NCBI RefSeq assembly: GCF_000425365.1 | Contig: NZ_AUDH01000012.1 | Span: 1 to 64,000, forward strand | Source: Rubritepida flocculans DSM 14296 | GTDB lineage: Bacteria; Pseudomonadota; Alphaproteobacteria; Acetobacterales; Acetobacteraceae | Reading direction: 5' to 3' | Length of the DNA: 64,000 nucleotides | Shown: in pieces, positions 1-64,000 of the stretch | Numbering within the stretch: position 1 is the first letter of the stretch | Layout: every line of letters starts with the position of its first letter | The notes under the pieces: generated by a model | Told to the model about the DNA's origin: nothing | Seen by the model: only the letters and a program-made list of their open reading frames with translations | Databases searched by the model: none | Made by a program: the position numbers and the translations under genes

Positions 1-2
1 GC

Positions 3-1190
<1,188 letters not shown>

Positions 1191-1263
1191 CGTGGTCCCG
1201 CTCCAAGAATGATCTGTTCCGAAGCCGCACCGTCGGGAGCGCAGCGCAAGGGAGCTTCCACCC

Positions 1264-1338
<75 letters not shown>

Positions 1339-1405
1339 CCGAGGCGGACGCTGCTTGCAGGAGCGCCACCCGCCTGGGCGGCACCCGCTTCCTGCACCGG
1401 AGATA

Positions 1406-1488
1406 TGGAGGGGGTTGGATTCGAACCAACGTAGGCTCGCGCCAACAGATTTACAGTCTGTCCCCTTTAGCCACTCGGGCACCCCTCC
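1406..1488 (-). tRNA. tRNA-Tyr(GTA)
   Basis: Class II tRNA with a long variable arm on the minus strand. The acceptor pairs GGAGGGG with CCCCTCC, and the anticodon GTA sits in the loop CTGTAAA. Unlike its two neighbours it has no encoded CCA; the base after the acceptor is A, followed by TA. It is co-directional with tRNA-Gly and tuf. Confidence 0.96.
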
Positions 1489-1719
1489 GCACGCGGCCGG
1501 AAGCGCGGGCCGTAAAGCGGTTTCGCCCCGCCCTGTCAATCGCGCCCGGCGCGCACCGCGCATGGGCTCATGCCGTGGCGCGCGGCGCCGCCCGCGCGCG
1601 CCCTCGGCGGCCCGAGCAGGCCCCGGAGCGGCGCGCCGCGCGGGATGCCAGCCAGCCGGCGCGCGCCCGCGATCCGGCGTCTCCGCCGGCCGTGTCGACA
1701 CCATTCGATTGTCAGGGAC

Positions 1720-1805
1720 TGGTGCGGTCGAGAAGATTCGAACTTCCACGGGGTTGCCCCCACTAGCACCTCAAGCTAGCGCGTCTACCATTCCGCCACG
1801 ACCGC
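1720..1805 (-). tRNA. tRNA-Leu(GAG)
   Basis: Class II tRNA with a long variable arm, acceptor GCGGTCG/CGACCGC, anticodon GAG in the loop CTTGAGG and an encoded CCA (TGG at 1720-1722 on the plus strand). It is transcribed away from lipB, which starts 22 bp beyond its 5' end. The 231 bp between it and tRNA-Tyr hold no feature I can recognise. Confidence 0.95.
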
Positions 1806-1827
1806 GACGCGGCGAGGGCATTAGCGC

Positions 1828-2508
1828 ATGATCCCGCCCGGTTCAACCGACCCTGTCACGAATCTCGAATGGGCCGTCTCCGAGGGGCTGACGCCCTATC
1901 CGGCCGCCCTGGAGGCGATGCAGGCGCGGGTGGCGGCCATCCGGGCGGGCGAGGCCCCGGAATGCGTCTGGCTGCTGGAGCATCCGCCGAGCTACACCGC
2001 CGGCACCAGCGCGAAACCCGAGGAGCTGGTCGAGCGCCGCTTCCCGGCCTACGCCGCCGGCCGCGGCGGGCAATGGACCTATCACGGCCCCGGCCAGCGC
2101 ACCGCCTATGTGATGCTCGACCTCGCCCGCCCGCATGGGCGCGTGCCGGCCCGCGACATCCGCGCCTATGTCCATGCGCTGGAGGAATGGATGATCCGCG
2201 CGCTGGACCGATTCAACATCCGCGGCGAGCGGCGGGAGGGGCGCGTGGGCATCTGGGTCGCGCGGCGCGCGCCGGGGGGCGGGCTGCGCGAGGACAAGAT
2301 CGGCGCCATCGGCGTGCGCGTGACGCGCTGGGTCTCCTGGCACGGAATCGCGCTCAACCTGGAGCCCGATCTCTCGCATTTCTCCGGCATCGTGCCCTGC
2401 GGCATCCGCGAGCATGGCGTGACCAGCCTGCACGACCTCGGCGTGCTCGCCAGCATGGAGGAGCTGGATTCGGCGCTGATGGCCGCCTGGGCCGAAGTCT
2501 TTCAGTAG
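1828..2508 (+). CDS. lipB: Octanoyltransferase LipB
   Basis: Transfers octanoyl groups from octanoyl-ACP to lipoyl domains, the first step of endogenous lipoate synthesis; the lipoyl domain of SucB encoded in this window is a likely acceptor. The 226-residue protein has the family motif [12 protein letters not shown] (residues 79-90), the conserved lysine K157 in DKIGAIG, and the acyl-thioester cysteine C191 in IVPCGI. Length is normal. It converges with the next gene, overlapping it by 7 bp at the stops. Confidence 0.95.
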
Positions 2509-3473
2509 CCCAGGGCCCGGTCCACCGCCTCGCGCAGCGGCTCTCCGGCCAGGAAGCGCCGCGCATTCTCCGCCAGCAGCGCCGCCACCGCCTCGTCGCG
2601 CTGCGGGTGCAGCCCGCCGATATGCGGCAGCACCACGCAGTTGGGCGCGGTCCAGAAGGGGTGGTCGGGGGGCAGCGGCTCCTCTCGGAACACATCGAGC
2701 ACCGCGCCCGCGATGGTCCCGGCCTGCAGCGCCGCCACGAGATCCGCATCCACGATCGCGCCCCCGCGGCCGAAATTGATCAGCCAGGCCGTGGGCTTCA
2801 TCCGCGCGAGCCGCGCGGCGTTGATCAGGTTGTCCGTCTCGGGCGTGGAGGGCAGCAGCAGCACCACGAAGTCGGACTGCGCGAGCACCTCCTCCGTCTC
2901 CCCGGGGCCGAAGACCCGCTCCACATGCGGCAGGGGCGCGGGGCCGCGCTTCGTGCCGATCACGCGCATCTCCAGCGCCGCGGCCTTGCGCGCGAGCTCC
3001 TGCCCGATGGCGCCGAGGCCGAGGATGCCGAGCGTCGTCCCCGCCAGGCTGCGCGAGACGCGCCGCGTCCAGCGCGCCTCGCGCTGGTCCAGCGCCGCCT
3101 GGTGATAGGGCTTGGTGATGTGGAACAGCGCGCCCAGGATGTTCTCGGGCATCTGCACGCGATGCGTCCCGCGCGCGCAGGCGAGCGCGATGCCCTCGCG
3201 CAGGTCGGGCCGGCCGAGCCAATGCTCCACCCCGGCCGTCATGGACTGGATCCAGCGCAGCCGCGGCATCGCCTCGAGCAGCCCGGGCGGCGCGCCCCAG
3301 CACATCATCGCCTCCGCCTCGGCGAGCTGCTCCACGCTCGGACGCTCGGCGCGCTTCACCTCCGCGATGCGGAACGCGTCCGCGACGCCCGCCGCCTCCA
3401 GCGCGCGCCGGTAGGGGCCGTTCTGGTCGTTCCAGAGGATCAGCAGCGGGGCGGGGGGCGTGGCGGCGGGCAT
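2502..3473 (-). CDS. D-2-hydroxyacid dehydrogenase (glyoxylate/hydroxypyruvate reductase type)
   Basis: NAD(P)-dependent oxidoreductase of the D-isomer 2-hydroxyacid dehydrogenase family, cytoplasmic. The 323 residues show the Rossmann motif GLGAIG near 152-157 and the catalytic triad positions R236 (NFGRGG), E265 (FREEP) and H284 (LPHIGG). The divergent N-terminal part suggests a GhrA-like enzyme acting on glyoxylate or hydroxypyruvate, but the substrate cannot be read from sequence. The MFS gene lies 39 bp upstream on the same strand. Confidence 0.88.
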
Positions 3474-3512
3474 GCGCTCTCGTCCTGTCTCGCCGCCAGC
3501 GTAACGGCCCCC

Positions 3513-4685
3513 TCAGCGCCGGTCGAGCAGCGCCACGCCGAAGCCGAGCGCGGCGAGCAGCCCCGCCGCCGCGAGCATCCAGATCGCCGCGTCGTAGCCG
3601 CCCGACCATTGCCAGGCGAGTGCGACGATCACGGGCGCGAAGGCGCGCATCGGCGCGGAGGCGAGGGCGAGCGCGCCCGTCACCGCGCCATAGCCCTCGC
3701 GCCCCAGGATCTCGGCCGGCGCGCCGGCCCGCACGATGGAGAGCAGCCCATCCGCCACCGCCCAGCCCAGGGTGAACACCAGCACCCAGCCGAAAAGCGG
3801 CGGCGCGAGCGCGAGCCAGGCGATGGCGAGCGGCATCAGCGTCACGCAGAACACCCCCACCGCGGCGAGCGGCGCGCGCGGCCCCGCGACGAAGAGCAGG
3901 CCGCGCGCCGCCACCTGGAAAGGCCCGTGCAGCGCGGCGAGCCAGATCACGCTGGCCTCGTCGAGGCCCCTCTCGCGCAGCAGCGGCACGAGATGCGCCG
4001 CGAGCCCCACCCCCACGAAGGAATGGGCCGAGAGCAGCAGCGCGAGCCCCCAGAAGGCCGGGCGGCGCAGCGCCTCGGCGAGCGGCGCGCGCCGCGCCCC
4101 CTCTCTCGGCGGCGGCGGGCGGGCCTCGGCGAACTGCCAGAGCGCGAGCAGCCCCGCCGCGCATTGCAGCGTGGCGAGCGCCCAGAGCGCGCCGCGCCAG
4201 CCGAGCGCGAGGATCAGCGCCTCGGTCAGCGGGATGAAGACGGTGGCGGTGAAGCCGGTGATGAAGGTGATGCCCGTGATCACCCGCATGGGCTGGCGCG
4301 CCAGCGCCACGACCACGGCCATGGCGGGGCTCCAGAGCGCCGTGGCGTGCACGAGGCCCATCAGGAACCAGAGCCCGTAGAACACCCGCAGGTCGGACAC
4401 CATCGCCCAGGCGCCGAGCAGCGCCGCCCCCGCGAGCCCGCCCAGGCCCAGCGGCCAGCGCCCGCCGCGCGCGTCCACGAAACGCCCCACATGCACGGCG
4501 GCGAGGCCCGAGACGAGCAGCCCCAGCGTGAAGGCCGCGCTGATCTCGGCCCGGCTCCAGCCCAGCTCGCGCTCCATGGGCTGGATCAGCAGGGTGAAGG
4601 GCGTGAAGAGCGTGCCCCAGCCGATGAGCTGGTTCGCCGCGATGCCGAGGACGAGCCCCCGGTCGCTGGTGCGGGCCAGCGGCAC
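3513..4685 (-). CDS. MFS transporter
   Basis: Inner-membrane secondary transporter of 390 residues with about twelve hydrophobic segments. The loop 2-3 signature GRFVDARGGR is at residues 67-76. It resembles the monocarboxylate/YnfM-like branch in layout, but the substrate is unknown. Four bp upstream lies a tiny exported-peptide gene and before that a C39-like gene, all on the minus strand, suggesting one transcript of three genes with the downstream hydroxyacid dehydrogenase as a possible fourth member. Confidence 0.85.
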   Translation of the reverse strand: MPLARTSDRGLVLGIAANQLIGWGTLFTPFTLLIQPMERELGWSRAEISAAFTLGLLVSGLAAVHVGRFVDARGGRWPLGLGGLAGAALLGAWAMVSDLRVFYGLWFLMGLVHATALWSPAMAVVVALARQPMRVITGITFITGFTATVFIPLTEALILALGWRGALWALATLQCAAGLLALWQFAEARPPPPREGARRAPLAEALRRPAFWGLALLLSAHSFVGVGLAAHLVPLLRERGLDEASVIWLAALHGPFQVAARGLLFVAGPRAPLAAVGVFCVTLMPLAIAWLALAPPLFGWVLVFTLGWAVADGLLSIVRAGAPAEILGREGYGAVTGALALASAPMRAFAPVIVALAWQWSGGYDAAIWMLAAAGLLAALGFGVALLDRR

Positions 4686-4689
4686 GGCC

Positions 4690-4830
4690 TCAGCGGCCGT
4701 GCATCATCATGCCGCTGACGCTGCCGCCGATGGAGAGGCTGGGCCCCGAGGCGGCCGCGGGCGCGCTGCGCCCCCCCTCCGCGCGGGCGGCGAGCAGCAG
4801 CAGCGCCAAGATCGGAACCCATCGCCGCAT
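4690..4830 (-). CDS. Small exported peptide, 46 aa
   Basis: A short frame encoding 46 residues. It starts MRRW, has a hydrophobic run (PILALLLLAA) resembling a signal peptide, and ends in a short Gly/Ser/Met tail (SGMMMHGR). A strong GGAGGAGG Shine-Dalgarno sits 5 nt before the ATG, which is the main reason to believe it. It lies between a C39-like gene (16 bp upstream) and the MFS gene (4 bp downstream). There is no family I recognise. If cleaved, the mature peptide would be only about 25-30 residues. Confidence 0.55.
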   Translation of the reverse strand: MRRWVPILALLLLAARAEGGRSAPAAASGPSLSIGGSVSGMMMHGR

Positions 4831-4846
4831 GGACGCCTCCTCCGCT

Positions 4847-5482
4847 TCAGCCGATCAGGATGCCGCGCCCGGCATGGTAGCGCGCGAACTCCTCGGGGCG
4901 AAGGCGGGCGTCCCGCCGCGTCTCGGGCGAGTGGCCGGAGGGGTTGTGGAAGCGAAGCCGCCCCTCCCCGTCCCTTCCGAAGAGCAGGACGAGATGCCCC
5001 CCGCGGTGCGGCGGCGCGAGATCGGGCGTGCGGATGCGCGCATGCACCGAGGCGATGTAGAGCTGCCCCGGCGCCAGCGCGGGCAGCGGCGCATCGAGCA
5101 GGATGCGCGCGGGTATGCCCCGCCCGCGCAGCCAGGCCACCGCGCCGGCGTAGATCAGGCCGCGGATCGCCCCGTCCGGCTCCTCCACATAGCCGCCCAG
5201 CGCCTGCACGGCGCGGCGCAGCGCGTGGATGGTGAAATCCTCGCCGCGGGCCGCCATCGCCATGCGCAGGCAGGCCATGCCGCAGAGGTGATGCGCCCAG
5301 CGCGCGTATTCCTCCGCCGTCTCCGCGCCCGAATCCGCCCAGCGCGGGTCGCTCGCCGCGTCCCGCCCGGCCAGGAATTCGGGGATGAGCGCCTCGCTCT
5401 CCCACTGGGCGAAATAGGGCGGGGGCGGTTCGAGGCTCAGGCGCGCGGGCTCGGTGCGGGATGCGAGGAGGGGTGCGAGCAT
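4847..5482 (-). CDS. C39-like cysteine peptidase domain protein
   Basis: A 211-residue protein without a signal peptide. It has a papain-like C39-type arrangement: a cysteine helix HHLCGMACLRM (C67, C71), a later histidine in GGHLVLLFG (H163) and an FHNPSGH segment (N180) where the third catalytic residue is expected. I started at MLAPLL (5482), since longer in-frame extensions overlap the PBP promoter region and look unconserved. The substrate is unknown. It is followed at once by the 46-aa exported peptide gene, a possible processing target, though that link is only positional. Confidence 0.7.
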   Translation of the reverse strand: MLAPLLASRTEPARLSLEPPPPYFAQWESEALIPEFLAGRDAASDPRWADSGAETAEEYARWAHHLCGMACLRMAMAARGEDFTIHALRRAVQALGGYVEEPDGAIRGLIYAGAVAWLRGRGIPARILLDAPLPALAPGQLYIASVHARIRTPDLAPPHRGGHLVLLFGRDGEGRLRFHNPSGHSPETRRDARLRPEEFARYHAGRGILIG

Positions 5483-5539
5483 GGCGGCGCGCCACCGCAA
5501 GGCCAAGCCCCCGCCTGTTGCCGGCGGCCGCTGGCATGA
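5483..5539 (+). repeat. Degenerate 3' fragment of the intergenic repeat family
   Basis: Ends in GGCGGCCGCTGGCATGA, matching the 3' arm of the full copies at 54489 and 60423. The preceding bases (GGCGGCGCGCCA) resemble the GGCGGCTGCGCGCCA core. The 5' palindrome is missing. It occupies the divergent gap between the C39-like gene and the PBP gene. Confidence 0.5.
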
Positions 5540-5615
5540 GCCCCCCGCTCCCCGCAAGGGCGGCCAGCGCCCATGGCCACGCTTTCGCCGCGCGATCCGT
5601 GCTATGCAGCCCGCG

Positions 5616-8261
5616 ATGACCGAGACCCCAGCGCCCCCGCCGCCGGGCGGGCCGGCTCCGGGCCCCGCGCCCTTCCAGCGCATGGCCGTGGACTCGCGCC
5701 CTGCCGAGAGGCCCCAGCGCCCCGCGAAGCCCGCGGCGCGGCGGCCCTTCCGCCTGTTCGGCGGCTTCCTGCGCAGCCTCGCCATCCTCGCCGCCGCCGG
5801 CCTGCTGGCCGCCGGGGTGGCGGGCTATGGCCTGTACCGGCAGCTCGCGGCCGATTTGCCGGATTATCGCTGGCTCGCGGACTACTCGCCGCCGCAGATG
5901 AGCCGCATCTACGCCGCGGATTCGCGGCTGATGGCCGAGCTCGCGCATGAGCGGCGCGTCTTCGTGCCCATCGAGGCCATCCCGCGCCGGCTGCAACAGG
6001 CCTTCATCTCGGCCGAGGACCAGAACTTCGAAAGCCACGCGGGGCTCGACCCGGCCGCCATCCTGCGCGCCGTGGTGACGAACCTGCAGAACTACGGCTC
6101 CGGCCGGCGGATGATCGGCGCCTCCACCATCACCCAGCAGGTGGCGAAGAACATGCTGGTGGGCAGCGACCGCACCGTGCTGCGCAAGGCGCGCGAGGCG
6201 CTGCTCGCGCTGCGCATCGAGCAGGCGCTGCCGAAATCCCGCATCCTCGAGATCTACCTGAACGAGATCTTCCTGGGCGCGCAGGCCTATGGCGTGGCCG
6301 CCGCCGCCCAGGCCTATTTCAACAAGGCGCTCGATGAGCTGACGCTCTCGGAGATGGCCTTCCTCGCCGCCCTGCCCAAGGCGCCCAACAACTACAACCC
6401 GCTGCGCTTCCCCGAGGCCGCGCGCGCCCGGCGCGACTGGGTGATCGAGCGCATGCTCGAGGACCGGGCGATCACCGCCGAGGAGGCCGCCGCCGCCCGC
6501 GCCGAGCCCCTCGTGGCCCGCCCCACCCGCCGGCCGGAGATGCTGCCCGTCGGCCAGTATTTCACCGAGGAGGTGCGGCGCGAGCTGCTCTCCCGTTTCG
6601 GGCAGGAGCAGACCCAGGGCGGCGGCCTCGTGGTGCGCACCTCGCTCGACCCGGGGCTGCAGGCGGCGGCGGATGCGGCGCTGCGCCGGGCGCTGCTCGA
6701 TTTCGACCGGCGTCGCGGCGGCTGGCGCGGGCCCGTGGCGCGCATCGCGCATGGCCCGACCGAATGGCTGCCGGCGCTGGAGGCCACGCCCCGCCCGCCC
6801 GGCGCCCTGCCCGAATGGCGGCACGCCGTGGTGCTGGAGCTGCGCGAGCGCGAGGCGCGGGTGGCCTGGTTCGAGCGCGCCCATGCCCGCGCCCCGGCCG
6901 AGCCCCGCACGGGAACGCTGCTGCTCGAGGATCTCGGCTGGGCGCGTCCCCTCACCCCGGGGGCGAACCCGCAGCAGCCGCAGCGCCTGGGCGCCCCGCC
7001 GCGCCGCATGGCCGATGTGGTCCAGCCCGGCGATGTGGTGCTGATCGAGCCCGGCGCACCGCCCGCCCCGGTCGCCGCCGCCCCCGGCGCGCGCGCCCAG
7101 CCCGTCGCGCTGCGGGCGGACCGCGTGCAGCTCCGGCAATTGCCGGAGGTGGAGGGCGCGGTGGTGGCGCTCGACCCGCACACGGGCCGGGTGCTCGCCA
7201 TGTCCGGCGGCTGGAGCTTCGAGCGGTCCTGGTTCAACCGCGCCACCCAGGCCCTGCGCCAGCCCGGCTCCTCCTTCAAGCCCTTCGTCTATGTCCCGGC
7301 GCTCGAGGCCGGCATCCCGCCCAACCAGCGTTTCCTGGACGCGGATGTGGAGGTGATGATCGGCAACCAGGTCTGGCGGCCGCAGAACAGCGACGGGCGC
7401 ACCATGGGCTATGTCTCCATGCGCCGCGCCATGGAGCTCTCGCGCAACCTCGCCACCGTGCGCATCGCCCAGGAGGTGGGCATGGACCGGGTGAGCGAGA
7501 CGGCCGCGCGCTTCGGCGTGATCGACAACATGCCGCGCTTCATGGCGATGAGCCTGGGCGCGGGCGAGACCACCGTGCTGCGCCAGGCCGCCGCCTACGC
7601 CGCCTTCGTCAATGGCGGCCGCCGCGTGGAGCCCACCCTAATAGACAGCGTGCAGGACCAGCGCGGCCGGGTGATCTGGCGCGCCTCGGCGCGAAGCTGC
7701 CAGGGCTGCGACGCCGGCCCCGAGGGCGGCCCGCCGCGCCTCACCGACAACCGCCGCCAGATCGTGGATCCCATCGTCGCCTACCAGATGACGTCGATCC
7801 TGCAGGGCGCGGTGGAACGCGGCACCGGCACCCGCGCGCGCGAAGGGCTGAACCGCCCCGTGGCGGGCAAGACCGGCACGACCAACGACTTCATGGACGC
7901 CTGGTTCGTCGGCTTCACGCCCGATGTCGTGATCGCCGTCTGGATCGGCTACGACGAGCCGCGCACGCTGCAGCGCGCCGGCGAGCAGGGCGTGGAGGTG
8001 ACGGGCGGCCGCCTCGCCGCCCCCGTCTTCCGCGAGGTGCTGGCGGCGGCGCTGCAGGGCAGCCCGCCCGTGCCCTTCCGCGCCCCGCCCGGCGTGGCGC
8101 TGGTGCGCATCACCCACGACACGGGGCAGACCATCCTCGAGGCCTTCCGCCCCGGCACGGAGAACGCCGCCGTCGCGCCCGGCGAATGGGGCGCGGGCGG
8201 CGGGCCGGCCAATCCCGGCGCGGCGGCGCGCGTGGACAGCGGGCTGGGCGGGCTGTATTGA
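5616..8261 (+). CDS. mrcA: Class A penicillin-binding protein 1A
   Basis: Bifunctional peptidoglycan glycosyltransferase/transpeptidase anchored in the inner membrane. With the start at 5616 it has 881 residues: a Pro-rich cytoplasmic tail, one membrane helix (about 48-74), a GT51 domain with the catalytic Glu in EDQNFE (from 134) and GASTITQQ, and a transpeptidase domain with S552-xx-K555 (SSFK), SRN at 609-611 and KTGTT at 752. An in-frame ATG at 5604 is an alternative start. No good ribosome site distinguishes them. An OB-like insert between the domains fits PBP1a of alphaproteobacteria. prfB follows after 9 bp. Confidence 0.95.
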   Translation: MTETPAPPPPGGPAPGPAPFQRMAVDSRPAERPQRPAKPAARRPFRLFGGFLRSLAILAAAGLLAAGVAGYGLYRQLAADLPDYRWLADYSPPQMSRIYAADSRLMAELAHERRVFVPIEAIPRRLQQAFISAEDQNFESHAGLDPAAILRAVVTNLQNYGSGRRMIGASTITQQVAKNMLVGSDRTVLRKAREALLALRIEQALPKSRILEIYLNEIFLGAQAYGVAAAAQAYFNKALDELTLSEMAFLAALPKAPNNYNPLRFPEAARARRDWVIERMLEDRAITAEEAAAARAEPLVARPTRRPEMLPVGQYFTEEVRRELLSRFGQEQTQGGGLVVRTSLDPGLQAAADAALRRALLDFDRRRGGWRGPVARIAHGPTEWLPALEATPRPPGALPEWRHAVVLELREREARVAWFERAHARAPAEPRTGTLLLEDLGWARPLTPGANPQQPQRLGAPPRRMADVVQPGDVVLIEPGAPPAPVAAAPGARAQPVALRADRVQLRQLPEVEGAVVALDPHTGRVLAMSGGWSFERSWFNRATQALRQPGSSFKPFVYVPALEAGIPPNQRFLDADVEVMIGNQVWRPQNSDGRTMGYVSMRRAMELSRNLATVRIAQEVGMDRVSETAARFGVIDNMPRFMAMSLGAGETTVLRQAAAYAAFVNGGRRVEPTLIDSVQDQRGRVIWRASARSCQGCDAGPEGGPPRLTDNRRQIVDPIVAYQMTSILQGAVERGTGTRAREGLNRPVAGKTGTTNDFMDAWFVGFTPDVVIAVWIGYDEPRTLQRAGEQGVEVTGGRLAAPVFREVLAAALQGSPPVPFRAPPGVALVRITHDTGQTILEAFRPGTENAAVAPGEWGAGGGPANPGAAARVDSGLGGLY

Positions 8262-8270
8262 GCGCCTCCC

Positions 8271-9402
8271 ATGCGTGCCGACGCCCTTTCGCTGCAAGAG
8301 CAGATCACCGCCTCGGTGTCCCTGCTGAGGAGGCATCTTTGACTGGGATGCCTCGACCGCCCGCCTCGCCGAGCTGAACGCCAGGGCCGAGGATCCGAAC
8401 CTCTGGAACAACCCCGATGAGGCGCAGCGCGTGATGCGCGAGCGCACCCGCCTCGCCGACCAGATCGAGGGGGTGCGCAAGCTCGAACAGGCGGTGCGGG
8501 ACGCGCTCGAGCTCATCGAGCTCGCCGAGGCCGAGGACGACACGGCCACCGCCGACGCCGCGGTCGCCGACCTGCAGCGCCTCGCCGCCGAGGCCAAGCG
8601 CCGCGAGATCGAGAGCCTGCTCTCCGGCGAGGCGGATGCGAACGACGCCTATGTGGAAGTGAACGCCGGCGCCGGCGGCACCGAGGCGCAGGACTGGGCG
8701 GAGATGCTGCTGCGCATGTACATGCGCTGGGCCGAGGCGCACGGCTACAAGGTGACGCTGACCGAGCAGAGCGACGGCGAGCAGGCGGGCATCAAATCCG
8801 CCACCATCCAGGTCTCCGGCCCCAACGCCTATGGCTGGCTCAAGACCGAGAGCGGCGTGCACCGCCTGGTGCGCATCTCGCCCTTCGACGCGGCGGCGCG
8901 GCGGCAAACGAGCTTCGCCTCGGTCTATGTCTATCCGGTGATCGACGACAAGATCGAGATCGAGATCAACCCGGCCGACCTCAAGGTGGACACTTTCCGC
9001 GCCTCCGGCGCCGGCGGGCAGCACGTGAACAAGACCGAGTCCGGGGTGCGCTTCACCCATATCCCGACCGGGATCGTGGCCGCCAGCACGCAGGACCGCT
9101 CGCAGCACCGCAACCGCGAGATCGCGCTGCGCATGCTCAAGGCCCGGCTCTACGAGCTCGAGCTGCAGAAGCGCGAGGCGGTGGCGGCGGCGACCGAGGC
9201 GGGCAAGACCGACATCGGCTGGGGCCACCAGATTCGCAGCTATGTGCTGCAGCCCTATCAGCTCGTGAAGGATCTCCGCACCGGCGTGGAGAAGGGCAAC
9301 CCGGCCGCGGTGCTGGACGGCGATCTCGACGAGTTCATGGCCGCGGCGCTGGCCGCGCGCGTGGGCGCCACGCGCAGCGAGGCGAGCGCGGCGGCGCGAT
9401 GA
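8271..9402 (+). CDS. prfB: Peptide chain release factor 2, programmed +1 frameshift
   Basis: Recognises UAA/UGA and triggers peptide release. The coding sequence is joined 8271-8339 and 8341-9402: the first 23 codons end at TGA (8340-8342), and a +1 shift on CTTTGAC continues into the main frame, giving 376 residues, normal for RF2. The stop-recognition motif SPF occurs in RISPFD, and the peptidyl-transferase motif GGQ in [17 protein letters not shown] gene lies 9 bp upstream. The TGA stop is also the first base of a repeat element. Confidence 0.96.
8328..8343 (+). promoter_or_regulatory. prfB autoregulatory frameshift site
   Basis: Internal Shine-Dalgarno AGGAGG (8328-8333), a 3-nt spacer CAT, slippery CTT, in-frame TGA and a following C. 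Geometry matches the Escherichia coli prfB site. Low RF2 favours the shift, so RF2 controls its own synthesis (established for the family). Confidence 0.95.
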
Positions 9403-9527
9403 TAGGGCTGGCGGTCACGCCGGACGGATCGCGCATGCCGGGTTGGCGGGCGGCGGCGCGCCGAAGCGAGGGCATGCCAGCGGCCGCGCCGTCTTCTCAG
9501 GGTTCGAATCAGCGGTCGCTGGCATGA
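9402..9527 (+). repeat. Intergenic repeat, short form (126 bp)
   Basis: Begins on the A of the prfB TGA. It has a diverged 5' palindrome (GGCGGTCACGCCGGACGGAT), core GCCGGGTTGGCGGGCGG, then terminal inverted arms CATGCCAGCGGCCGC and GCGGTCGCTGGCATG. It lacks the 25-nt hairpin of the long form. The right end supplies the ATG used here as start of the downstream phosphatase gene. Confidence 0.85.
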
Positions 9528-10231
9528 GGTGGCTGCGCGCGCCGGCCAGCCTCCCGCCCGGCATGCGGGTCTACGCCATCGGCGACGTGCATGGCTGCGC
9601 CGATCGGCTGCGGGCGCTGCACGCCGCCATCGCCGAGGATCTGCGCGTCCACCCGCCGCGCGAGGCGCTGCTTGTCCATCTCGGCGACTACATCGACCGC
9701 GGGCCGGACAGCGCCGGGGCCATCGCGGCCGCGATGGGCTTCTCGGCCTGCCCCGTGGTGAACCTGATGGGCAACCACGAGGCCACGCTGCTCGCGGCGC
9801 TGGACGGCGACGCCCCTTCCGCGACCGACTGGCTCCATTATGGCGGGCGCGAGGCGCTGCGCTCCTGGGGCCTGCCGGACTGGACGCCGCGCGGCGAATG
9901 GGCGGCCGGGATTCCCGCCGCGCATCAGGGATTCCTGCGCGGCCTCGCGCTGTCGCACCGGGTGGGCCCCTATCTCTTCGTGCATGCCGGGGTACGGCCG
10001 GGCGTGCCGCTGGAGGCCCAGCGCGCCGATGACCTTCTGCGCATCCGCGGCGCCTTCCTCGACAGCGAGGCCGATCACGGCGCCGTCATCGTCCACGGCC
10101 ACACCCCGGTGCGCGAGCGGGTGGCCGAGATCCGCGCGAACCGCGTGAACCTCGACACGGGCGCGGTCTATGGCGGCGTGCTGACCTGCGGCGTCTTCGA
10201 GGAGGACCGGATCGGGCTGCTCACAGCCTGA
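9524..10231 (+). CDS. PPP-family serine/threonine phosphatase
   Basis: Metal-dependent phosphoesterase of the bacteriophage-lambda-phosphatase type. The 235 residues carry GDVHG (20-24), GDYIDRGPDS (54-63), GNHE (83-86), then VHAG and VHGHTP, which together form the dinuclear metal site. The chosen ATG at 9524 lies inside the 3' end of the repeat element and has no clear Shine-Dalgarno. An ATG at 9563, eight residues before the first motif, is possible. Substrate unknown: protein phosphatase or diadenosine tetraphosphatase-like. Confidence 0.85.
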   Translation: MRWLRAPASLPPGMRVYAIGDVHGCADRLRALHAAIAEDLRVHPPREALLVHLGDYIDRGPDSAGAIAAAMGFSACPVVNLMGNHEATLLAALDGDAPSATDWLHYGGREALRSWGLPDWTPRGEWAAGIPAAHQGFLRGLALSHRVGPYLFVHAGVRPGVPLEAQRADDLLRIRGAFLDSEADHGAVIVHGHTPVRERVAEIRANRVNLDTGAVYGGVLTCGVFEEDRIGLLTA

Positions 10232-10285
10232 CCCTCCCCCGCCCCGGATTGAGCCGCGTCGCGCGCGGGTCTATGCCGGCGCTCC

Positions 10286-11482
10286 ATGAACATGGTGACG
10301 CGGTTGAGCGAAGGCCCCCTGCCCGCCTATCGGGCGCGCGTCGAGGCGGGCGCCTTGCGTCCCGACCCCGCGCAGGCCCATGCGGCGGAGCTGCTGCAGG
10401 GGCTGTGGCAGCGGCTGCGCGGCTATGCGCCCCCGCCCCTCGCCCCCGCCTCCGCCCGATCCGGGCTGCTCGGCAAGCTGTTCGGGCTGAAGAACGGCCC
10501 CGCCAAGCCGGCCCGCAAGGGCTCGGGCGACCTCGCTGCGCCGCCGCCGGGCACCCCGCAGGGCCTCTACCTCGTGGGCCAGGTGGGGCGGGGGAAGTCC
10601 ATGCTCATGGACCTCTTCTTCGAGACGGCGGAGGTGCCGCGCAAGCGCCGCCTGCATTTCCACGCCTTCATGCAGGAGGCGCACCAGCGCATCCATGACT
10701 GGAAGCGCACCCACCCGGCGGGCGAGGATCCCATCCCGCCGCTCGCCGACTCCATCGCGGCCGAGGCCTCGCTGCTCTGCTTCGACGAGTTCCAGGTGCA
10801 CGACATCGCGGACGCGATGATCCTGGGCCGGCTCTTCGAGGCGCTCTTCGCGCGCGGGGTGGTGGTGGTGGCGACCTCCAACACCGCGCCCAAGGATCTC
10901 TTCAAGGGCCGGCCGGGGCGCGACGCCTTCCTGCCCTTCATCGCGCTGATCGAGCGCCAGCTCGAGGTGATCGAGCTCGAATCCGCGCAGGACTACCGCC
11001 GCCACCGCATGCAGGGCGCCGCGCGCTGGCATGTCCCTGCCGATGGAAGGGCCGAACGCGCGCTGGACGCCGCCTTCCTCGAGCTCACCGGTACGGCGCA
11101 TGGCGCGCCGGTGACGCTGACCGTGCATGGCCGCAACCTGGAGATTCCCGAGGCCGCGGGCGGGGTGGCGCGGATGGGCTTCGAGGCGCTCTGCGGCGCC
11201 CCTCTCGGCCCCGGCGACTATCTGGCGCTGGCGCGGCACTTCCACACGCTGATCCTGGACGGCATCCCCCGCCTCGGCCCGGAGAATTTCGACCGCGCGC
11301 GGCGTTTCATCACCCTGGTGGACGCGCTGTACGACCACCGCTGCCAGCTCTTCGCCTCGGCCGCCGCGCCGCCCGATCAGCTCTACGAGCGCGGCGAGAA
11401 CGCGGCGATGTTCGAGCGCACCGCCTCGCGCCTCGTGGAAATGCAGAGCCTTGCGTATTTCGACTTGCCACACCTCCCCTGA
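10286..11482 (+). CDS. zapE: Cell division ATPase ZapE (AFG1 family)
   Basis: AAA-type ATPase associated with Z-ring function under stress; the mitochondrial homologue AFG1/LACE1 handles respiratory-chain proteins. The 398 residues show Walker A GQVGRGKS (98-105), Walker B LLCFDEFQVHD, and the C-terminal arginine-bearing segments of the family. It is located 54 bp after the phosphatase. In many alphaproteobacteria zapE lies just upstream of mdh; here one small exported-protein gene intervenes. Confidence 0.93.
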   Translation: MNMVTRLSEGPLPAYRARVEAGALRPDPAQAHAAELLQGLWQRLRGYAPPPLAPASARSGLLGKLFGLKNGPAKPARKGSGDLAAPPPGTPQGLYLVGQVGRGKSMLMDLFFETAEVPRKRRLHFHAFMQEAHQRIHDWKRTHPAGEDPIPPLADSIAAEASLLCFDEFQVHDIADAMILGRLFEALFARGVVVVATSNTAPKDLFKGRPGRDAFLPFIALIERQLEVIELESAQDYRRHRMQGAARWHVPADGRAERALDAAFLELTGTAHGAPVTLTVHGRNLEIPEAAGGVARMGFEALCGAPLGPGDYLALARHFHTLILDGIPRLGPENFDRARRFITLVDALYDHRCQLFASAAAPPDQLYERGENAAMFERTASRLVEMQSLAYFDLPHLP

Positions 11483-11660
11483 TTGTCATACGCCGTAACC
11501 TGTCGGGAGCGCGGCTCGCCCGGGAGGGGGCTGCCGCGGCGACCGTCCGGGATGGCCGAAGCGGGGCGATGAAGGACACCCGCGGGCGAGAGAGACAGAC
11601 AAGGCAACGAGGGTGTTCGGCGCCGCGCGGCGGGGCCGTTGGGGAATGGGGGACAGGCGA

Positions 11661-12152
11661 ATGGGCTTCTCGATGCGCGCGATCATGGCGGGGCTGCTCG
11701 GGCTCGGGCTGGCGGCGGCGGCGCCCGCGACGGCGGATGCCCGAAGCGAGGCGCGCCCCACCGCGCAATCCCAGCGCGCCACCGCGCCGGGCGCGCAGAT
11801 GACGCGGCGCGGGGCCGCCCGGCCCGCCGCCCAGGCGCGCCGCCCGGCCTCCGCCGGCCAGCCGCGCGCCCAGGGGCAGGCGGCGCGCTCCGCCTCGGCC
11901 GTGCCCTATGCGACCGCCCGCGGCGGCGCGAACCCCGCCGCGTCAGGCGGCCAGCGCGTGGCGCAAAGCGCCATGGCCCATTGCGTGGTGCGCAACGGCC
12001 GCCGCGTCTGCGGCGCCCAGCCGCGCAACACGGCCTTCCGCTGGACCGGCGGCCTCGCGCCCGCCGCGATGAGCCAGACCTCCTGCCCCGACGGCACCAT
12101 CGCGACCACCGCCATCGGGCACAGCAACGTCGTGCGCTGCATGCCGCTCTGA
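11661..12152 (+). CDS. Exported Ala/Arg-rich protein with four cysteines
   Basis: A 163-residue protein of no recognised family. It has a signal peptide (hydrophobic [15 protein letters not shown], probable cleavage after ADA) and a low-complexity Ala/Arg/Pro/Gln stretch to about residue 95. The compact C-terminal part has four cysteines (C108, C117, C142, C160) that could form two disulfides in the periplasm. An upstream ATG at 11613 would add a charged leader, so I chose the start that directly precedes the signal sequence. The stop codon is the first base of a degenerate repeat copy. Confidence 0.65.
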
Positions 12153-12198
12153 TCCCGGCGGCGGCGACGCCGGGCGTCTCGCAGGGTCTCCGACGGGC
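12152..12198 (+). repeat. Truncated, degenerate 5' part of the intergenic repeat
   Basis: Starting on the A of the TGA stop, the sequence reads TCCCGGCGGCGGCGACGCCG followed by GGCGTCTCGCAGGG and GACGGGC. This aligns with the 5' palindrome and AGGGTTGACGGGC core of the copy at 60423. Nothing of the 3' half is visible. It could alternatively be an unrelated GC-rich hairpin. Confidence 0.45.
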
Positions 12199-12247
12199 GC
12201 GCGAGGGCGGGCGGGCCCGCCTTGCCGCACAACCGGGCGCGGGGTAA

Positions 12248-13240
<993 letters not shown>

Positions 13241-13255
13241 GCGAAAGGCCCCGCC

Positions 13256-14452
13256 ATGAACATCCACGAGTACCAGGGCAAGGAGTTGCTGCGCCGCTAC
13301 GGCGTGGCGGTGCTCGACGGCCACCTGGCCACCACGCCGGAGGAGGCCGAGGCCGCGGCGCGCAGGCTGCCCGGGCCCGTGTATGTGGTGAAGAGCCAGA
13401 TCCACGCGGGCGGCCGTGGGGCGGGGCGTTTCACGAACGACCCGAACGGCAAGGGCGGCGTGCGCCTCGCCCGCAGCCCGGAGGAGGTGAAGGCGGAGGC
13501 GGCGAAGATGCTCGGCTCCGTGCTCGTCACCAAGCAGACGGGCCCGGAGGGCAAGCAGGTGAACCGCCTCTACGTCGAGGCGGGCTGCGAGATCGCGCGC
13601 GAGCTCTACCTCGCCCTGCTGCTCGACCGCGACGTGGGGCGCATCGCCATCATGGCCTCCACCGAGGGCGGCATGGAGATCGAGGAGGTCGCGGAGAAGC
13701 ACCCCGAGAAGATCCTGCGCGTGCATGTGGACCCGGCGACGGGCGTGCAGGGCTGGCACGGGCGCAAGCTGGCCTTCGGGCTCGGGCTCGAGGGGAAGCA
13801 GGTGCAGGCCTTCGTGGGCTTCGTCACCGCCCTCTACCGCGCCTACACGGAGCTCGACTGCGCCATCGTCGAGATCAACCCGCTGGTGGTGACGAAGGGC
13901 GGCGATGTGGTCGCGCTCGACGCCAAGGTCTCCTTCGACGACAACGCGCTGTTCCGCCACAAGGACCTGGAGGCGCTGCGCGACGACACCGAGATGGACC
14001 CGAAGGAGCTGGACGCCGTCCGCAACGACCTCAACTACGTGGCGCTGGACGGCGAGATCGGCTGCATGGTGAACGGCGCGGGCCTCGCCATGGCGACGAT
14101 GGACATCATCAAGCTCTACGGCTCCTCGCCCGCCAACTTCCTGGACGTGGGCGGCACGGCCGACAGCGCGCGGGTGACGCAGGCCTTCCGCATCATCACC
14201 TCCGACCCGAACGTGAAGGCGATCCTGGTCAACATCTTCGGCGGCATCGCCAAGTGCGACATGATCGCGACCGGCATCGTCGAGGCGTCGAAGAACCTCT
14301 CCCTCTCCGTGCCGCTGGTGGTGCGGCTCGAGGGGACGAATGTGGAGCTGGGCAAGAAGATCCTCGCCGAGAGCGGGCTTGCGATCATCCCCGCCGACAA
14401 CCTGGCCGACGCCGCGCAGAAGGCCGTCGCCGCCGTGAAGAAGGCCGCCTGA
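13256..14452 (+). CDS. sucC: Succinyl-CoA synthetase beta subunit
   Basis: ATP-grasp subunit of succinyl-CoA ligase, which couples succinyl-CoA cleavage to nucleotide triphosphate formation. The 398 residues start [17 protein letters not shown], the invariant family N terminus, followed by the ATP-grasp fold and the C-terminal CoA-ligase domain ([10 protein letters not shown]). Full length. Spacing of 15 bp from mdh and 2 bp to sucD indicates one transcript. Confidence 0.98.
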
Positions 14453-14454
14453 CC

Positions 14455-15351
14455 ATGGCGATCCTGGTGGACAAGAACACGCGGGTGATGACGCAGGGCT
14501 TCACCGGCGCGCAGGGCACCTTCCACGCGAGCCAGGGCATCGCCTACGGCTCGAACTACGTGGGCGGCGTGACGCCGGGCAAGGGCGGCACCATGCACCC
14601 CACGCTGAACCTGCCCGTGTTCAACACGGTGGCGGAGTGCAAGGCGGCGACGGGGGCGGACGCCTCCGTAATCTATGTGCCCGCGCCCTTCGCCGCGGAT
14701 TCCATCCTCGAGGCGATCGACGCCGAAATCCCGCTCATCATCTGCATCACCGAGGGCATCCCGGTGCTGGACATGGTGAAGGTGAAGCGCGCGCTCGGCA
14801 GCTCGAAGTCCCGGCTCGTGGGCCCGAACTGCCCGGGCGTGATCACGCCAGAGGCGTGCAAGATCGGCATCATGCCCGGCCACATCCACCGGCGCGGATC
14901 GGTCGGCATCGTGTCGCGCTCGGGCACGCTGACCTATGAGGCGGTGGCGCAGACCACGGCGGCGGGCCTCGGGCAATCCACCTGCGTGGGCATCGGCGGC
15001 GATCCGGTGAAGGGGATGGACTTCATCGACGTGCTCGAACTGTTCCTCAAGGACGACGAGACGAAGTCCATCATCATGATCGGCGAGATCGGCGGCCAGT
15101 CCGAGGTGCAGGCGGCCGAGTTCCTGGCGCGCGAGAACTTCGCGCCCGGCAAGCCGAACAAGCCGGTGGTGGGCTTCATCGCGGGCGCCACCGCCCCGCC
15201 CGGCCGGCGCATGGGCCATGCGGGGGCGGTGATCTCGGGCGGCAAGGACACGGCGGCGGCGAAGATGGCCGCCATGGCCGAGGCGGGCATCCACATCGCC
15301 GACAGCCCGGCCTCGCTCGGCTCCACCATGCTTCGGGCGCTCGGGCGCTGA
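14455..15351 (+). CDS. sucD: Succinyl-CoA synthetase alpha subunit
   Basis: CoA-binding subunit that carries the phosphohistidine. The 298 residues include TGAQGTFH near the N terminus for CoA binding, PNCPGVI, and the active-site H255 in [10 protein letters not shown]. It starts 2 bp after sucC. A GC-rich hairpin and 151 bp separate it from sucA. Confidence 0.98.
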
Positions 15352-15357
15352 ACCCGC

Positions 15358-15379
15358 GGGGGCGGCGCGATCCGCCCCC
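15358..15379 (+). terminator. GC hairpin between sucD and sucA
   Basis: Inverted repeat GGGGGCGG / CCGCCCCC with a 6-nt loop, 6 bp after the sucD stop. No T tract follows, so a true intrinsic terminator is doubtful; attenuation or mRNA 3'-end protection are alternatives. The same arms recur after sucA at 18401. Confidence 0.35.
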
Positions 15380-15502
15380 CTCCCCCCGCTGCCCTGCCGG
15401 CGCGTTTGGTCTATGCTGGGGTTTCCCGCCGCGGGAGGCTCGGCGGCGGGCACGGAAACAAGGGAAGGACGGGCGCGCGCCAAGCGGGCCCGGTGAAGCA
15501 AC

Positions 15503-18379
<2,877 letters not shown>

Positions 18380-18400
18380 CCCCCCACTGAGGAACCCCCC

Positions 18401-18422
18401 GGGGGCGGCGCGCGCCGCCCCC
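18401..18422 (+). terminator. Perfect GC palindrome between sucA and sucB
   Basis: GGGGGCGGCGC immediately followed by GCGCCGCCCCC, an 11-bp perfect inverted repeat 21 bp after the sucA stop. It shares its outer arms with the hairpin after sucD. No T tract. It may be a processing or stability element within the operon. Confidence 0.35.
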
Positions 18423-18457
18423 GCCCTGGCCACATCCGGGTCGAGGAAAGCGAGAAG

Positions 18458-19687
18458 ATGGCGACGGACATCCTGGTGCCCACCCTGGGCGAGAGCGTGA
18501 GCAGCGCCACCGTGGCGCGCTGGCTGAAGCAGGCGGGCGAGGCGGTCGCGGCCGATGAGCCCGTGGTGGAGCTCGAGACCGACAAGGTGACGGTGGAGGT
18601 GAACGCCCCCGCCGCCGGCGTGCTGGAGGCGATCGCCGCCAAGGAAGGCGCGGAGGTGGAGCCCGGCGCGGTGCTCGGCTCCATCGCGGCCGGCGCGGCC
18701 GCGGCCAAGCCCGCCGCCCCCCCCACCGCCGGGGCGAAGCCCGTGGGCACCGCGGGCGGCTCGGTGGCCCAGGCCGAGGCGCATGGCGCCCCGCCCGGCG
18801 GCCACGCCCCCGCCGCCCTGCCCGCCGCCGCGAAGCTGATGGCCGAGAACGGCCTCACGCCCGCGCAGATCGGCCCCGGCTCCGCCAAGGACGGGCGCAT
18901 CGCCAAGGGCGATGTGCTGGACTTCCTGGCCCGCGCCGCCGCCGCCCCCGCCGCCGCGCCCGCGCCCAAGCCCGCCCGCGCCCTGGAGCCGGGCGAGGAG
19001 CGCGTGAAGATGACGCGGCTGCGCGCCACCATCGCCCGCCGGCTGAAGGAGGCGCAGAACACGGCGGCCATGCTCACCACCTTCAACGAGGTGGACATGA
19101 GCGCGGTGATGGCGCTGCGCGCGGAATACAAGGACCACTTCGAGAAGCGCCACGGCGTGAAGCTCGGCTTCATGAGCTTCTTCGTGAAGGCCTGCGTGGC
19201 CGCGCTGCAGGAGTTCCCCGCCGTCAACGCCGAGATCGAGGGCGAGGACATCATCTACAAGAACTTCGTCCACATGGGCATCGCGGTGGGCGGGCCGAAC
19301 GGGCTGGTCGTGCCCGTGCTGAAGAACGCGCACGCCATGGGCTTCGCCGAGATCGAGAAGCGCATCGCCGATTTCGGCAGGCGCGTGCGCGACGGCCAGC
19401 TCAAGCTGGAGGAGATGGCGGGCGGCAGCTTCACCATCACCAATGGCGGCATCTACGGTTCGCTGATGTCCACGCCGATCCTGAACCCGCCGCAGTCGGG
19501 CATTCTCGGCATGCACAAGATCCAGGACCGGCCGATGGCGGTGGGCAAGTCCGTCGAGATCCGCCCGATGATGTATCTCGCGCTCTCCTACGACCACCGG
19601 ATCGTGGACGGGAAGGAGGCCGTCTCCTTCCTCGTGCGCGTGAAGGAGGCGATCGAGGATCCGCGCCGCCTGATGCTGGGCGTCTGA
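18458..19687 (+). CDS. sucB: Dihydrolipoyllysine succinyltransferase (E2 of 2-oxoglutarate dehydrogenase)
   Basis: Core of the 2-oxoglutarate dehydrogenase complex. The 409 residues comprise a lipoyl domain (lipoylated K43 in ETDKVTV), an Ala/Pro linker, a peripheral-subunit-binding domain (about 120-160) and the catalytic domain with H380 and D384 in SYDHRIVDG. LipB, encoded at the left of the window, would help lipoylate it. No E3 (lpd) gene follows; the next gene is a small unknown frame. Confidence 0.97.
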
Positions 19688-19689
19688 CC

Positions 19690-19917
19690 ATGCGCTCCCG
19701 CGAAGGCCAGCTCAGCGACAACCGCCCCATCTCCCGCTCGCGCGCCGAGAAGGAGAAGCAGCTCCGCGAGTTGAAGGAGGTGCTGGCGGGGATGAAGCCC
19801 CACGCCACGCCCGCCCTGCGCGAGAGCGTGCGCAACAAGATCAAGGAGCTGGAGGCGGAGCTCTCCGTCCCGCCCCCGCCGCCGCGCGAGCGCCGGCCGC
19901 CCCGGCGCGAGGGCTGA
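19690..19917 (+). CDS. Small charged coiled-coil protein downstream of sucB
   Basis: A 75-residue soluble protein of unknown function. The central part, roughly residues 18-58, is rich in Lys, Glu, Arg and Leu with heptad-like spacing (EKEKQLRELKEVL, RNKIKELEAEL) suggestive of a helical hairpin. The tail is Pro/Arg-rich. It starts 2 bp after the sucB stop, so translational coupling is likely, supporting a real gene. It could bind the dehydrogenase complex or simply share the transcript. Confidence 0.6.
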   Translation: MRSREGQLSDNRPISRSRAEKEKQLRELKEVLAGMKPHATPALRESVRNKIKELEAELSVPPPPPRERRPPRREG

Positions 19918-19924
19918 ACCGGCT

Positions 19925-20230
19925 TCACCGCCCAGGCGGCGTGCTGCGAGGGACGGGCGGGCCGCCCGGTGTCGGCGCCGGCGGGCGCGCCACGGGGCGG
20001 CCCGTGCCCGTGATGGGCCGCTGCTGCTGCGCCTGGCGCTGGGCCCGGCGCTGCGCGCTGGATGGCGCGGCCCGGCCGGGGCGCGCCGGGTTTTCGTTGC
20101 GGTGCAGATCCTGGCCCATGTGCCAGTTCTCGCCCTGACGGCGCATGTCCGGCGGGCCCACCGGCGCCGGCTGCGCCAGGGCGGGCGGGGCCAGCAGAAG
20201 GCCGCACAGCAGGAAAAGACCAGGGCGCAT
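19925..20230 (-). CDS. Small exported Pro/Arg/Gln-rich protein
   Basis: A 101-residue protein with a clear signal peptide (LFLLCGLLLAPPALA, cleavage before QPAP) and a low-complexity Pro/Arg/Gln tail (AQRRAQRQAQQQRP). No family recognised. The GAGGAGG ribosome site 8 nt before the ATG partly lies in the arm of a 13-bp hairpin. It is convergent with the small gene after sucB, with 7 bp between stops. Confidence 0.55.
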   Translation of the reverse strand: MRPGLFLLCGLLLAPPALAQPAPVGPPDMRRQGENWHMGQDLHRNENPARPGRAAPSSAQRRAQRQAQQQRPITGTGRPVARPPAPTPGGPPVPRSTPPGR

Positions 20231-20241
20231 AGCGACAACCT

Positions 20242-20271
20242 CCTCTCGCGCCTTCCCGAAGGCGCGAGAGG
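20242..20271 (-). promoter_or_regulatory. 13-bp hairpin overlapping a ribosome binding site
   Basis: Perfect inverted repeat CCTCTCGCGCCTT / AAGGCGCGAGAGG around a 4-nt loop. Read on the minus strand, its 3' arm runs directly into AGG and forms part of the GAGGAGG that precedes the start codon at 20230. It could hinder translation, or end upstream transcription; no T tract follows. Confidence 0.5.
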
Positions 20272-20309
20272 GAGCCTATCCGCCGCACTCGCCGCCGCCT
20301 TGCGGCCCG

Positions 20310-20472
20310 TCAAACCGGCGGATGCTGGCGCTGATCGCCGGCGCTGCGGCGCAGCCGCCGGCATGGCCTCGTTTCGGCGCGCAGCCGCCACGCCGGGTCC
20401 CATCGAAGCAAAGCTTCGATGGGTGCCCGTCAACCCTGCGCGCGATACGTCCGGCGTGGCCGCCGTCCATAT
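20310..20472 (-). repeat. Intergenic repeat, long form (163 bp), minus orientation
   Basis: Begins on the A of the M20 peptidase TGA stop. The order is 5' palindrome (GGCGGCCACGCCGGACGTAT), CGCGCAGGGTTGACGGGC core, the 25-nt hairpin CCCATCGAAGC-TTT-GCTTCGATGGG (perfect), GGCGGCTGCGCGCC, and diverged 3' arms ending TTTGA. Same layout and nearly the same length as the copies at 54489 and 60423. Confidence 0.85.
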
Positions 20473-21602
20473 CACACGCTCTGCAGCAACCCCGCGAAGA
20501 GCTTCCCGCGCGAGGCCAGCGAGCTCACCTGCACATGCTCCTCCAGCGTGTGCGCCATGGCGCCCTGGATGCCCAGCCCGTCGAGGGTGGGGATACCCAT
20601 GGCCCCGGTGAAGTTCCCGTCCGAGCCGCCGCCCGAGGACTGGTGCGGCAGCGCGAAACCCAGCCGCTTCGCCAGCGCCTCGGCGGTGGCGTGCAGCGCC
20701 AGCACCTTCTCGTCCGGCTCCCAGACGGGGCGCGTCACGCCGCGCGTCACCGTGAGCTGCACGTCGTTGCCGCTCGGCCGCAGGGCGAGCATCCGCGCCA
20801 CCCCGGCGTCCAGATCCGCCTGGCGCTTGGCCATGGAGAGCACCTCGGCGTCGCAATGCGTCGCCACGCAGTTCACCCATTGCCCGGCGTGGACGACGCC
20901 GACGGAGAAGGTGCAGTCCTCCGTCGTCATCTCCTCGATGGCGAGGATCTGCTTCGCCATCTCGCGGATGGCGCTGCGCCCCTCCGCGAGCCGCGCGCCC
21001 GCGTGGCTCGGCCGGCCCGTCGTGCGCAGGTTGAAGCGCGCGATGGCGTAGCGGCCCGTCACCACGCCGCCATCGGGCCGCGCGGGCTCGGGCACGAGCA
21101 CCACGGCATGCCGCGCCGCTTCGGCCTCGATGAGATCGCGCGTCGAGGGGCTGCCCACCTCCTCGTCGCTGGTCAGCAGCACGGTGACGGGCCGCGAGGT
21201 CGGGATGCCCGCCCTGATGAGCTGGCCGATCGCCTCGACGGCGAGGTAGGTGCCCCCCTTCATGTCCTGGATGCCCGGGCCGTAGGCGATGTCGCCCTCG
21301 CGCCGGAAGGGCAGGCCCTTCGCCAGCGTGCCGACGGGGTGCACCGTGTCGAGATGCGCGAGCACGAGGATGCCCTTCTCGCGGCTCTCGTGCGGGAAGC
21401 GCGCGCGCACGCAGTCGCCGAAGCCCATGCGGCCGGGGATGGTCTCGACCGTCGCGCCCATCAGCGCCAGGTGGCGCGCGGCCAGCGCCATCATGCGGTT
21501 CACCGCCGCGGCGTCGTGCGTGGGGCTCTCGCACTCCACCCAGGTCCGCAGGCCGGCGAGCATCTCCTCGGCGTCGAAGGGCAGGTCGAGCTTGGCTTCC
21601 AT
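20472..21602 (-). CDS. M20 family metallopeptidase (carboxypeptidase G2-like)
   Basis: Cytoplasmic zinc peptidase/amidohydrolase of 376 residues. Metal and catalytic positions are visible: H83 and D85 in LAHLDTVHP, D113 in IQDMKGG, the Glu pair in SDEEVGSP (147-148), E172 in PEPARPDG, and a C-terminal His in AMAHTLEEH. The GGGSDGNFTGAMGIPTLDGLG segment is typical of glutamate carboxypeptidases. A second, related M20 gene lies at 22367. The start is divergent from the racemase-like gene, 27 bp away. Substrate unknown. Confidence 0.9.
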   Translation of the reverse strand: MEAKLDLPFDAEEMLAGLRTWVECESPTHDAAAVNRMMALAARHLALMGATVETIPGRMGFGDCVRARFPHESREKGILVLAHLDTVHPVGTLAKGLPFRREGDIAYGPGIQDMKGGTYLAVEAIGQLIRAGIPTSRPVTVLLTSDEEVGSPSTRDLIEAEAARHAVVLVPEPARPDGGVVTGRYAIARFNLRTTGRPSHAGARLAEGRSAIREMAKQILAIEEMTTEDCTFSVGVVHAGQWVNCVATHCDAEVLSMAKRQADLDAGVARMLALRPSGNDVQLTVTRGVTRPVWEPDEKVLALHATAEALAKRLGFALPHQSSGGGSDGNFTGAMGIPTLDGLGIQGAMAHTLEEHVQVSSLASRGKLFAGLLQSV

Positions 21603-21629
21603 CGGGGTTCCCTCTTTGATGCGGGAACC

Positions 21630-22370
21630 ATGCGCCTGCTCGTCGCCAACGCCAACACCACCGAGGCCATCACGCAGCTCTGCGCCGAGGCCGCGCGCGC
21701 GGCCGCCGCACCCGGCACGCGGATCATCCCCGCCACGCCGCGCTTCGGGCCGGAGGTGATCGCCACCCGCGCGGAGAACGTCATCGCGGGCCATGCGCTG
21801 CTCTCGCTGCTCGCCGAGCATGCGGGGCAGGTGGAGGCCTGCCTCCTGGCGGTGAGCCACGACACGGCGCTGGAGGCCGCGCGCCAGCTCATGCCCTGCC
21901 CCGTGGTGGGCATGACGGAGGCCGCCTGCTTCGCGGCCTGCCTGGTGGGCGCGCGCTTCGGCCTCGTCACCTTCGGCGGCGTCGAGACCTACCGCGAGCG
22001 CATCGCGCAGCACGGACTCGCCGGGCGCTGCGCCGCGCTGGTGGGCGTGGACGCGACGCCGCAGGAGGCGGTGCGCGACCCGGAGGGCGTGGCGCGCAAG
22101 GTGCAGGCGGGAATCGCCCGCGCCGTGGCCGAGGGCGCGGATGCGGTGGTGATGGGCGGCGCGGCGCTGGCCGGCATGGCGCCGCGGCTGCAGGGCGAGG
22201 CGGCGGTGCCGCTGCTCGACGGCATCGCCGCCGGGGTGAAGCTCTGCGAGATGCTGGTGGCGCTCAATCTGCCGAGGCCGCGCGCGGGCAGCCTCGCCCC
22301 GCCCCAGGGCCGCGCGAGCCTCGGGCTCGACCCCGCGCTGGCGGCGCTGCTCAAGGGAGGAACGCCGTGA
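21630..22370 (+). CDS. Asp/Glu/hydantoin racemase-family protein lacking catalytic cysteines
   Basis: A 246-residue protein with the two-lobed cofactor-independent racemase fold (N terminus MRLLVANANTTE, later PVVGMTEAA and PLLDGIAAGVKL). In hydantoin/Asp racemases the proton shuttles are cysteines in an ACF-type and an LGCAG-type motif. Here the aligned positions are V75 (LLAVSHDT) and G177 (VVMGGAAL), so racemization by the usual route looks impossible. It overlaps the next M20 gene by 4 bp (GTGA), suggesting joint function in amino-acid or N-acyl amino-acid breakdown. Confidence 0.8.
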   Translation: MRLLVANANTTEAITQLCAEAARAAAAPGTRIIPATPRFGPEVIATRAENVIAGHALLSLLAEHAGQVEACLLAVSHDTALEAARQLMPCPVVGMTEAACFAACLVGARFGLVTFGGVETYRERIAQHGLAGRCAALVGVDATPQEAVRDPEGVARKVQAGIARAVAEGADAVVMGGAALAGMAPRLQGEAAVPLLDGIAAGVKLCEMLVALNLPRPRAGSLAPPQGRASLGLDPALAALLKGGTP

Positions 22371-23500
22371 GGGATCTCTCGCAGCCCGCGCTGCTCGAGG
22401 CCGTGATGGGCTGGGTGGCGATCGAAAGCCCCACCCAGCACGTGCCGGGCGTGAACCGCGTGGCCGACCATGCGGAGGCGCTGCTGCGCGGCCTCGGCGC
22501 GGCCATCGAGCGCACGCCCGGGCGCGAGGGCTTCGGCGACATTCTCATCGGCCGGGTTCCGGGCGCGGAGCAAGGCCCCGGGCTGCTCTTGCTCGGCCAC
22601 ATGGACACGGTGCACCCGCTGGGCAGCTTCGCCGCGCGCATGGACGGCGAGCGCGCCTATGGCCCGGGCATCTACGACATGAAGGGCGGCAACGCCATCG
22701 CGCTCGCTGCGCTGCAGCACCTGCAGGCGCGCGGCCTGCGCCCGCGCCTCTCCGTCAGCGTCATGATGATCCCGGACGAGGAGATGGGCAGCCCCAGCTC
22801 GCGCGCCGCCATCGAGGCGGAGGCGCTGCGGCACCGCGCCGTGCTGGTGGTGGAGCCCTCGGGCGAGGGCGGCCGCCTCACCGTGGCGCGGCACGGCATC
22901 GCGCGCTGGCATCTCTCCACCCATGGCCGCCCCGCCCATGCGGGCGCCTATCACGCCGAGGGCCGCAGCGCCGTGCGCGAGATGGCGCACCACATCCTGG
23001 CGCTGGAGGCGCTGACCGACCACGCGCGGAACTTCTGCGTGAACATCGGCGTGGTGCAGGGCGGCACGCACGAGAACATGGTGCCCGCCGAGTGCCGCGC
23101 CATCTGCTACGCGCTGGTGCCCACGGCGCGCGAGGAGGAGGCGCTGCGCGCGGCGGTGCTCGGCCTCGCGCGGCACGATGCCGATGTGCGCACGGAGGTG
23201 GCGCCCGGCCTCGGCCGCCCGCCCTATTCCAAGACCCCCGCCATCCAGGCGCTCTACGACCACGCCGCCGCGCTGGCGCGCGAGATCGGCTTCGAGGTGG
23301 CGGGCGAGCGCGTGGCCGGCGGCGGCAGCGACGGCAACTTCACCGGGGCGCTGGGCGTGCCCACCCTCGATGGGCTGGGCGTGATCGGCGGCGGGCCGCA
23401 CACGCGCGAGGAGTTCCTCGAGATCGGCTGCCTCGTGCCGCGCACGCGGCTGCTCGCGCGGCTGTTCGAGACGCTGGGGCCGGGGGTGGCGGGGCTTTAG
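22367..23500 (+). CDS. M20 family metallopeptidase, second paralogue
   Basis: A 377-residue zinc peptidase starting at GTG, overlapping the previous stop by 4 bp. Conserved sites are H78 and D80 (GHMDTVHP), D104 (YDMKGG), E138/E139 (PDEEMGSP), E163 (VEPSGEG) and the GGGSDGNFTGALG motif. It is clearly related to the M20 protein on the opposite strand, so the locus carries two peptidases around one racemase homologue. It converges with the monooxygenase gene, overlapping by 4 bp. Confidence 0.9.
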   Translation: MRDLSQPALLEAVMGWVAIESPTQHVPGVNRVADHAEALLRGLGAAIERTPGREGFGDILIGRVPGAEQGPGLLLLGHMDTVHPLGSFAARMDGERAYGPGIYDMKGGNAIALAALQHLQARGLRPRLSVSVMMIPDEEMGSPSSRAAIEAEALRHRAVLVVEPSGEGGRLTVARHGIARWHLSTHGRPAHAGAYHAEGRSAVREMAHHILALEALTDHARNFCVNIGVVQGGTHENMVPAECRAICYALVPTAREEEALRAAVLGLARHDADVRTEVAPGLGRPPYSKTPAIQALYDHAAALAREIGFEVAGERVAGGGSDGNFTGALGVPTLDGLGVIGGGPHTREEFLEIGCLVPRTRLLARLFETLGPGVAGL

Positions 23501-24861
23501 CCGCGCCGGAACGCCGCCGCCGGATGGGGCGGGGCGAGGCGGTCGCGCCCGAACAGCTTGCGCCGCAGCGTGCCCGGCGCGTAGCGCGTCTTGTAGCGGC
23601 CGCGCCGCTGCAGCTCGGGCACCAGGAACTCCACCACGCCCTCCAAGGTCTCGGGCATCACCGCCGAGGCGAGGTTCAGCCCGTCCACCCCCGTCCGGTC
23701 CACCCAGTCGAGAAGCTGGTCCGCCACGGCGGGCGCATCGCCCACCAGCACCGGGCCATTGCCGCCGATGGCGGTGAACTCCGCCACCTCGCGCACGGTC
23801 CAGGAGCGCGCGGGATCGGCGCGGGTGATGTTCTCGAGCGCGGTGCGGATGGCGTCCGTCTCCACCTGCTCCACCCGCGCCTCGGGGTCGAGCGCGCCGA
23901 AGTCGAGCCCCGTCCAGCCCGACATCAGCGCCAGCGCGCCCTCCAGGCTGCGGTGGCGCAGGCACTCGGCGTAGCGGTCCTCCGCCTCGGCGCGGGTGGC
24001 GGCGACGATGGCGGTGAGCGAGGAGAGGATGCGCAGATCCTCCGGCGCCCGGCCCGCCGCGGCGGCCGCCTCGCGCAGCGCCGCCACGCGCGGGGCGATC
24101 ACCTCCACCGTCGGGCCGCTGACGAAAACGCATTCGGCATGCCGCCCGGCGAAGCGCCGCCCCGCGCTGGAGGTGCCCGCCTGGTAGAGCACGGGCGTGC
24201 GCTGCGGCGAGGGCTCGCAGAGATGGATCGCCTCGACGGAGAAATGCGCGCCCTGGTGGCGGATGGCGTGCACGCGCGCGGGGTCGGCGTAGAGGGTGCG
24301 CGCGCGGTCGCGCAGCACCGCGCCCTCCTCCCAGCTCTCCTCCCAGAGCCGGTAGGCCACCTCCATGTATTCCTCGGCGAGGTCGTAGCGCTCGTCGTGC
24401 GCGCGCAGCGCGGGCTGGCCGAGGGCGCGCGCCGCGCTGGCCAGGTAGCCGGTGACGATGTTCCAGCCGATGCGCCCCTCGGTCAGATGGTCGAGGGTGG
24501 AGAAGCGGCGCGCGAGCAGATAGGGCGGCTCATGGCTGAGGTTCACCGTGACGCCGAAGCCCAGATGCTCCGTCACCGCGGCCATGGCGGGGATGACGAG
24601 CAGCGGGTCGTTCGCCGGAACCTGGGTGGCGCGGGCGAGCGCCGTCTCCGGCCCGCCGCGGTGCACGTCGTAGAGGCCCAGCACATCGGCGAGGAAGACG
24701 CCGTCGAACAGCCCGCGCTCGCACAGCCGCGCGAGCCCGGTCCAGTGGCGCAGGTGGCGATACTCCGTGCTGTGGTCGCGCGGGTGCGTCCAGAGGCCGG
24801 GGGAGACATGCCCCACCGTGTTCATGGTGAAGGCGTGGAGCAGGATGTGGCGATCGGGCAT
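23497..24861 (-). CDS. NtaA/SnaA/DszA-type FMN-dependent monooxygenase
   Basis: Two-component flavin monooxygenase of the bacterial luciferase superfamily; family members oxidise nitrilotriacetate, dibenzothiophene sulfone or pristinamycin precursors with FMNH2 from a partner reductase. The 454 residues include the family features HPRDHSTEYRHL near the N terminus, TLDHLTEGRIGWNIVTGYL, and YQAGTSSAGRRFA. The start at 24861 begins MPDRHILLHAF, typical for the group. No flavin reductase gene is adjacent. Confidence 0.9.
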   Translation of the reverse strand: MPDRHILLHAFTMNTVGHVSPGLWTHPRDHSTEYRHLRHWTGLARLCERGLFDGVFLADVLGLYDVHRGGPETALARATQVPANDPLLVIPAMAAVTEHLGFGVTVNLSHEPPYLLARRFSTLDHLTEGRIGWNIVTGYLASAARALGQPALRAHDERYDLAEEYMEVAYRLWEESWEEGAVLRDRARTLYADPARVHAIRHQGAHFSVEAIHLCEPSPQRTPVLYQAGTSSAGRRFAGRHAECVFVSGPTVEVIAPRVAALREAAAAAGRAPEDLRILSSLTAIVAATRAEAEDRYAECLRHRSLEGALALMSGWTGLDFGALDPEARVEQVETDAIRTALENITRADPARSWTVREVAEFTAIGGNGPVLVGDAPAVADQLLDWVDRTGVDGLNLASAVMPETLEGVVEFLVPELQRRGRYKTRYAPGTLRRKLFGRDRLAPPHPAAAFRRG

Positions 24862-24942
24862 GGGCCGACGCTCCCCGAGGCCGCGGCGCGCGTCAACGCC
24901 GCGGGGATTGAGCCCGGCGCGCAACCCGCGCGATGATGCGCC

Positions 24943-25989
24943 ATGCCCGCATCCGCCCCGCCCCGCATCGCGCGCCTCGGATTCTTCACGCGGCTGCTGG
25001 ACGAGGCGGCGCCCGCCGAGCGCTATCGCCTCGCCACCGAACAGATCCGCCATGCCGAGGCGGAGGGCTTCGACGCCGCCTGGGTCGCGCAGCACCACTT
25101 CAACGCCGATGAGGGCGGGCTGCCCGCGCCCTTCGTCTTCCTCGCGCAGGTGGCGGCGCGCACCCAGCGCATCCGGCTCGGCACGGGCATCGTGACCCTG
25201 CCCATGGAACTGCCCCTCCGCGTGGCCGAGGATGCGAGCGTGCTCGACCTGCTCAGCGGCGGGCGGCTCGAGCTCGGCGTGGGCCCGGGCGGGAATCCGG
25301 CCGCCTTCGCCGCCTTCGGCCTCGACAACGCGCAGCGGCGCGAACTGTTCGAGGCGAATCTGACCCTGCTGCGCGAGGCGCTGGCCGGGCGGCCCCTGCC
25401 GGGCGGGGACCGCCTCTACCCCGCCGCGCCCGGGCTGCTCTCTCGGCTGTGGTTCGCGACCTTCTCGGTCGAGGGCGCGCGCGCGGCGGGGGCCATCGGC
25501 GCGGGGCTGCTGCTCTCGCGCACCCAGCCGCGCCCGGCCCATGCGCCCGAGGCGCAGCTCGCCGACATCCAGCTCCCGATGATCGAGGCCTATCGCGCCG
25601 CGCTGCCCGAGGGCGTGGCGCCGCGCATCCTCGCCTCGCGCTCGGTCTTCGTGGCGGAGGAGCGCGCGCTCGCGCTGCGCTTCGCCGAACAGGGGCTGGG
25701 GCGCTTCCACCGCCGCCTCGTCTCGCTCGGCCGCGCGGAGGGCGAGCCGCCCCCGGTGGAGGAGATGATCCGCCGGCAGGACGTGCATCTCGGCACGCCC
25801 GAGGAGGTGATCGCCTCGCTCTCCGCCGACGCCACGCTGCGCCACGCCACCGAACTCGCCGTGCAGGTGCATTCGGTAGACCCGCCGCACCCCTTCATCC
25901 TGCGCTCCATCGAGCTGGTGGCGCGCGAGGTGGCGCCCGCCTTCGGCTGGCGCCCCGCCCCTGCCCTTCCCGCCGCCCGCGTGGCGTGA
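24943..25989 (+). CDS. Luciferase-like monooxygenase (KPN_01858-type)
   Basis: A 348-residue F420/FMN-type luciferase-fold oxidoreductase. Motifs include FDAAWVAQHHFN, LGTGIVTLPMELPLRVAED and DLLSGGRLELGVGPGG. Followed directly by a CMD-domain and an AhpD-domain gene, it matches my recollection of a conserved three-gene cassette (KPN_01858/Avi_7170/Avi_7169 families) of unknown metabolic role. Divergent from the NtaA-type monooxygenase, 81 bp apart. Confidence 0.85.
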   Translation: MPASAPPRIARLGFFTRLLDEAAPAERYRLATEQIRHAEAEGFDAAWVAQHHFNADEGGLPAPFVFLAQVAARTQRIRLGTGIVTLPMELPLRVAEDASVLDLLSGGRLELGVGPGGNPAAFAAFGLDNAQRRELFEANLTLLREALAGRPLPGGDRLYPAAPGLLSRLWFATFSVEGARAAGAIGAGLLLSRTQPRPAHAPEAQLADIQLPMIEAYRAALPEGVAPRILASRSVFVAEERALALRFAEQGLGRFHRRLVSLGRAEGEPPPVEEMIRRQDVHLGTPEEVIASLSADATLRHATELAVQVHSVDPPHPFILRSIELVAREVAPAFGWRPAPALPAARVA

Positions 25990-26012
25990 TGCCCCCGCAA
26001 GGACCGAACCCG

Positions 26013-26606
26013 ATGGACCTGCTCGACAGCCTTCTGGGCGTGACGCCCGGCTCCGCCATGGACCGCATCCGCGCGCGGCGGCCGATCGCCCGCACCCACA
26101 CGCAGGAGAGCTATCGCGTCCTGCTCACCCCGGACTCGCCGGGCCGATTCACGGAGGCGGAGCGCTTCGCGGTGGCCGCCTATGTGGCCGCGCTGCACGG
26201 GGAAAGCCCGCTCGCCCGGCACTATGCGGCGGGGCTGGCGGCGCGCGCGCCCGAGCTGGCCGCGCCCGTCGCCGCCGCCGCCGCCGCGACGCGCGCCGAT
26301 GGCCCGCACGGCGCCTATCCGCCCGGCCCGCTCAGCGCCGAGGACACGCCCGCCCGCGGCTTCGCCCTGCCGCCGGAGGCCGCGGGCGCGCTGGGCCCGC
26401 GCCTCGCCGCCGCCTTCGCCCACGCGCATTTCCTGGTGTTCCACCCGCGCGACGCCGCGCCGCAGCGCTTCGCCCCGCTGCTCGCGGCCGGCTGGACCAC
26501 GCCCGAGATCGTCAGCCTTTCGCAGCTCGTCGCCTTCCTCGCCTATCAGCTTCGCGCCGCGCATGGCCTCGCCGTGCTCGCGCGCCATGTGGGAGACGCC
26601 GCATGA
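26013..26606 (+). CDS. CMD-domain protein (Avi_7170-type)
   Basis: A 197-residue helical protein of the carboxymuconolactone decarboxylase/AhpD superfamily, without the CxxC of true AhpD. The start MDLLDSLLG at 26013 is preceded by AAGGA at good spacing. An ATG at 25989 that overlaps the previous stop (TGATG) would add eight residues. Its 3' end overlaps the next gene by 4 bp (ATGA). Co-translation with the AhpD-type partner suggests a heteromeric enzyme. Confidence 0.78.
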   Translation: MDLLDSLLGVTPGSAMDRIRARRPIARTHTQESYRVLLTPDSPGRFTEAERFAVAAYVAALHGESPLARHYAAGLAARAPELAAPVAAAAAATRADGPHGAYPPGPLSAEDTPARGFALPPEAAGALGPRLAAAFAHAHFLVFHPRDAAPQRFAPLLAAGWTTPEIVSLSQLVAFLAYQLRAAHGLAVLARHVGDAA

Positions 26607-27199
26607 CCGACGCGATCCTCACCCCCTCGGGCCACCAGGCGCCCGTCGCCTTCACGCGCGCGATGCTGGACTGGCTGCCCTGGCTCGAACCCCTCGCCGA
26701 GGAGGCGCTGACGCCGCGCCACATGGAAGCGCTGGTGGACAAGGCGCGCGCGAAATCGGCCTATTTCCGCCTTCTGGCGCATGACCCGGACGCGCTGGAG
26801 CACCGCACCCGCACCGACAAGGACATCTTCTACAACACCGAGGGCGGGCTGCCGCGCGCGGAGCGCGAGCTGGCCGCCGCCGCGGCCTCGCGCGTCAACG
26901 GCTGCATCTACTGCGCCTCCGTCCACGCGCGCCACGCCGTCACCTACTCGAAGCGCGAGGCGGAGGTGGACCGGCTGCTGGCCGAGGGTGTCGCGGCGGA
27001 TCTCGGCGAGCGCTGGAACGCCATCGTCGAGGCGGCGGTGGATCTCACCGTCACACCCATCCGCTTCGGCGACGCGCATGTGCGGCGTCTGCGCGCGGCG
27101 GGGCTGGAGGACGAGGCGATCAGCGACCTGATCCACGCCGCCGCCTTCTTCAACTGGGCGAACCGGCTGATGCTCTCGCTGGGCGAGCCGGCGTTGTAG
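26603..27199 (+). CDS. Alkylhydroperoxidase-domain protein (Avi_7169-type)
   Basis: A 198-residue AhpD-like protein. The redox motif C101-I-Y-C104 followed by H108 (CIYCASVHA) is intact, as in AhpD-type peroxidases. The C-terminal helix FFNWANRLMLSLGE is also typical of the fold. Last gene of the cassette; it could dispose of peroxide formed by the flavin monooxygenases or act on their product. The 273 bp that follow contain no gene I can support. Confidence 0.85.
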   Translation: MTDAILTPSGHQAPVAFTRAMLDWLPWLEPLAEEALTPRHMEALVDKARAKSAYFRLLAHDPDALEHRTRTDKDIFYNTEGGLPRAERELAAAAASRVNGCIYCASVHARHAVTYSKREAEVDRLLAEGVAADLGERWNAIVEAAVDLTVTPIRFGDAHVRRLRAAGLEDEAISDLIHAAAFFNWANRLMLSLGEPAL

Positions 27200-27472
27200 G
27201 ACGAGCGGCCGTCACGCCGGAGGTCGCAGCGACGATGAGGGGGGCTTGAGCCACAGGCCGGTCTCTCCAGCCATCGCCCAGCAGAAGAAGCGCGTTCACC
27301 CGGCGGTGAGCCGCGCTCTGCCGCTGCCGGGGCAGCGCCGAAAGGGAACGGGCCCGCCCCTCAACCCAGCCGCCGCCCGTCACCGGGGCAGGCAGAGCGC
27401 GCGTCGCGACCACGGCGGATCAGGCCACGCCGCGTTGCTGTGAGCAGATGTCGGCGCTCGCGCCCGCCCGTG

Positions 27473-27868
27473 TCAGGCCCGCACGCCCACCTGCTCGATG
27501 CGCTCGATCCAGGGGTCGAGCGCGAGGGCGAAGCGCACCATCTCGCCCAGCAGTTCCACCGCCGTCTCGCGCGTGGGAGCCTCGGCCTCCACGGCCAGGC
27601 GATGATCGGGGGTGAGGCGCAGCCGCCAGCCCTTGGGCAGTTCCTGGGGCAGCCGGGCCGCGGCCTCGAAGACCATGCGCCGGTTCGCGCCGGGCTCGGC
27701 GGTGGAAGGGATCCGGCCGGCGATGGCGCGCAGGCGCAGCCGATCTCCCTGCCATTCCGCCTCGCAGCGGCGGCCACGCCAGTCGAAGCGCAGCGCGGGC
27801 CGCAGCCCGGGCTCACGCGGGGAAAGCCTGCCGTCGCGCGCGACGGCGAAGGGGCCGAGCGTCAACAT
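27473..27868 (-). CDS. Conserved-looking hypothetical protein, 131 aa
   Basis: A soluble protein of unknown function with no signal peptide or membrane segment. It looks like a small alpha/beta domain: strands around PALRFDWRGRRCEAEWQGD, RLRLTPDHRLAVEAE and a C-terminal helix LLGEMVRFALALDPWIERIEQVGVRA. It is divergent from psd, 47 bp apart, and ends with regular codon usage. Function cannot be inferred. Confidence 0.6.
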   Translation of the reverse strand: MLTLGPFAVARDGRLSPREPGLRPALRFDWRGRRCEAEWQGDRLRLRAIAGRIPSTAEPGANRRMVFEAAARLPQELPKGWRLRLTPDHRLAVEAEAPTRETAVELLGEMVRFALALDPWIERIEQVGVRA

Positions 27869-27915
27869 GGGGCCAAGCTTGCCCCGCCTCGGTTAAGGGA
27901 GGATAAACCGCGCCC

Positions 27916-28590
27916 ATGTCCCTCGGCCGCAGCCTCTCCCTCGTCCTCGCCCCGCCGCATCCGGCCGGGCGCGTGTTCATCTATGCCGGCGCGGGCGTGG
28001 CGGTGCTGGGCGGGCTGATCCTGGGCGCCTGGCTGTTCTGGCTGGGCGCGGCCTTCACCCTGTTCTGCCTCTATTTCTTCCGCGACCCCGAGCGCGTGCC
28101 GCCGCCCCGCCCGGGCCTCGTCCTCGCACCCGCGGACGGCAAGGTGGTGATGGTGAGCGAGGCCGCGCCCCCGCCCGAGCTCGAGATGGGAAGCGCCCCG
28201 CGCTGGCGCGTGGCCATCTTCCTCTCCGTCCTCGACGTGCATGTGAACCGCTCCCCGGTGGAGGGGCGCGTCGGGCGCATCGCCTACCGGCACGGCGCCT
28301 TCATCGACGCGAGCCTCGACAAGGCCAACGAGACGAACGAGCGCAACGCGCTGCGCCTCGATCTGCCCGATGGCCGCAGCCTCGGCTGCGTGCAGATCGC
28401 GGGGCTGGTGGCGCGGCGCATCGTCTGCACCGTGCGCGAGGGGGATCACCTCTCGGCCGGCGAACGCTTCGGCATCATCCGCTTCGGCAGCCGCGTGGAC
28501 GTCTATCTGCCCGAAGGGGTGCGGCCGCTGGTGCTGGTGGGCCAGACCATGATCGGCGGCGAGACGATCCTCGCCGATCTGCGCGCGTGA
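27916..28590 (+). CDS. psd: Phosphatidylserine decarboxylase proenzyme (short type)
   Basis: Membrane-associated pyruvoyl enzyme that makes phosphatidylethanolamine from phosphatidylserine. The 224-residue proenzyme has N-terminal membrane segments (about 20-50), the FRDPER motif, ADGKVV, and the autocleavage site G191-S192 in RFGSRVDVYLP, where S192 becomes the pyruvoyl group. This is the short form common in alphaproteobacteria. It overlaps pssA by 4 bp (GTGA). Confidence 0.95.
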   Translation: MSLGRSLSLVLAPPHPAGRVFIYAGAGVAVLGGLILGAWLFWLGAAFTLFCLYFFRDPERVPPPRPGLVLAPADGKVVMVSEAAPPPELEMGSAPRWRVAIFLSVLDVHVNRSPVEGRVGRIAYRHGAFIDASLDKANETNERNALRLDLPDGRSLGCVQIAGLVARRIVCTVREGDHLSAGERFGIIRFGSRVDVYLPEGVRPLVLVGQTMIGGETILADLRA

Positions 28591-29462
28591 CCAGGGAGGG
28601 CCTGCGCACGCGGCTGAGGCGTCTGCGCCCGCGCCAGCGCCCGCGCTATCGCGGCCCCTCCTTCAACCGGGTCATCCCCAACCTGCTGACCATGGTGGGG
28701 CTCTGCGCCGGGCTGGTGGCCATCCGATTCGCGCTCGAGGGCCGTTTCCCCCAGGCGGCGGCCTTCATCGTCGCCGCCGGCGTGATCGATGGGCTGGACG
28801 GGCGAATCGCCCGGCTGCTCAAGGGCACCAGCCGCTTCGGGGCGGAGTTCGACAGCCTCTCGGACTTCCTGTGTTTCGGCGTCGCGCCCGCCCTCGTGCT
28901 CTATCTCTGGACGCTGCAGCATGCGGGGCCCATCGGCTTCATTCCCTGCGTGCTCTTCGCCGTGTGCAGCGCGCTCAGGCTCGCGCGCTTCAACGCTGCG
29001 AGCATCTCCGAGCCCGGGGCCCCCCCGGTGGTGAAGCCGGCCTATGCCTATAATTTCTTCACCGGCGTGCCGGCGCCGGCGGGGGCCGGGCTCGCTTTGT
29101 TTCCGCTCTTCGCCTGGCTCGCCTTCTCCGAATCGGGCTGGGCCGCCACGGCCGAGGCCATCCGCCACCCCGCGCTCGCCGCCGCCATGCTCTTCCTGGT
29201 GGGCGGGCTGATGGTGAGCACCCTGCCCACCTGGTCCTTCAAGAACTTCAAGATCCCGGCCGAACGGGTGCTGCCCCTCTTCCTCGGCGTGGGGGCCTAT
29301 CTCGCCTTCCTCGTCACAGAGCCCTGGGCGGCGCTGGCGCTGGCGGGCGTGATCTATGCGGGGATGCTGTTCTTCTCCGTCCGCTCCTATCGCCGCCTCA
29401 AGCGGGAGGCGGAGCTGCTGCGCGGGCCGGAGGCGGTGGAGCAGCCGCGCGCCGCCGGATGA
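28587..29462 (+). CDS. pssA: CDP-diacylglycerol--serine O-phosphatidyltransferase
   Basis: Integral membrane enzyme making phosphatidylserine, the substrate of Psd. The 291 residues start at GTG and show the CDP-alcohol phosphotransferase motif D68-GLDG-RIAR with G85, D89 and D93 in register. There are several transmembrane helices after it. Translationally coupled at both ends: 4-bp overlap with psd and 4-bp overlap with the phosphatase gene. Confidence 0.96.
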   Translation: MTREGLRTRLRRLRPRQRPRYRGPSFNRVIPNLLTMVGLCAGLVAIRFALEGRFPQAAAFIVAAGVIDGLDGRIARLLKGTSRFGAEFDSLSDFLCFGVAPALVLYLWTLQHAGPIGFIPCVLFAVCSALRLARFNAASISEPGAPPVVKPAYAYNFFTGVPAPAGAGLALFPLFAWLAFSESGWAATAEAIRHPALAAAMLFLVGGLMVSTLPTWSFKNFKIPAERVLPLFLGVGAYLAFLVTEPWAALALAGVIYAGMLFFSVRSYRRLKREAELLRGPEAVEQPRAAG

Positions 29463-29851
29463 TCCTGGCGGGCGTCCGGCTCGGGGCCGGGCCTTTCGCC
29501 GCGCTGCCGCCGGGTGCCTTCGGCCTCTGCCTCGATCCGCACGCGCCCAACCGCGCCGAGGCCGCGCTGACGCTCGACATCGAGGATTTCGGCCTGCCCG
29601 AGCCCGCGGCGCTGCGCGCCACGCTGGATGCGCTGAAGGCGGCGATGGCGCGCGAGCCGGAGCGCCTGTTCTACATCGGCTGCCGCGCCGGGCTGGGGCG
29701 CACCGGCACGGTGCTCGCCTGCCTCGCCGCCGAATGCGGCGTGCCGGGCGACCCGGTGGCCTGGGTGCGCGCGCGGCACGATCCGCGCGCGGTGGAAACG
29801 CCGGCGCAGGAGGCCTTCGCGCGCGCCTGGCTCAGCCCTTCTCGATGGTGA
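29459..29851 (+). CDS. Protein-tyrosine-phosphatase-like protein (CX5R)
   Basis: A 130-residue cytoplasmic protein with the cysteine phosphatase signature C75-RAGLG-R81-TGT and an upstream acidic loop LDIEDFGLP (D43 a candidate general acid). The residue before the nucleophilic cysteine is Gly rather than the usual His. It overlaps pssA by 4 bp (ATGA), so it is made with phospholipid enzymes. Phosphatidylglycerophosphate phosphatase (PgpP/PTPMT1-like) is one possibility, but that is inference from position. It overlaps the convergent fabI by 20 bp. Confidence 0.75.
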
Positions 29852-30677
29852 GATCGGGCGCGTCGGGGTTCTTCATGCCGACGATGTGATAGCCGCAATC
29901 CACGTGGTGCACCTCGCCCGTGACGCCGGTGCTGAGCGGGCTGAGCAGGTAGAGCCCCGCGCCCCCCACCTCGTCCAGCGCCACGTTGCGGCGCATGGGC
30001 GAGTTGTATTCGTTCCACTTCAGGATGTAGCGGAAATCGCCGATGCCGCTCGCCGCGAGCGTCTTGATCGGGCCGGCGCTGATGGCGTTGACGCGGATGC
30101 CCTCCCCGCCCAGGTCGGCGGCCATGTAGCGCACGCTGGCCTCCAGCGCCGCCTTGGCCACGCCCATCACGTTGTAGTGCGGCGTCCAGCGCTCGGCGCC
30201 GAGGTAGGTCAGCGTCAGCAGCGCCCCGCCCGGGCCCATCAGCGCCGCCGCGCGGCGGCCCGTGGCGGCGAAGGAGTAGCAGGAGATGTCCAGCGCCTGC
30301 AGGAAGGCCTCGCGCGGGGTGTCGAGGAAGCGGCCGCGCAGATACTGCTTGTCGGCGAAGCCGATGGCGTGGACGAAGAAGTCGAGCCGCCCCCAGCGCT
30401 CCTCGATGGCGCCGAAGGCGGCGTCCATGTCCTCGTCGCTCGCCACGTCGCAGGGCAGCACGATGTCGCTGCCCACGGATTCCGCCAGCGGCCGCACCCG
30501 CTTCTCCAGCGCCTCGCCCTGGTAGGTGAAGGCCAGCTCCGCCCCCTGCGCCGCCACGGCGCGCGCGATGGCCCAGGCGATGGAGCGGTTGTTGGCCACG
30601 CCCATGATCAGGCCCCGCCTGCCCTGCATCAGCGTTCCGGTCGGCAGGGCGGCTTCGGCGTCTTCCGTCATGGTCAT
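29832..30677 (-). CDS. fabI: Enoyl-[acyl-carrier-protein] reductase (NADH)
   Basis: Final reduction step of fatty-acid elongation. The 281 residues have the FabI-type nucleotide site [13 protein letters not shown] (26-38) and catalytic Y158, Y168 and K175 in [19 protein letters not shown], with the characteristic Y-x6-K spacing. Start at 30677 (MTMTED); the ATG at 30671 is an alternative. It is divergent from pdxH, a frequent alphaproteobacterial neighbour. Confidence 0.95.
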
Positions 30678-30761
30678 CCGTGCGGGCGGTTGCGGGGCGG
30701 GGGGCGTGGTGGCACATGCCCCACAGGCGGGCAAGGCCCCCGAACCCCGGATGCGGACCCC

Positions 30762-31337
30762 ATGACAGACCCCCACGCGCTCTTCGCCGACTGGATGGCG
30801 GAGGCGACGAAGACCGAGCCCAACGACCCCAACGCCATGTGCCTCGCCACAGCCACGCCCGATGGGCGGCCCTCGGCGCGCATGGTGCTGCTCAAGGGCC
30901 AGGACGCGCGCGGCTTCGTGTTCTACACCAACCTCGACTCCCGCAAGGGCGGAGAGCTGGCCGCCAACCCCCGGGCGGCGCTGTGCTTCCACTGGAAGAC
31001 ACTGGCGCGCAGCGTGCGCGTGGAGGGCCCGGTGGAGCCCGTCACGGCGGAGGAGGCGGACGCCTACTTCGCCACACGCGCGCGCCCCTCGCGCATCGGC
31101 GCATGGGCCTCGAAGCAGTCCCGCCCGCTCGAGGGGCGCTGGGCGCTCGAGAAGGCGGTGGCGGAGTACACGCTGAAGTTCGGCCTGGGCGAGATCCCCC
31201 GCCCGCCGCACTGGTCGGGCTTCCGCGTGCTGCCCGAGCGCATCGAGTTCTGGCGCGACATGCCCTTCCGCCTGCACGAGCGGCGCGTGTTCCACCGCAC
31301 CGATGAAGGCTGGCGGGAGGAGCTGCTCTACCCCTGA
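30762..31337 (+). CDS. pdxH: Pyridoxamine 5'-phosphate oxidase
   Basis: FMN enzyme that oxidises PNP or PMP to pyridoxal phosphate. The 191 residues contain SARMVLLKG and [13 protein letters not shown] (FMN site), [11 protein letters not shown], and the C-terminal [12 protein letters not shown] substrate-binding segment with E/R residues. Length is normal. The TGA stop shares its A with the ATG of the next gene. Confidence 0.97.
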
Positions 31338-32788
31338 TGGAGATCCCGCCCGAACAGCAGGAGGTGGCCGCCTTCCTCGCCCGCCGCACGGGCGAGGGCG
31401 TGGTGCGGACGCACATCTCGGCCGTGTTCCTGGGGCGGGAGGAGGCGCTGAAGCTCAAGAAGGCCGTGGATCTCGGCTTTCTCGACTTCACCCGGCGCGA
31501 GGAGCGCGCGCGGCTGCTGCGCCACGAATTCGCGCTGAACGCGCCGAATGCGCCGGGCCTCTATCTCGGCGTCTCGGCCATCACCCGCGCGCCCGACGGC
31601 AGCCTCGCCCTCGACGGCCCGGGCGAGGCGCTGGACTGGGTGCTGCGGATGCGCCGCCTGCCGCGCGAGGCCTTCCTCGACGCGCATGGCCCGCTCGAGG
31701 AGGCGCTGCTCGACGCCACGGCCGATGCGGTCGCCGCCCTGCACGCGCGCGCGCCGCGGCGCGAGGGCGATGGCGGGATGGAGGCCATTCTCGCCGGCAA
31801 TCTGCGGGCCGCGCTCTCCGCCGGGCTCGATCCCGACGCGGCGCGCGCCTGGCACGCGGCGGCGGCGGCGCGGCACGCGGCGCTCGGCCCCTGGCTCGCG
31901 GAGCGCGCGGCGGGGGGCTTCCTGCGCCGCTGCCATGGCGACCTGCATCTGGGCAATCTCTGCCTGCTGGACGGCGCGCCGCACGCCTTCGACGCGCTGG
32001 AGTTCGACGAGGCGCTGGCCACCATCGACGTGGGCTACGACCTCGCCTTCCTGCTGATGGACCTGGACCAGCGCCAGGGCCGGCGCGCGGCGAACCGGGT
32101 GCTGAACCGCTATGTGGCGCGCACGGGCGATGCGGCGCTGGTGCGCGGCCTGCCGCTCTGGCTCTCGCTGCGCGCCTTCATCCGCGCCCATGTGGCGGCG
32201 CGCAAGGAGGAGGATCCGCGCCCGCTGCTGGCCGCCGCGCGCGCCTATCTCGATCCGGCGCCGGCGCGGCTTCTCGCGATCGGCGGGCTGCAGGGCACGG
32301 GCAAGTCGCGCCTCGCGCGCGCGCTCGCCCCCGGGCTCGGCCCCGCGCCCGGCGCGCTGGTGCTGCGCAGCGACGAAATCCGCAAGCGGCGCGCGGGGCT
32401 CGCGCCCGAGCAGCGCCTGCCCGAATCCGCCTACAGCGCCGAGGAGAGCGCGGCCGTCTTCGCCGAACTCGCGGCCATGGCGCGCGCGGCGCTGCAGGGC
32501 GGCCACGCCGCCATCGCCGACGCGGCCTTCCTGCGCCCCGAGGAGCGCGCGCTGATCGAAGCCGCCGGCGCGCCCTTCACCGGAATCTGGCTCACCGCGC
32601 CGCTCGGCGTGCTGCGCGCGCGCATCGCCGCCCGCCGCGGCGACGCCTCGGACGCCACCGTGGCGGTGCTCGAGCAGGCGGCGCGGCGCGAGACGGGCCC
32701 CATCTCCTGGCATGTGGTGGATGCCGGCGACGACCCCCTGCCCGCGGTGCGGAAGTTGCTGGACTCCGAGCCCCCGCCCTCGCCATAA
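31337..32788 (+). CDS. Fused aminoglycoside-phosphotransferase-like kinase / P-loop ATPase
   Basis: A 483-residue two-domain protein. The N-terminal half is an APH/choline-kinase fold with the catalytic loop H200-G-D202-LHLGNL and the metal site in EFDEALATIDVGYDLAFL. The C-terminal half is a gluconate-kinase-like P-loop NTPase with GLQGTGKS at 317-324 and a lid with several arginines. This fusion recurs in proteobacteria, but no substrate is established. It shares one base with the pdxH stop, so it is co-translated with it. Confidence 0.85.
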   Translation: MEIPPEQQEVAAFLARRTGEGVVRTHISAVFLGREEALKLKKAVDLGFLDFTRREERARLLRHEFALNAPNAPGLYLGVSAITRAPDGSLALDGPGEALDWVLRMRRLPREAFLDAHGPLEEALLDATADAVAALHARAPRREGDGGMEAILAGNLRAALSAGLDPDAARAWHAAAAARHAALGPWLAERAAGGFLRRCHGDLHLGNLCLLDGAPHAFDALEFDEALATIDVGYDLAFLLMDLDQRQGRRAANRVLNRYVARTGDAALVRGLPLWLSLRAFIRAHVAARKEEDPRPLLAAARAYLDPAPARLLAIGGLQGTGKSRLARALAPGLGPAPGALVLRSDEIRKRRAGLAPEQRLPESAYSAEESAAVFAELAAMARAALQGGHAAIADAAFLRPEERALIEAAGAPFTGIWLTAPLGVLRARIAARRGDASDATVAVLEQAARRETGPISWHVVDAGDDPLPAVRKLLDSEPPPSP

Positions 32789-32824
32789 CCACGCGCGAAA
32801 CGAATGGGTTGAGGAACCGGGACC

Positions 32825-33703
32825 ATGGCCTACCGACGCCTGCTCCTGCCGCTGACGGGCACCGCCGCCGGCGAGGCCGCGCTGGCCACCGCGCTCATGG
32901 TCGCGCGCATCTGGAACGCCCATGTGCATTGCCTGCATGTGCGGGTGGACGCGCGCGACGTGGCGCCGCTGGCGGGCGAGGGCCTCTCGGGCGCGATGAT
33001 CGAGGAGATGATGGCCGCCACCGAGCGCGAGAGCGGCGAGCGCGCGGCGCGCGTGCGCGCGCTGTTCGAGCGCTTCGCCAGCACGGCGGGCGACGTGACC
33101 ATCGCCACCTCCGCCGAGACGGCGCTGAAATCCGGCGGGCCCACCCTCTCCTTCGAATCCATCGCGGGGCGCGAGGAGGACGTGGTGGCGCAGCAGTCGC
33201 GCCTCTACGACATGGCCGTGGTGCCCCATCCCGACGCCGAGGAGGATGTGAGCAGCAGCGACGCGCTGCACGCCGTGCTCTTCGACAGCGGCCGGCCGGT
33301 GCTCATCGCCCCGCGCGTGGCGCCCGCCAGCATCGGCACGCGCGTCTGCTGCGCCTGGAACGGCACGGCCGAGAGCGCGGCCGCCATGGCCGCGGCCCTG
33401 CCCTGGCTGCACCGCGCCAGCGCGCGGCGCGTGCTCTACGCCGACGAATACCAGCGCCGCGGCCCGCCGGTGGAGGGCATCCTCGCCTATCTCCACTGGC
33501 ACGGCATCACCGCCGAGGCCGTGCCCTTCAAGCCCATGACGAAGGACGTGGGCGCGGGGCTGCTGGGCGCCGCGCGCGACTTCCAGGCCGATCTGCTGAC
33601 CATGGGCGCCTACAGCCACTCGCGCCTGCGCCAGCTCATCCTGGGCGGCGTGACGCGCCATGTGCTGGAGAACGCCGAGATCCCCGTGCTGATGTGCCGC
33701 TGA
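32825..33703 (+). CDS. Universal stress protein, tandem Usp domains
   Basis: A 292-residue protein. The C-terminal UspA domain is clear, with the nucleotide-binding signature GAYSHSRLRQLILGGVTRHV. The N-terminal half (MAYRRLLLPLTGTAAGEAAL) is a second, more diverged Usp domain. Such tandem Usp proteins bind ATP or act in stress tolerance; the exact role is unknown. The 36-bp gap from the kinase gene allows co-transcription. Confidence 0.85.
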   Translation: MAYRRLLLPLTGTAAGEAALATALMVARIWNAHVHCLHVRVDARDVAPLAGEGLSGAMIEEMMAATERESGERAARVRALFERFASTAGDVTIATSAETALKSGGPTLSFESIAGREEDVVAQQSRLYDMAVVPHPDAEEDVSSSDALHAVLFDSGRPVLIAPRVAPASIGTRVCCAWNGTAESAAAMAAALPWLHRASARRVLYADEYQRRGPPVEGILAYLHWHGITAEAVPFKPMTKDVGAGLLGAARDFQADLLTMGAYSHSRLRQLILGGVTRHVLENAEIPVLMCR

Positions 33704-33751
33704 GTCCGGCGGCCGTCGGCGTGATCGTGGCCTGGCGCGCGATAGGCGCGG

Positions 33752-34900
33752 CTAGACGCCGAGCTCCTGCGCGCAGCCCGCGATGAATCCGCCCAGCGCG
33801 CGGTGGAACACGGGCTCGTCCAGCAGGAAGGCGTCGTGGCCCTTGTCGGTCGTGATCTCGATGAAGGACACCCGCGCCGCGGCGGCGTTGAGCGCGCGCA
33901 CCAGGGCGCGGCTCTCGCTCGTCGGGAACAGCCAGTCGGAGGAGAAGGAGGCGACGAAGAAGCGCGTCGGCGTGTTGCGGAAGGCCGCGGCCAGGCCGCC
34001 ATGCGCGCTCGCCAGGTCGAAATAGTCCATCGCGCGCGTGATGGTGAGGTAGCTGTTCGCGTCGAAGCGCCGCACGAAGGTGCTGCCCTGGTGGCGCAGA
34101 TAGCTCTCCACCTGGAACACGTCCTCGAGGAAGGTCAGCGCCGAGGCGTCCTGCAGCTTGCGGCCGAACTTGCGCGTCAGCGCCGCCTCGCTGAGATAGG
34201 TGATGTGCGCCACCATCCGCGCCACCGACAGGCCGCGCGCGGGCACCGAGCCGTCCTCCCAGTAGCGGCCGCCCTTCCAGTCCGGGTCGGCGTGGATGGC
34301 CTGGCGGCCCACCTCGTGGAAGGCGATGTTCTGCGCGGAGTGGTGCGTGGCGCAGGCGATGGGCGCGGCGGCGAAGACGCTCTCGGGGTAGGAGGCGGCC
34401 CACTCCAGCACCTGCATGCCCCCCATGGAGCCGCCGATGACCGCGAGCAGGCGCGGAATCTCCAGATGCTCGATCAGCTTCTTCTGCGCGCGCACCATGT
34501 CGGCGATGGTGATGGCGGGGAAATCCGTCCCCCAGGGCCGGCCGAGGCCGCGCCCCTCCTCGTCCGTCATCTCCTCGCGCGGGCCGGTGCTGCCCATGCA
34601 GCCGCCCAGCACGTTCGAACAGATGACGAAGTAGCGCTCCGTGTCCACCGGCTTGCCGGGGCCCACGAGGTTCTCCCACCAGCCGGGCTTCCCGGTGACG
34701 GGCTGGCGCTCGGCCACGTACTGGTCCCCGGTCAGCGCGTGGCAGATCAGGATGGCGTTGCTGCGCGCGGCGTTCAGCCGCCCATAGGTGCGATAGGCGA
34801 TGGCGAGCGGGCGGATCCAGGCGCCGGAGTCGAGGCGCAGCCCGTCGCGGATCACCGCGCGCTGGTGCTCGATCTGCGGAAAGGGGGCGATCCGGTTCAT
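33752..34900 (-). CDS. metX: Homoserine O-acyltransferase
   Basis: Activates homoserine for methionine synthesis, using acetyl- or succinyl-CoA. The 382-residue alpha/beta-hydrolase has its nucleophile S158 in IGGSMGGMQ, the Asp in FSSDWLFP and the His in TDKGHDAFL. Whether it uses acetyl- or succinyl-CoA cannot be decided by eye. metW, usually directly downstream in alphaproteobacteria, is not here; the next gene is the convergent stress-protein gene. Divergent from the chorismate mutase gene (89 bp). Confidence 0.95.
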
Positions 34901-34989
34901 CCACGCCCGAGATAGGCCGGCGCCGGAAGCCCCGCAACCGGCGCGCCCGCCTTGGCGCAGGGGCCGGGCGCGGCTATGCGTCAGGCTTC

Positions 34990-35775
34990 ATGTCCCAAGC
35001 CCCCACCACCCAGGAGACGCTGGAGGCGCTCCGCGGCCAGATCGACCGCCTCGACGACGCGCTGCACGATCTGCTCATGCGCCGCGCGGAGGTGGTGGAG
35101 CGCCTCGCGCAGAGCGCCGCCAAGCCCGCCGGCACCACGCTGCGCCCGGGGCGGGAGGCCGCGATCCTGCGCCGGCTGCTCGCCCGCCATGCGGGCCCGC
35201 TGCCGCGCGCGGTGGTGGTGCGGCTCTGGCGCGAAATCTTCGCGAGCTCCATCGCCCAGCAGGCGAGCTTCGCCGTGGCGCTGGCGGGCGAGGCGGGGCT
35301 CGCGCGCCTCGCCGCCGCGCATTTCGGGCTGGAGACGCCGCTGCGCCAGCACCCGAGCCCCGCCGCCGCCCTCGCCTCCGTCATGGCGCGCGAGGCGGCC
35401 ATCGCCGTGCTGCCCTGGCCGCGCGAGAGCGACAGCGAGGCCGAGGCCTGGTGGACGCGCCTCGACGGCCAGGCGCTGCACGTCATCGCCCGGCTGCCCT
35501 TCCACGCCGAGCGCGCGCCGGTGCTGGAGGCCGCCGTGCTCGCCCTCTACCCGGCCGACGCCTCGGGGCGCGACGCCGCGCTCTGGCGGGCAGAGCGCCC
35601 CGGCGCGCCCGACCGCGCGAGCCTCGCCGCCGCCTTCCCCGGCGCGCGGCTGCTCGCACTCTGCCGCGCGGGCGGCGTGACGCAGGCCCTGCTGGAGACC
35701 GAGGGCGCGGCACCGCCGGGCGCCCTGCCGCTCGGCCGCTACGCCATCCCCGAACGAGGAGCCCCCCGCCCATGA
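34990..35775 (+). CDS. AroQ chorismate mutase with a prephenate-dehydratase-like C-terminal domain
   Basis: The first ~92 residues form an AroQ chorismate mutase ([23 protein letters not shown], with basic residues at the active-site positions), converting chorismate to prephenate. The remaining ~165 residues ([22 protein letters not shown]) resemble the periplasmic-binding-like fold of prephenate dehydratase, but no catalytic TRF motif is visible, so that activity is probably absent. Total 261 residues. It overlaps hisC by 4 bp; tyrA follows, so prephenate can go straight to tyrosine. Confidence 0.85.
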
Positions 35776-36863
35776 CGGCCCTCACGCCGCGCCCGTCCAT
35801 CCTGACCATCGAGCCCTATGTGGGCGGCGAGTCGAAGATCCCGGGCGTGAACCGCATCATCAAGCTCTCCTCCAACGAGGGCGCCTTCGGCCCGCCGCCC
35901 GGGGCCATCGCCGCCATCGCGCGCATGGCCGCGGAGGCGCACCGCTACCCGGACGGGAACGCCACCCGGCTGCGCGAGGCCATCGGCGCGAAGTTCGGCC
36001 TCGACCCCGCGCGCATCCTCTGCGGCAACGGCTCGGACGAGCTGATCGCCTATCTCATTCTCGCCTATGGCGGCGAGGGCACGGAGCTGATCATGCCCGC
36101 CCACGGCTTCGTGATGTACGACCTGACGGGCCGCTACGCGGGCTGCCGCGTGATCAAGGTGCCCGAGCGCAACCTGATGGCCGATGTGGACGCGATGCTC
36201 GCCGCCGTGGGGCCGCGCACCAAGCTCGTCTGCCTGGTCAACCCCAACAACCCCACGGGCGCGCTGCTGCCGCGCGCGGAGGTGGAGCGGCTGCGCCGCG
36301 GGCTGCGGGACGATATCCTGCTCATCCTGGACGCGGCCTATGCCGAATACGTGACCGACCCCGACTACGACCCGGGCCACAGGCTCGTGGACGCCTCGGG
36401 CAACACGGTGATGACGCGCACCTTCTCCAAGATCTTCGGCCTGGGCGGGATGCGCGTGGGCTGGGCCTACATGCCGCCCGCGGTGGCGGACGTGATCGGG
36501 CGCATCCGCGGGCCCTTCAACGTGAACGCGGCCGGCATGGCGGCGGCCATCGCCGCGCTGGAGGAGCCGGGCTGGATCGAGCGCAGCGTGGCGCACAACA
36601 CGGAATGGCGCGCGAAGCTCGCCGCCGGGCTGGAGGCGGCGGGCATCAAGGCCTGGCCCTCCGCCTGCAACTTCGTTCTGGCCGATTTCGGCACGCCCGA
36701 GCGGGCGCGCGCGGCGGATGCGGCGCTGCGCGCGCGCGGCGTCATCGCCCGCGGCGTCGCCGGCTACGGGCTGCCCTCCTGCCTGCGCATCACCGTCGGC
36801 ACGGCCGAGGAGTGCATGCTGGTGATCGAGACGCTCGCGGCCTTCATGCGCGATGCCGGCTGA
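35772..36863 (+). CDS. hisC: Histidinol-phosphate aminotransferase
   Basis: PLP enzyme of fold type I; in this gene order it often also serves aromatic amino-acid transamination. The 363 residues have the family start [19 protein letters not shown], the PLP aspartate/tyrosine in LDAAYAEY, and the Schiff-base K220 in [10 protein letters not shown]. It lies between chorismate mutase (4-bp overlap) and tyrA (11-bp overlap), which favours a dual role in histidine and tyrosine/phenylalanine synthesis. Confidence 0.94.
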
Positions 36864-37743
36864 ACCCGTTTTCGGCCGCCTCGCGCTCATCGGCGCGGGG
36901 CTGATCGCGGGCTCCATCGCCCGGCGCAACCGCGAGCAGGGCGGGCTCGCGCGCGAGGTGGTGGTGACCGCCCGCACGCCCGAGACGCGCGCGCGCGTGC
37001 GCGAGCTCGGCTTCGCCGACCATGTGGCCGAGGATCCGGCCGAGGCGGTGCAGGGCGCGGACGGCGTGATCCTCTGCGTGCCCGTGGGCGCCTGCCGGTC
37101 GGTGATGGAGCGCATCGCGCCGCACCTCGCGCCGGGCACGCTGCTCTCCGATGTCGGCTCCACCAAGGGCTCGGTGATCCGCGACGTCGCGCCGCTGCTG
37201 CCGCCGGGCGTGGTCTTCGTGCCCGCCCACCCCATGGCGGGCACCGAGCACACCGGGCCCGATTCCGGCTTCGCCAGCCTCTTCGAGGGGCGCTACACCA
37301 TCCTCACCCCGCTCGAGGGCACGCCGCCCGAGGCGATCGAGCGGGTGCGCGAATTCTGGCGCCGCTGCGGCTCCATGATCGAGACGATGGACGCCACGAC
37401 GCACGACAAGGTGGTGGCCATCGTCTCGCACCTGCCGCACCTGATCGCCTTCACCATCTGCGGCACGGCGGACGATCTGAGCGAGGAGACGCGCGAGAGC
37501 GTGCTGAAATTCGCCGCTTCCGGCTTTCGCGACTTCACGCGCATCGCCGCCAGCGACGTGGCGATGTGGCGCGACGTCTTCCTCAACAACCGCGAGGCGG
37601 TGCTGGAGATGCTGGCCCGCTTCACCGAGGACGCGCAGGCCTTCGGCCGCGCCATCCGCTGGGGCCAGGAGGAGTTCATCGTGGACCGCATCGCGCGCGG
37701 CCGGAAGATCCGGCGCGGGCTGATCGAGCGCAAGCAGGCCTGA
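36853..37743 (+). CDS. tyrA: Prephenate/arogenate dehydrogenase
   Basis: NAD(P)-dependent oxidative decarboxylation leading to tyrosine. The 296 residues contain the dinucleotide motif GAGLIAGS (14-21), the catalytic serine region SDVGSTKG, and the active-site His of [12 protein letters not shown]. It starts inside the 3' end of hisC. The downstream neighbour is convergent, so it is probably the last gene of a three-gene operon. Confidence 0.94.
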
Positions 37744-37772
37744 GCGCGGACGAGGGGCGGCGAGGCCGCGCG

Positions 37773-39584
37773 CTACCCTTCCAGCTCCTCGCGCAGCATC
37801 TCGAGGCGCAGCCACTCCTCCTCCGCCTCGGCGAGTTTCGCCTCGCGCTCGGCCAGCGCCGCGCTCTTCGCGGCGAAGCCCTTGGGATCGCGCGCGTAGA
37901 GTTCGGGGTCAGACAGCCAGCGGCGCAGCACGGCGATCTCCTGCCCGAGGCGCTCCATGGCGGCGGGCAGCGTCTCCAGCGCGTGCCGCTCCTTGAAGCC
38001 GAGCTTGCGCGCGGGGGCGGCGCGCGGAGCCTCGGCGGGCCGCGCGGGCGCGGGAGCGGGAGCGGACGGGGGGCGCGGCGGCGCCGTCACGCCTGCGCCT
38101 CGCTGCGCCAGCATGTCCGTGTAGCCGCCGGCGTATTCCTGCCAGCGCCCCTCGCCCTCGCTCATGACCACGCTGGTGCAGACGCGGTCGAGGAAGTCGC
38201 GGTCATGGCTCACCACCAGCACCGTGCCGGCATAGTCGGCCAGCATCTCCTCGAGCAGGTCGAGCGTCTCGAGGTCGAGGTCGTTGGTCGGTTCGTCCAG
38301 CACCAGCAGGTTGGAGGGCGCGGCCAGCGCGCGCGCCAGCATCAGCCGCCCGCGCTCGCCGCCCGAAAGCCGGCCCACCGGCGTGCGCGCCTGCTCCGGC
38401 GCGAACAGGAAATCCTGCATGTAGCCGATGACGTGGCGCGGCCGGCCGCCCACCCAGACCTGGTCGCCGCGGCCTTCCGTCAGCGTCTCCGCCAGCGTGG
38501 CCGCGGGGTCGAGCGTGGCGCGCATCTGGTCGAGGCTCGCCATGGCGAGGTTCGCACCCAGCCGCACGCTGCCGGAATCCGGGGCGAGCGCGCCCGTCAG
38601 CAGCTTGAGCAGCGTGGTCTTGCCCGCGCCGTTGCGGCCGACGATCCCCACCCGGTCGCCCTTGAGGATGCGGGTGGAGAAGCCGCGCACCACCGCCCGC
38701 CCGCCCCAGGATTTCGTCACCGCCTCGGCGGCGATGACGAGGCTGCCGCCGCGCTCGGCCTCCGCCGCCTCCAGCTTCACCTGGCCCTGCGGCTTCACCC
38801 GGGCGCGCCGGGCCGCGCGCAGCGCCTCGAGCTCCGCCACGCGGCGCATGTTGCGCTTGCGCCGCGCGCTGACGCCATGGCGCAGCCAGTGTTCCTCGCG
38901 CGCGATCTGCCGGCCGAGCTTGTGCGCCTCGCGCTCCTCCTCGGCCAGGAGGCGCTCGCGCCACTCCTCGAAGGCGGCGAAGCCCTGCTCCAGCCGCCGC
39001 GTCGCGCCGCGGTCGAGCCAGAGCGTGGCGCGCGAGAGGCGTTCGAGGAAGCGCCGGTCATGGCTGATCATCACCAGCGCGCCGCGGAAGGCCGCAAGCT
39101 CCGCCTCCAGCCACTCGATGGCCGGAAGGTCGATGTGGTTGGTGGGCTCGTCCAGCAGCAGGATGTCCGGCTGCGGGGCCAGCGCCGCGGCCAGCGCCGC
39201 GCGCCGCGCCTCGCCGCCCGAGAGGCGCGCGGGGGCCTCCTCGCCCGTCAGGCCGAGCTGCTCCAGCAGCCAGCGCGCGCGGTGCGGGTCGTCCGCGGGG
39301 CCGAGCCCGGCCTGCACCGCATCCCACACCCGCGCATGGGCCGAGAGGTCGGGCTCCTGCGGCAGGGTGCGCAGCGTCGCGCCGGGCTGAAGGAAGCGCG
39401 TGCCGCCCTCGGGCTCCAGCTCGCCCGCGGCGATGCGCAGCAGGGTGGACTTGCCGCTGCCGTTGCGCCCCACGAGGGCGAGCCGCTCGCCGGGCGAGAC
39501 CTGCAGCGCCGCGCCCGCGAGCAGCGGCGCGTTGCCGAGGGTGAAGCGGATGTCCTCCAGGATCAGCAGGGGCGGCGCGGGCAT
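37773..39584 (-). CDS. uup: ABC-F family ATPase (Uup-like)
   Basis: Soluble duplicated ABC ATPase acting on ribosomes or DNA rather than transport. The 603 residues comprise a first ABC domain with GRNGSGKS (39-46), LSGGEARR and LLDEPTNHID; an interdomain linker rich in Arg; a second ABC domain with GRNGAGKT, LSGGERGR and LLVLDEPTNDLD; and a C-terminal Pro/Ala linker plus coiled coil (KLAEAEEEWLRLEMLREEL) typical of Uup. No membrane domain. Convergent with tyrA (29 bp). Confidence 0.92.
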   Translation of the reverse strand: MPAPPLLILEDIRFTLGNAPLLAGAALQVSPGERLALVGRNGSGKSTLLRIAAGELEPEGGTRFLQPGATLRTLPQEPDLSAHARVWDAVQAGLGPADDPHRARWLLEQLGLTGEEAPARLSGGEARRAALAAALAPQPDILLLDEPTNHIDLPAIEWLEAELAAFRGALVMISHDRRFLERLSRATLWLDRGATRRLEQGFAAFEEWRERLLAEEEREAHKLGRQIAREEHWLRHGVSARRKRNMRRVAELEALRAARRARVKPQGQVKLEAAEAERGGSLVIAAEAVTKSWGGRAVVRGFSTRILKGDRVGIVGRNGAGKTTLLKLLTGALAPDSGSVRLGANLAMASLDQMRATLDPAATLAETLTEGRGDQVWVGGRPRHVIGYMQDFLFAPEQARTPVGRLSGGERGRLMLARALAAPSNLLVLDEPTNDLDLETLDLLEEMLADYAGTVLVVSHDRDFLDRVCTSVVMSEGEGRWQEYAGGYTDMLAQRGAGVTAPPRPPSAPAPAPARPAEAPRAAPARKLGFKERHALETLPAAMERLGQEIAVLRRWLSDPELYARDPKGFAAKSAALAEREAKLAEAEEEWLRLEMLREELEG

Positions 39585-39674
39585 GGCGCGCGCATGGGCC
39601 GCGCCGCGCGCCGGGTCAAGGCTGGACAGGCGCGCCCCGCCCGCCTTCGATGCGCCGGGCAGGAGGAACGATCC

Positions 39675-40412
39675 ATGTTCGACTTCACCGGCAAGCGCGT
39701 CGTGGTCTGCGGCGGCTCCAAGGGCATCGGGCGCAGCGCCGCGCTCGGCTTCGCGAAGGCAGGCGCCGCCGTCTCCATCTGCGCGCGCGGCGCCGAGGCG
39801 CTGGCCGCCACCCGGGCCGAGCTCGGCCCCCAGGGCCATGCCGCGCCCTGCGACCTCGGCGACGCCGCGCAGATCGCGCGCTACATCGCCGAGGCCGAGG
39901 CGGCGCTCGGCGGCATCGACGTGCTGGTGAACAACGCCTCCGGCTTCGGCATGGCCGACACCGAGGAGGGCTGGGCCGCCAGCCTGAACGTGGACGTGCT
40001 CGCCACCACGCGCGCGAGCCGCGCGGCGCTGCCGGCGCTGAAGGCCGCGCGGGGCTGCATCGTGAACATCAGCTCCATCTCCGGCTATCGGCCTTCCGTG
40101 CGCGGGCCGGCCTATGCGGCGGTGAAGGCGCTGCTGATCAACTACACGCAGAGCCAGGCCGCGACGCTGGCGCCCGATGGCGTGCGGGTGAACGGCGTGG
40201 CGCCCGGCTCCATCGAGTTCCCCGGCGGCGTGTGGGAGCAGCGCCGCGACAGCCACCCGGAGCTGTATCGACGCACCCTCGCCTCCATCCCCTTCGGCCG
40301 CTTCGGCACGCCGGAGGAGGTGGCGAACGTGATCCTCTTCCTCGCCTCGCCGCTCGCGGGCTGGATCACCGGCCACACGGTGGTGGTGGATGGCGGGCAG
40401 ATGCTGAGCTGA
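39675..40412 (+). CDS. Short-chain dehydrogenase/reductase
   Basis: A 245-residue classical SDR with the cofactor motif GGSKGIG (13-19), NNAS (86-89), catalytic Ser in NISSISGY, Y147 and K151 (YAAVK), and the C-terminal GHTVVVDGG. The AGGAGG Shine-Dalgarno lies 9 nt before the ATG at 39675. Substrate unknown; the family covers many alcohols, sugars and acyl compounds. The stop TGA coincides with the start of a truncated repeat element. Confidence 0.9.
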   Translation: MFDFTGKRVVVCGGSKGIGRSAALGFAKAGAAVSICARGAEALAATRAELGPQGHAAPCDLGDAAQIARYIAEAEAALGGIDVLVNNASGFGMADTEEGWAASLNVDVLATTRASRAALPALKAARGCIVNISSISGYRPSVRGPAYAAVKALLINYTQSQAATLAPDGVRVNGVAPGSIEFPGGVWEQRRDSHPELYRRTLASIPFGRFGTPEEVANVILFLASPLAGWITGHTVVVDGGQMLS

Positions 40413-40464
40413 TGCGGGCGGCGGTCACGCCGGCCGTATCGGGCACGCCGGGTTGGCGGGCGGC
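40412..40464 (+). repeat. Truncated intergenic repeat, 5' part
   Basis: Starts on the A of the SDR stop TGA. It has the palindromic GGGCGGCGGTCACGCCGGCC, then GTATCGGGCACGCCGGGTTGGCGGGCGGC, and ends exactly where the stop codon of the convergent transglycosylase begins (TCA at 40465). The 3' arms are missing. Confidence 0.75.
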
Positions 40465-40893
40465 TCAGCGCGGCGGCGGCGCGGCGGGCGGCGTGTCGGG
40501 GAAGAGCTGGCGCGCCGCCTCGGTGATGCGGCCCAGATAGGCCTCGTGCCGGGCGGGGGTGCGCGAGTGGTAGTCGCCCACCGCCGCCACCACGTCGCCG
40601 CGCCGGCGGTCCAGCTTGTGGCGGAAGATCGCCCCCGCGGCGGCGATGTTGTAGCAGGCGTCGTGGATCAGCCGGTGGCGCACCACCGCCACGCTCTCGC
40701 CCGTGTAGGCGGCCAGCGCCGGGATCCAGCGCGTGTTCACCTGCATCACGCCGAGATCCTCCGAGCCGTCCCGGTTGCGGCTGACGCTGCCCACCTGCCC
40801 GCCCTCGACGCGCTGAATGGCCGGCAGCACCCGCGGCGGGATGCCGTAGAGGTTCGCCACCAGCGTCATGCAGGCGAGGTAGGGGATGCTCAT
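40465..40893 (-). CDS. Small lytic transglycosylase-like protein
   Basis: A 142-residue SLT-domain protein. Catalytic Glu E30 is in AIQRVEGG and the supporting motif DLGVMQVNTRW is at 46-56; a Cys in DACYNIAAAG follows. No signal peptide is evident, since the SLT fold starts within the first ten residues, so export is unclear. VirB1-type enzymes are similar, but no secretion system is nearby. It may belong to the end of the Tol-Pal transcript (70 bp after cpoB). Confidence 0.75.
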   Translation of the reverse strand: MSIPYLACMTLVANLYGIPPRVLPAIQRVEGGQVGSVSRNRDGSEDLGVMQVNTRWIPALAAYTGESVAVVRHRLIHDACYNIAAAGAIFRHKLDRRRGDVVAAVGDYHSRTPARHEAYLGRITEAARQLFPDTPPAAPPPR

Positions 40894-40963
40894 CGGCGCG
40901 CGGGGGCCCAGTGCTTCCGGCGGAGCGAGGATAGCGCCCCAAGCCCCCCGGGCAAGCCTGGGA

Positions 40964-41767
40964 TCAACGGCAGCCCGCGCGCTGCCGCGCCTCCTGCGCG
41001 CGCTGGGCCTGCGGCCCCTGGAGGTTGGGGAACTGACTGCGCAGGTCGTTCAGCGTGTCGCAGGCCTCGCGCCGGTTGCCGAGGGCGGTGAGCGCATTGG
41101 CGAGCCCCACCAGCGCCTCCGGCGCGCGGGGCCCGGTGCGGGCCCGCACGAAGGCCTCGTTGTAGGCCAGGGCGGCGTTGCCATGGTCCCGCCGGCCCAT
41201 CAGCGCATCGCCGAGCAGAATGTGCGCGGCCACCTGCTGGGCGGCGTTGCGGCTGGCGATCACCTCGCGCGCGGCGGCCTCGGCGGCGGCGAAGTCGCGC
41301 CGGGCGAGGGCCGCCTGGCCCTCCTGCAAGGCGCGCTCGGGGGTGCGGGGCGGGGCGGCGGCCGGAGCGGCGGCGGCGGGCGCGGCGGGGCGCGCGGCGG
41401 GCGCGGGGGCCGCGCCCTGGCCGGTGCGGAACTCGAGGTCGCCCTGCAGCTTCTCCATGTCCTCGCGCAGGCGGCGGTTCTGGTTCTCCAGCACCTCGAC
41501 ACGGCCGCGCAGGCGGCGCACCTCCTCCTCCAGCGTGCCCACGCGCTCGAGGAGCTGGCCCACCACCTCGCCGCCCGCCGCGGGCGCGCGGCCGCTGACC
41601 GGGGGCGGCAGCGCGGCCCCGCCCGAGCGGCGGAGCTGCTCCATCTCCTGCCGGAGCTGGAGGATCTGGTTCTGCAGCGCGATCGCCTCGCGCGAGTCCA
41701 TCTGCGCCCGGGCCGGCCCGGCCAGGGCGAGGGCCAGAACCAGCGCGGCGGCGAGCGGCTGTCGCAT
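40964..41767 (-). CDS. cpoB: Cell division coordinator CpoB (YbgF)
   Basis: Periplasmic Tol-Pal partner that links outer-membrane constriction with PBP activity. The 267 residues include a signal peptide (cleavage after ARA), a coiled coil with heptads from about 23 to 115 (EVRRLRGRVEVLENQNRRLRE split by polar residues), an Ala/Pro linker and a C-terminal TPR domain (ALQEGQAALARRDFAAAE onward). Last gene of the Tol-Pal block, 34 bp after pal. Confidence 0.92.
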   Translation of the reverse strand: MRQPLAAALVLALALAGPARAQMDSREAIALQNQILQLRQEMEQLRRSGGAALPPPVSGRAPAAGGEVVGQLLERVGTLEEEVRRLRGRVEVLENQNRRLREDMEKLQGDLEFRTGQGAAPAPAARPAAPAAAAPAAAPPRTPERALQEGQAALARRDFAAAEAAAREVIASRNAAQQVAAHILLGDALMGRRDHGNAALAYNEAFVRARTGPRAPEALVGLANALTALGNRREACDTLNDLRSQFPNLQGPQAQRAQEARQRAGCR

Positions 41768-41801
41768 CACTCCCTCCCTCCTCCGGCGGCGCGGAGGCGC
41801 C

Positions 41802-42275
41802 TTACCGGACGACGGTGACGGCGCGGCGGTTGCGGGCCCAGGCCTCCTCGTTGGAGCCGAGCGCGTCCGGCCGGTCCTTGCCGTAGCTGATGGTCTGGAT
41901 GCGCGCGCCGGCCACCCCGTTGGCCACCAGCACGTCGCGCGCCGCATTGGCGCGGCGCTGGCCGAGGGCGAGGTTGTACTCGCGCGTGCCGCGCTCGTCG
42001 GCGTGGCCCTCCACGATCACCTGCACGGCGCTGTGCTGCTGCATCCAGCGCGCCTGGCGCTCCAGGGTGGGGCGCTGGTCGGCGCGGATGGTGCTGCGGT
42101 CGGTGTCGAAGAACACGCGGTCGCCGACATTGGCGACCAGATCCTCCTGGCTGCCAGGGCGGATCGCGCCGGCGCCGCCCGCGCCGCCGGTGGCCGCCGT
42201 CTCCTCCGTGCTGGAGCAGGCGGCGAGCAGGCTGGCGGCGGCGAGCGCGGCGAGCAGGGTCTTGGTGGCGGCCAT
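41802..42275 (-). CDS. pal: Peptidoglycan-associated lipoprotein Pal
   Basis: Outer-membrane lipoprotein that anchors to peptidoglycan and binds TolB. The start at 42275 (MAATKT) was chosen because AAGGAG sits 6 nt before it; an in-frame ATG at 42293 would add six residues. Lipobox LLAAC with the lipidated C20, a Gly/Ala linker and an OmpA-like domain (VFFDTDRS, EGHADERGTREYN, ISYGKDRPDA). 157 residues. Confidence 0.95.
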   Translation of the reverse strand: MAATKTLLAALAAASLLAACSSTEETAATGGAGGAGAIRPGSQEDLVANVGDRVFFDTDRSTIRADQRPTLERQARWMQQHSAVQVIVEGHADERGTREYNLALGQRRANAARDVLVANGVAGARIQTISYGKDRPDALGSNEEAWARNRRAVTVVR

Positions 42276-42490
42276 CGTCATCTCCTTGAACACGGCCCGG
42301 GGCGCGGGGCCACGGGGCGGGGGCGAGGCGCCCTTCGCAGGCGCAGCATCGCCGGTCGAACCCCTGCCCTAGCGGCAGGCCATGGCGCAATCAAGGCGCG
42401 AGCGCCCCGCCCGGCGCGGCCGAGCCTTGCCCCGCGCGCAGGGATCCTGCGAGCGGCCGCCGAATACGGGCGGCATCGAGCCCCGCCCTG

Positions 42491-43861
42491 TCAGCCCAGC
42501 AGGCCGGACCAGGAAGGCTCGGTCGCGTCGGTGGGGGTGGGCACCGGGCGCTCGTTGAAGCCCGCGATGTCGATGGAGGAGAGCCGCGCCGAATACCCCG
42601 CCCCGCGCCCGTCCCGCGCCGGCGTCTCGCGCTGGAAGGCCAGCACGCGGCCATTCGGGGCGAAGGTGGGGCTCTCCATCGCCCAGCCCTCGGAGAGGAT
42701 GCGCTCGCCCGAGCCGTCGGGGCGCATCACGCCGATGGCAAACTGGCCGCGGCTGATCCGGGTGAAGGCGATCAGATCCCCCCGCGGCGACCAGACGGGC
42801 GTGGCATAGCGCCCGTTGCCGAAGCTGATGCGCCGCACCGAGCCGCCATTGGCGTCCATCACGTAGAGCTGCTGGTCGCCGCCGCGGTCGGAGTTGAAGA
42901 CGATCTGCTGCCCGTCCGGCGAGAAGCAGGGCGAGACGTCGAGCCCGGCGGCGGAGGTGAGCTGCCGCTCCCGCCGCGAGGCGAGGTCCACGACGAAGAT
43001 GTTGGCATCCCCGCCCCGCACGGCCGAGAGCACCACGCTGCGCCCATCGGGCGAGAAGCGGGGCGAGAGCGTCATGCCGCCGAAATTGCCCAGCACCTCC
43101 TGCCGCCCGGTCTGGAGGTTGAACAGGAACACGCGCGGCTGGTTGTTGAGGTAGGACATGAAGGCGATCTGCTGCGCGTTCGGGTGGAAGCGCGGCGTGA
43201 GCGCCTGGAACTGCCCGTCGGTGAGGAAGCGGTTGTTCTCGCCGTCCTGGTCCATGATGGCGAGGCGGCGGGTGCGCCGGTCGCGCGGGCCGCTCTCGGC
43301 GATGTAGGCGATGCGGGTGTTGAAGTAGCCCTCCTCGCCCAGCATCCGCTTGTAGATGTCGTCGGAGATGATGTGCGCGATCTGCCGCCAGTTCGCGGCG
43401 GTGGTGTTGTACACCGTGCCCAGCGCCTGCTGTTCGGGGATCACGTCCCAGAGGCGGAACTCGACGCGCAGCCGGTCCCCGGTCGCGTCCACGCGGCCGG
43501 TGACGAGGGCGACCGCGCCGATCACCCGCCAGTCCTGGAAACGGGGCGTCTGCGCCGCCTGCTCGGCCGACTGGATGAAGGCCGCACGCTCCACCGGCCG
43601 GAACAGGCCCGAGCCGCGCAGATTCTGGGTGATGACGGCGGCGATCTGCTGGCCGAGCCGCGCGCCGTCGCCGCCAATCCCGGCCATGGCGGGAATGGCG
43701 ATGGGGATGGGATCGGTGCGGGCGCGGGTGATGTCCACCACCGTGCCGCCGGCGGCGCCTTGCGCGGCGGCGGGCAGGGGCGCGGTCCAGATGCCGGGGG
43801 CGACCAGCGTCGCCGCGCCGCCCGCGAGCAGGGAGCGGCGCTGCAGGAAGGGGGTGTTCAC
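42491..43861 (-). CDS. tolB: Tol-Pal system protein TolB
   Basis: Periplasmic beta-propeller protein that shuttles between Pal and TolA. The 456 residues have an N-terminal alpha/beta domain and repeated WD40-like strands ([31 protein letters not shown]). The signal region [20 protein letters not shown] contains RRSLL, resembling a Tat signal. A 215-bp gap to pal and an 85-bp gap to tolA are larger than elsewhere in the block; the former shows only weak hairpins. Confidence 0.95.
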
Positions 43862-43946
43862 GGGGCTGTCTCTCCCACCGCGATTCGTCTGGGGCGCACC
43901 TTGGCTCCTCGCGCCCCCGGGTCAAGGGCGCTGTGCGTGACGGCGC

Positions 43947-44951
43947 TCACCGCAGCCCGATGTCGCGCGGGTTGAAGCGGTAGGTGGCGGCGTTGAGCGC
44001 GGCCACCCCGCCGCGCGGGATGGGCAGCGGGTTGCAGCGCGCATCGAGCAGGGCGCGGCGCGCCGCCTCGAACACCATGCGCGCGCGCGGGTCGCTGGGC
44101 GGGGCGCCCACGGGCATGACGCGCCGCACGACGCCCTGCGCATCCGCCTCGATGCGGAACTCCACCACGATGTCGCGCAGGTTGGGCGCGCCGGCGTCCA
44201 CCGCCCAGCACTCGCCGATGCGCTCGGCGATGCCCGCGCGCTCGGCGGCGGTGAGCTGCCCCGCGCCGGCGGGCGCGCCGCCGCCCTGGGCCGGGGTGGC
44301 GGGGGCGGGGTTGGGGCGCGCGGTGGGCGGCTGCTGCTGTTGCTGCTGCTGGCGCAGCCGCTCGAGGGTGTTCAGCACGCTCTGGCTGCGCTCCTCGGGC
44401 CGCTGCACGGGCGGCGTCTGCCCCGTGCCCGGGGTGGGCGCGGGGGTGGGGGGCGGCGGCGTGGGCGGGGGCGGCAGGGGCAGCGGCGGCTGCGGGCGCG
44501 GCGGCTGGGGGCGCGGCGGGGTCGGGCTCGGCGGGCTCGGCGCCTCCGCCTGCTGCTGCGGGCGCGGAACGGGCGTGGGCGCGGGCGCGGCCGCGGGCGG
44601 CGGCGGCGTGGGCTCGGCACGCGCCACGGGCGGCGTGGGGCTCGGCGCGGGGGCCGGGGCGGGCGGGGGCGGCGGCGGCGGCAGCAGCGGCTGCACCTGG
44701 GCCTGGGTGCGCGGCAGCTCCGGCTGCGGCGGCTCCGGCCGGGGCGGCTGCGGCACGGGATCGGGCGCCGGGCGGGGCGCGAGCTGCTCGCCCTGCGCCA
44801 TCTCGGCGGGGCCGACCAGCTCCACCGCGATGCCGATCTCCGGCGGCTCCTCCAGCCGACGGCGGTCGAACTCCAGCAGGATGGCGAGGAGCAGCGCCAG
44901 ATGCAGGCCGAGCGAGACGCCGACCCAGAGGCGGAATCGCCGCTCCTCCAT
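43947..44951 (-). CDS. tolA: TolA / TonB-like energy transducer
   Basis: Inner-membrane protein spanning the periplasm in the Tol-Pal machine. The 334 residues comprise one transmembrane helix (about 9-27), a very long Pro-rich region (about 60-200, with PPPP, PQPP and PTP repeats), a run of seven glutamines, and a C-terminal TonB/TolA-type domain (VEFRIEADAQGVVRRVMPVG). Enterobacterial TolA has a Lys/Ala helix in the middle, so this one looks TonB-like in its stalk. Placed between tolR and tolB, so TolA is the best name. Confidence 0.88.
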   Translation of the reverse strand: MEERRFRLWVGVSLGLHLALLLAILLEFDRRRLEEPPEIGIAVELVGPAEMAQGEQLAPRPAPDPVPQPPRPEPPQPELPRTQAQVQPLLPPPPPPPAPAPAPSPTPPVARAEPTPPPPAAAPAPTPVPRPQQQAEAPSPPSPTPPRPQPPRPQPPLPLPPPPTPPPPTPAPTPGTGQTPPVQRPEERSQSVLNTLERLRQQQQQQQPPTARPNPAPATPAQGGGAPAGAGQLTAAERAGIAERIGECWAVDAGAPNLRDIVVEFRIEADAQGVVRRVMPVGAPPSDPRARMVFEAARRALLDARCNPLPIPRGGVAALNAATYRFNPRDIGLR

Positions 44952-44968
44952 GCTCCCCGGGGGCCTCC

Positions 44969-45466
44969 TCAGCGCGCGGGCTGGCCCCGCGCGGGCGCGG
45001 CGGGTGCGGGCGCGGCCGGGCGCGGGCCGGGCGCGGCTTGCTGCTCGGCCAGCAGGGCGACGCGGGTGAAGCCCCCCTGGCTGATGACGCCCATCACCTC
45101 CATCACCCGGCCGTAGGAGATGCCGCGATCCCCGCGCACGAAGATGCGCCGCTCGGGCGCGCCCGGCGGCTGGTTCTGCGCGATGGCGCGAAGCTGCTCG
45201 ACCAGGCCCTCGAGCTGCACCTCGGTGTTCTGCAGGAAGATGCGGCCCTGCGCGTCCACGCTGACGGTCAGCGGCTCCTGCTCCTGGTTCAGCGGCTGGG
45301 CGGCGGTGCGCGGCAGATCCACGGGAACGCCCGAGGTCATCATCGGCGCCGCCACCATGAAGATGATGAGCAGCACCAGCATCACGTCCACGAAGGGGGT
45401 GACGTTGATCTCCGACATCGGGCGGTAGCGGCCGCCCACGCCGCGCTTCATCAGCGGCCCGGCCAT
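44969..45466 (-). CDS. tolR: Tol-Pal subunit TolR (ExbD family)
   Basis: Proton-channel partner of TolQ. The 165 residues show the N-terminal [20 protein letters not shown] segment with the essential Asp in the transmembrane helix, then a periplasmic domain ([19 protein letters not shown]). A C-terminal Ala/Pro tail extends beyond the usual end. 17 bp to tolA and 4 bp from tolQ. Confidence 0.95.
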
Positions 45467-45470
45467 CGCC

Positions 45471-46213
<743 letters not shown>

Positions 46214-46217
<4 letters not shown>

Positions 46218-46669
46218 GGCGCGGGGCCTCCTTCCGCAAGAGGGGCAGCAACTGGGGCGGCGATCCGGGCGCGCAGCGCGCCGAGCCAGGGTTCGGGCAG
46301 CCGGCGCGGCGTCAGCGTGCCCTGGTCCACGCAGACCAGCGTCACCTCCACCATGGCCAGCCTTTCCTCCCCGCGCCGCAGCTCCTGCTCCAGCAGCAGC
46401 GTGGCGGCGACGCGGCGAATCCGGGTCCGGACCGTGACCTCGTCATCGAGCCGCGCGGGGCGCTCATACTCCACCGCCGCGCGTTTCACCACCAGGAAGC
46501 AGCCATGCTTCGCCTGCATGTCGGCGTGTGGAAGGCCCATGGCGCGCAGCGCCTCGGTGCGCGCGCGCTCGGCGAAGCGCAGGTAGTTGGCGTGATAGAC
46601 GATGCCGCCCGCATCCGTGTCCTCGAAATAGACGCGCAGCGCGTGGTCGTGGAAGGGCGCGTCACTCAT
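46214..46669 (-). CDS. ybgC: Acyl-CoA thioesterase YbgC
   Basis: Hot-dog-fold thioesterase found with Tol-Pal genes. In 151 residues the family motif [17 protein letters not shown] carries D19 and H26 of the active site. It hydrolyses short acyl-CoA/ACP thioesters in other species. It overlaps ruvB by 8 bp and tolQ by 4 bp, so the ruv and tol genes form one continuous cluster. Confidence 0.94.
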
Positions 46670-47717
46670 CGAGCAGATCCGGCTGGATGGCGGCGCCCCC
46701 GGGCGGCGTGAGCCCCCCCGGCGGCTGCGGCGGCGGTTCGAGACCGAGGTGCCGCCAGCCCGCCTCGCCCAGCACGCGCCCGCGCGGGGTGCGCAGCACG
46801 AAGCCCTCCTGGATCAGGAAGGGCTCGATCACGTCCTCCAGCGTGTCGCGGCTTTCGGCCAGCGCGGCGGCCAGCGTCTCCACGCCGACGGGGCCGCCGC
46901 CATGGTGCTCGGCGATGCGGCGCAGATAGCGCCGGTCCATCGCGTCGAGGCCGCGCGCATCCACCTCCAGCCGCGCCAGCGCGGCATCCGTCAGCGCGCG
47001 GTCGGCCACGCGGCCGGCCACCGCCGCGAAGTCGCGCACGCGCCGCAGCAGCCGCCCCGCGATGCGCGGCGTGCCGCGCGAGCGGTGGGCGATCTCGAGG
47101 GCGCCCTCCTCGCTCAGCGCGAAGCCGAGCTTCTCCGCCCCGCGCTTCACGATCAGCAGCAGCTCCTCCGGCGCGTAGAGGTTGAGGCGCAGCGGGATGC
47201 CGAAACGGTCGCGCAGCGGGGTGGAAAGCAGGCCCGAGCGCGTGGTGGCGCCCACCAGGGTGAAGGGCGGCAGGTCGATGCGCACGGTGCGCGCCGCCGG
47301 GCCTTCGCCGATGATGAGGTCGAGCTGGAAATCCTCCATCGCCGGGTAGAGGGTCTCCTCGATGGCCGGCTGCAGGCGGTGGATTTCGTCCACGAACAGG
47401 ACGTCGCGCGGCTGGAGGTTCGTCAGGATCGCGGCCAGATCCCCCGCGCGCTGCAGCACGGGGCCGGAGGTGGCGCGGAAGCCCACGCCCAGCTCCCGCG
47501 CCACGATCTGCGCGAGCGTGGTCTTGCCCAGGCCCGGCGGGCCGTGCAGCAGCACGTGATCGAGCGCCTCGCCGCGCGCGGCGGCGGCCTGGATGAACAC
47601 CGAGAGATTCTCGCGCAGCCGCTGCTGGCCGGTGAAGTCGGCGAGGCGCTGCGGGCGCAGCGCGGCCTCGCCCGCATCCTCCTCCTGGCGCCGGCCGCTG
47701 GTGAGGCGTTCGGTCAT
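46662..47717 (-). CDS. ruvB: Holliday junction helicase RuvB
   Basis: Hexameric AAA+ motor for branch migration. The 351 residues have GPPGLGKT (59-66), the Walker [10 protein letters not shown], sensor [10 protein letters not shown], the arginine-finger region and the C-terminal winged helix ([24 protein letters not shown]). The tail after about 325 is Pro/Gly-rich. Overlaps ruvA by 4 bp. Confidence 0.97.
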
Positions 47718-48331
47718 CGCGCGCTCTCCCGGAGCGCGAGCGTGATCAGCGCGTTCAGCTCCGCGCCCTCGCCCAGCGCCTGCCTGGCGCGCGCCACGGC
47801 GCGCTCCGCCTCGGGCCGCTTGAGGCCGAGATTGGTGAGCGCGCTGATCGCATCCGCCTCGGCTCCGCCGGGGGCCGCGAGGGCGGGCGGCGCGCCGCCG
47901 CCATCCTCCTCGGGCAGCACGCGGCCCACCGCCCATTTCTGCATCGCGGGTTCGTCCACGATGCGGTTCGCGGTGGCCGCGCCCAGACCCTTCACCTCGG
48001 CCAGCCGCTTGCGCTCCTTGCCCGCGATGGCGCGCGCGAGCTGCTCGGGCGAGAGGCCCGAGAGCACCAGCAGCGCCTTCTGCGGCCCCACCGTCTTGAC
48101 CTCGATCAGCGCGCGGAAGGCCTCGCGCTCGGCGGCGTCGAGGAAGCCGTAGAGGGTGATGGCGTCCTGGCTCACCCGCGTCTCGATCAGCAGGCGCTGC
48201 GCGCCCTCGCGCGCGGCGAGCCGGTCCAGCGTGCGGCGCGAGCAGGCGACGAGATAGCCCACCCCGTTCACGTCCAGCACGCAGACGCCCTCGCCGGTGG
48301 ATTCCACCACGCCGCGCAGCGAGCCGATCAT
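47714..48331 (-). CDS. ruvA: Holliday junction protein RuvA
   Basis: Tetrameric DNA-binding partner of RuvB. 205 residues: an OB fold ([15 protein letters not shown]), helix-hairpin-helix segments ([36 protein letters not shown]), an acidic/Gly linker and the RuvB-binding C-terminal domain ([20 protein letters not shown]). 4-bp overlaps on both sides. Confidence 0.96.
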
Positions 48332-48840
48332 GCCCGCATCAGCCTGGCGAGCGCGGCGCCGGTGCCGCGGTGATGCGCGTGGCAGATGGCGATGGCCAGC
48401 GCATCGGCCGCATCCGCACGGCGCAGCTCCGCGCCGGGCAGCAGGCGCTTCACCATCTCCTGCACCTGCTGCTTGTCCGCATGGCCGGTGCCGACCACGG
48501 CGCGCTTCACCTCCATCGCCTGGTATTCCGCGACCGGCAGCCCGGCGAGGGCGGGCGCCAGCAGCACCACGCCGCGCGCCTGGCCGAGCTTCAGCGCCGC
48601 GGCGGGGTTCTTGTTGACGTAGGTGTGCTCCACCGCCGCCTCGTCCGGCGTCCATTGGCCGATGAGCTGCGACAGCGCCTTGTGCAGCGCGACGAGCCGC
48701 GCCGAGAGCGCCTCCGCCGGCGCGGTGCTGACGGCGCCGGCGGCCAGGAAGCGCAGGCGCGAGCCCGCGCTTTCGATCAGCCCCCAGCCCGTATGCGTCA
48801 GGCCGGGATCAAGGCCCAGGATGCGGACCGCCCCGCTCAC
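48328..48840 (-). CDS. ruvC: Holliday junction resolvase RuvC
   Basis: Endonuclease that cleaves Holliday junctions. The 170-residue RNase-H-like protein begins with [12 protein letters not shown] (D11 first catalytic acid), has the Glu in [13 protein letters not shown] and the C-terminal [14 protein letters not shown] acids. 4-bp overlap with yebC and with ruvA. Confidence 0.96.
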
Positions 48841-49583
48841 GCCGCGGAGAGCTTGGCCATCACGGCGTCGCTCACCTCGAAATTGGCGTAGACCTGCTGC
48901 ACGTCGTCATGGTCCTCGAGCACGTCGATGAGCTTGAGGACCGCCGCCGCCCCCTCCTCGTCGAGGCTGACGGTGAGGTTGGGCCGCCACTCGAGCTTCG
49001 CGCCCGCCGCCTCGCCGAAGCGGGCTTCCAGCGCGTCGCGCACGGCGTTCAGCTCCTCGGGCGCGGTGAGGATCTCGTGGCCGTCCTCGCCGCTCGTCAC
49101 GTCCTGCGCGCCGGCCTCGATGGCGGCCTCGAGCATCGCATCCGCGCTCGCCGCCGCGGGCGGGTAGCGCAGCACGCCCAGACGGTCGAACTGGAAGGCC
49201 ACCGTCTCGCCCAGCGCGCCGCCATGCTTGGCGAAGATGGAGCGCAGATCGCCCGCGGTGCGGTTGCGGTTGTCGGTCAGCGCCTCGACGATCAGGGCCA
49301 CGCCGCCGGGGCCGCGGCCCTCGTAGCGCACCTCGGCGTAGTCCTCGCCGCCGCCGCCGCCCGTGGCCTTCTTGATCGCGCGCTCCACCGCGTCCTTCGT
49401 CATGTTCGCCTGGCGGGCGGCGGCCAGCGCCGCGCGCAGGCGCGGGTTGAAGGCGGGGTCGGGCTGGCCCTGCTTCGCGGCCACGGTGATCTCGCGGGCG
49501 AGCTTGGCGAAGATGCGGGCGCGCTTCGCGTCCTGCGCGCCCTTGCGGTGCATGATGTTCTTGAACTGGGAATGGCCGGCCAT
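48837..49583 (-). CDS. yebC: YebC/PmpR-type regulatory or translation factor
   Basis: Widespread YebC/TACO1 family protein; family members have been described as DNA-binding regulators and as factors helping translation of proline stretches. 248 residues starting [21 protein letters not shown], the invariant N terminus, with the [22 protein letters not shown] signature. First gene of the ruv-tol cluster; 175 bp upstream hold no recognisable gene. Confidence 0.95.
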
Positions 49584-49758
49584 GGCATGATTCTGCGAGC
49601 GGTTCGGGCCGCGGATATAGCCGCCGGGGCCGGATTCCGCCAATCGCGCGGGGCGGCGGCCGTGGGCGGGGCCGCCTCACACGCCCGGGCTCATGTCTTG
49701 ACCCGTGCGTATGGTCGCGCGGCGATGGCGGCGATGCGCTCGATGCGTCCCGGCCGCC

Positions 49759-50595
49759 TCAGGACAGGAAATCCGCCACCAGCGCGATCTGGGCGGCGTC
49801 CATCAGCGCCGGGGCATGGCCGCAGCCGGGGATGGTGGCCAGCCGCACCGAGGGGTGTTCGGCCATGCGCGCGGCCGTTTCGGGCAGCAGCAGATCCGAG
49901 CTCTCGCCGCGCAGCACCAGCACGGGGCGCTGGACCACGCCGGGCCAGAGCGCCCAGAGGTCGAGATCGGCGAGCGGCCCCAGCATCGGCTGCACGATGG
50001 CCGGGTCATAATGCAGGGCGAAGGCGCCGGACGCCGTGGCGCGGGCGGAATGCAGGGCCAGATGCCGCCATTCGGCGTCGGAGAGAGGCCCGAAGGGCGC
50101 GTGCACCCGGCGCAGATAGGCCTCGAGCGCCTCGAGGCTGCCGAAGCGCTGCGGCGTGCTCAGATAGTCGCGGATGCGCTCCAGCGCCGCCAGCGGCACG
50201 AAGGGGCCGATGTCGTTGATCACGAAGCGGCGCATCCGCGCGCCCGGCGTGGCGCAGAGGCCCATGCCGATGAGCCCGCCCATCGAGGTGCCCACCCAGT
50301 CATGCTCGCCCAGCGCCTCCAGCAGCGGCGCCAGCGCGGCGAGATAGGCGGGAACGGCGTAGAGCGCGCCCTCGGGCAGCCAGGAGGAATGGCCGCGCCC
50401 CGGCATGTCGGGGCAGAGCACGCGCCGCCCGCGCCGGGCGAGCTCCATGGCCAGCGCGTCGAAGTCGCGCCCGTTGCGGGTCAGGCCGTGGACGCAGAGC
50501 ACGGGGGCCCCCTCGGGCGGTCCCCATTCCGTCCAGCGCAGCATCGCCGGCCCGCAGGGCAGCTCCGCCCGAAGCTGCCCGATGCGCGGGCTCAC
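49759..50595 (-). CDS. Alpha/beta hydrolase
   Basis: A 278-residue hydrolase starting at GTG that overlaps the CoA-transferase stop (GTGA). Motifs: oxyanion region CVHGLTRNG, nucleophile S104 in VGTSMGG, acid near VLRGESSDLL and His in PGCGHAP. Similar to enol-lactone hydrolase/esterase types; the substrate is unknown. Co-translation with a CaiB-type transferase suggests a role in CoA-ester metabolism. Confidence 0.85.
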   Translation of the reverse strand: MSPRIGQLRAELPCGPAMLRWTEWGPPEGAPVLCVHGLTRNGRDFDALAMELARRGRRVLCPDMPGRGHSSWLPEGALYAVPAYLAALAPLLEALGEHDWVGTSMGGLIGMGLCATPGARMRRFVINDIGPFVPLAALERIRDYLSTPQRFGSLEALEAYLRRVHAPFGPLSDAEWRHLALHSARATASGAFALHYDPAIVQPMLGPLADLDLWALWPGVVQRPVLVLRGESSDLLLPETAARMAEHPSVRLATIPGCGHAPALMDAAQIALVADFLS

Positions 50596-51797
50596 AGCAC
50601 GCCCTTCTCGCGCAGGGCCGCGATCTCCGCCTCGCCCATGCCGAGCAGCCCGCGCAGCACCGCCTCGGTGTGTTCGCCCAGCACCGGCGGCGGCGAGCGG
50701 TAATCGGGCGGCGTGGCCGAGAGCTTCACCGGGTTGGCGATCACCTCGATCTCCGCACCCGAGCCGTGCGGCATCTTCACCACCATGCCCCGCGCCTGCA
50801 CATGCGGGTCGGCGAACACGTCCTTCAGCGTGTTGATGGGCCCGCAGCCGATCTTCTCGCGCTCCAGCGCCTCGACCCATTCGGCGGTGGTGCGCGAAGT
50901 CATGACGGGGGTGAGCGTGGCGGTCACGAGGTCGCGGTTCTCCACCCGCTTCGCGTTGGTCTGGAAGCGCGGATCCTCGAGCAGATGGGGCACGCCGAAG
51001 GCCCTGCAGAAGCGCTCGAAGGTCGGGTCGTTGCCGATGGCGAGGATGATGTAGCCGTCCTTCGTCGGAAACTCCTGGTAGGGGCTGATGTTGGGGTGCT
51101 GGTTGCCGAGCCGCGGCGGGTTCTCGCCGGTGGCGAGGTAGTTCATCCCCTGGTTGGCGAGCCAGGCCACATGCGTGTCCAGCATGCCGATGTCGATGTG
51201 CTGGCCTTCGCCGGTGCTGTGGCGGTGGTTCAGCGCGGCGAGGATGCCGATGCAGCCGTAGAGCCCGGCGAAGAGGTCCGCCACCGGCACGCCCACCTTC
51301 TGCGGGCTGCCCTTGGGCTCGCCGGTGAGGCTCATCACGCCGCCCATGGCCTGGATCAGCGCGTCATAGCCCGGGCGCGGCGCGTAGGGGCCGGTCTGCC
51401 CGAAACCGGTGATGGAGCAGTAGATCAGCCGCGGGTGCTTCGCCTTGAGCTGCTCCCAGCCCAGCCCGTATTTGGCCAGCGCGCCGACCTTGAAGTTCTC
51501 CACCAGGATGTCGCAATGCGGCAGCAGCCGGTGGATCACCGCCTGCCCCTCGGGCTTGGCGATGTCGAGCGTGACCGACTGCTTGTTGCGGTTCACGCCG
51601 AGGAAATAGGCGCTCTCCTTCGTCTCGGGCCAGAAGGGCGGCGCGAAGCCGCGCGTGTCGTCTCCCGCCTCGGGGCGCTCGATCTTGATCACCTCGGCGC
51701 CGAGGTCGCCCAGCATCTGCGTGCAGGTGGGCCCCGCGAGGACGCGGGTGAGGTCGAGGACGCGCAGCCCCTTCAGCGGGCCGGTGGACGTGGTCAT
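50592..51797 (-). CDS. CaiB/BaiF family CoA-transferase
   Basis: Class III CoA-transferase of 401 residues. Start MTTSTGPLKGLRVLDLTRVL, CoA-binding NRNKQSVTLD, the catalytic D145 in RPGYDALIQAMGG, and the C-terminal small domain (VFADPHVQARGMV ... LGEHTEAVLRGLLG). Transfers CoA between carboxylic acids; likely formyl/succinyl/dicarboxylate type but specificity is unclear. It serves as an in-window yardstick for the decayed relative at 58558. Confidence 0.92.
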   Translation of the reverse strand: MTTSTGPLKGLRVLDLTRVLAGPTCTQMLGDLGAEVIKIERPEAGDDTRGFAPPFWPETKESAYFLGVNRNKQSVTLDIAKPEGQAVIHRLLPHCDILVENFKVGALAKYGLGWEQLKAKHPRLIYCSITGFGQTGPYAPRPGYDALIQAMGGVMSLTGEPKGSPQKVGVPVADLFAGLYGCIGILAALNHRHSTGEGQHIDIGMLDTHVAWLANQGMNYLATGENPPRLGNQHPNISPYQEFPTKDGYIILAIGNDPTFERFCRAFGVPHLLEDPRFQTNAKRVENRDLVTATLTPVMTSRTTAEWVEALEREKIGCGPINTLKDVFADPHVQARGMVVKMPHGSGAEIEVIANPVKLSATPPDYRSPPPVLGEHTEAVLRGLLGMGEAEIAALREKGVL

Positions 51798-51955
51798 GGC
51801 AAGGCTTTCCGAGTGTTCCGCCCCTTCGGTATCCGCCAGCCGGGCCGGGCGGACAAGCCCGCGGCGCGGGCGGCTTCATCCCTCCGTCATGCCGCCGTCG
51901 CGCGGCCGACATGCCTGGCCGATAGGCGCGAGGGGCGTCCCAGCCGGAGCCCGCC

Positions 51956-52924
51956 ATGCCCCTCGCCCGCCGCGCCCTTTTCGCCCTGCCCGCGCTGCTG
52001 CCCGCCCCGCTGCGCGCCCAGCCGCGCGGCGTCACGCTGATCGTGCCCTTCGCGCCGGGCGGCACCACCGACATCGCCGCGCGGCTGATCCAGGAGGCGC
52101 TGGGCCGCGCGCTCGGCGCGCCGGTGGTGGTGGAGAACCGGCCCGGCGCGGGCGGGGCTGTGGCGGCGGAGCAGGCGAAGCGCGCGCCGGCCGATGGCGG
52201 CGTCATCCTGCTCGCCACCGCCTCCACCCATGGGGTGAACCCGGCGGTCTTCCCCGACCTGCCCTACGACGCGGAGCGCGATTTCGCGCCCGTCGCGCTG
52301 CTCGGCGTCACGCCCCAGGCGCTGGCGGTGAACCCGCGCCTGCCCGTCACCGATGTCGCGGGCTTCATCGCCCTGCTGCGCGCCGAACCGGGGCGGCACA
52401 ATTTCGCCTCCGCGGGCGTGGGCTCCATCACGCATCTCGCGGGCGAGTGGTTCCGCCAGGCGGGCGGCGGGCTCGATTTCGTGCATGTCCCCTACCGCGG
52501 CGGCGGGCCCGCCCTGCAGGCGGTGGTGGCGGGCGAGGCGAGTTTCACCATCGAGACCACGGCCACGCTGGCGGGCGCCATCCGCGACGGGCGCGTGCGC
52601 GCGCTCGCGGTGGCGACGCGCGAACCTTCCCGCGCCTTCCCCGACCTGCCCACCCTGCACGAGAGCGGGCTCGCGGGTTTCAACGCCGGTTCCTGGACCA
52701 TGGCGGTGGCGCCCGCCGCCACCCCCGCGCCCGTCGTGATGCGCCTCAACGCCGCCTTCAACGCCGCGCTGGCCGAGCGCGAGGTGGCCCGGCGCCTGGC
52801 CGAGATCGGCACCGAGCCGGTGACGACCAGCACGCCCGAGAGCGCGGCCGCGCATATCCGCGCAGAGATCGCCCGCTGGCGGGAGGTGGTGCGGGCCGGC
52901 AACCTCCGCCTCGAGCGGGGCTGA
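51956..52924 (+). CDS. Bug-type solute-binding protein (tripartite tricarboxylate transporter)
   Basis: Periplasmic binding protein of 322 residues. Signal peptide (ALFALPALLPAPLRA, cleavage before QPRG), then VTLIVPFAPGGTTDIAARL, GKR-type segment and the typical VPYRGGGPALQAVVAGE. Such receptors bind carboxylates for TctAB-like permeases or sensors; no permease genes are adjacent, so it is an orphan. 53 bp upstream of the aldehyde dehydrogenase gene. Confidence 0.92.
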   Translation: MPLARRALFALPALLPAPLRAQPRGVTLIVPFAPGGTTDIAARLIQEALGRALGAPVVVENRPGAGGAVAAEQAKRAPADGGVILLATASTHGVNPAVFPDLPYDAERDFAPVALLGVTPQALAVNPRLPVTDVAGFIALLRAEPGRHNFASAGVGSITHLAGEWFRQAGGGLDFVHVPYRGGGPALQAVVAGEASFTIETTATLAGAIRDGRVRALAVATREPSRAFPDLPTLHESGLAGFNAGSWTMAVAPAATPAPVVMRLNAAFNAALAEREVARRLAEIGTEPVTTSTPESAAAHIRAEIARWREVVRAGNLRLERG

Positions 52925-52977
52925 GCTTTTCGCCCCGCGGCGGCGGGTGTAGGCAGGCGGGGACGGAGGATCGCCCC

Positions 52978-54489
52978 ATGCTCGACACGCCCCACCCCAC
53001 CCCCGCCGGCGTCACCCTCGACGAGCGGAAACTCGCCGCCGCCCTCTCCGGGCTGCACTTCATCGGCGGGCGCTACGTTCCCGCCCTCTCGGGCAAGACC
53101 TTCGAGGTCGTGAACCCCGCCACCGGCGAGCCCGTGGCCAAGGCCGCCGAGGGCGACGCCGCCGATGTGGACGCCGCGGTGCGCGACGCCGCGCGCGCCC
53201 AGAAGGAATGGGCGAAGATGCCCGCGCGCAAGCGCGGCGCGCTGGTGCATCAATGCGCCGCCCTGCTGAAGGAGCACCAGGAGGAGCTCGCGCGCCTCAT
53301 CGCGCTCGAGACCGGCAAGGCGCTGCGCACGGAAAGCCGCGTCGAGGCGGGCGTGGTGGCCGACATCTTCGAGTTCTACGGCGGCCTCGGGAGCGAGCTG
53401 AAGGGCGAGAGCGTGCCCTTCGCGCCAAACGTGCTCAGCGTCACGGTGCGCGAGCCGCTCGGCGTGGTCGGCGCCATCATCCCCTGGAACGTGCCGATGC
53501 TGCTGATGGCGCTGAAGGTCGCGCCGGCGCTGGTGGCGGGGAATACGGTGGTGGTGAAGTCGGCCGAGGAGGCGCCGCTCGCCGTGCTGCGCATCTGCGA
53601 GCTGATGAACCGCGTGCTGCCGCCGGGCTGCTTCAACATGCTCTCGGGCTTCGGCCCCGAGTGCGGCGCGCCGCTGGTGGCGCACCCCCTGGTGCGCAAG
53701 GTGACCTTCACGGGTTCCGTCGAGACGGGGAAGATCGTGGCCAAGGCGGCGGCCGAGAAGCTCGTGCCGGTGACGCTCGAGCTCGGCGGCAAATCGCCCA
53801 TGATCGTCTTCGCCGACTGCGACTTCGCCAAGACGGTGCAGGGCGCGCTGACCTCGATGCGCTTCACGCGCCAGGGCCAGTCCTGCACCGCGGCCTCGCG
53901 CATCTATGTCGAGCGGCCGATCTTCGACCGCTTCGTGGCCGAGATGAAGAAGGCCGTGGACGCGATGGTGATGGGCGACCCGCTGGACGAGAAGACGGAC
54001 ATCGGCACCATCATCTCGCCCGGCCAGTTCGAGAAGGTGCAGGCCTATATCGAGGAAGGAAAGCGCACGCCGGGCGCGGTCGCGCACGAGTGCAGCGCCC
54101 TGCCGAAGGATCCCGCGCTGAAGAAGGGCCTCTTCCTGCGCCCCGTGATCTTCACCGGGCTGACCAAGGAGAGCCGGCTGGTGCGGGAGGAAATCTTCGG
54201 CCCCGTCACCGTCATCCAGCCCTTCGACGACGCCGAGTCGGTGCTGGCCGAGGCGAACGACAGCGACTACGGCCTCGCCGCCAGCCTCTGGACGAACAAC
54301 CTGAAGGTGGCGCTCGACCTCGCGCACCGGCTGGAGGCGGGGCTGGTGCAGGTCAACCAGAACCTCGTGGTGCAGGCGAATCTCAGCTACGGCGGCGTGA
54401 AGTCGAGCGGGCTCGGCAAGGAGGCCTCGCTGGAGGCGATGCTCGAGCACTTCACCCACAAGAAGACCATCATGGTGAACATGGGCTGA
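52978..54489 (+). CDS. Aldehyde dehydrogenase family protein
   Basis: NAD(P)-dependent aldehyde oxidation, 503 residues. Nucleophile C303 in GQSCTAASR, general base E268 in LELGGKSP, the cofactor site PWNVPMLLM and FTGSVETGK. GGAGGA is placed 9 nt upstream of the ATG at 52978. Could process an aldehyde made from whatever the Bug receptor brings in; the substrate is unknown. Its TGA stop is the first base of a full-length repeat element. Confidence 0.94.
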   Translation: MLDTPHPTPAGVTLDERKLAAALSGLHFIGGRYVPALSGKTFEVVNPATGEPVAKAAEGDAADVDAAVRDAARAQKEWAKMPARKRGALVHQCAALLKEHQEELARLIALETGKALRTESRVEAGVVADIFEFYGGLGSELKGESVPFAPNVLSVTVREPLGVVGAIIPWNVPMLLMALKVAPALVAGNTVVVKSAEEAPLAVLRICELMNRVLPPGCFNMLSGFGPECGAPLVAHPLVRKVTFTGSVETGKIVAKAAAEKLVPVTLELGGKSPMIVFADCDFAKTVQGALTSMRFTRQGQSCTAASRIYVERPIFDRFVAEMKKAVDAMVMGDPLDEKTDIGTIISPGQFEKVQAYIEEGKRTPGAVAHECSALPKDPALKKGLFLRPVIFTGLTKESRLVREEIFGPVTVIQPFDDAESVLAEANDSDYGLAASLWTNNLKVALDLAHRLEAGLVQVNQNLVVQANLSYGGVKSSGLGKEASLEAMLEHFTHKKTIMVNMG

Positions 54490-54652
54490 TACGGTCGGCA
54501 TGACATGCCGACCGTATCGCGCGCAGGGTTGACGGGCGCCCATCGAAGCTTTGCTTCGATGGGACCCGGTGTGGCGGCTGCGCGCCAAAACAAGGTCATG
54601 CCAGCGGCCGCACCGCCTCCGCAGGAGTCGCAATCAGCGGCCGCTGGTATGA
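54489..54652 (+). repeat. Intergenic repeat, long form (164 bp), best-preserved copy
   Basis: Starts on the A of the aldehyde dehydrogenase TGA. Hairpin 1: ATACGGTCGGCAT / ATGCCGACCGTAT (54489-54517, 13-bp stem, perfect). Core CGCGCAGGGTTGACGGGC. Hairpin 2: CCCATCGAAGC-TTT-GCTTCGATGGG (54539-54563, perfect). Then GGCGGCTGCGCGCC. Terminal arms CATGCCAGCGGCCGC (54597-54611) and GCGGCCGCTGGTATG (54637-54651), followed by A. Confidence 0.95.
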
Positions 54653-54671
54653 GCGGGCGGGAGCGCGCGGA

Positions 54672-54704
54672 GCGTAATACGGGCGGCGTGACCGCCGCCC
54701 GCCT
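54672..54704 (-). repeat. Truncated intergenic repeat at the btuB-type gene stop
   Basis: On the minus strand, starting on the A of the receptor's TGA stop, the sequence GGCGGGCGGCGGTCACGCCG continues CCCGTATTACGC. It matches the 5' palindrome of the copy at 40412. The hairpin GGGCGGCG/CGCCGCCC (54681-54700) could also end transcription of the receptor gene. Confidence 0.65.
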
Positions 54705-56647
54705 CAGAACGCGAATCGCGTCCCTGCCAGCACCGTCCGCCCCGGGATCTGGAAGCCGTTGACCGGCTCGAAGGCGCTGTCCGTCAGGTTGCGCGCCTCG
54801 AGGAAGGCCGTGACCTCGGGCGTGATCCGGTAGCTCGCCGCGAGGTTCAGGATGGTGCCGCTCTTGTTCCGCCGCGGCGCGGAGACGCTCGCGCCGCTGT
54901 TGAGATAGGTGGCGAAGGGCCCTTCCTGGCTGCGGCCGGTGAACTGGAGCTGCGGCGTGATCACCAGTCGCTCGATGGGCGTGATGCGCGCCGAGAGGCT
55001 CACCACATGCTCGGGCCGGCGCGGCAGCGGGCGCTGGGTGCGCGCGTCCACCGCGCTCGTCAGGGTCCAGGCCGCCTCGGCCGTCAGCCAGGGGAAGGGG
55101 CGCAGCGCCGCCACCAGCTCCGCGCCATGGATGTTCGCGCGGTCCACGTTCACCAGCGTGCTGAACTGCGCGTTGAAGGCGATGAGATCGCGCACGCGCG
55201 ACTGGAAGAAGGTCCAGCCCAGCGTCGCGAAGTCGGGCCGGCCGAAGGCGGGCAGGTCCATCTCCGCGCCGAACTCGTAGCCGAGGCTGCGCTCGGGCCG
55301 CAGGTTCGGGTTGCCGATGAAGGTGGTGCCCGTCCGGCCGAAGCGCTGGAACAGCGAGGGCGCGTTGAAGCCCGAGCCGCCCGCGGCGCGCAGCCGCAGG
55401 TGGAACTCCGGCACGTGATAGACGAAGCCCACCCGCCAGGTCGTCTCGCCCTCGAAGCCGCCCACATGGTCGTGCCGCAGCCCGGCCGTGAGGTCGAGCC
55501 GCTCCCACAGCCGGTATTGCACGGCGAGGTGCCCGGCCGTCGTGTCCTGCTTGGCGTTCACGCGGGTCTGGAAGGGGGCGCTGCCGTAGAGGCTGCGCGC
55601 CTCCTCCTGACTCCAGTTCGCGCCGAAGCTGAGCGCCCCCTGCCGCGCGGCGCCGAGATCGGGCAGGCGCACCACATTGCCCCAGTCGAGCGTCAGCCGC
55701 TCGCCCCGGTAGAGGTCGCGCGTGGTGGCGCGGCTGAGCAGATCGGGCAGGTTGGAATAGGCGCGGCGGTCCTGGGTGTAGGCGAGGCGCAGCCCCGTGG
55801 TCCAGGCGCCGTCGAACAGCCGCGTCTCGGCGCGCGCCTGGCCGAACCAGCGCCGGTCGTCGCCCGTGTAGTTGGGGTCGTCGCGCGGCACGCTGTCCAG
55901 GCCGAAGCGGTTCTGCCGGTAGCGGAACAGCCCCTCGATGCGCGTGCCCTCGATGGGCGTGAAGCCGAGCCGCGCCGTGGCCGCGCTGGCGGAGACGCCA
56001 TCGCGCTCGCGCAGCGTGTTCACGAAGCGCTCGGCGGTGGCGTTGCTGCCGCGGGTGGAGAGGTTGTTCACGCTGGCCAGGTAGTCGAAGCGCCCGAGCG
56101 TGCCCGCGGCGCCCAGGCCGCCGCGGAAGGTGGCGTTGGAGCCGCCGGCCGCCTCGCCATAGGGCGCGAAGGCGCGGTCCGCCGGCGCGCGGCGGGTGAC
56201 GAGGTTGACCACGCCCCCCAGCGCCGCCGCCCCGTAGAGCGAGGAGGCCGGGCCGCGCAGCACCTCGATGCGCTCGATGTCGAAGAGCAGGTCATTGCCG
56301 AAGTTGAACTCGTTGTTCGGCGCGGAGGGGTCGTTCAGCGGCACGCCATCCAGCAGCACCAGTGTGGAGCGGCTGGAATTGCCGCGCAGGAACACCGACG
56401 TCTGCTGCCCGAAGCCGCCATTGGGCGCGATGCGCAGCCCGGGCACGGCGGCCAGCGCCTCGGCCAGCGTGGCGTAGCCGCGCTCCTCGATCTGCTGACG
56501 GGTGATGACGGTGATGGCGGCGGGCACGCGCTCGAGCGGCGTGGGCACGCGGGTGGCGGTGACGATGGTGTCCGGGATCGCGGTCTGCGCGAATCCGGGC
56601 GTGATGGCGGCGAGCATGGCCGCGGTGGAGAGCAGGAGCCTGCGCAT
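54704..56647 (-). CDS. btuB: TonB-dependent cobalamin receptor (BtuB-like)
   Basis: Outer-membrane receptor of 647 residues. Signal peptide (cleavage after GFA), TonB-box region (PDTIVTATRVPTPLE), plug domain (RGNSSRSTLVLLDGVPLND, IERIEVLRGPASSLYGAAALGGVVN) and a C-terminal beta-barrel ending in aromatic residues (TRFAF). A cobalamin riboswitch directly upstream identifies vitamin B12 or a corrinoid as the likely ligand. No other B12 transport or synthesis genes are present in this window. Confidence 0.93.
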   Translation of the reverse strand: MRRLLLSTAAMLAAITPGFAQTAIPDTIVTATRVPTPLERVPAAITVITRQQIEERGYATLAEALAAVPGLRIAPNGGFGQQTSVFLRGNSSRSTLVLLDGVPLNDPSAPNNEFNFGNDLLFDIERIEVLRGPASSLYGAAALGGVVNLVTRRAPADRAFAPYGEAAGGSNATFRGGLGAAGTLGRFDYLASVNNLSTRGSNATAERFVNTLRERDGVSASAATARLGFTPIEGTRIEGLFRYRQNRFGLDSVPRDDPNYTGDDRRWFGQARAETRLFDGAWTTGLRLAYTQDRRAYSNLPDLLSRATTRDLYRGERLTLDWGNVVRLPDLGAARQGALSFGANWSQEEARSLYGSAPFQTRVNAKQDTTAGHLAVQYRLWERLDLTAGLRHDHVGGFEGETTWRVGFVYHVPEFHLRLRAAGGSGFNAPSLFQRFGRTGTTFIGNPNLRPERSLGYEFGAEMDLPAFGRPDFATLGWTFFQSRVRDLIAFNAQFSTLVNVDRANIHGAELVAALRPFPWLTAEAAWTLTSAVDARTQRPLPRRPEHVVSLSARITPIERLVITPQLQFTGRSQEGPFATYLNSGASVSAPRRNKSGTILNLAASYRITPEVTAFLEARNLTDSAFEPVNGFQIPGRTVLAGTRFAF

Positions 56648-56782
56648 GGGTTCCCCCTGGCTGCGCGTGACGACATGCCGCGCAAAGCGAGGGCCCCGCG
56701 CGACGGCTGGCGTCGAGCCCGCAAACGGAACAGGGTTCCGTGGCGCCGGTGCACCCCGCCCGGCACGCGCGAGAACAACTCT

Positions 56783-56964
56783 GCGCCGGCCGGTCTCCTG
56801 GCTCGCGGGTCACCGCCTCGGCCCGCCTTCTCGCCCCCCCGGCAGGGAGCAATGGCAGATGGGGCCGAGGCTCTCCGCCTACAGTTGCGGGGGCAGCCGC
56901 GGATTGAGGGAGGGGGCCTCCCCGTCGCGCGTTCCCGTTTCACCCCTCATCGGGGCACCGGCGC
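56783..56964 (-). promoter_or_regulatory. Cobalamin riboswitch
   Basis: On the minus strand: closing stem GCGCCGG (5') with CCGGCGC (3'), GATGAGGGGTGAAACGGGAA, the core GCTGCCCCCGCAACTGTAGG with CGGAGAGCC, then GGCGGGCCGAGGCGGTGACC and GCGAGCCAGGAGACCGGCC. These are the conserved B12-element blocks in their usual order. It lies 135 bp before the receptor start and would repress it when adenosylcobalamin is bound. It fills most of the 367-bp gap between the receptor and exoD. Confidence 0.95.
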
Positions 56965-57014
56965 ATGGCCGCAGTGTTAACGCGGCCCGGGGCGGGGGCG
57001 GAAGGGGGGGAAAG

Positions 57015-57650
57015 TCAGAACACCCAGCCCAGCGCCTTGATGCCCACCCAGACCAGCGCGCCGATCACCGCGGTGGCGAAGAGGCAGCCGGCGAGGGTGA
57101 GGGCGGCGCCGATCCCCACCACGCGGCTGTCGGCCTCCACCACGCCGAGCGCCATGACGATGTTGCCGAAGGCCGGCGGGCCGTTGGTGCCGGGGCCGGG
57201 CAGGATGAGCATGGCCGCGCAATAGACGGTGAGCCAGCCCACGATCTTGTCCCCCGTCGGGCCCGTGAAGAAGCCCGGGCGCGGCTTCACGAAGCGCTCC
57301 ACCTTGCCGAGCCAGGTGGAGGAGGCGGAAGCCAGGCGCAGCAGATCCTCGCGCTTGATGGACTGGCGCGCGATGAAGCGCGGCAGCTTCGGCACGCGCC
57401 GCCCCATGCCCATCTGCACGCCGAGGATCAGCATGGGAATGCCGAAGACGCTCGCCATGCCCGGCAGCAGCGAGGGCAGGCAGAGCAGCAGGATGAGCAG
57501 GCCGAAGGCGCGGTCGCCGAAGGCTTCCGCCATCTCGCCCAGCGTGATTCGCGCGCCCGGGAACTGCCCGGCCACCTGGTTCACGATGCGCGAGATGGGC
57601 GCGCTTTCGTCCGCGTGCACGCCCTCGGGGGCGGGGGGGCTGCCGTGCAA
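57015..57650 (-). CDS. ExoD family membrane protein
   Basis: A 211-residue protein of the ExoD (exopolysaccharide synthesis) family, whose biochemical role is undefined. N-terminal soluble part (VNQVAGQFPGARITLGEMAEAFGDRAFG), hydrophobic helices starting at LLILLLCLPSLLPG, and two helices at the C-terminal end. The FGDRAFGLLILLLCLP segment is the family hallmark. No exopolysaccharide genes are nearby. Confidence 0.88.
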   Translation of the reverse strand: MHGSPPAPEGVHADESAPISRIVNQVAGQFPGARITLGEMAEAFGDRAFGLLILLLCLPSLLPGMASVFGIPMLILGVQMGMGRRVPKLPRFIARQSIKREDLLRLASASSTWLGKVERFVKPRPGFFTGPTGDKIVGWLTVYCAAMLILPGPGTNGPPAFGNIVMALGVVEADSRVVGIGAALTLAGCLFATAVIGALVWVGIKALGWVF

Positions 57651-57757
57651 AACCTGTGTCCTGTCCGTATCCTCGGCCCGCCCGGGGGCGCGCGCGGCGT
57701 GACACTAGTGTCACGCGATGGGAAATCCAGCGAAAACTTGCCCCTGTCGCCGTGCTG

Positions 57758-58561
57758 TCACGCGCCGGTGAAGACGGGCTTGCGCTTCTCCATGAAGGCG
57801 CGGCGGCCCTCGCGGTAGTCGGCGCTGTCGAAGCAGGCGTCGGCGGCGGCGGCGATGGCGGCCATGTCGCGCTCCGCGGGGTCGGCCAGCACGGCGCGCA
57901 CCGTGCGCTTGTTGGCGGCGAGCGAGAGGGGCGCGTTCTGCGCGATGGCGGCGGTGATCTTGGCCACCTCCGCATCCAGGCTCTCGGCCGGGTGGATCTT
58001 GTTGACGAGGCCGATGCGCTCCGCCTCCTCGGCCGTGATGCGCCCGCCCGTCATCAGGATGAAATGCGCGTGCGCGGGACCGACGAGGGAGACGAGGTTC
58101 TTCACCATGTCGAAGCCATAGGCGATGCCGAGCCGCGCGGCGGGGATGCCGAACTCGCTGCCCGCGCCGGCGATGCGCATGTCGCAGGACATGGCGATGC
58201 CCAGGCCCCCGCCCATGCAGAAGCCCTGGATCTTCGCGATCACGGGCTTGGGGAACTCCGCGAGCTTCCTGCGGCCATGGCTCGTCTTGGCGTTGTAGTG
58301 GCGCTGCGCCTCGGCGTCCGACCGGTTCTGCTCGAACTGGCTGATGTCCGCCCCCGAGACGAAGGCCTTGCCGCCCGCGCCCTCGAGCACGACGCAGCGC
58401 ACGGCGGCGTCGGCGGCGAAGGCGTCGAGCGCGGCGGCGAGCCCGTCCCACATCGCGATGCTCATCGCGTTGCGCTTCTCGGGCTGGTTGAACACCACCG
58501 TGCCCACGCCCTCCTTCACATGGGCGAGAATCTTGCCGTCGGCGAAATCCATGCTGCTCAT
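57758..58561 (-). CDS. Crotonase-fold enoyl-CoA hydratase/isomerase family protein
   Basis: A 267-residue crotonase-fold protein. The CoA/oxyanion segments FVSGADISQF and IQGFCMGGGLGIAMSCDMR are intact. The two glutamates used by enoyl-CoA hydratase are replaced: G121 at the first (GGGLG) and A141 at the second (FGIPAARLG). It is therefore more likely an isomerase, decarboxylase, hydrolase or synthase-type member. It overlaps the preceding CoA-transferase remnant by 4 bp. Confidence 0.85.
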   Translation of the reverse strand: MSSMDFADGKILAHVKEGVGTVVFNQPEKRNAMSIAMWDGLAAALDAFAADAAVRCVVLEGAGGKAFVSGADISQFEQNRSDAEAQRHYNAKTSHGRRKLAEFPKPVIAKIQGFCMGGGLGIAMSCDMRIAGAGSEFGIPAARLGIAYGFDMVKNLVSLVGPAHAHFILMTGGRITAEEAERIGLVNKIHPAESLDAEVAKITAAIAQNAPLSLAANKRTVRAVLADPAERDMAAIAAAADACFDSADYREGRRAFMEKRKPVFTGA

Positions 58562-58929
58562 TCTCCCAGGGCGCCTGCCGCACGCAGCACGCCGATCTTC
58601 CGTTGCGTCAGCCCGGCCTCGGCCAGGATCTCCTGCGCCTGCACGCCGGGCTCGGGCGCCGGGCGGCGGATGCCGGGGCGGAGGCCCTCGATGGTCAGCG
58701 GCGTGCGCACCACCCCCGACTGGCCGGGCCGCGCATGCGGCACCTGCCAGACCATGCCGAGGTGGCGCACCTGCGGGTCCTCGAACACCGCGCGGCAGGC
58801 GGGCTCCGGGAACTCCGGCGAGCAGGCGGCGATGGCGATGGGCTTGCCCGCGGAGGGAAAGACGCCCATCGGCGCCTTTGCCGGATGGTCGTCGCCCGCC
58901 TCATCCGCTTCGCCCTTCGCGCCCGCCAT
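58558..58929 (-). pseudogene. Decayed CaiB-type CoA-transferase remnant
   Basis: An open frame of 123 residues that matches only pieces of the C-terminal third of CaiB-type transferases. FPSAGKPIAIAACSPEF corresponds to FPTKDGYIILAIGNDPTF of the full-length protein at 50592, then jumps to VFEDPQVRHLGMVWQVPHA (VFADPHVQARGMVVKMPHG there) and the end domain EILAEAGLTQRKIGVLRAAG. About 60 residues between them and the whole N-terminal domain with the catalytic Asp are missing. It could not be a working transferase; the frame is kept and overlaps the crotonase start. Confidence 0.7.
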
Positions 58930-58985
58930 GCCGTCCCCTCTCCCTCGGCCTCTCTAGCCGGCCCGCGCGGGCGGCGGAACCCGCC

Positions 58986-60065
58986 TCACCGCCAGCCCAG
59001 CCGCGACAGAACCCCCCAGAGCGGCCCGAGCAGGAAGTTGCACATCAGCGTGCGCGTGAGGTGGAAGGCCAGCACCAGCGGCACCGCCACCTCGAGCGCC
59101 TTGGCGGTGACGCCCATCTCCGGCATGCCGCCGGGCGCGAGGCCGAGCAGCACCGCCGCCGGCGGCAGCCCGCTCGCCCAGGCCAGCAGCAGGGCGAGCA
59201 CGAGGCACAGCCCGACGAGAAAGAGCGCCGAGAGCGCCGAGGCCAGCAGCAGCCGGCGCGAGCGCAGCAGGAACTCGCGCGTCAGGCGCTGGCCGAGCGC
59301 CATGCCCATCGCCACCTGCGCCGCGTCCACCAGCGCGGAGGGGATGGCCGAGGGCAGCACGCCGAGCGCGGCGGCGAGCAGCGACAGCGCGCAGGGGCCG
59401 ATCATCCAGGGATTGGCGATGCCCGTACGCCGCAGCGCGAAGGCCGCGAGCGTGCCGAGCGCGAGCATCGCCGCGAGCCCGGCCGGCGCGACAGCGAGGC
59501 GCGGGGCGAGGAAGTCCGCCCCATCGCCATGCGGGGCGAAGGCGGTGAGCGCCGCGGGCACCAGCAGCACCACGATCACCACGCGCAGCGTCTGCGCGAG
59601 GGTGACGGTGGGCACCGAGGCCCCGGCGCGCTGCGCCAGCACCACCATCACGATCACGCCGCCCGGAACCGCGCTGAAATAGCCGCTGCGCGCATCCGTC
59701 CCCGCGAGGCGCGTGAAGATCGGCACCGCGGCCAGCCCCGCCGCGATGGAGAGCAGCCCGGCCGCGACGATGCTGGGCAGCGCCTCGAGCAGCGCGGCGA
59801 GCACCGGCCCCGAGAAGGTCTGCCCGAAAGCGAGGCCGAGCAGGATGAGCGCCCCCGGCCGCCCCGCCGGATGCACCGCCACAGGCCTTCGCCAGGCCAG
59901 CATGGCCGTGCCCAGCATCGCCCCGATCATCCAGGCCAGGGGCACGCGCAGCGCATGGCAGAGCGCGCCGCCCGCCAGCGCGGCGGCGAGGGTGAGCAGG
60001 AAGGGCAGGAGGCGGGACAGGCCGGGCACCGCGGGCAGGATCGGCCGGGCACGCCGCATCGTCAA
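58986..60065 (-). CDS. AbrB-type integral membrane protein
   Basis: A 359-residue polytopic protein of the AbrB family (often mislabelled ammonia monooxygenase or regulator). About ten hydrophobic helices arranged as a duplicated unit; both halves carry a Pro/Gly-rich break, YFSAVPGGVIVMVVLA and LLGLAPGGMPEMGVTAKAL, which is the family signature. Function uncertain; probably a transporter. 56 bp upstream of the CoA-transferase remnant on the same strand. Confidence 0.85.
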   Translation of the reverse strand: MTMRRARPILPAVPGLSRLLPFLLTLAAALAGGALCHALRVPLAWMIGAMLGTAMLAWRRPVAVHPAGRPGALILLGLAFGQTFSGPVLAALLEALPSIVAAGLLSIAAGLAAVPIFTRLAGTDARSGYFSAVPGGVIVMVVLAQRAGASVPTVTLAQTLRVVIVVLLVPAALTAFAPHGDGADFLAPRLAVAPAGLAAMLALGTLAAFALRRTGIANPWMIGPCALSLLAAALGVLPSAIPSALVDAAQVAMGMALGQRLTREFLLRSRRLLLASALSALFLVGLCLVLALLLAWASGLPPAAVLLGLAPGGMPEMGVTAKALEVAVPLVLAFHLTRTLMCNFLLGPLWGVLSRLGWR

Positions 60066-60158
60066 ACCGCGGCGGCTTCACGATCCCTTAACCCTCTCGA
60101 TGGATTTTGCGACGGCTCCGAGGAGCGAGAGGCGCTCCGGCAAGGAGCGGAGAGTGCC

Positions 60159-60413
60159 GTGAACCCGATCAGCCCCATCCGGGCCCTGCCTGTCACCGCC
60201 GCCCGTCCGGCCGCCGCGGCGGCGGGCGAGGCGCCGCCGCCCGAGGCCGCACCGCCCCCGCCCAACCCCGCGCTGCGCATCGAGCCCGCGCTCGGCGTCG
60301 TCGTGATCGAGATGCGCGATGCGGGCGGGCGCGTGGTGCGCTCCGTGCCGAGCGAGAAGGAGCTCGAGGCCTATCGCGCCGCCGCCCTGCGCGGCGACCG
60401 GCCGGCGGGCTGA
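60159..60413 (+). CDS. Small FlaG-like protein
   Basis: An 84-residue protein starting at GTG with GGAG 6 nt upstream. The N-terminal half is Ala/Pro-rich and disordered. The C-terminal half (IEPALGVVVIEMRDAGGRVV, then RSVPSEKELEAYRAAAL) resembles the FlaG domain, where a beta hairpin ends in an R-x-(I/V)-P-S/P-E motif. No flagellar gene is in the window. Divergent from the AbrB gene (93 bp). Confidence 0.6.
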   Translation: MNPISPIRALPVTAARPAAAAAGEAPPPEAAPPPPNPALRIEPALGVVVIEMRDAGGRVVRSVPSEKELEAYRAAALRGDRPAG

Positions 60414-60422
60414 GCGGTCATC

Positions 60423-60586
60423 ATACGGGCGGCGTGAGACGCCGGCCGTATCGCGCGCAGGGTTGACGGGCACCCATCGACGCTTTGCTTCGATGGGACC
60501 CGGCGTGGCGGCTGCGCGCCAAGACAAAGGCATCCCAGCGGCCGCACCGGCGCCTCAGGAGTGGAAATCAGCGGCCGCTGCTATGA
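60423..60586 (+). repeat. Intergenic repeat, long form (164 bp)
   Basis: Same layout and length as the copy at 54489. Hairpin 1 ATACGGGCGGCGT/ACGCCGGCCGTAT (one mismatch), core CGCGCAGGGTTGACGGGC, hairpin 2 CCCATCGACGC-TTT-GCTTCGATGGG (one mismatch), GGCGGCTGCGCGCC, terminal arms CATCCCAGCGGCCGC and GCGGCCGCTGCTATG. It starts 10 bp after the FlaG-like gene and runs straight into the next copy. Confidence 0.93.
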
Positions 60587-60712
60587 TACGGCCGGCGGCT
60601 ACGCCGGACGTATCTCGCACGCCGGGTTGATGGGCGGCGGCGTGCCAAAACAAAGACATGCCAGCGGCCGCGCCGCAGCTTCAGCGGTCAAAGCAAGCGG
60701 CCGCTGGTATGA
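60586..60712 (+). repeat. Intergenic repeat, short form (127 bp), tandem with the preceding copy
   Basis: Shares base A60586 with the end of the previous copy (TATGATACGG). 5' palindrome CGGCCGGCGGCTACGCCGGACG, core CACGCCGGGTTGATGGGC, no hairpin 2, then CCAAAACAAAGACATG and terminal arms CATGCCAGCGGCCGC and GCGGCCGCTGGTATG. The spacer between the arms (GCCGCAGCTTCAGCGG then TCAAAGCAA) differs from that in other copies. Confidence 0.92.
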
Positions 60713-60742
60713 CTCGGCCGGGAAGACCGGCCACCCGCCCAC

Positions 60743-60965
60743 ATGATGCGGGCGGCCGGATATCCCCACGCATCGGCGGCGTGCGCGGCCTGGGCGATCT
60801 CCCGGCGCGAGTTTCCCGAGAACATCGCGCCGCGCGGCGGAGATCGGCCGAGGCGCATTCTCGGACATTTCTCCGGCGACCTGGGGCCTCCCAGGGCCCG
60901 GGGGCCGCAAACACCAGCGGCCGGGCCGCCTCATCCGCCGTCAAACACGGCATCCGCTGGCATGA
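60743..60965 (+). repeat. Degenerate intergenic repeat upstream of cydD
   Basis: Only the ends are recognisable: TGATGCGGGCGGCCGG-ATATC around 60752 like a 5' end, and CCAGCGGCCG (60913-60922) with CATCCGCTGGCATGA (60951-60965) like the terminal arms. The stretch between is not alignable by eye. With the two copies before it, this explains most of the 619 bp between the FlaG-like gene and cydD; no gene is seen there. Confidence 0.45.
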
Positions 60966-61032
60966 CTCCCCAACCCGCCCCACAATCGCCACGGCGGCGA
61001 TGCGCCGCCCGAGCCGGGAGTGCTTCGCCCCC

Positions 61033-62700
61033 ATGTCCGAGAGCGCGCCGCCCAACACCGCCGCGCCATCGCCGCAGGTCGCCCTCCGGGCCGCCCCGCG
61101 CGGGGATGCCCCACGCCTCGCCACCCTCGCGCTGCTGCTCGCCCCGCTTCTGTGGGTTCCGCAGGCGGGGCTGATCGCGCTGCTCGTGGCGCGCATCGCC
61201 GCCGGCACGAGGGCCGAGGGCGCCGCCTTCCTCGCGCTCGGCATCCTGCTGCTCGGCCTCCTGCGCGCGGGGCTGGAGGCCCATGGCCAGCGCGCCCAGT
61301 TCCGCGCCGCCCGGGGGCAGGTCGGCGCGCTCCGGCGCGAGGCCTTGCGCGCCCTCGCCGCGCGCTCGCCGCTCGACGCCGCGCGCCCGGCCTCCGGCGC
61401 GGCCGCCGCGGCGCTGGCCGAGCAGGCCGAGGCGGTGCTGCCCTATCTGCTGCGCTTCCGCCTCGCCCGCCTGCGCGCGGCCGTCGTGCCGCCGCTGCTG
61501 CTGATCGCGGTGCTGAGCCAGTCCTGGCTCGCCGCGCTGATCCTGCTGCTGGCCGCGCCGCTCATCCCGCTCTTCATGGCGCTGATCGGCCTGCGCGCGA
61601 AGGAGGCGAGCGAGGCGCAGATGCTCGAGATCGGCGGCATGAACGGGCTCCTGCTCGACCGGCTGCGCGGTCTGGCCACCATCCGCGCCCTGGATGCGGT
61701 GGAGGCCACCGCCGCCCGGCTGCGCGCCGCCGCGGACTCGCTGCGCCGGCGCAGCATGGCGGTGCTGCGCATCGCCTTCCTCTCCTCGGCGGTGCTCGAG
61801 CTCTTCGCCTCCCTCGGCGTGGCGACGGTGGCGGTCTATGTGGGCTTCCACCTGCTCGGCGCGCTCGAGTTCGGCGCCTGGGGCGGGCGGATGGGGCTGG
61901 GGCCGGCGCTCTTCGTGCTGCTGCTCGCCCCCGCCTTCTTCGAGCCGCTGCGCGAACTCGCCGCCGCCTGGCACGAGCGTGCGGCGGGGCAGGCGGGTCT
62001 CGGGGCGCTGGGCGGGCTCGCCGCGCCGCCCGACCGCGCCCTGCCCGCGCCGCTCGCCGCCCCGCCGGCCGCGCAGGCCACGGGGCCGGCGGAGGTGGCG
62101 GTGGAGGGCCTCGTCTTCCGTCACCCCGGCGCCGCGCGCCCGCTCTTCGACGGATTCTCGCTGCGGGTCGCGCCGGGGGAGCATGTGGCGCTGCTCGGCG
62201 CCTCGGGGGCGGGGAAATCCACGCTGCTCGGCCTGCTCGCCGGCTTCGCGACGCCCGAGGCCGGGCGCATCGCCATCGGCGGCGTGACGCTGGCGGAGGA
62301 GAGCGCCGCGGCCCTGCGCGCGCGCATCGCCTGGGTCGCGCAGCGCCCGCACCTCTTCGCCGGCAGCCTCGCGGCCAACATCGCCCTGGGGCGCGACCCC
62401 GCCCTGGCCGAGGCGCAGCGCCGGAGCCTGCTGCCCGCGCTCCCGCCGCGCCGCGCGCTGGGCGAGGAGGGGTGGGGGCTCTCGGGCGGCGAGGCGGTGC
62501 GCCTCGGCCTCGCCCGCGCGCTGGCGGGGCCGGGGGTGGGGCTGATCCTGGCCGATGAGCCCACGGCTCATCTCGACGCCGCCACCGCCGCGGAGGCCGC
62601 CGAGGCGCTGCTCGCCGCCGCGGCGGGGCGGACGCTGATCCTCGCCACCCATGACCCGGTGCTGGCCGCGCGCATGGGGCGCGTGGTGCGTCTGTCATGA
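61033..62700 (+). CDS. cydD: Thiol/heme exporter ATP-binding/permease subunit CydD
   Basis: Half of the CydDC ABC exporter that moves cysteine/glutathione to the periplasm and is needed for cytochrome bd assembly. The 555 residues comprise a six-helix membrane domain with the conserved EIGGMNGLLLDRLRGLATIRAL loop, and a nucleotide-binding domain with GASGAGKS (K395), LSGGEAVRLGLARAL and LILADEPTAHLD. Start ATG at 61033 (MSESAPP). Overlaps cydC by 4 bp. Confidence 0.92.
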   Translation: MSESAPPNTAAPSPQVALRAAPRGDAPRLATLALLLAPLLWVPQAGLIALLVARIAAGTRAEGAAFLALGILLLGLLRAGLEAHGQRAQFRAARGQVGALRREALRALAARSPLDAARPASGAAAAALAEQAEAVLPYLLRFRLARLRAAVVPPLLLIAVLSQSWLAALILLLAAPLIPLFMALIGLRAKEASEAQMLEIGGMNGLLLDRLRGLATIRALDAVEATAARLRAAADSLRRRSMAVLRIAFLSSAVLELFASLGVATVAVYVGFHLLGALEFGAWGGRMGLGPALFVLLLAPAFFEPLRELAAAWHERAAGQAGLGALGGLAAPPDRALPAPLAAPPAAQATGPAEVAVEGLVFRHPGAARPLFDGFSLRVAPGEHVALLGASGAGKSTLLGLLAGFATPEAGRIAIGGVTLAEESAAALRARIAWVAQRPHLFAGSLAANIALGRDPALAEAQRRSLLPALPPRRALGEEGWGLSGGEAVRLGLARALAGPGVGLILADEPTAHLDAATAAEAAEALLAAAAGRTLILATHDPVLAARMGRVVRLS

Positions 62701-64000
62701 GGCGCTTCGCCGCGCTCGGCCGCGTCCTGCGGCTGTTCCTCGCCGAGCGGCGCGGCCTCCTGCTGGCCGGCGCGGCGCTGGCGGCGGTGACGGCGCTGGC
62801 CGGCGTCGCGCTGCTCGCGCTCTCGGGCTGGTTCATCACCGCGACGGCGCTCGCCGGGCTGACCCTGGCCGGGGCGCTCGCCTTCGACGTGTTCCAGCCG
62901 GGCGCGGGCATCCGCTTCCTCGCCATCCTGCGCACCGGCGCCCGCTATGGCGAGCGCGTGACCAGCCACGACGCGACGCTCGGGCTGCTCGCCGCCCTGC
63001 GCGAGAGGCTATTCCGCGGCTATGCGGTGCCCGCCCTCGGCCAGGGGTTGGAGCGGCGGCCGGCGCGCCTGCTCTTCCGCCTCACGGCGGATGTGGACGC
63101 GCTGGATTCCGTCTATCTGCGCCTTCTGCTGCCCGGCGCGGCGGCGGCGGCGACGGCGCTGCTGGCCGGGGCCGGGCTTGCGCTGCTCGATCCCCGGCTG
63201 GGCGCGGCGCTGGCGGGGCTGCTGCTCGCGGCGGGGCTCGGCCTGCCGCTCTGGCTTGCGCGCGCCGCGGAGCGCAGCGCCCGCCGCCGCGCCGCCGCGC
63301 TGGAGGCGCTGCGCGCGCGCACGGTGGATCTCGTCGCCGGCCAGGTGGCGCTGCTGATGGCCGGGCGGCTCGGCGCGCAGCTCGCCGCCGCGGAAGAGGC
63401 CGAGGCGCGGCTGGCCGAGGCGGAGGATGCGCTGCACCGGCTGGAGACCCTGGCCGGCCTCGGCTTCGGCGCGGCGGCGGCGCTGCTGCTGGCCGGCGCC
63501 GCCCTGGCGGTCGCGGGGCTGGCGGAGCAGGGCGCGCTCTCCGCCCCGCAGGCGGCGCTGGTGATGATGGTGGCGCTCGCCGCGCTCGAGCCCTTCGCCG
63601 CGCTGCGGCGGGGCGCGGTGGAGCTGGGCCGCAGCGCGCGCGCCGCCGCCCGGCTCACCCCGGCGCTCGATCCGCCGCCGGCGCCGGTGATCGCCGCCCC
63701 GCCCGCGGGCCTGGCACTCAGGCTACGCGGGGTGACCTTCCGCCATGAGGGGGCGGCGGCGGCGCTGTTCCGGGGCTTCGACCTCGAGGTGGCGCAGGGC
63801 GAGCGGGTGGCGGTCATCGGCGCGAGCGGGGCGGGCAAATCCTCGCTGCTCGCGCTGCTGACCGGCGAGGCGCGCCCCGAGGCGGGCGAGATCGCCGCGC
63901 TGCCGCGCGCAGTGCTGAGCCAGCGCGTGGCGCTGTTCCAGGACAGCCTGCGCGGCAATCTGCTCCTCGCCCGGCCCGACGCCGACGATGCCCGGCTCTG
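62697..64000 (+). CDS. cydC: CydC subunit of the CydDC exporter (partial, cut by window edge)
   Basis: Second half-transporter; 434 codons are present and the frame stays open to the right edge. Membrane domain with LSGWFITATALAG and the EIGGM-equivalent loop RLTADVDALDSVYLR, then the nucleotide-binding domain with GASGAGKS (K381) and the Q-loop LFQDSLRGNLLLARP. The ABC signature, Walker B and C terminus lie beyond the edge. cydAB would be expected to follow. The ATG overlaps the cydD stop (ATGA). Confidence 0.92.
   Translation, partial: MRRFAALGRVLRLFLAERRGLLLAGAALAAVTALAGVALLALSGWFITATALAGLTLAGALAFDVFQPGAGIRFLAILRTGARYGERVTSHDATLGLLAALRERLFRGYAVPALGQGLERRPARLLFRLTADVDALDSVYLRLLLPGAAAAATALLAGAGLALLDPRLGAALAGLLLAAGLGLPLWLARAAERSARRRAAALEALRARTVDLVAGQVALLMAGRLGAQLAAAEEAEARLAEAEDALHRLETLAGLGFGAAAALLLAGAALAVAGLAEQGALSAPQAALVMMVALAALEPFAALRRGAVELGRSARAAARLTPALDPPPAPVIAAPPAGLALRLRGVTFRHEGAAAALFRGFDLEVAQGERVAVIGASGAGKSSLLALLTGEARPEAGEIAALPRAVLSQRVALFQDSLRGNLLLARPDADDARL

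Follow-up and report, generated by a model that had tools for sequence, protein, structure and literature searches.

Introduction

IS200/IS605 derivatives (PATE) and HEARO/IscB have hairpin ends and insert beside a fixed short target, and MIRUs insert into DTGA overlaps. According to one report, start codons with a -4 nt coupling appear to be the places where MIRUs insert (PMC12548453). Bacterial MITEs (Correia/NEMIS, RUP, Chunjie, YPAL/RU-2) are described as non-autonomous, mostly below 200 bp, without a protein and with target duplication, and YPAL/RU-2 as having internal inverted repeats (PMC2229807, PMC10969869).

The repeat analysed here came from a 64-kb stretch of DNA, the whole of which is called the window, and is an element of bacteria related to the acetic acid bacteria. 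Like MIRUs, it is a short mobile intergenic unit at gene junctions that keeps its neighbours usable; it differs in having three hairpins, in using the stop and not the start codon as its common address and in belonging to another phylum. Likened by description, the element would seem to work like the MIRU strategy; identity with MIRU is not claimed. With MITEs it shares the lack of coding, the small size, the many copies and a target duplication (3-bp TNA), and with YPAL/RU-2 the internal inverted repeats, but no parent IS was found among the PF01609 genes read, no long terminal inverted repeat was seen by eye, the TNA lies mostly at stop codons and the arms are free to differ between genera. 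REP/BIME/REPIN sequences are likewise intergenic palindromes in high copy number, whereas the present unit is larger, has a conserved core with a GG-rich loop, duplicates its target and has no RAYT in its genome; in place of two short inverted GTAG-tagged palindromes we saw by eye TNA-TAC..GTA-TNA ends with no GTAG foot. Hairpin ends and an adjoining fixed short target recall PATE and HEARO/IscB, but the 3' triplet here follows the target and no Y1 enzyme is present in the genome. The kind, a small non-autonomous intergenic mobile repeat, is already known; the family, its TNA/stop-codon address and the build of conserved core and free arms appear to be new. We consider it probable, at about 0.78, that this is a non-autonomous, MITE-like element that inserts in MIRU-like fashion at stop and start codons with its enzyme supplied in trans.

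Results

Copies and remnants at gene ends

A sequence-only reading of the window had listed five full copies, and all five proved to be real, with 5' ends that lie 2 nt further out and take in a TGA (TCA at 60421); that the ends of the element are stop codons had been overlooked. The unit is made of three hairpins, namely HP1, a core stem with a GG-rich loop that may hold a fourth hairpin, and HP3, and is represented in the window as follows.

54487..54652, plus strand: full copy of the 166-nt class; the gene upstream has its stop codon in the 5' TGA (54487-54489); HP1 spans 54488-54518, the core stem pairs 54519-54526 with 54578-54585, the inner hairpin spans 54539-54563, HP3 pairs 54597-54611 with 54637-54651, and the 3' TGA is at 54650-54652
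60421..60586, plus strand: full copy of the 166-nt class; 5' triplet TCA, 10 nt past the stop of the upstream gene
60584..60712, plus strand: full copy of the 129-nt class, sub-family B (core stem GCACGCC/GGCGTGC)
9400..9527, plus strand: full copy, 128 nt, within an ATGA stop/start overlap; the site is empty in the sister genome G013
20310..20474, minus strand: full copy of 165 nt; gene 20472-22013 (minus) has its stop codon in the 5' TGA
40410..40478, plus strand: partial copy (HP1 and the 5' half of the core) at a TGA; 80% identical over 69 nt
12150..12198, plus strand: HP1-like palindrome, seen by eye only, where ORF 11613-12152 has its stop codon
54669..54706, minus strand: apparently solo HP1-like palindrome where gene 54704-56647 (minus) has its stop codon
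5511..5539, plus strand: 3'-end remnant with GGCCGCTGGCATGA, seen by eye only
60914..60968, plus strand: decayed 3' part (HP3); 76% identical over 55 nt

The copies at 60421 and 60584 stand in tandem and have one TGA, the 3' triplet of the first, in common. At 9400 gene 8431-9402 terminates at the TGA of the copy, and the gene that follows begins at the 3' ATGA. ORF 37566-40412 (plus) ends at the partial copy at 40410, but the real gene there is more likely to be the minus-strand ORF 37773-40376. The partial copies proposed earlier fared unevenly: that at 40412 held, that at 60743-60965 was supported as a decayed 3' part, and that at 54672-54704 falls in a weak minus-strand match of 38 bits (54596-54706) to the covariance model R1 described below, a match that in part is antisense to the HP3 next to it. 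For those at 12152-12198 and 5483-5539 the evidence is visual, the remnants at 12150 and 5511 being absent from the window matches of R1 at E<=0.01. A cobalamin riboswitch (56771-56977, minus strand, 101 bits) lies just upstream of gene 54704-56647 (minus), which we take to encode a TonB-type receptor.

Copy number and anatomy

With the 54487 copy as query, a BLAST search of the genome returned 66 rows: 43 were copies or parts of them, and the other 23 were short stretches that the HP1 palindrome matched in antisense. The covariance model R1, built from 29 copies of this genome, gave at least 137 matches at E<=1e-3, a lower bound, and 151 at E<=10, some of the weakest being antisense matches of palindromes; the high genome-wide copy number that had been expected from the window, and the further copies to be looked for with such a model, were thus found. 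From about 150 R1 matches 114 copies were extracted, after removal of matches scoring below 65 bits, of a copy truncated at the end of a contig and of some tandem neighbours whose shared TGA makes them overlap. Together they amount to 16,421 bases, or 0.43% of the genome, and 18 of them continue into another TACGG- or TGCGG-type unit with a common 3' triplet. Several contigs (C6, C15, C24, C19, C44) begin or end in or near copies of the element.

The consensus of the 114 copies is TGA-TACGGNCGGC..GCCGNCCGTATC (HP1), followed by a core hairpin with the stem GCGCGCAG / CTGCGCGC and the loop GGTTGGYGTGGCGG (in order GCGCGCAG-GGTTGGYGTGGCGG-CTGCGCGC), a short AAAACAAAGG-type linker and HP3, CATACCAGCGGCCGC..GCGGCCGCTGGTATGA. 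HP1 and HP3 are near-perfect hairpins, and inside the end triplets the element begins TAC.. and ends ..GTA. Most of the 61 copies of 126-137 nt have an intact core loop, whereas most of the 48 copies of 154-168 nt carry a hairpin of about 25 nt, within a 37-nt insert, in that loop; four copies of 96 nt have lost the HP3 loop and one copy measures 198 nt. The module order and the optional inner hairpin of the sequence-only reading were borne out on these copies, but its 15-bp terminal inverted repeat turned out to be a 15-bp hairpin within the 3' third (HP3), which does not join the two ends of the element. The ends themselves share only a short inverted repeat, the TAC..GTA tips with a weak further match by eye (for example TACGGTCGGC / TACCAGCGGC, and TACCAACC in G187, a genome of another genus), which counts against the preferred reading.

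Two copies of this genome and two of other genera were folded as single-strand DNA, and the minimum-energy fold showed the three hairpins in all four (z -7.0 to -11.2); for L121 the centroid was without the core stem, which also counts against that reading. In the 29-copy alignment 97.9% of pair cells were paired and seven pairs had changed two-sidedly, against a shuffled mean of 1.7 and a number reached in 0/500 shuffles. For the core stem there were eight two-sided cells (shuffled mean 1.1, none of 500 shuffles as high), but only two of its pairs vary two-sidedly, a count that 101/500 shuffles reached and that speaks against the preferred reading. The core loop has four GG runs and may resemble the thrombin-binding quadruplex aptamer.

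Empty sites and duplication of the target

The sister genome G013, in which the genes flanking the 9400 site are 93% and 90% identical, has a bare ATGA overlap where this genome has ATGA-element-ATGA. The junction is a bare ATGA overlap in G007 too; the other relatives with a readable junction have other spacers, and by eye this element was present in none of them. The joined flanks of 14 further copies were searched, and for eight (L008, L024, L057, L109, L141, L147, L149, L157) G013 matched across the joint with one TGA and with flanks 86-94% identical, with small alignment gaps near the joint at L024, L149 and L157. This brings the single-TGA empty sites in a relative to nine, and the element, which had been described as a dispersed, structured, non-coding repeat family, has indeed moved. 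Among the remaining sites L003 is filled in G013 as well (element L073), L118 and L119 look empty there but carry a second decayed unit here, and the matches at L095, L097 and L130 were partial, split and of no use respectively. No empty site in G013 was obtained for the window copies at 54487 and 60421, because gene order changes between the two genomes right at these sites; since it does so, copies of the element may promote rearrangement.

A 3' triplet fixed in the element would be independent of the target. Here it was observed to follow the target, and the 3-bp TNA target is thus duplicated. The two end triplets were equal in 97/114 copies (shuffled mean 86.1). Five of the equal pairs were not TGA (TAA three times, TCA and CGA), against 0.25 expected (p about 5e-5, the smallest value that the test can give), the weakest of the five being the TCA pair, whose copy has a decayed 3' end. 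In G187, where TAA is the commonest target, the two triplets agreed in nine of 11 clean copies (six with TAA, two with TGA and one with TCA), where 4.6 would be expected (p 0.003). These 11 pairs were taken from 25 loci, with the dimer L364/L372 counted as one and the 3' end of L379 read from the flank; truncated copies were not counted, nor were the copy beside an IS and one whose 3' end is degenerate. Counting against duplication, the triplets were unequal in 17/114 copies here (3' TGG five, TGC three) and in 2/11 in G187, and 15 complete elements from named genomes had a 3' TGG three times and one CGA/TGA pair; the evidence for it also comes from few non-TGA cases, TGA being dominant, which likewise weighs against it.

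The target address

The 5' triplet was TGA in 102/114 copies and the 3' triplet in 96/114. By a simple frame caller 111 copies could be scored, three of the 114 being left out for too short an upstream sequence, and in 72 of them the 5' triplet was the stop codon of the gene upstream on the same strand. Among other TGAs of the same loci 259/4348 on the same strand, 234/4210 on the other strand and 34/352 within 200 bp were stops. Enrichment at stop codons seems, with rough gene calls, to exceed what mere avoidance of genes would give, since only 39 (22%) of the 178 window TGAs that are stops or lie outside called genes are stop codons, as against the 72/111 copies. That any stop codon serves as a target is disfavoured: TAG was the 5' triplet in 0/114 copies, although it ends 9/52 crudely called genes of the window, and because it is missing the address seems to be the sequence TNA and not a translation stop as such. 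At the other end, the ATG of the 3' ..TATGA was in frame with the next gene in 15/114 copies, so that insertion at stop/start overlaps of co-oriented genes, as with MIRUs, is seen both here and at the 9400 site.

A second repeat of 112 nt (ACAGAAACTGACAC ... CGCCGGTGGGTAAC) was noticed at L029:1387-1498 and, on the minus strand, at L022 1667-1778, and in both places follows a TAG directly. It directly precedes the TGA of 9/114 element copies, and the same 3' end was seen at L004, L012, L013, L094, L102, L122 and L139.

Distribution in relatives

Within the genus R1 matched 6/21 genomes, with at least 137 matches here, 11 in G013, five in G010 and one in each of three others. These counts, high here and low in the relatives, together with the empty sites suggest a recent burst in this genome, though R1, made from its copies, would miss diverged ones. 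The exact 28-nt core was found in 51 stretches of named genomes, among them Paracraurococcus, Roseicella, Elioraea, Plastoroseomonas, Siccirubricoccus, Acidiphilium, Acidocella and other genera. Four genera were looked up, and all belong to the order Acetobacterales (NCBI families Roseomonadaceae, Elioraeaceae and Acidocellaceae); the 'family' of our genome searches is probably wider than these NCBI families. The complete copies in these 51 stretches keep the ends TGATAC..GTATC and CATACC..GGTATGA and the core, with point changes, and their arms are unrelated in sequence yet paired; in other stretches the core sits in other outer frames. A family-wide alignment of the whole element misplaced the HP3 arms, and no model was taken from it.

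The core model R2 at E<=1e-5, with the best 28 matches at most per genome, was found in 72/200 genomes of the family and 42/91 genera. In a sample of the class it matched 6/387 genomes, this one and five of other families; the sample held five other genomes of the own family and none of these matched. In the stretches read from other families the core stands without HP1 and HP3, which counts against the preferred reading of the element; since it stands alone there the core may be an independent module. Further stem swaps with a kept loop were seen outside the family. One 129-nt copy found no match in plasmid and phage collections.

Several arrangements of the core were noted in passing. At L190, L197, L198, L199, L202, L224 and L228 it lies in another frame (GGGGTGGCCGCTGG..CCAGCGG core ..CCACCCCGGACCCCGCC and variants), which at L190, L197, L202 and L228 is upstream of what by eye seems the same short-chain dehydrogenase gene. 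Core hairpins, some of them diverged, stand in tandem with no outer hairpins between at L191 (four, near 1039-1180), L211 (two) and L236 (two). In other families the core stem is longer with a tail like GGAAAAGACTGG (L392, L398, L402, L404, L406, L408, L410 in G540 and L393 in G259), and G540 has 13 core matches. In G187, HP1 occurs alone, with no core or HP3, at L386 and L388, and L347 holds a dimeric element of two cores with one common HP3-like joint, a form as expected from recombination between repeated GGTTGGTAT tips.

Search for a helper enzyme

No helper was found in a search that covered Y1_Tnp and PF01609. A RAYT/TnpA-like transposase had been suggested, but Y1_Tnp (PF01797; RAYT, IS200/IS605) gave no match in this genome, which is 99% complete; the control matched 5/14 known genomes. 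It was found in 22/200 genomes of the family, and 10 of these 22 were among the 72 core carriers against 7.9 expected, a comparison that assumes that both searches drew the same 200 genomes; 62/72 core carriers were without it. Its absence here and the lack of association across the 200 genomes speak against a RAYT as the helper.

In G187 an IS200/IS605-type gene (NF033573, 137 bits) adjoins a copy, with its Y1 domain about 95 bp from the core. An autonomous copy was rejected: the copy there is a complete 153-nt element (97% over 1-153), and the transposase model covers residues 6-127 of an open frame (L334:2351-2980) before the element, through which the frame then runs. Since it is complete and behind the transposase domain, this copy looks like an element that went into the end of an IS gene. 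PF01609 had 15 matches in this genome; the two open IS5-type genes read (contigs C53 and C31) have other ends (GTTTGAGAA; GAGACC) and were set aside as a parent IS. A broken transposase gene on C2 has a degenerate copy next to it that was taken for an old insertion. Longer, gene-carrying copies were sought around three isolated 3' ends, with no 5'-end pattern in 6 kb around each.

The name of the family

The repeat had been called apparently unnamed, and the searches agree. Against Rfam the window had no repeat family at gathering score, only the riboswitch and tRNAs, and nine loci gave a tRNA and three matches below gathering scores, of which two were to miRNA models. None of the open-access papers searched contained any of four 15-mers of the core, and no description of the element was among the matches listed in the open-access literature.

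Discussion

We propose that this is a non-autonomous element (classes of about 96, 129 and 166 nt here, end triplets included) that would be moved by a trans-acting enzyme. The enzyme would act on the hairpin ends and insert the element at TNA, here nearly always TGA, with a cut presumably staggered by 3 bp. A hit on a stop codon would duplicate the target and leave the upstream stop intact, and because the stop codon is duplicated, the upstream gene would be left nearly unaffected by the insertion. Where the target is an ATGA overlap, both stop and start would be restored, as is observed at 9400. The pile-up at co-oriented stops could arise from an asymmetric TNA target together with the loss of those insertions that fall within genes, and a further preference may add to it. 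Because the arms differ completely between genera yet stay paired, the enzyme may read folded single strands.

Another explanation is single-strand transposition of the IS200/IS605 (PATE-like) type, in which the element would insert 3' of a TGA without duplicating it and the 3' (A)TGA would be its own right-end cleavage site. It would give the same filled and empty sites, the hairpin ends and the oriented short target fit it, and a transposase of this type does adjoin a copy in G187. We nevertheless judge it unlikely: the 3' triplet tracks the target triplet where a fixed right end would not, Y1_Tnp is absent here and without association in 200 genomes, and the G187 copy is complete and lies behind the transposase domain. 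The same lack of a Y1/RAYT gene and of any association bears on a REPIN-like repeat moved by a RAYT transposase. Such a repeat would also be intergenic, palindromic and of high copy number, and some REPs lie near stop codons, as stated in PMC12306157. However, according to PMC3733652, REPs are palindromes of 20-40 bp, mostly tagged with GTAG or CGTC, and CGTC repeats are missing in Acetobacteraceae, whereas the unit here is 96-168 nt (once 198) with a core; we give this origin almost no credence.

A role selected in cis would be of a different nature, with the repeat as a non-mobile 3'-UTR RNA (terminator, mRNA stabiliser or translation brake) spread by recombination. The copies are most frequent at stops, co-oriented with the genes and strongly folded, and REPs close after stop codons lower translation according to PMC12306157. 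This seems very improbable given that 8/14 tested sites were cleanly empty in a relative with 86-94% identical flanks, that the target is duplicated and that 18/114 copies continue into another unit with a common 3' triplet. By analogy, an element that has landed may still act as a cis RNA that lowers translation behind the stop, REPs within 15 nt of a stop codon being reported to reduce translation (PMC12306157).

If the non-autonomous element does move by a trans-acting enzyme in the manner proposed, duplication of the stop codon on which it lands would be a clean way to spread in gene-dense genomes. A conserved core with changing but paired arms offers a natural experiment on structure-based DNA recognition, and the large copy-number differences among related species make the missing enzyme findable. 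A more tentative proposal, and one that we regard as doubtful when all its parts are taken jointly, is a wide class of structure-addressed mobile DNA. The enzyme would be of a kind new to small repeats, the hairpins would be recognised by their shape, the TAC/GTA tips and the GG-rich core loop with the arms free, TNA would be duplicated at stops, and the core would perhaps be an older Alphaproteobacterial module in several mobile frames. Were this true, it would represent a near-harmless way of populating operons.

In two copies, L153 and L072, the core-loop hairpin has wholly different arms that are largely paired still. Because the inserted hairpin can differ in this way, the core loop seems to be a site where hairpins repeatedly land or are exchanged.
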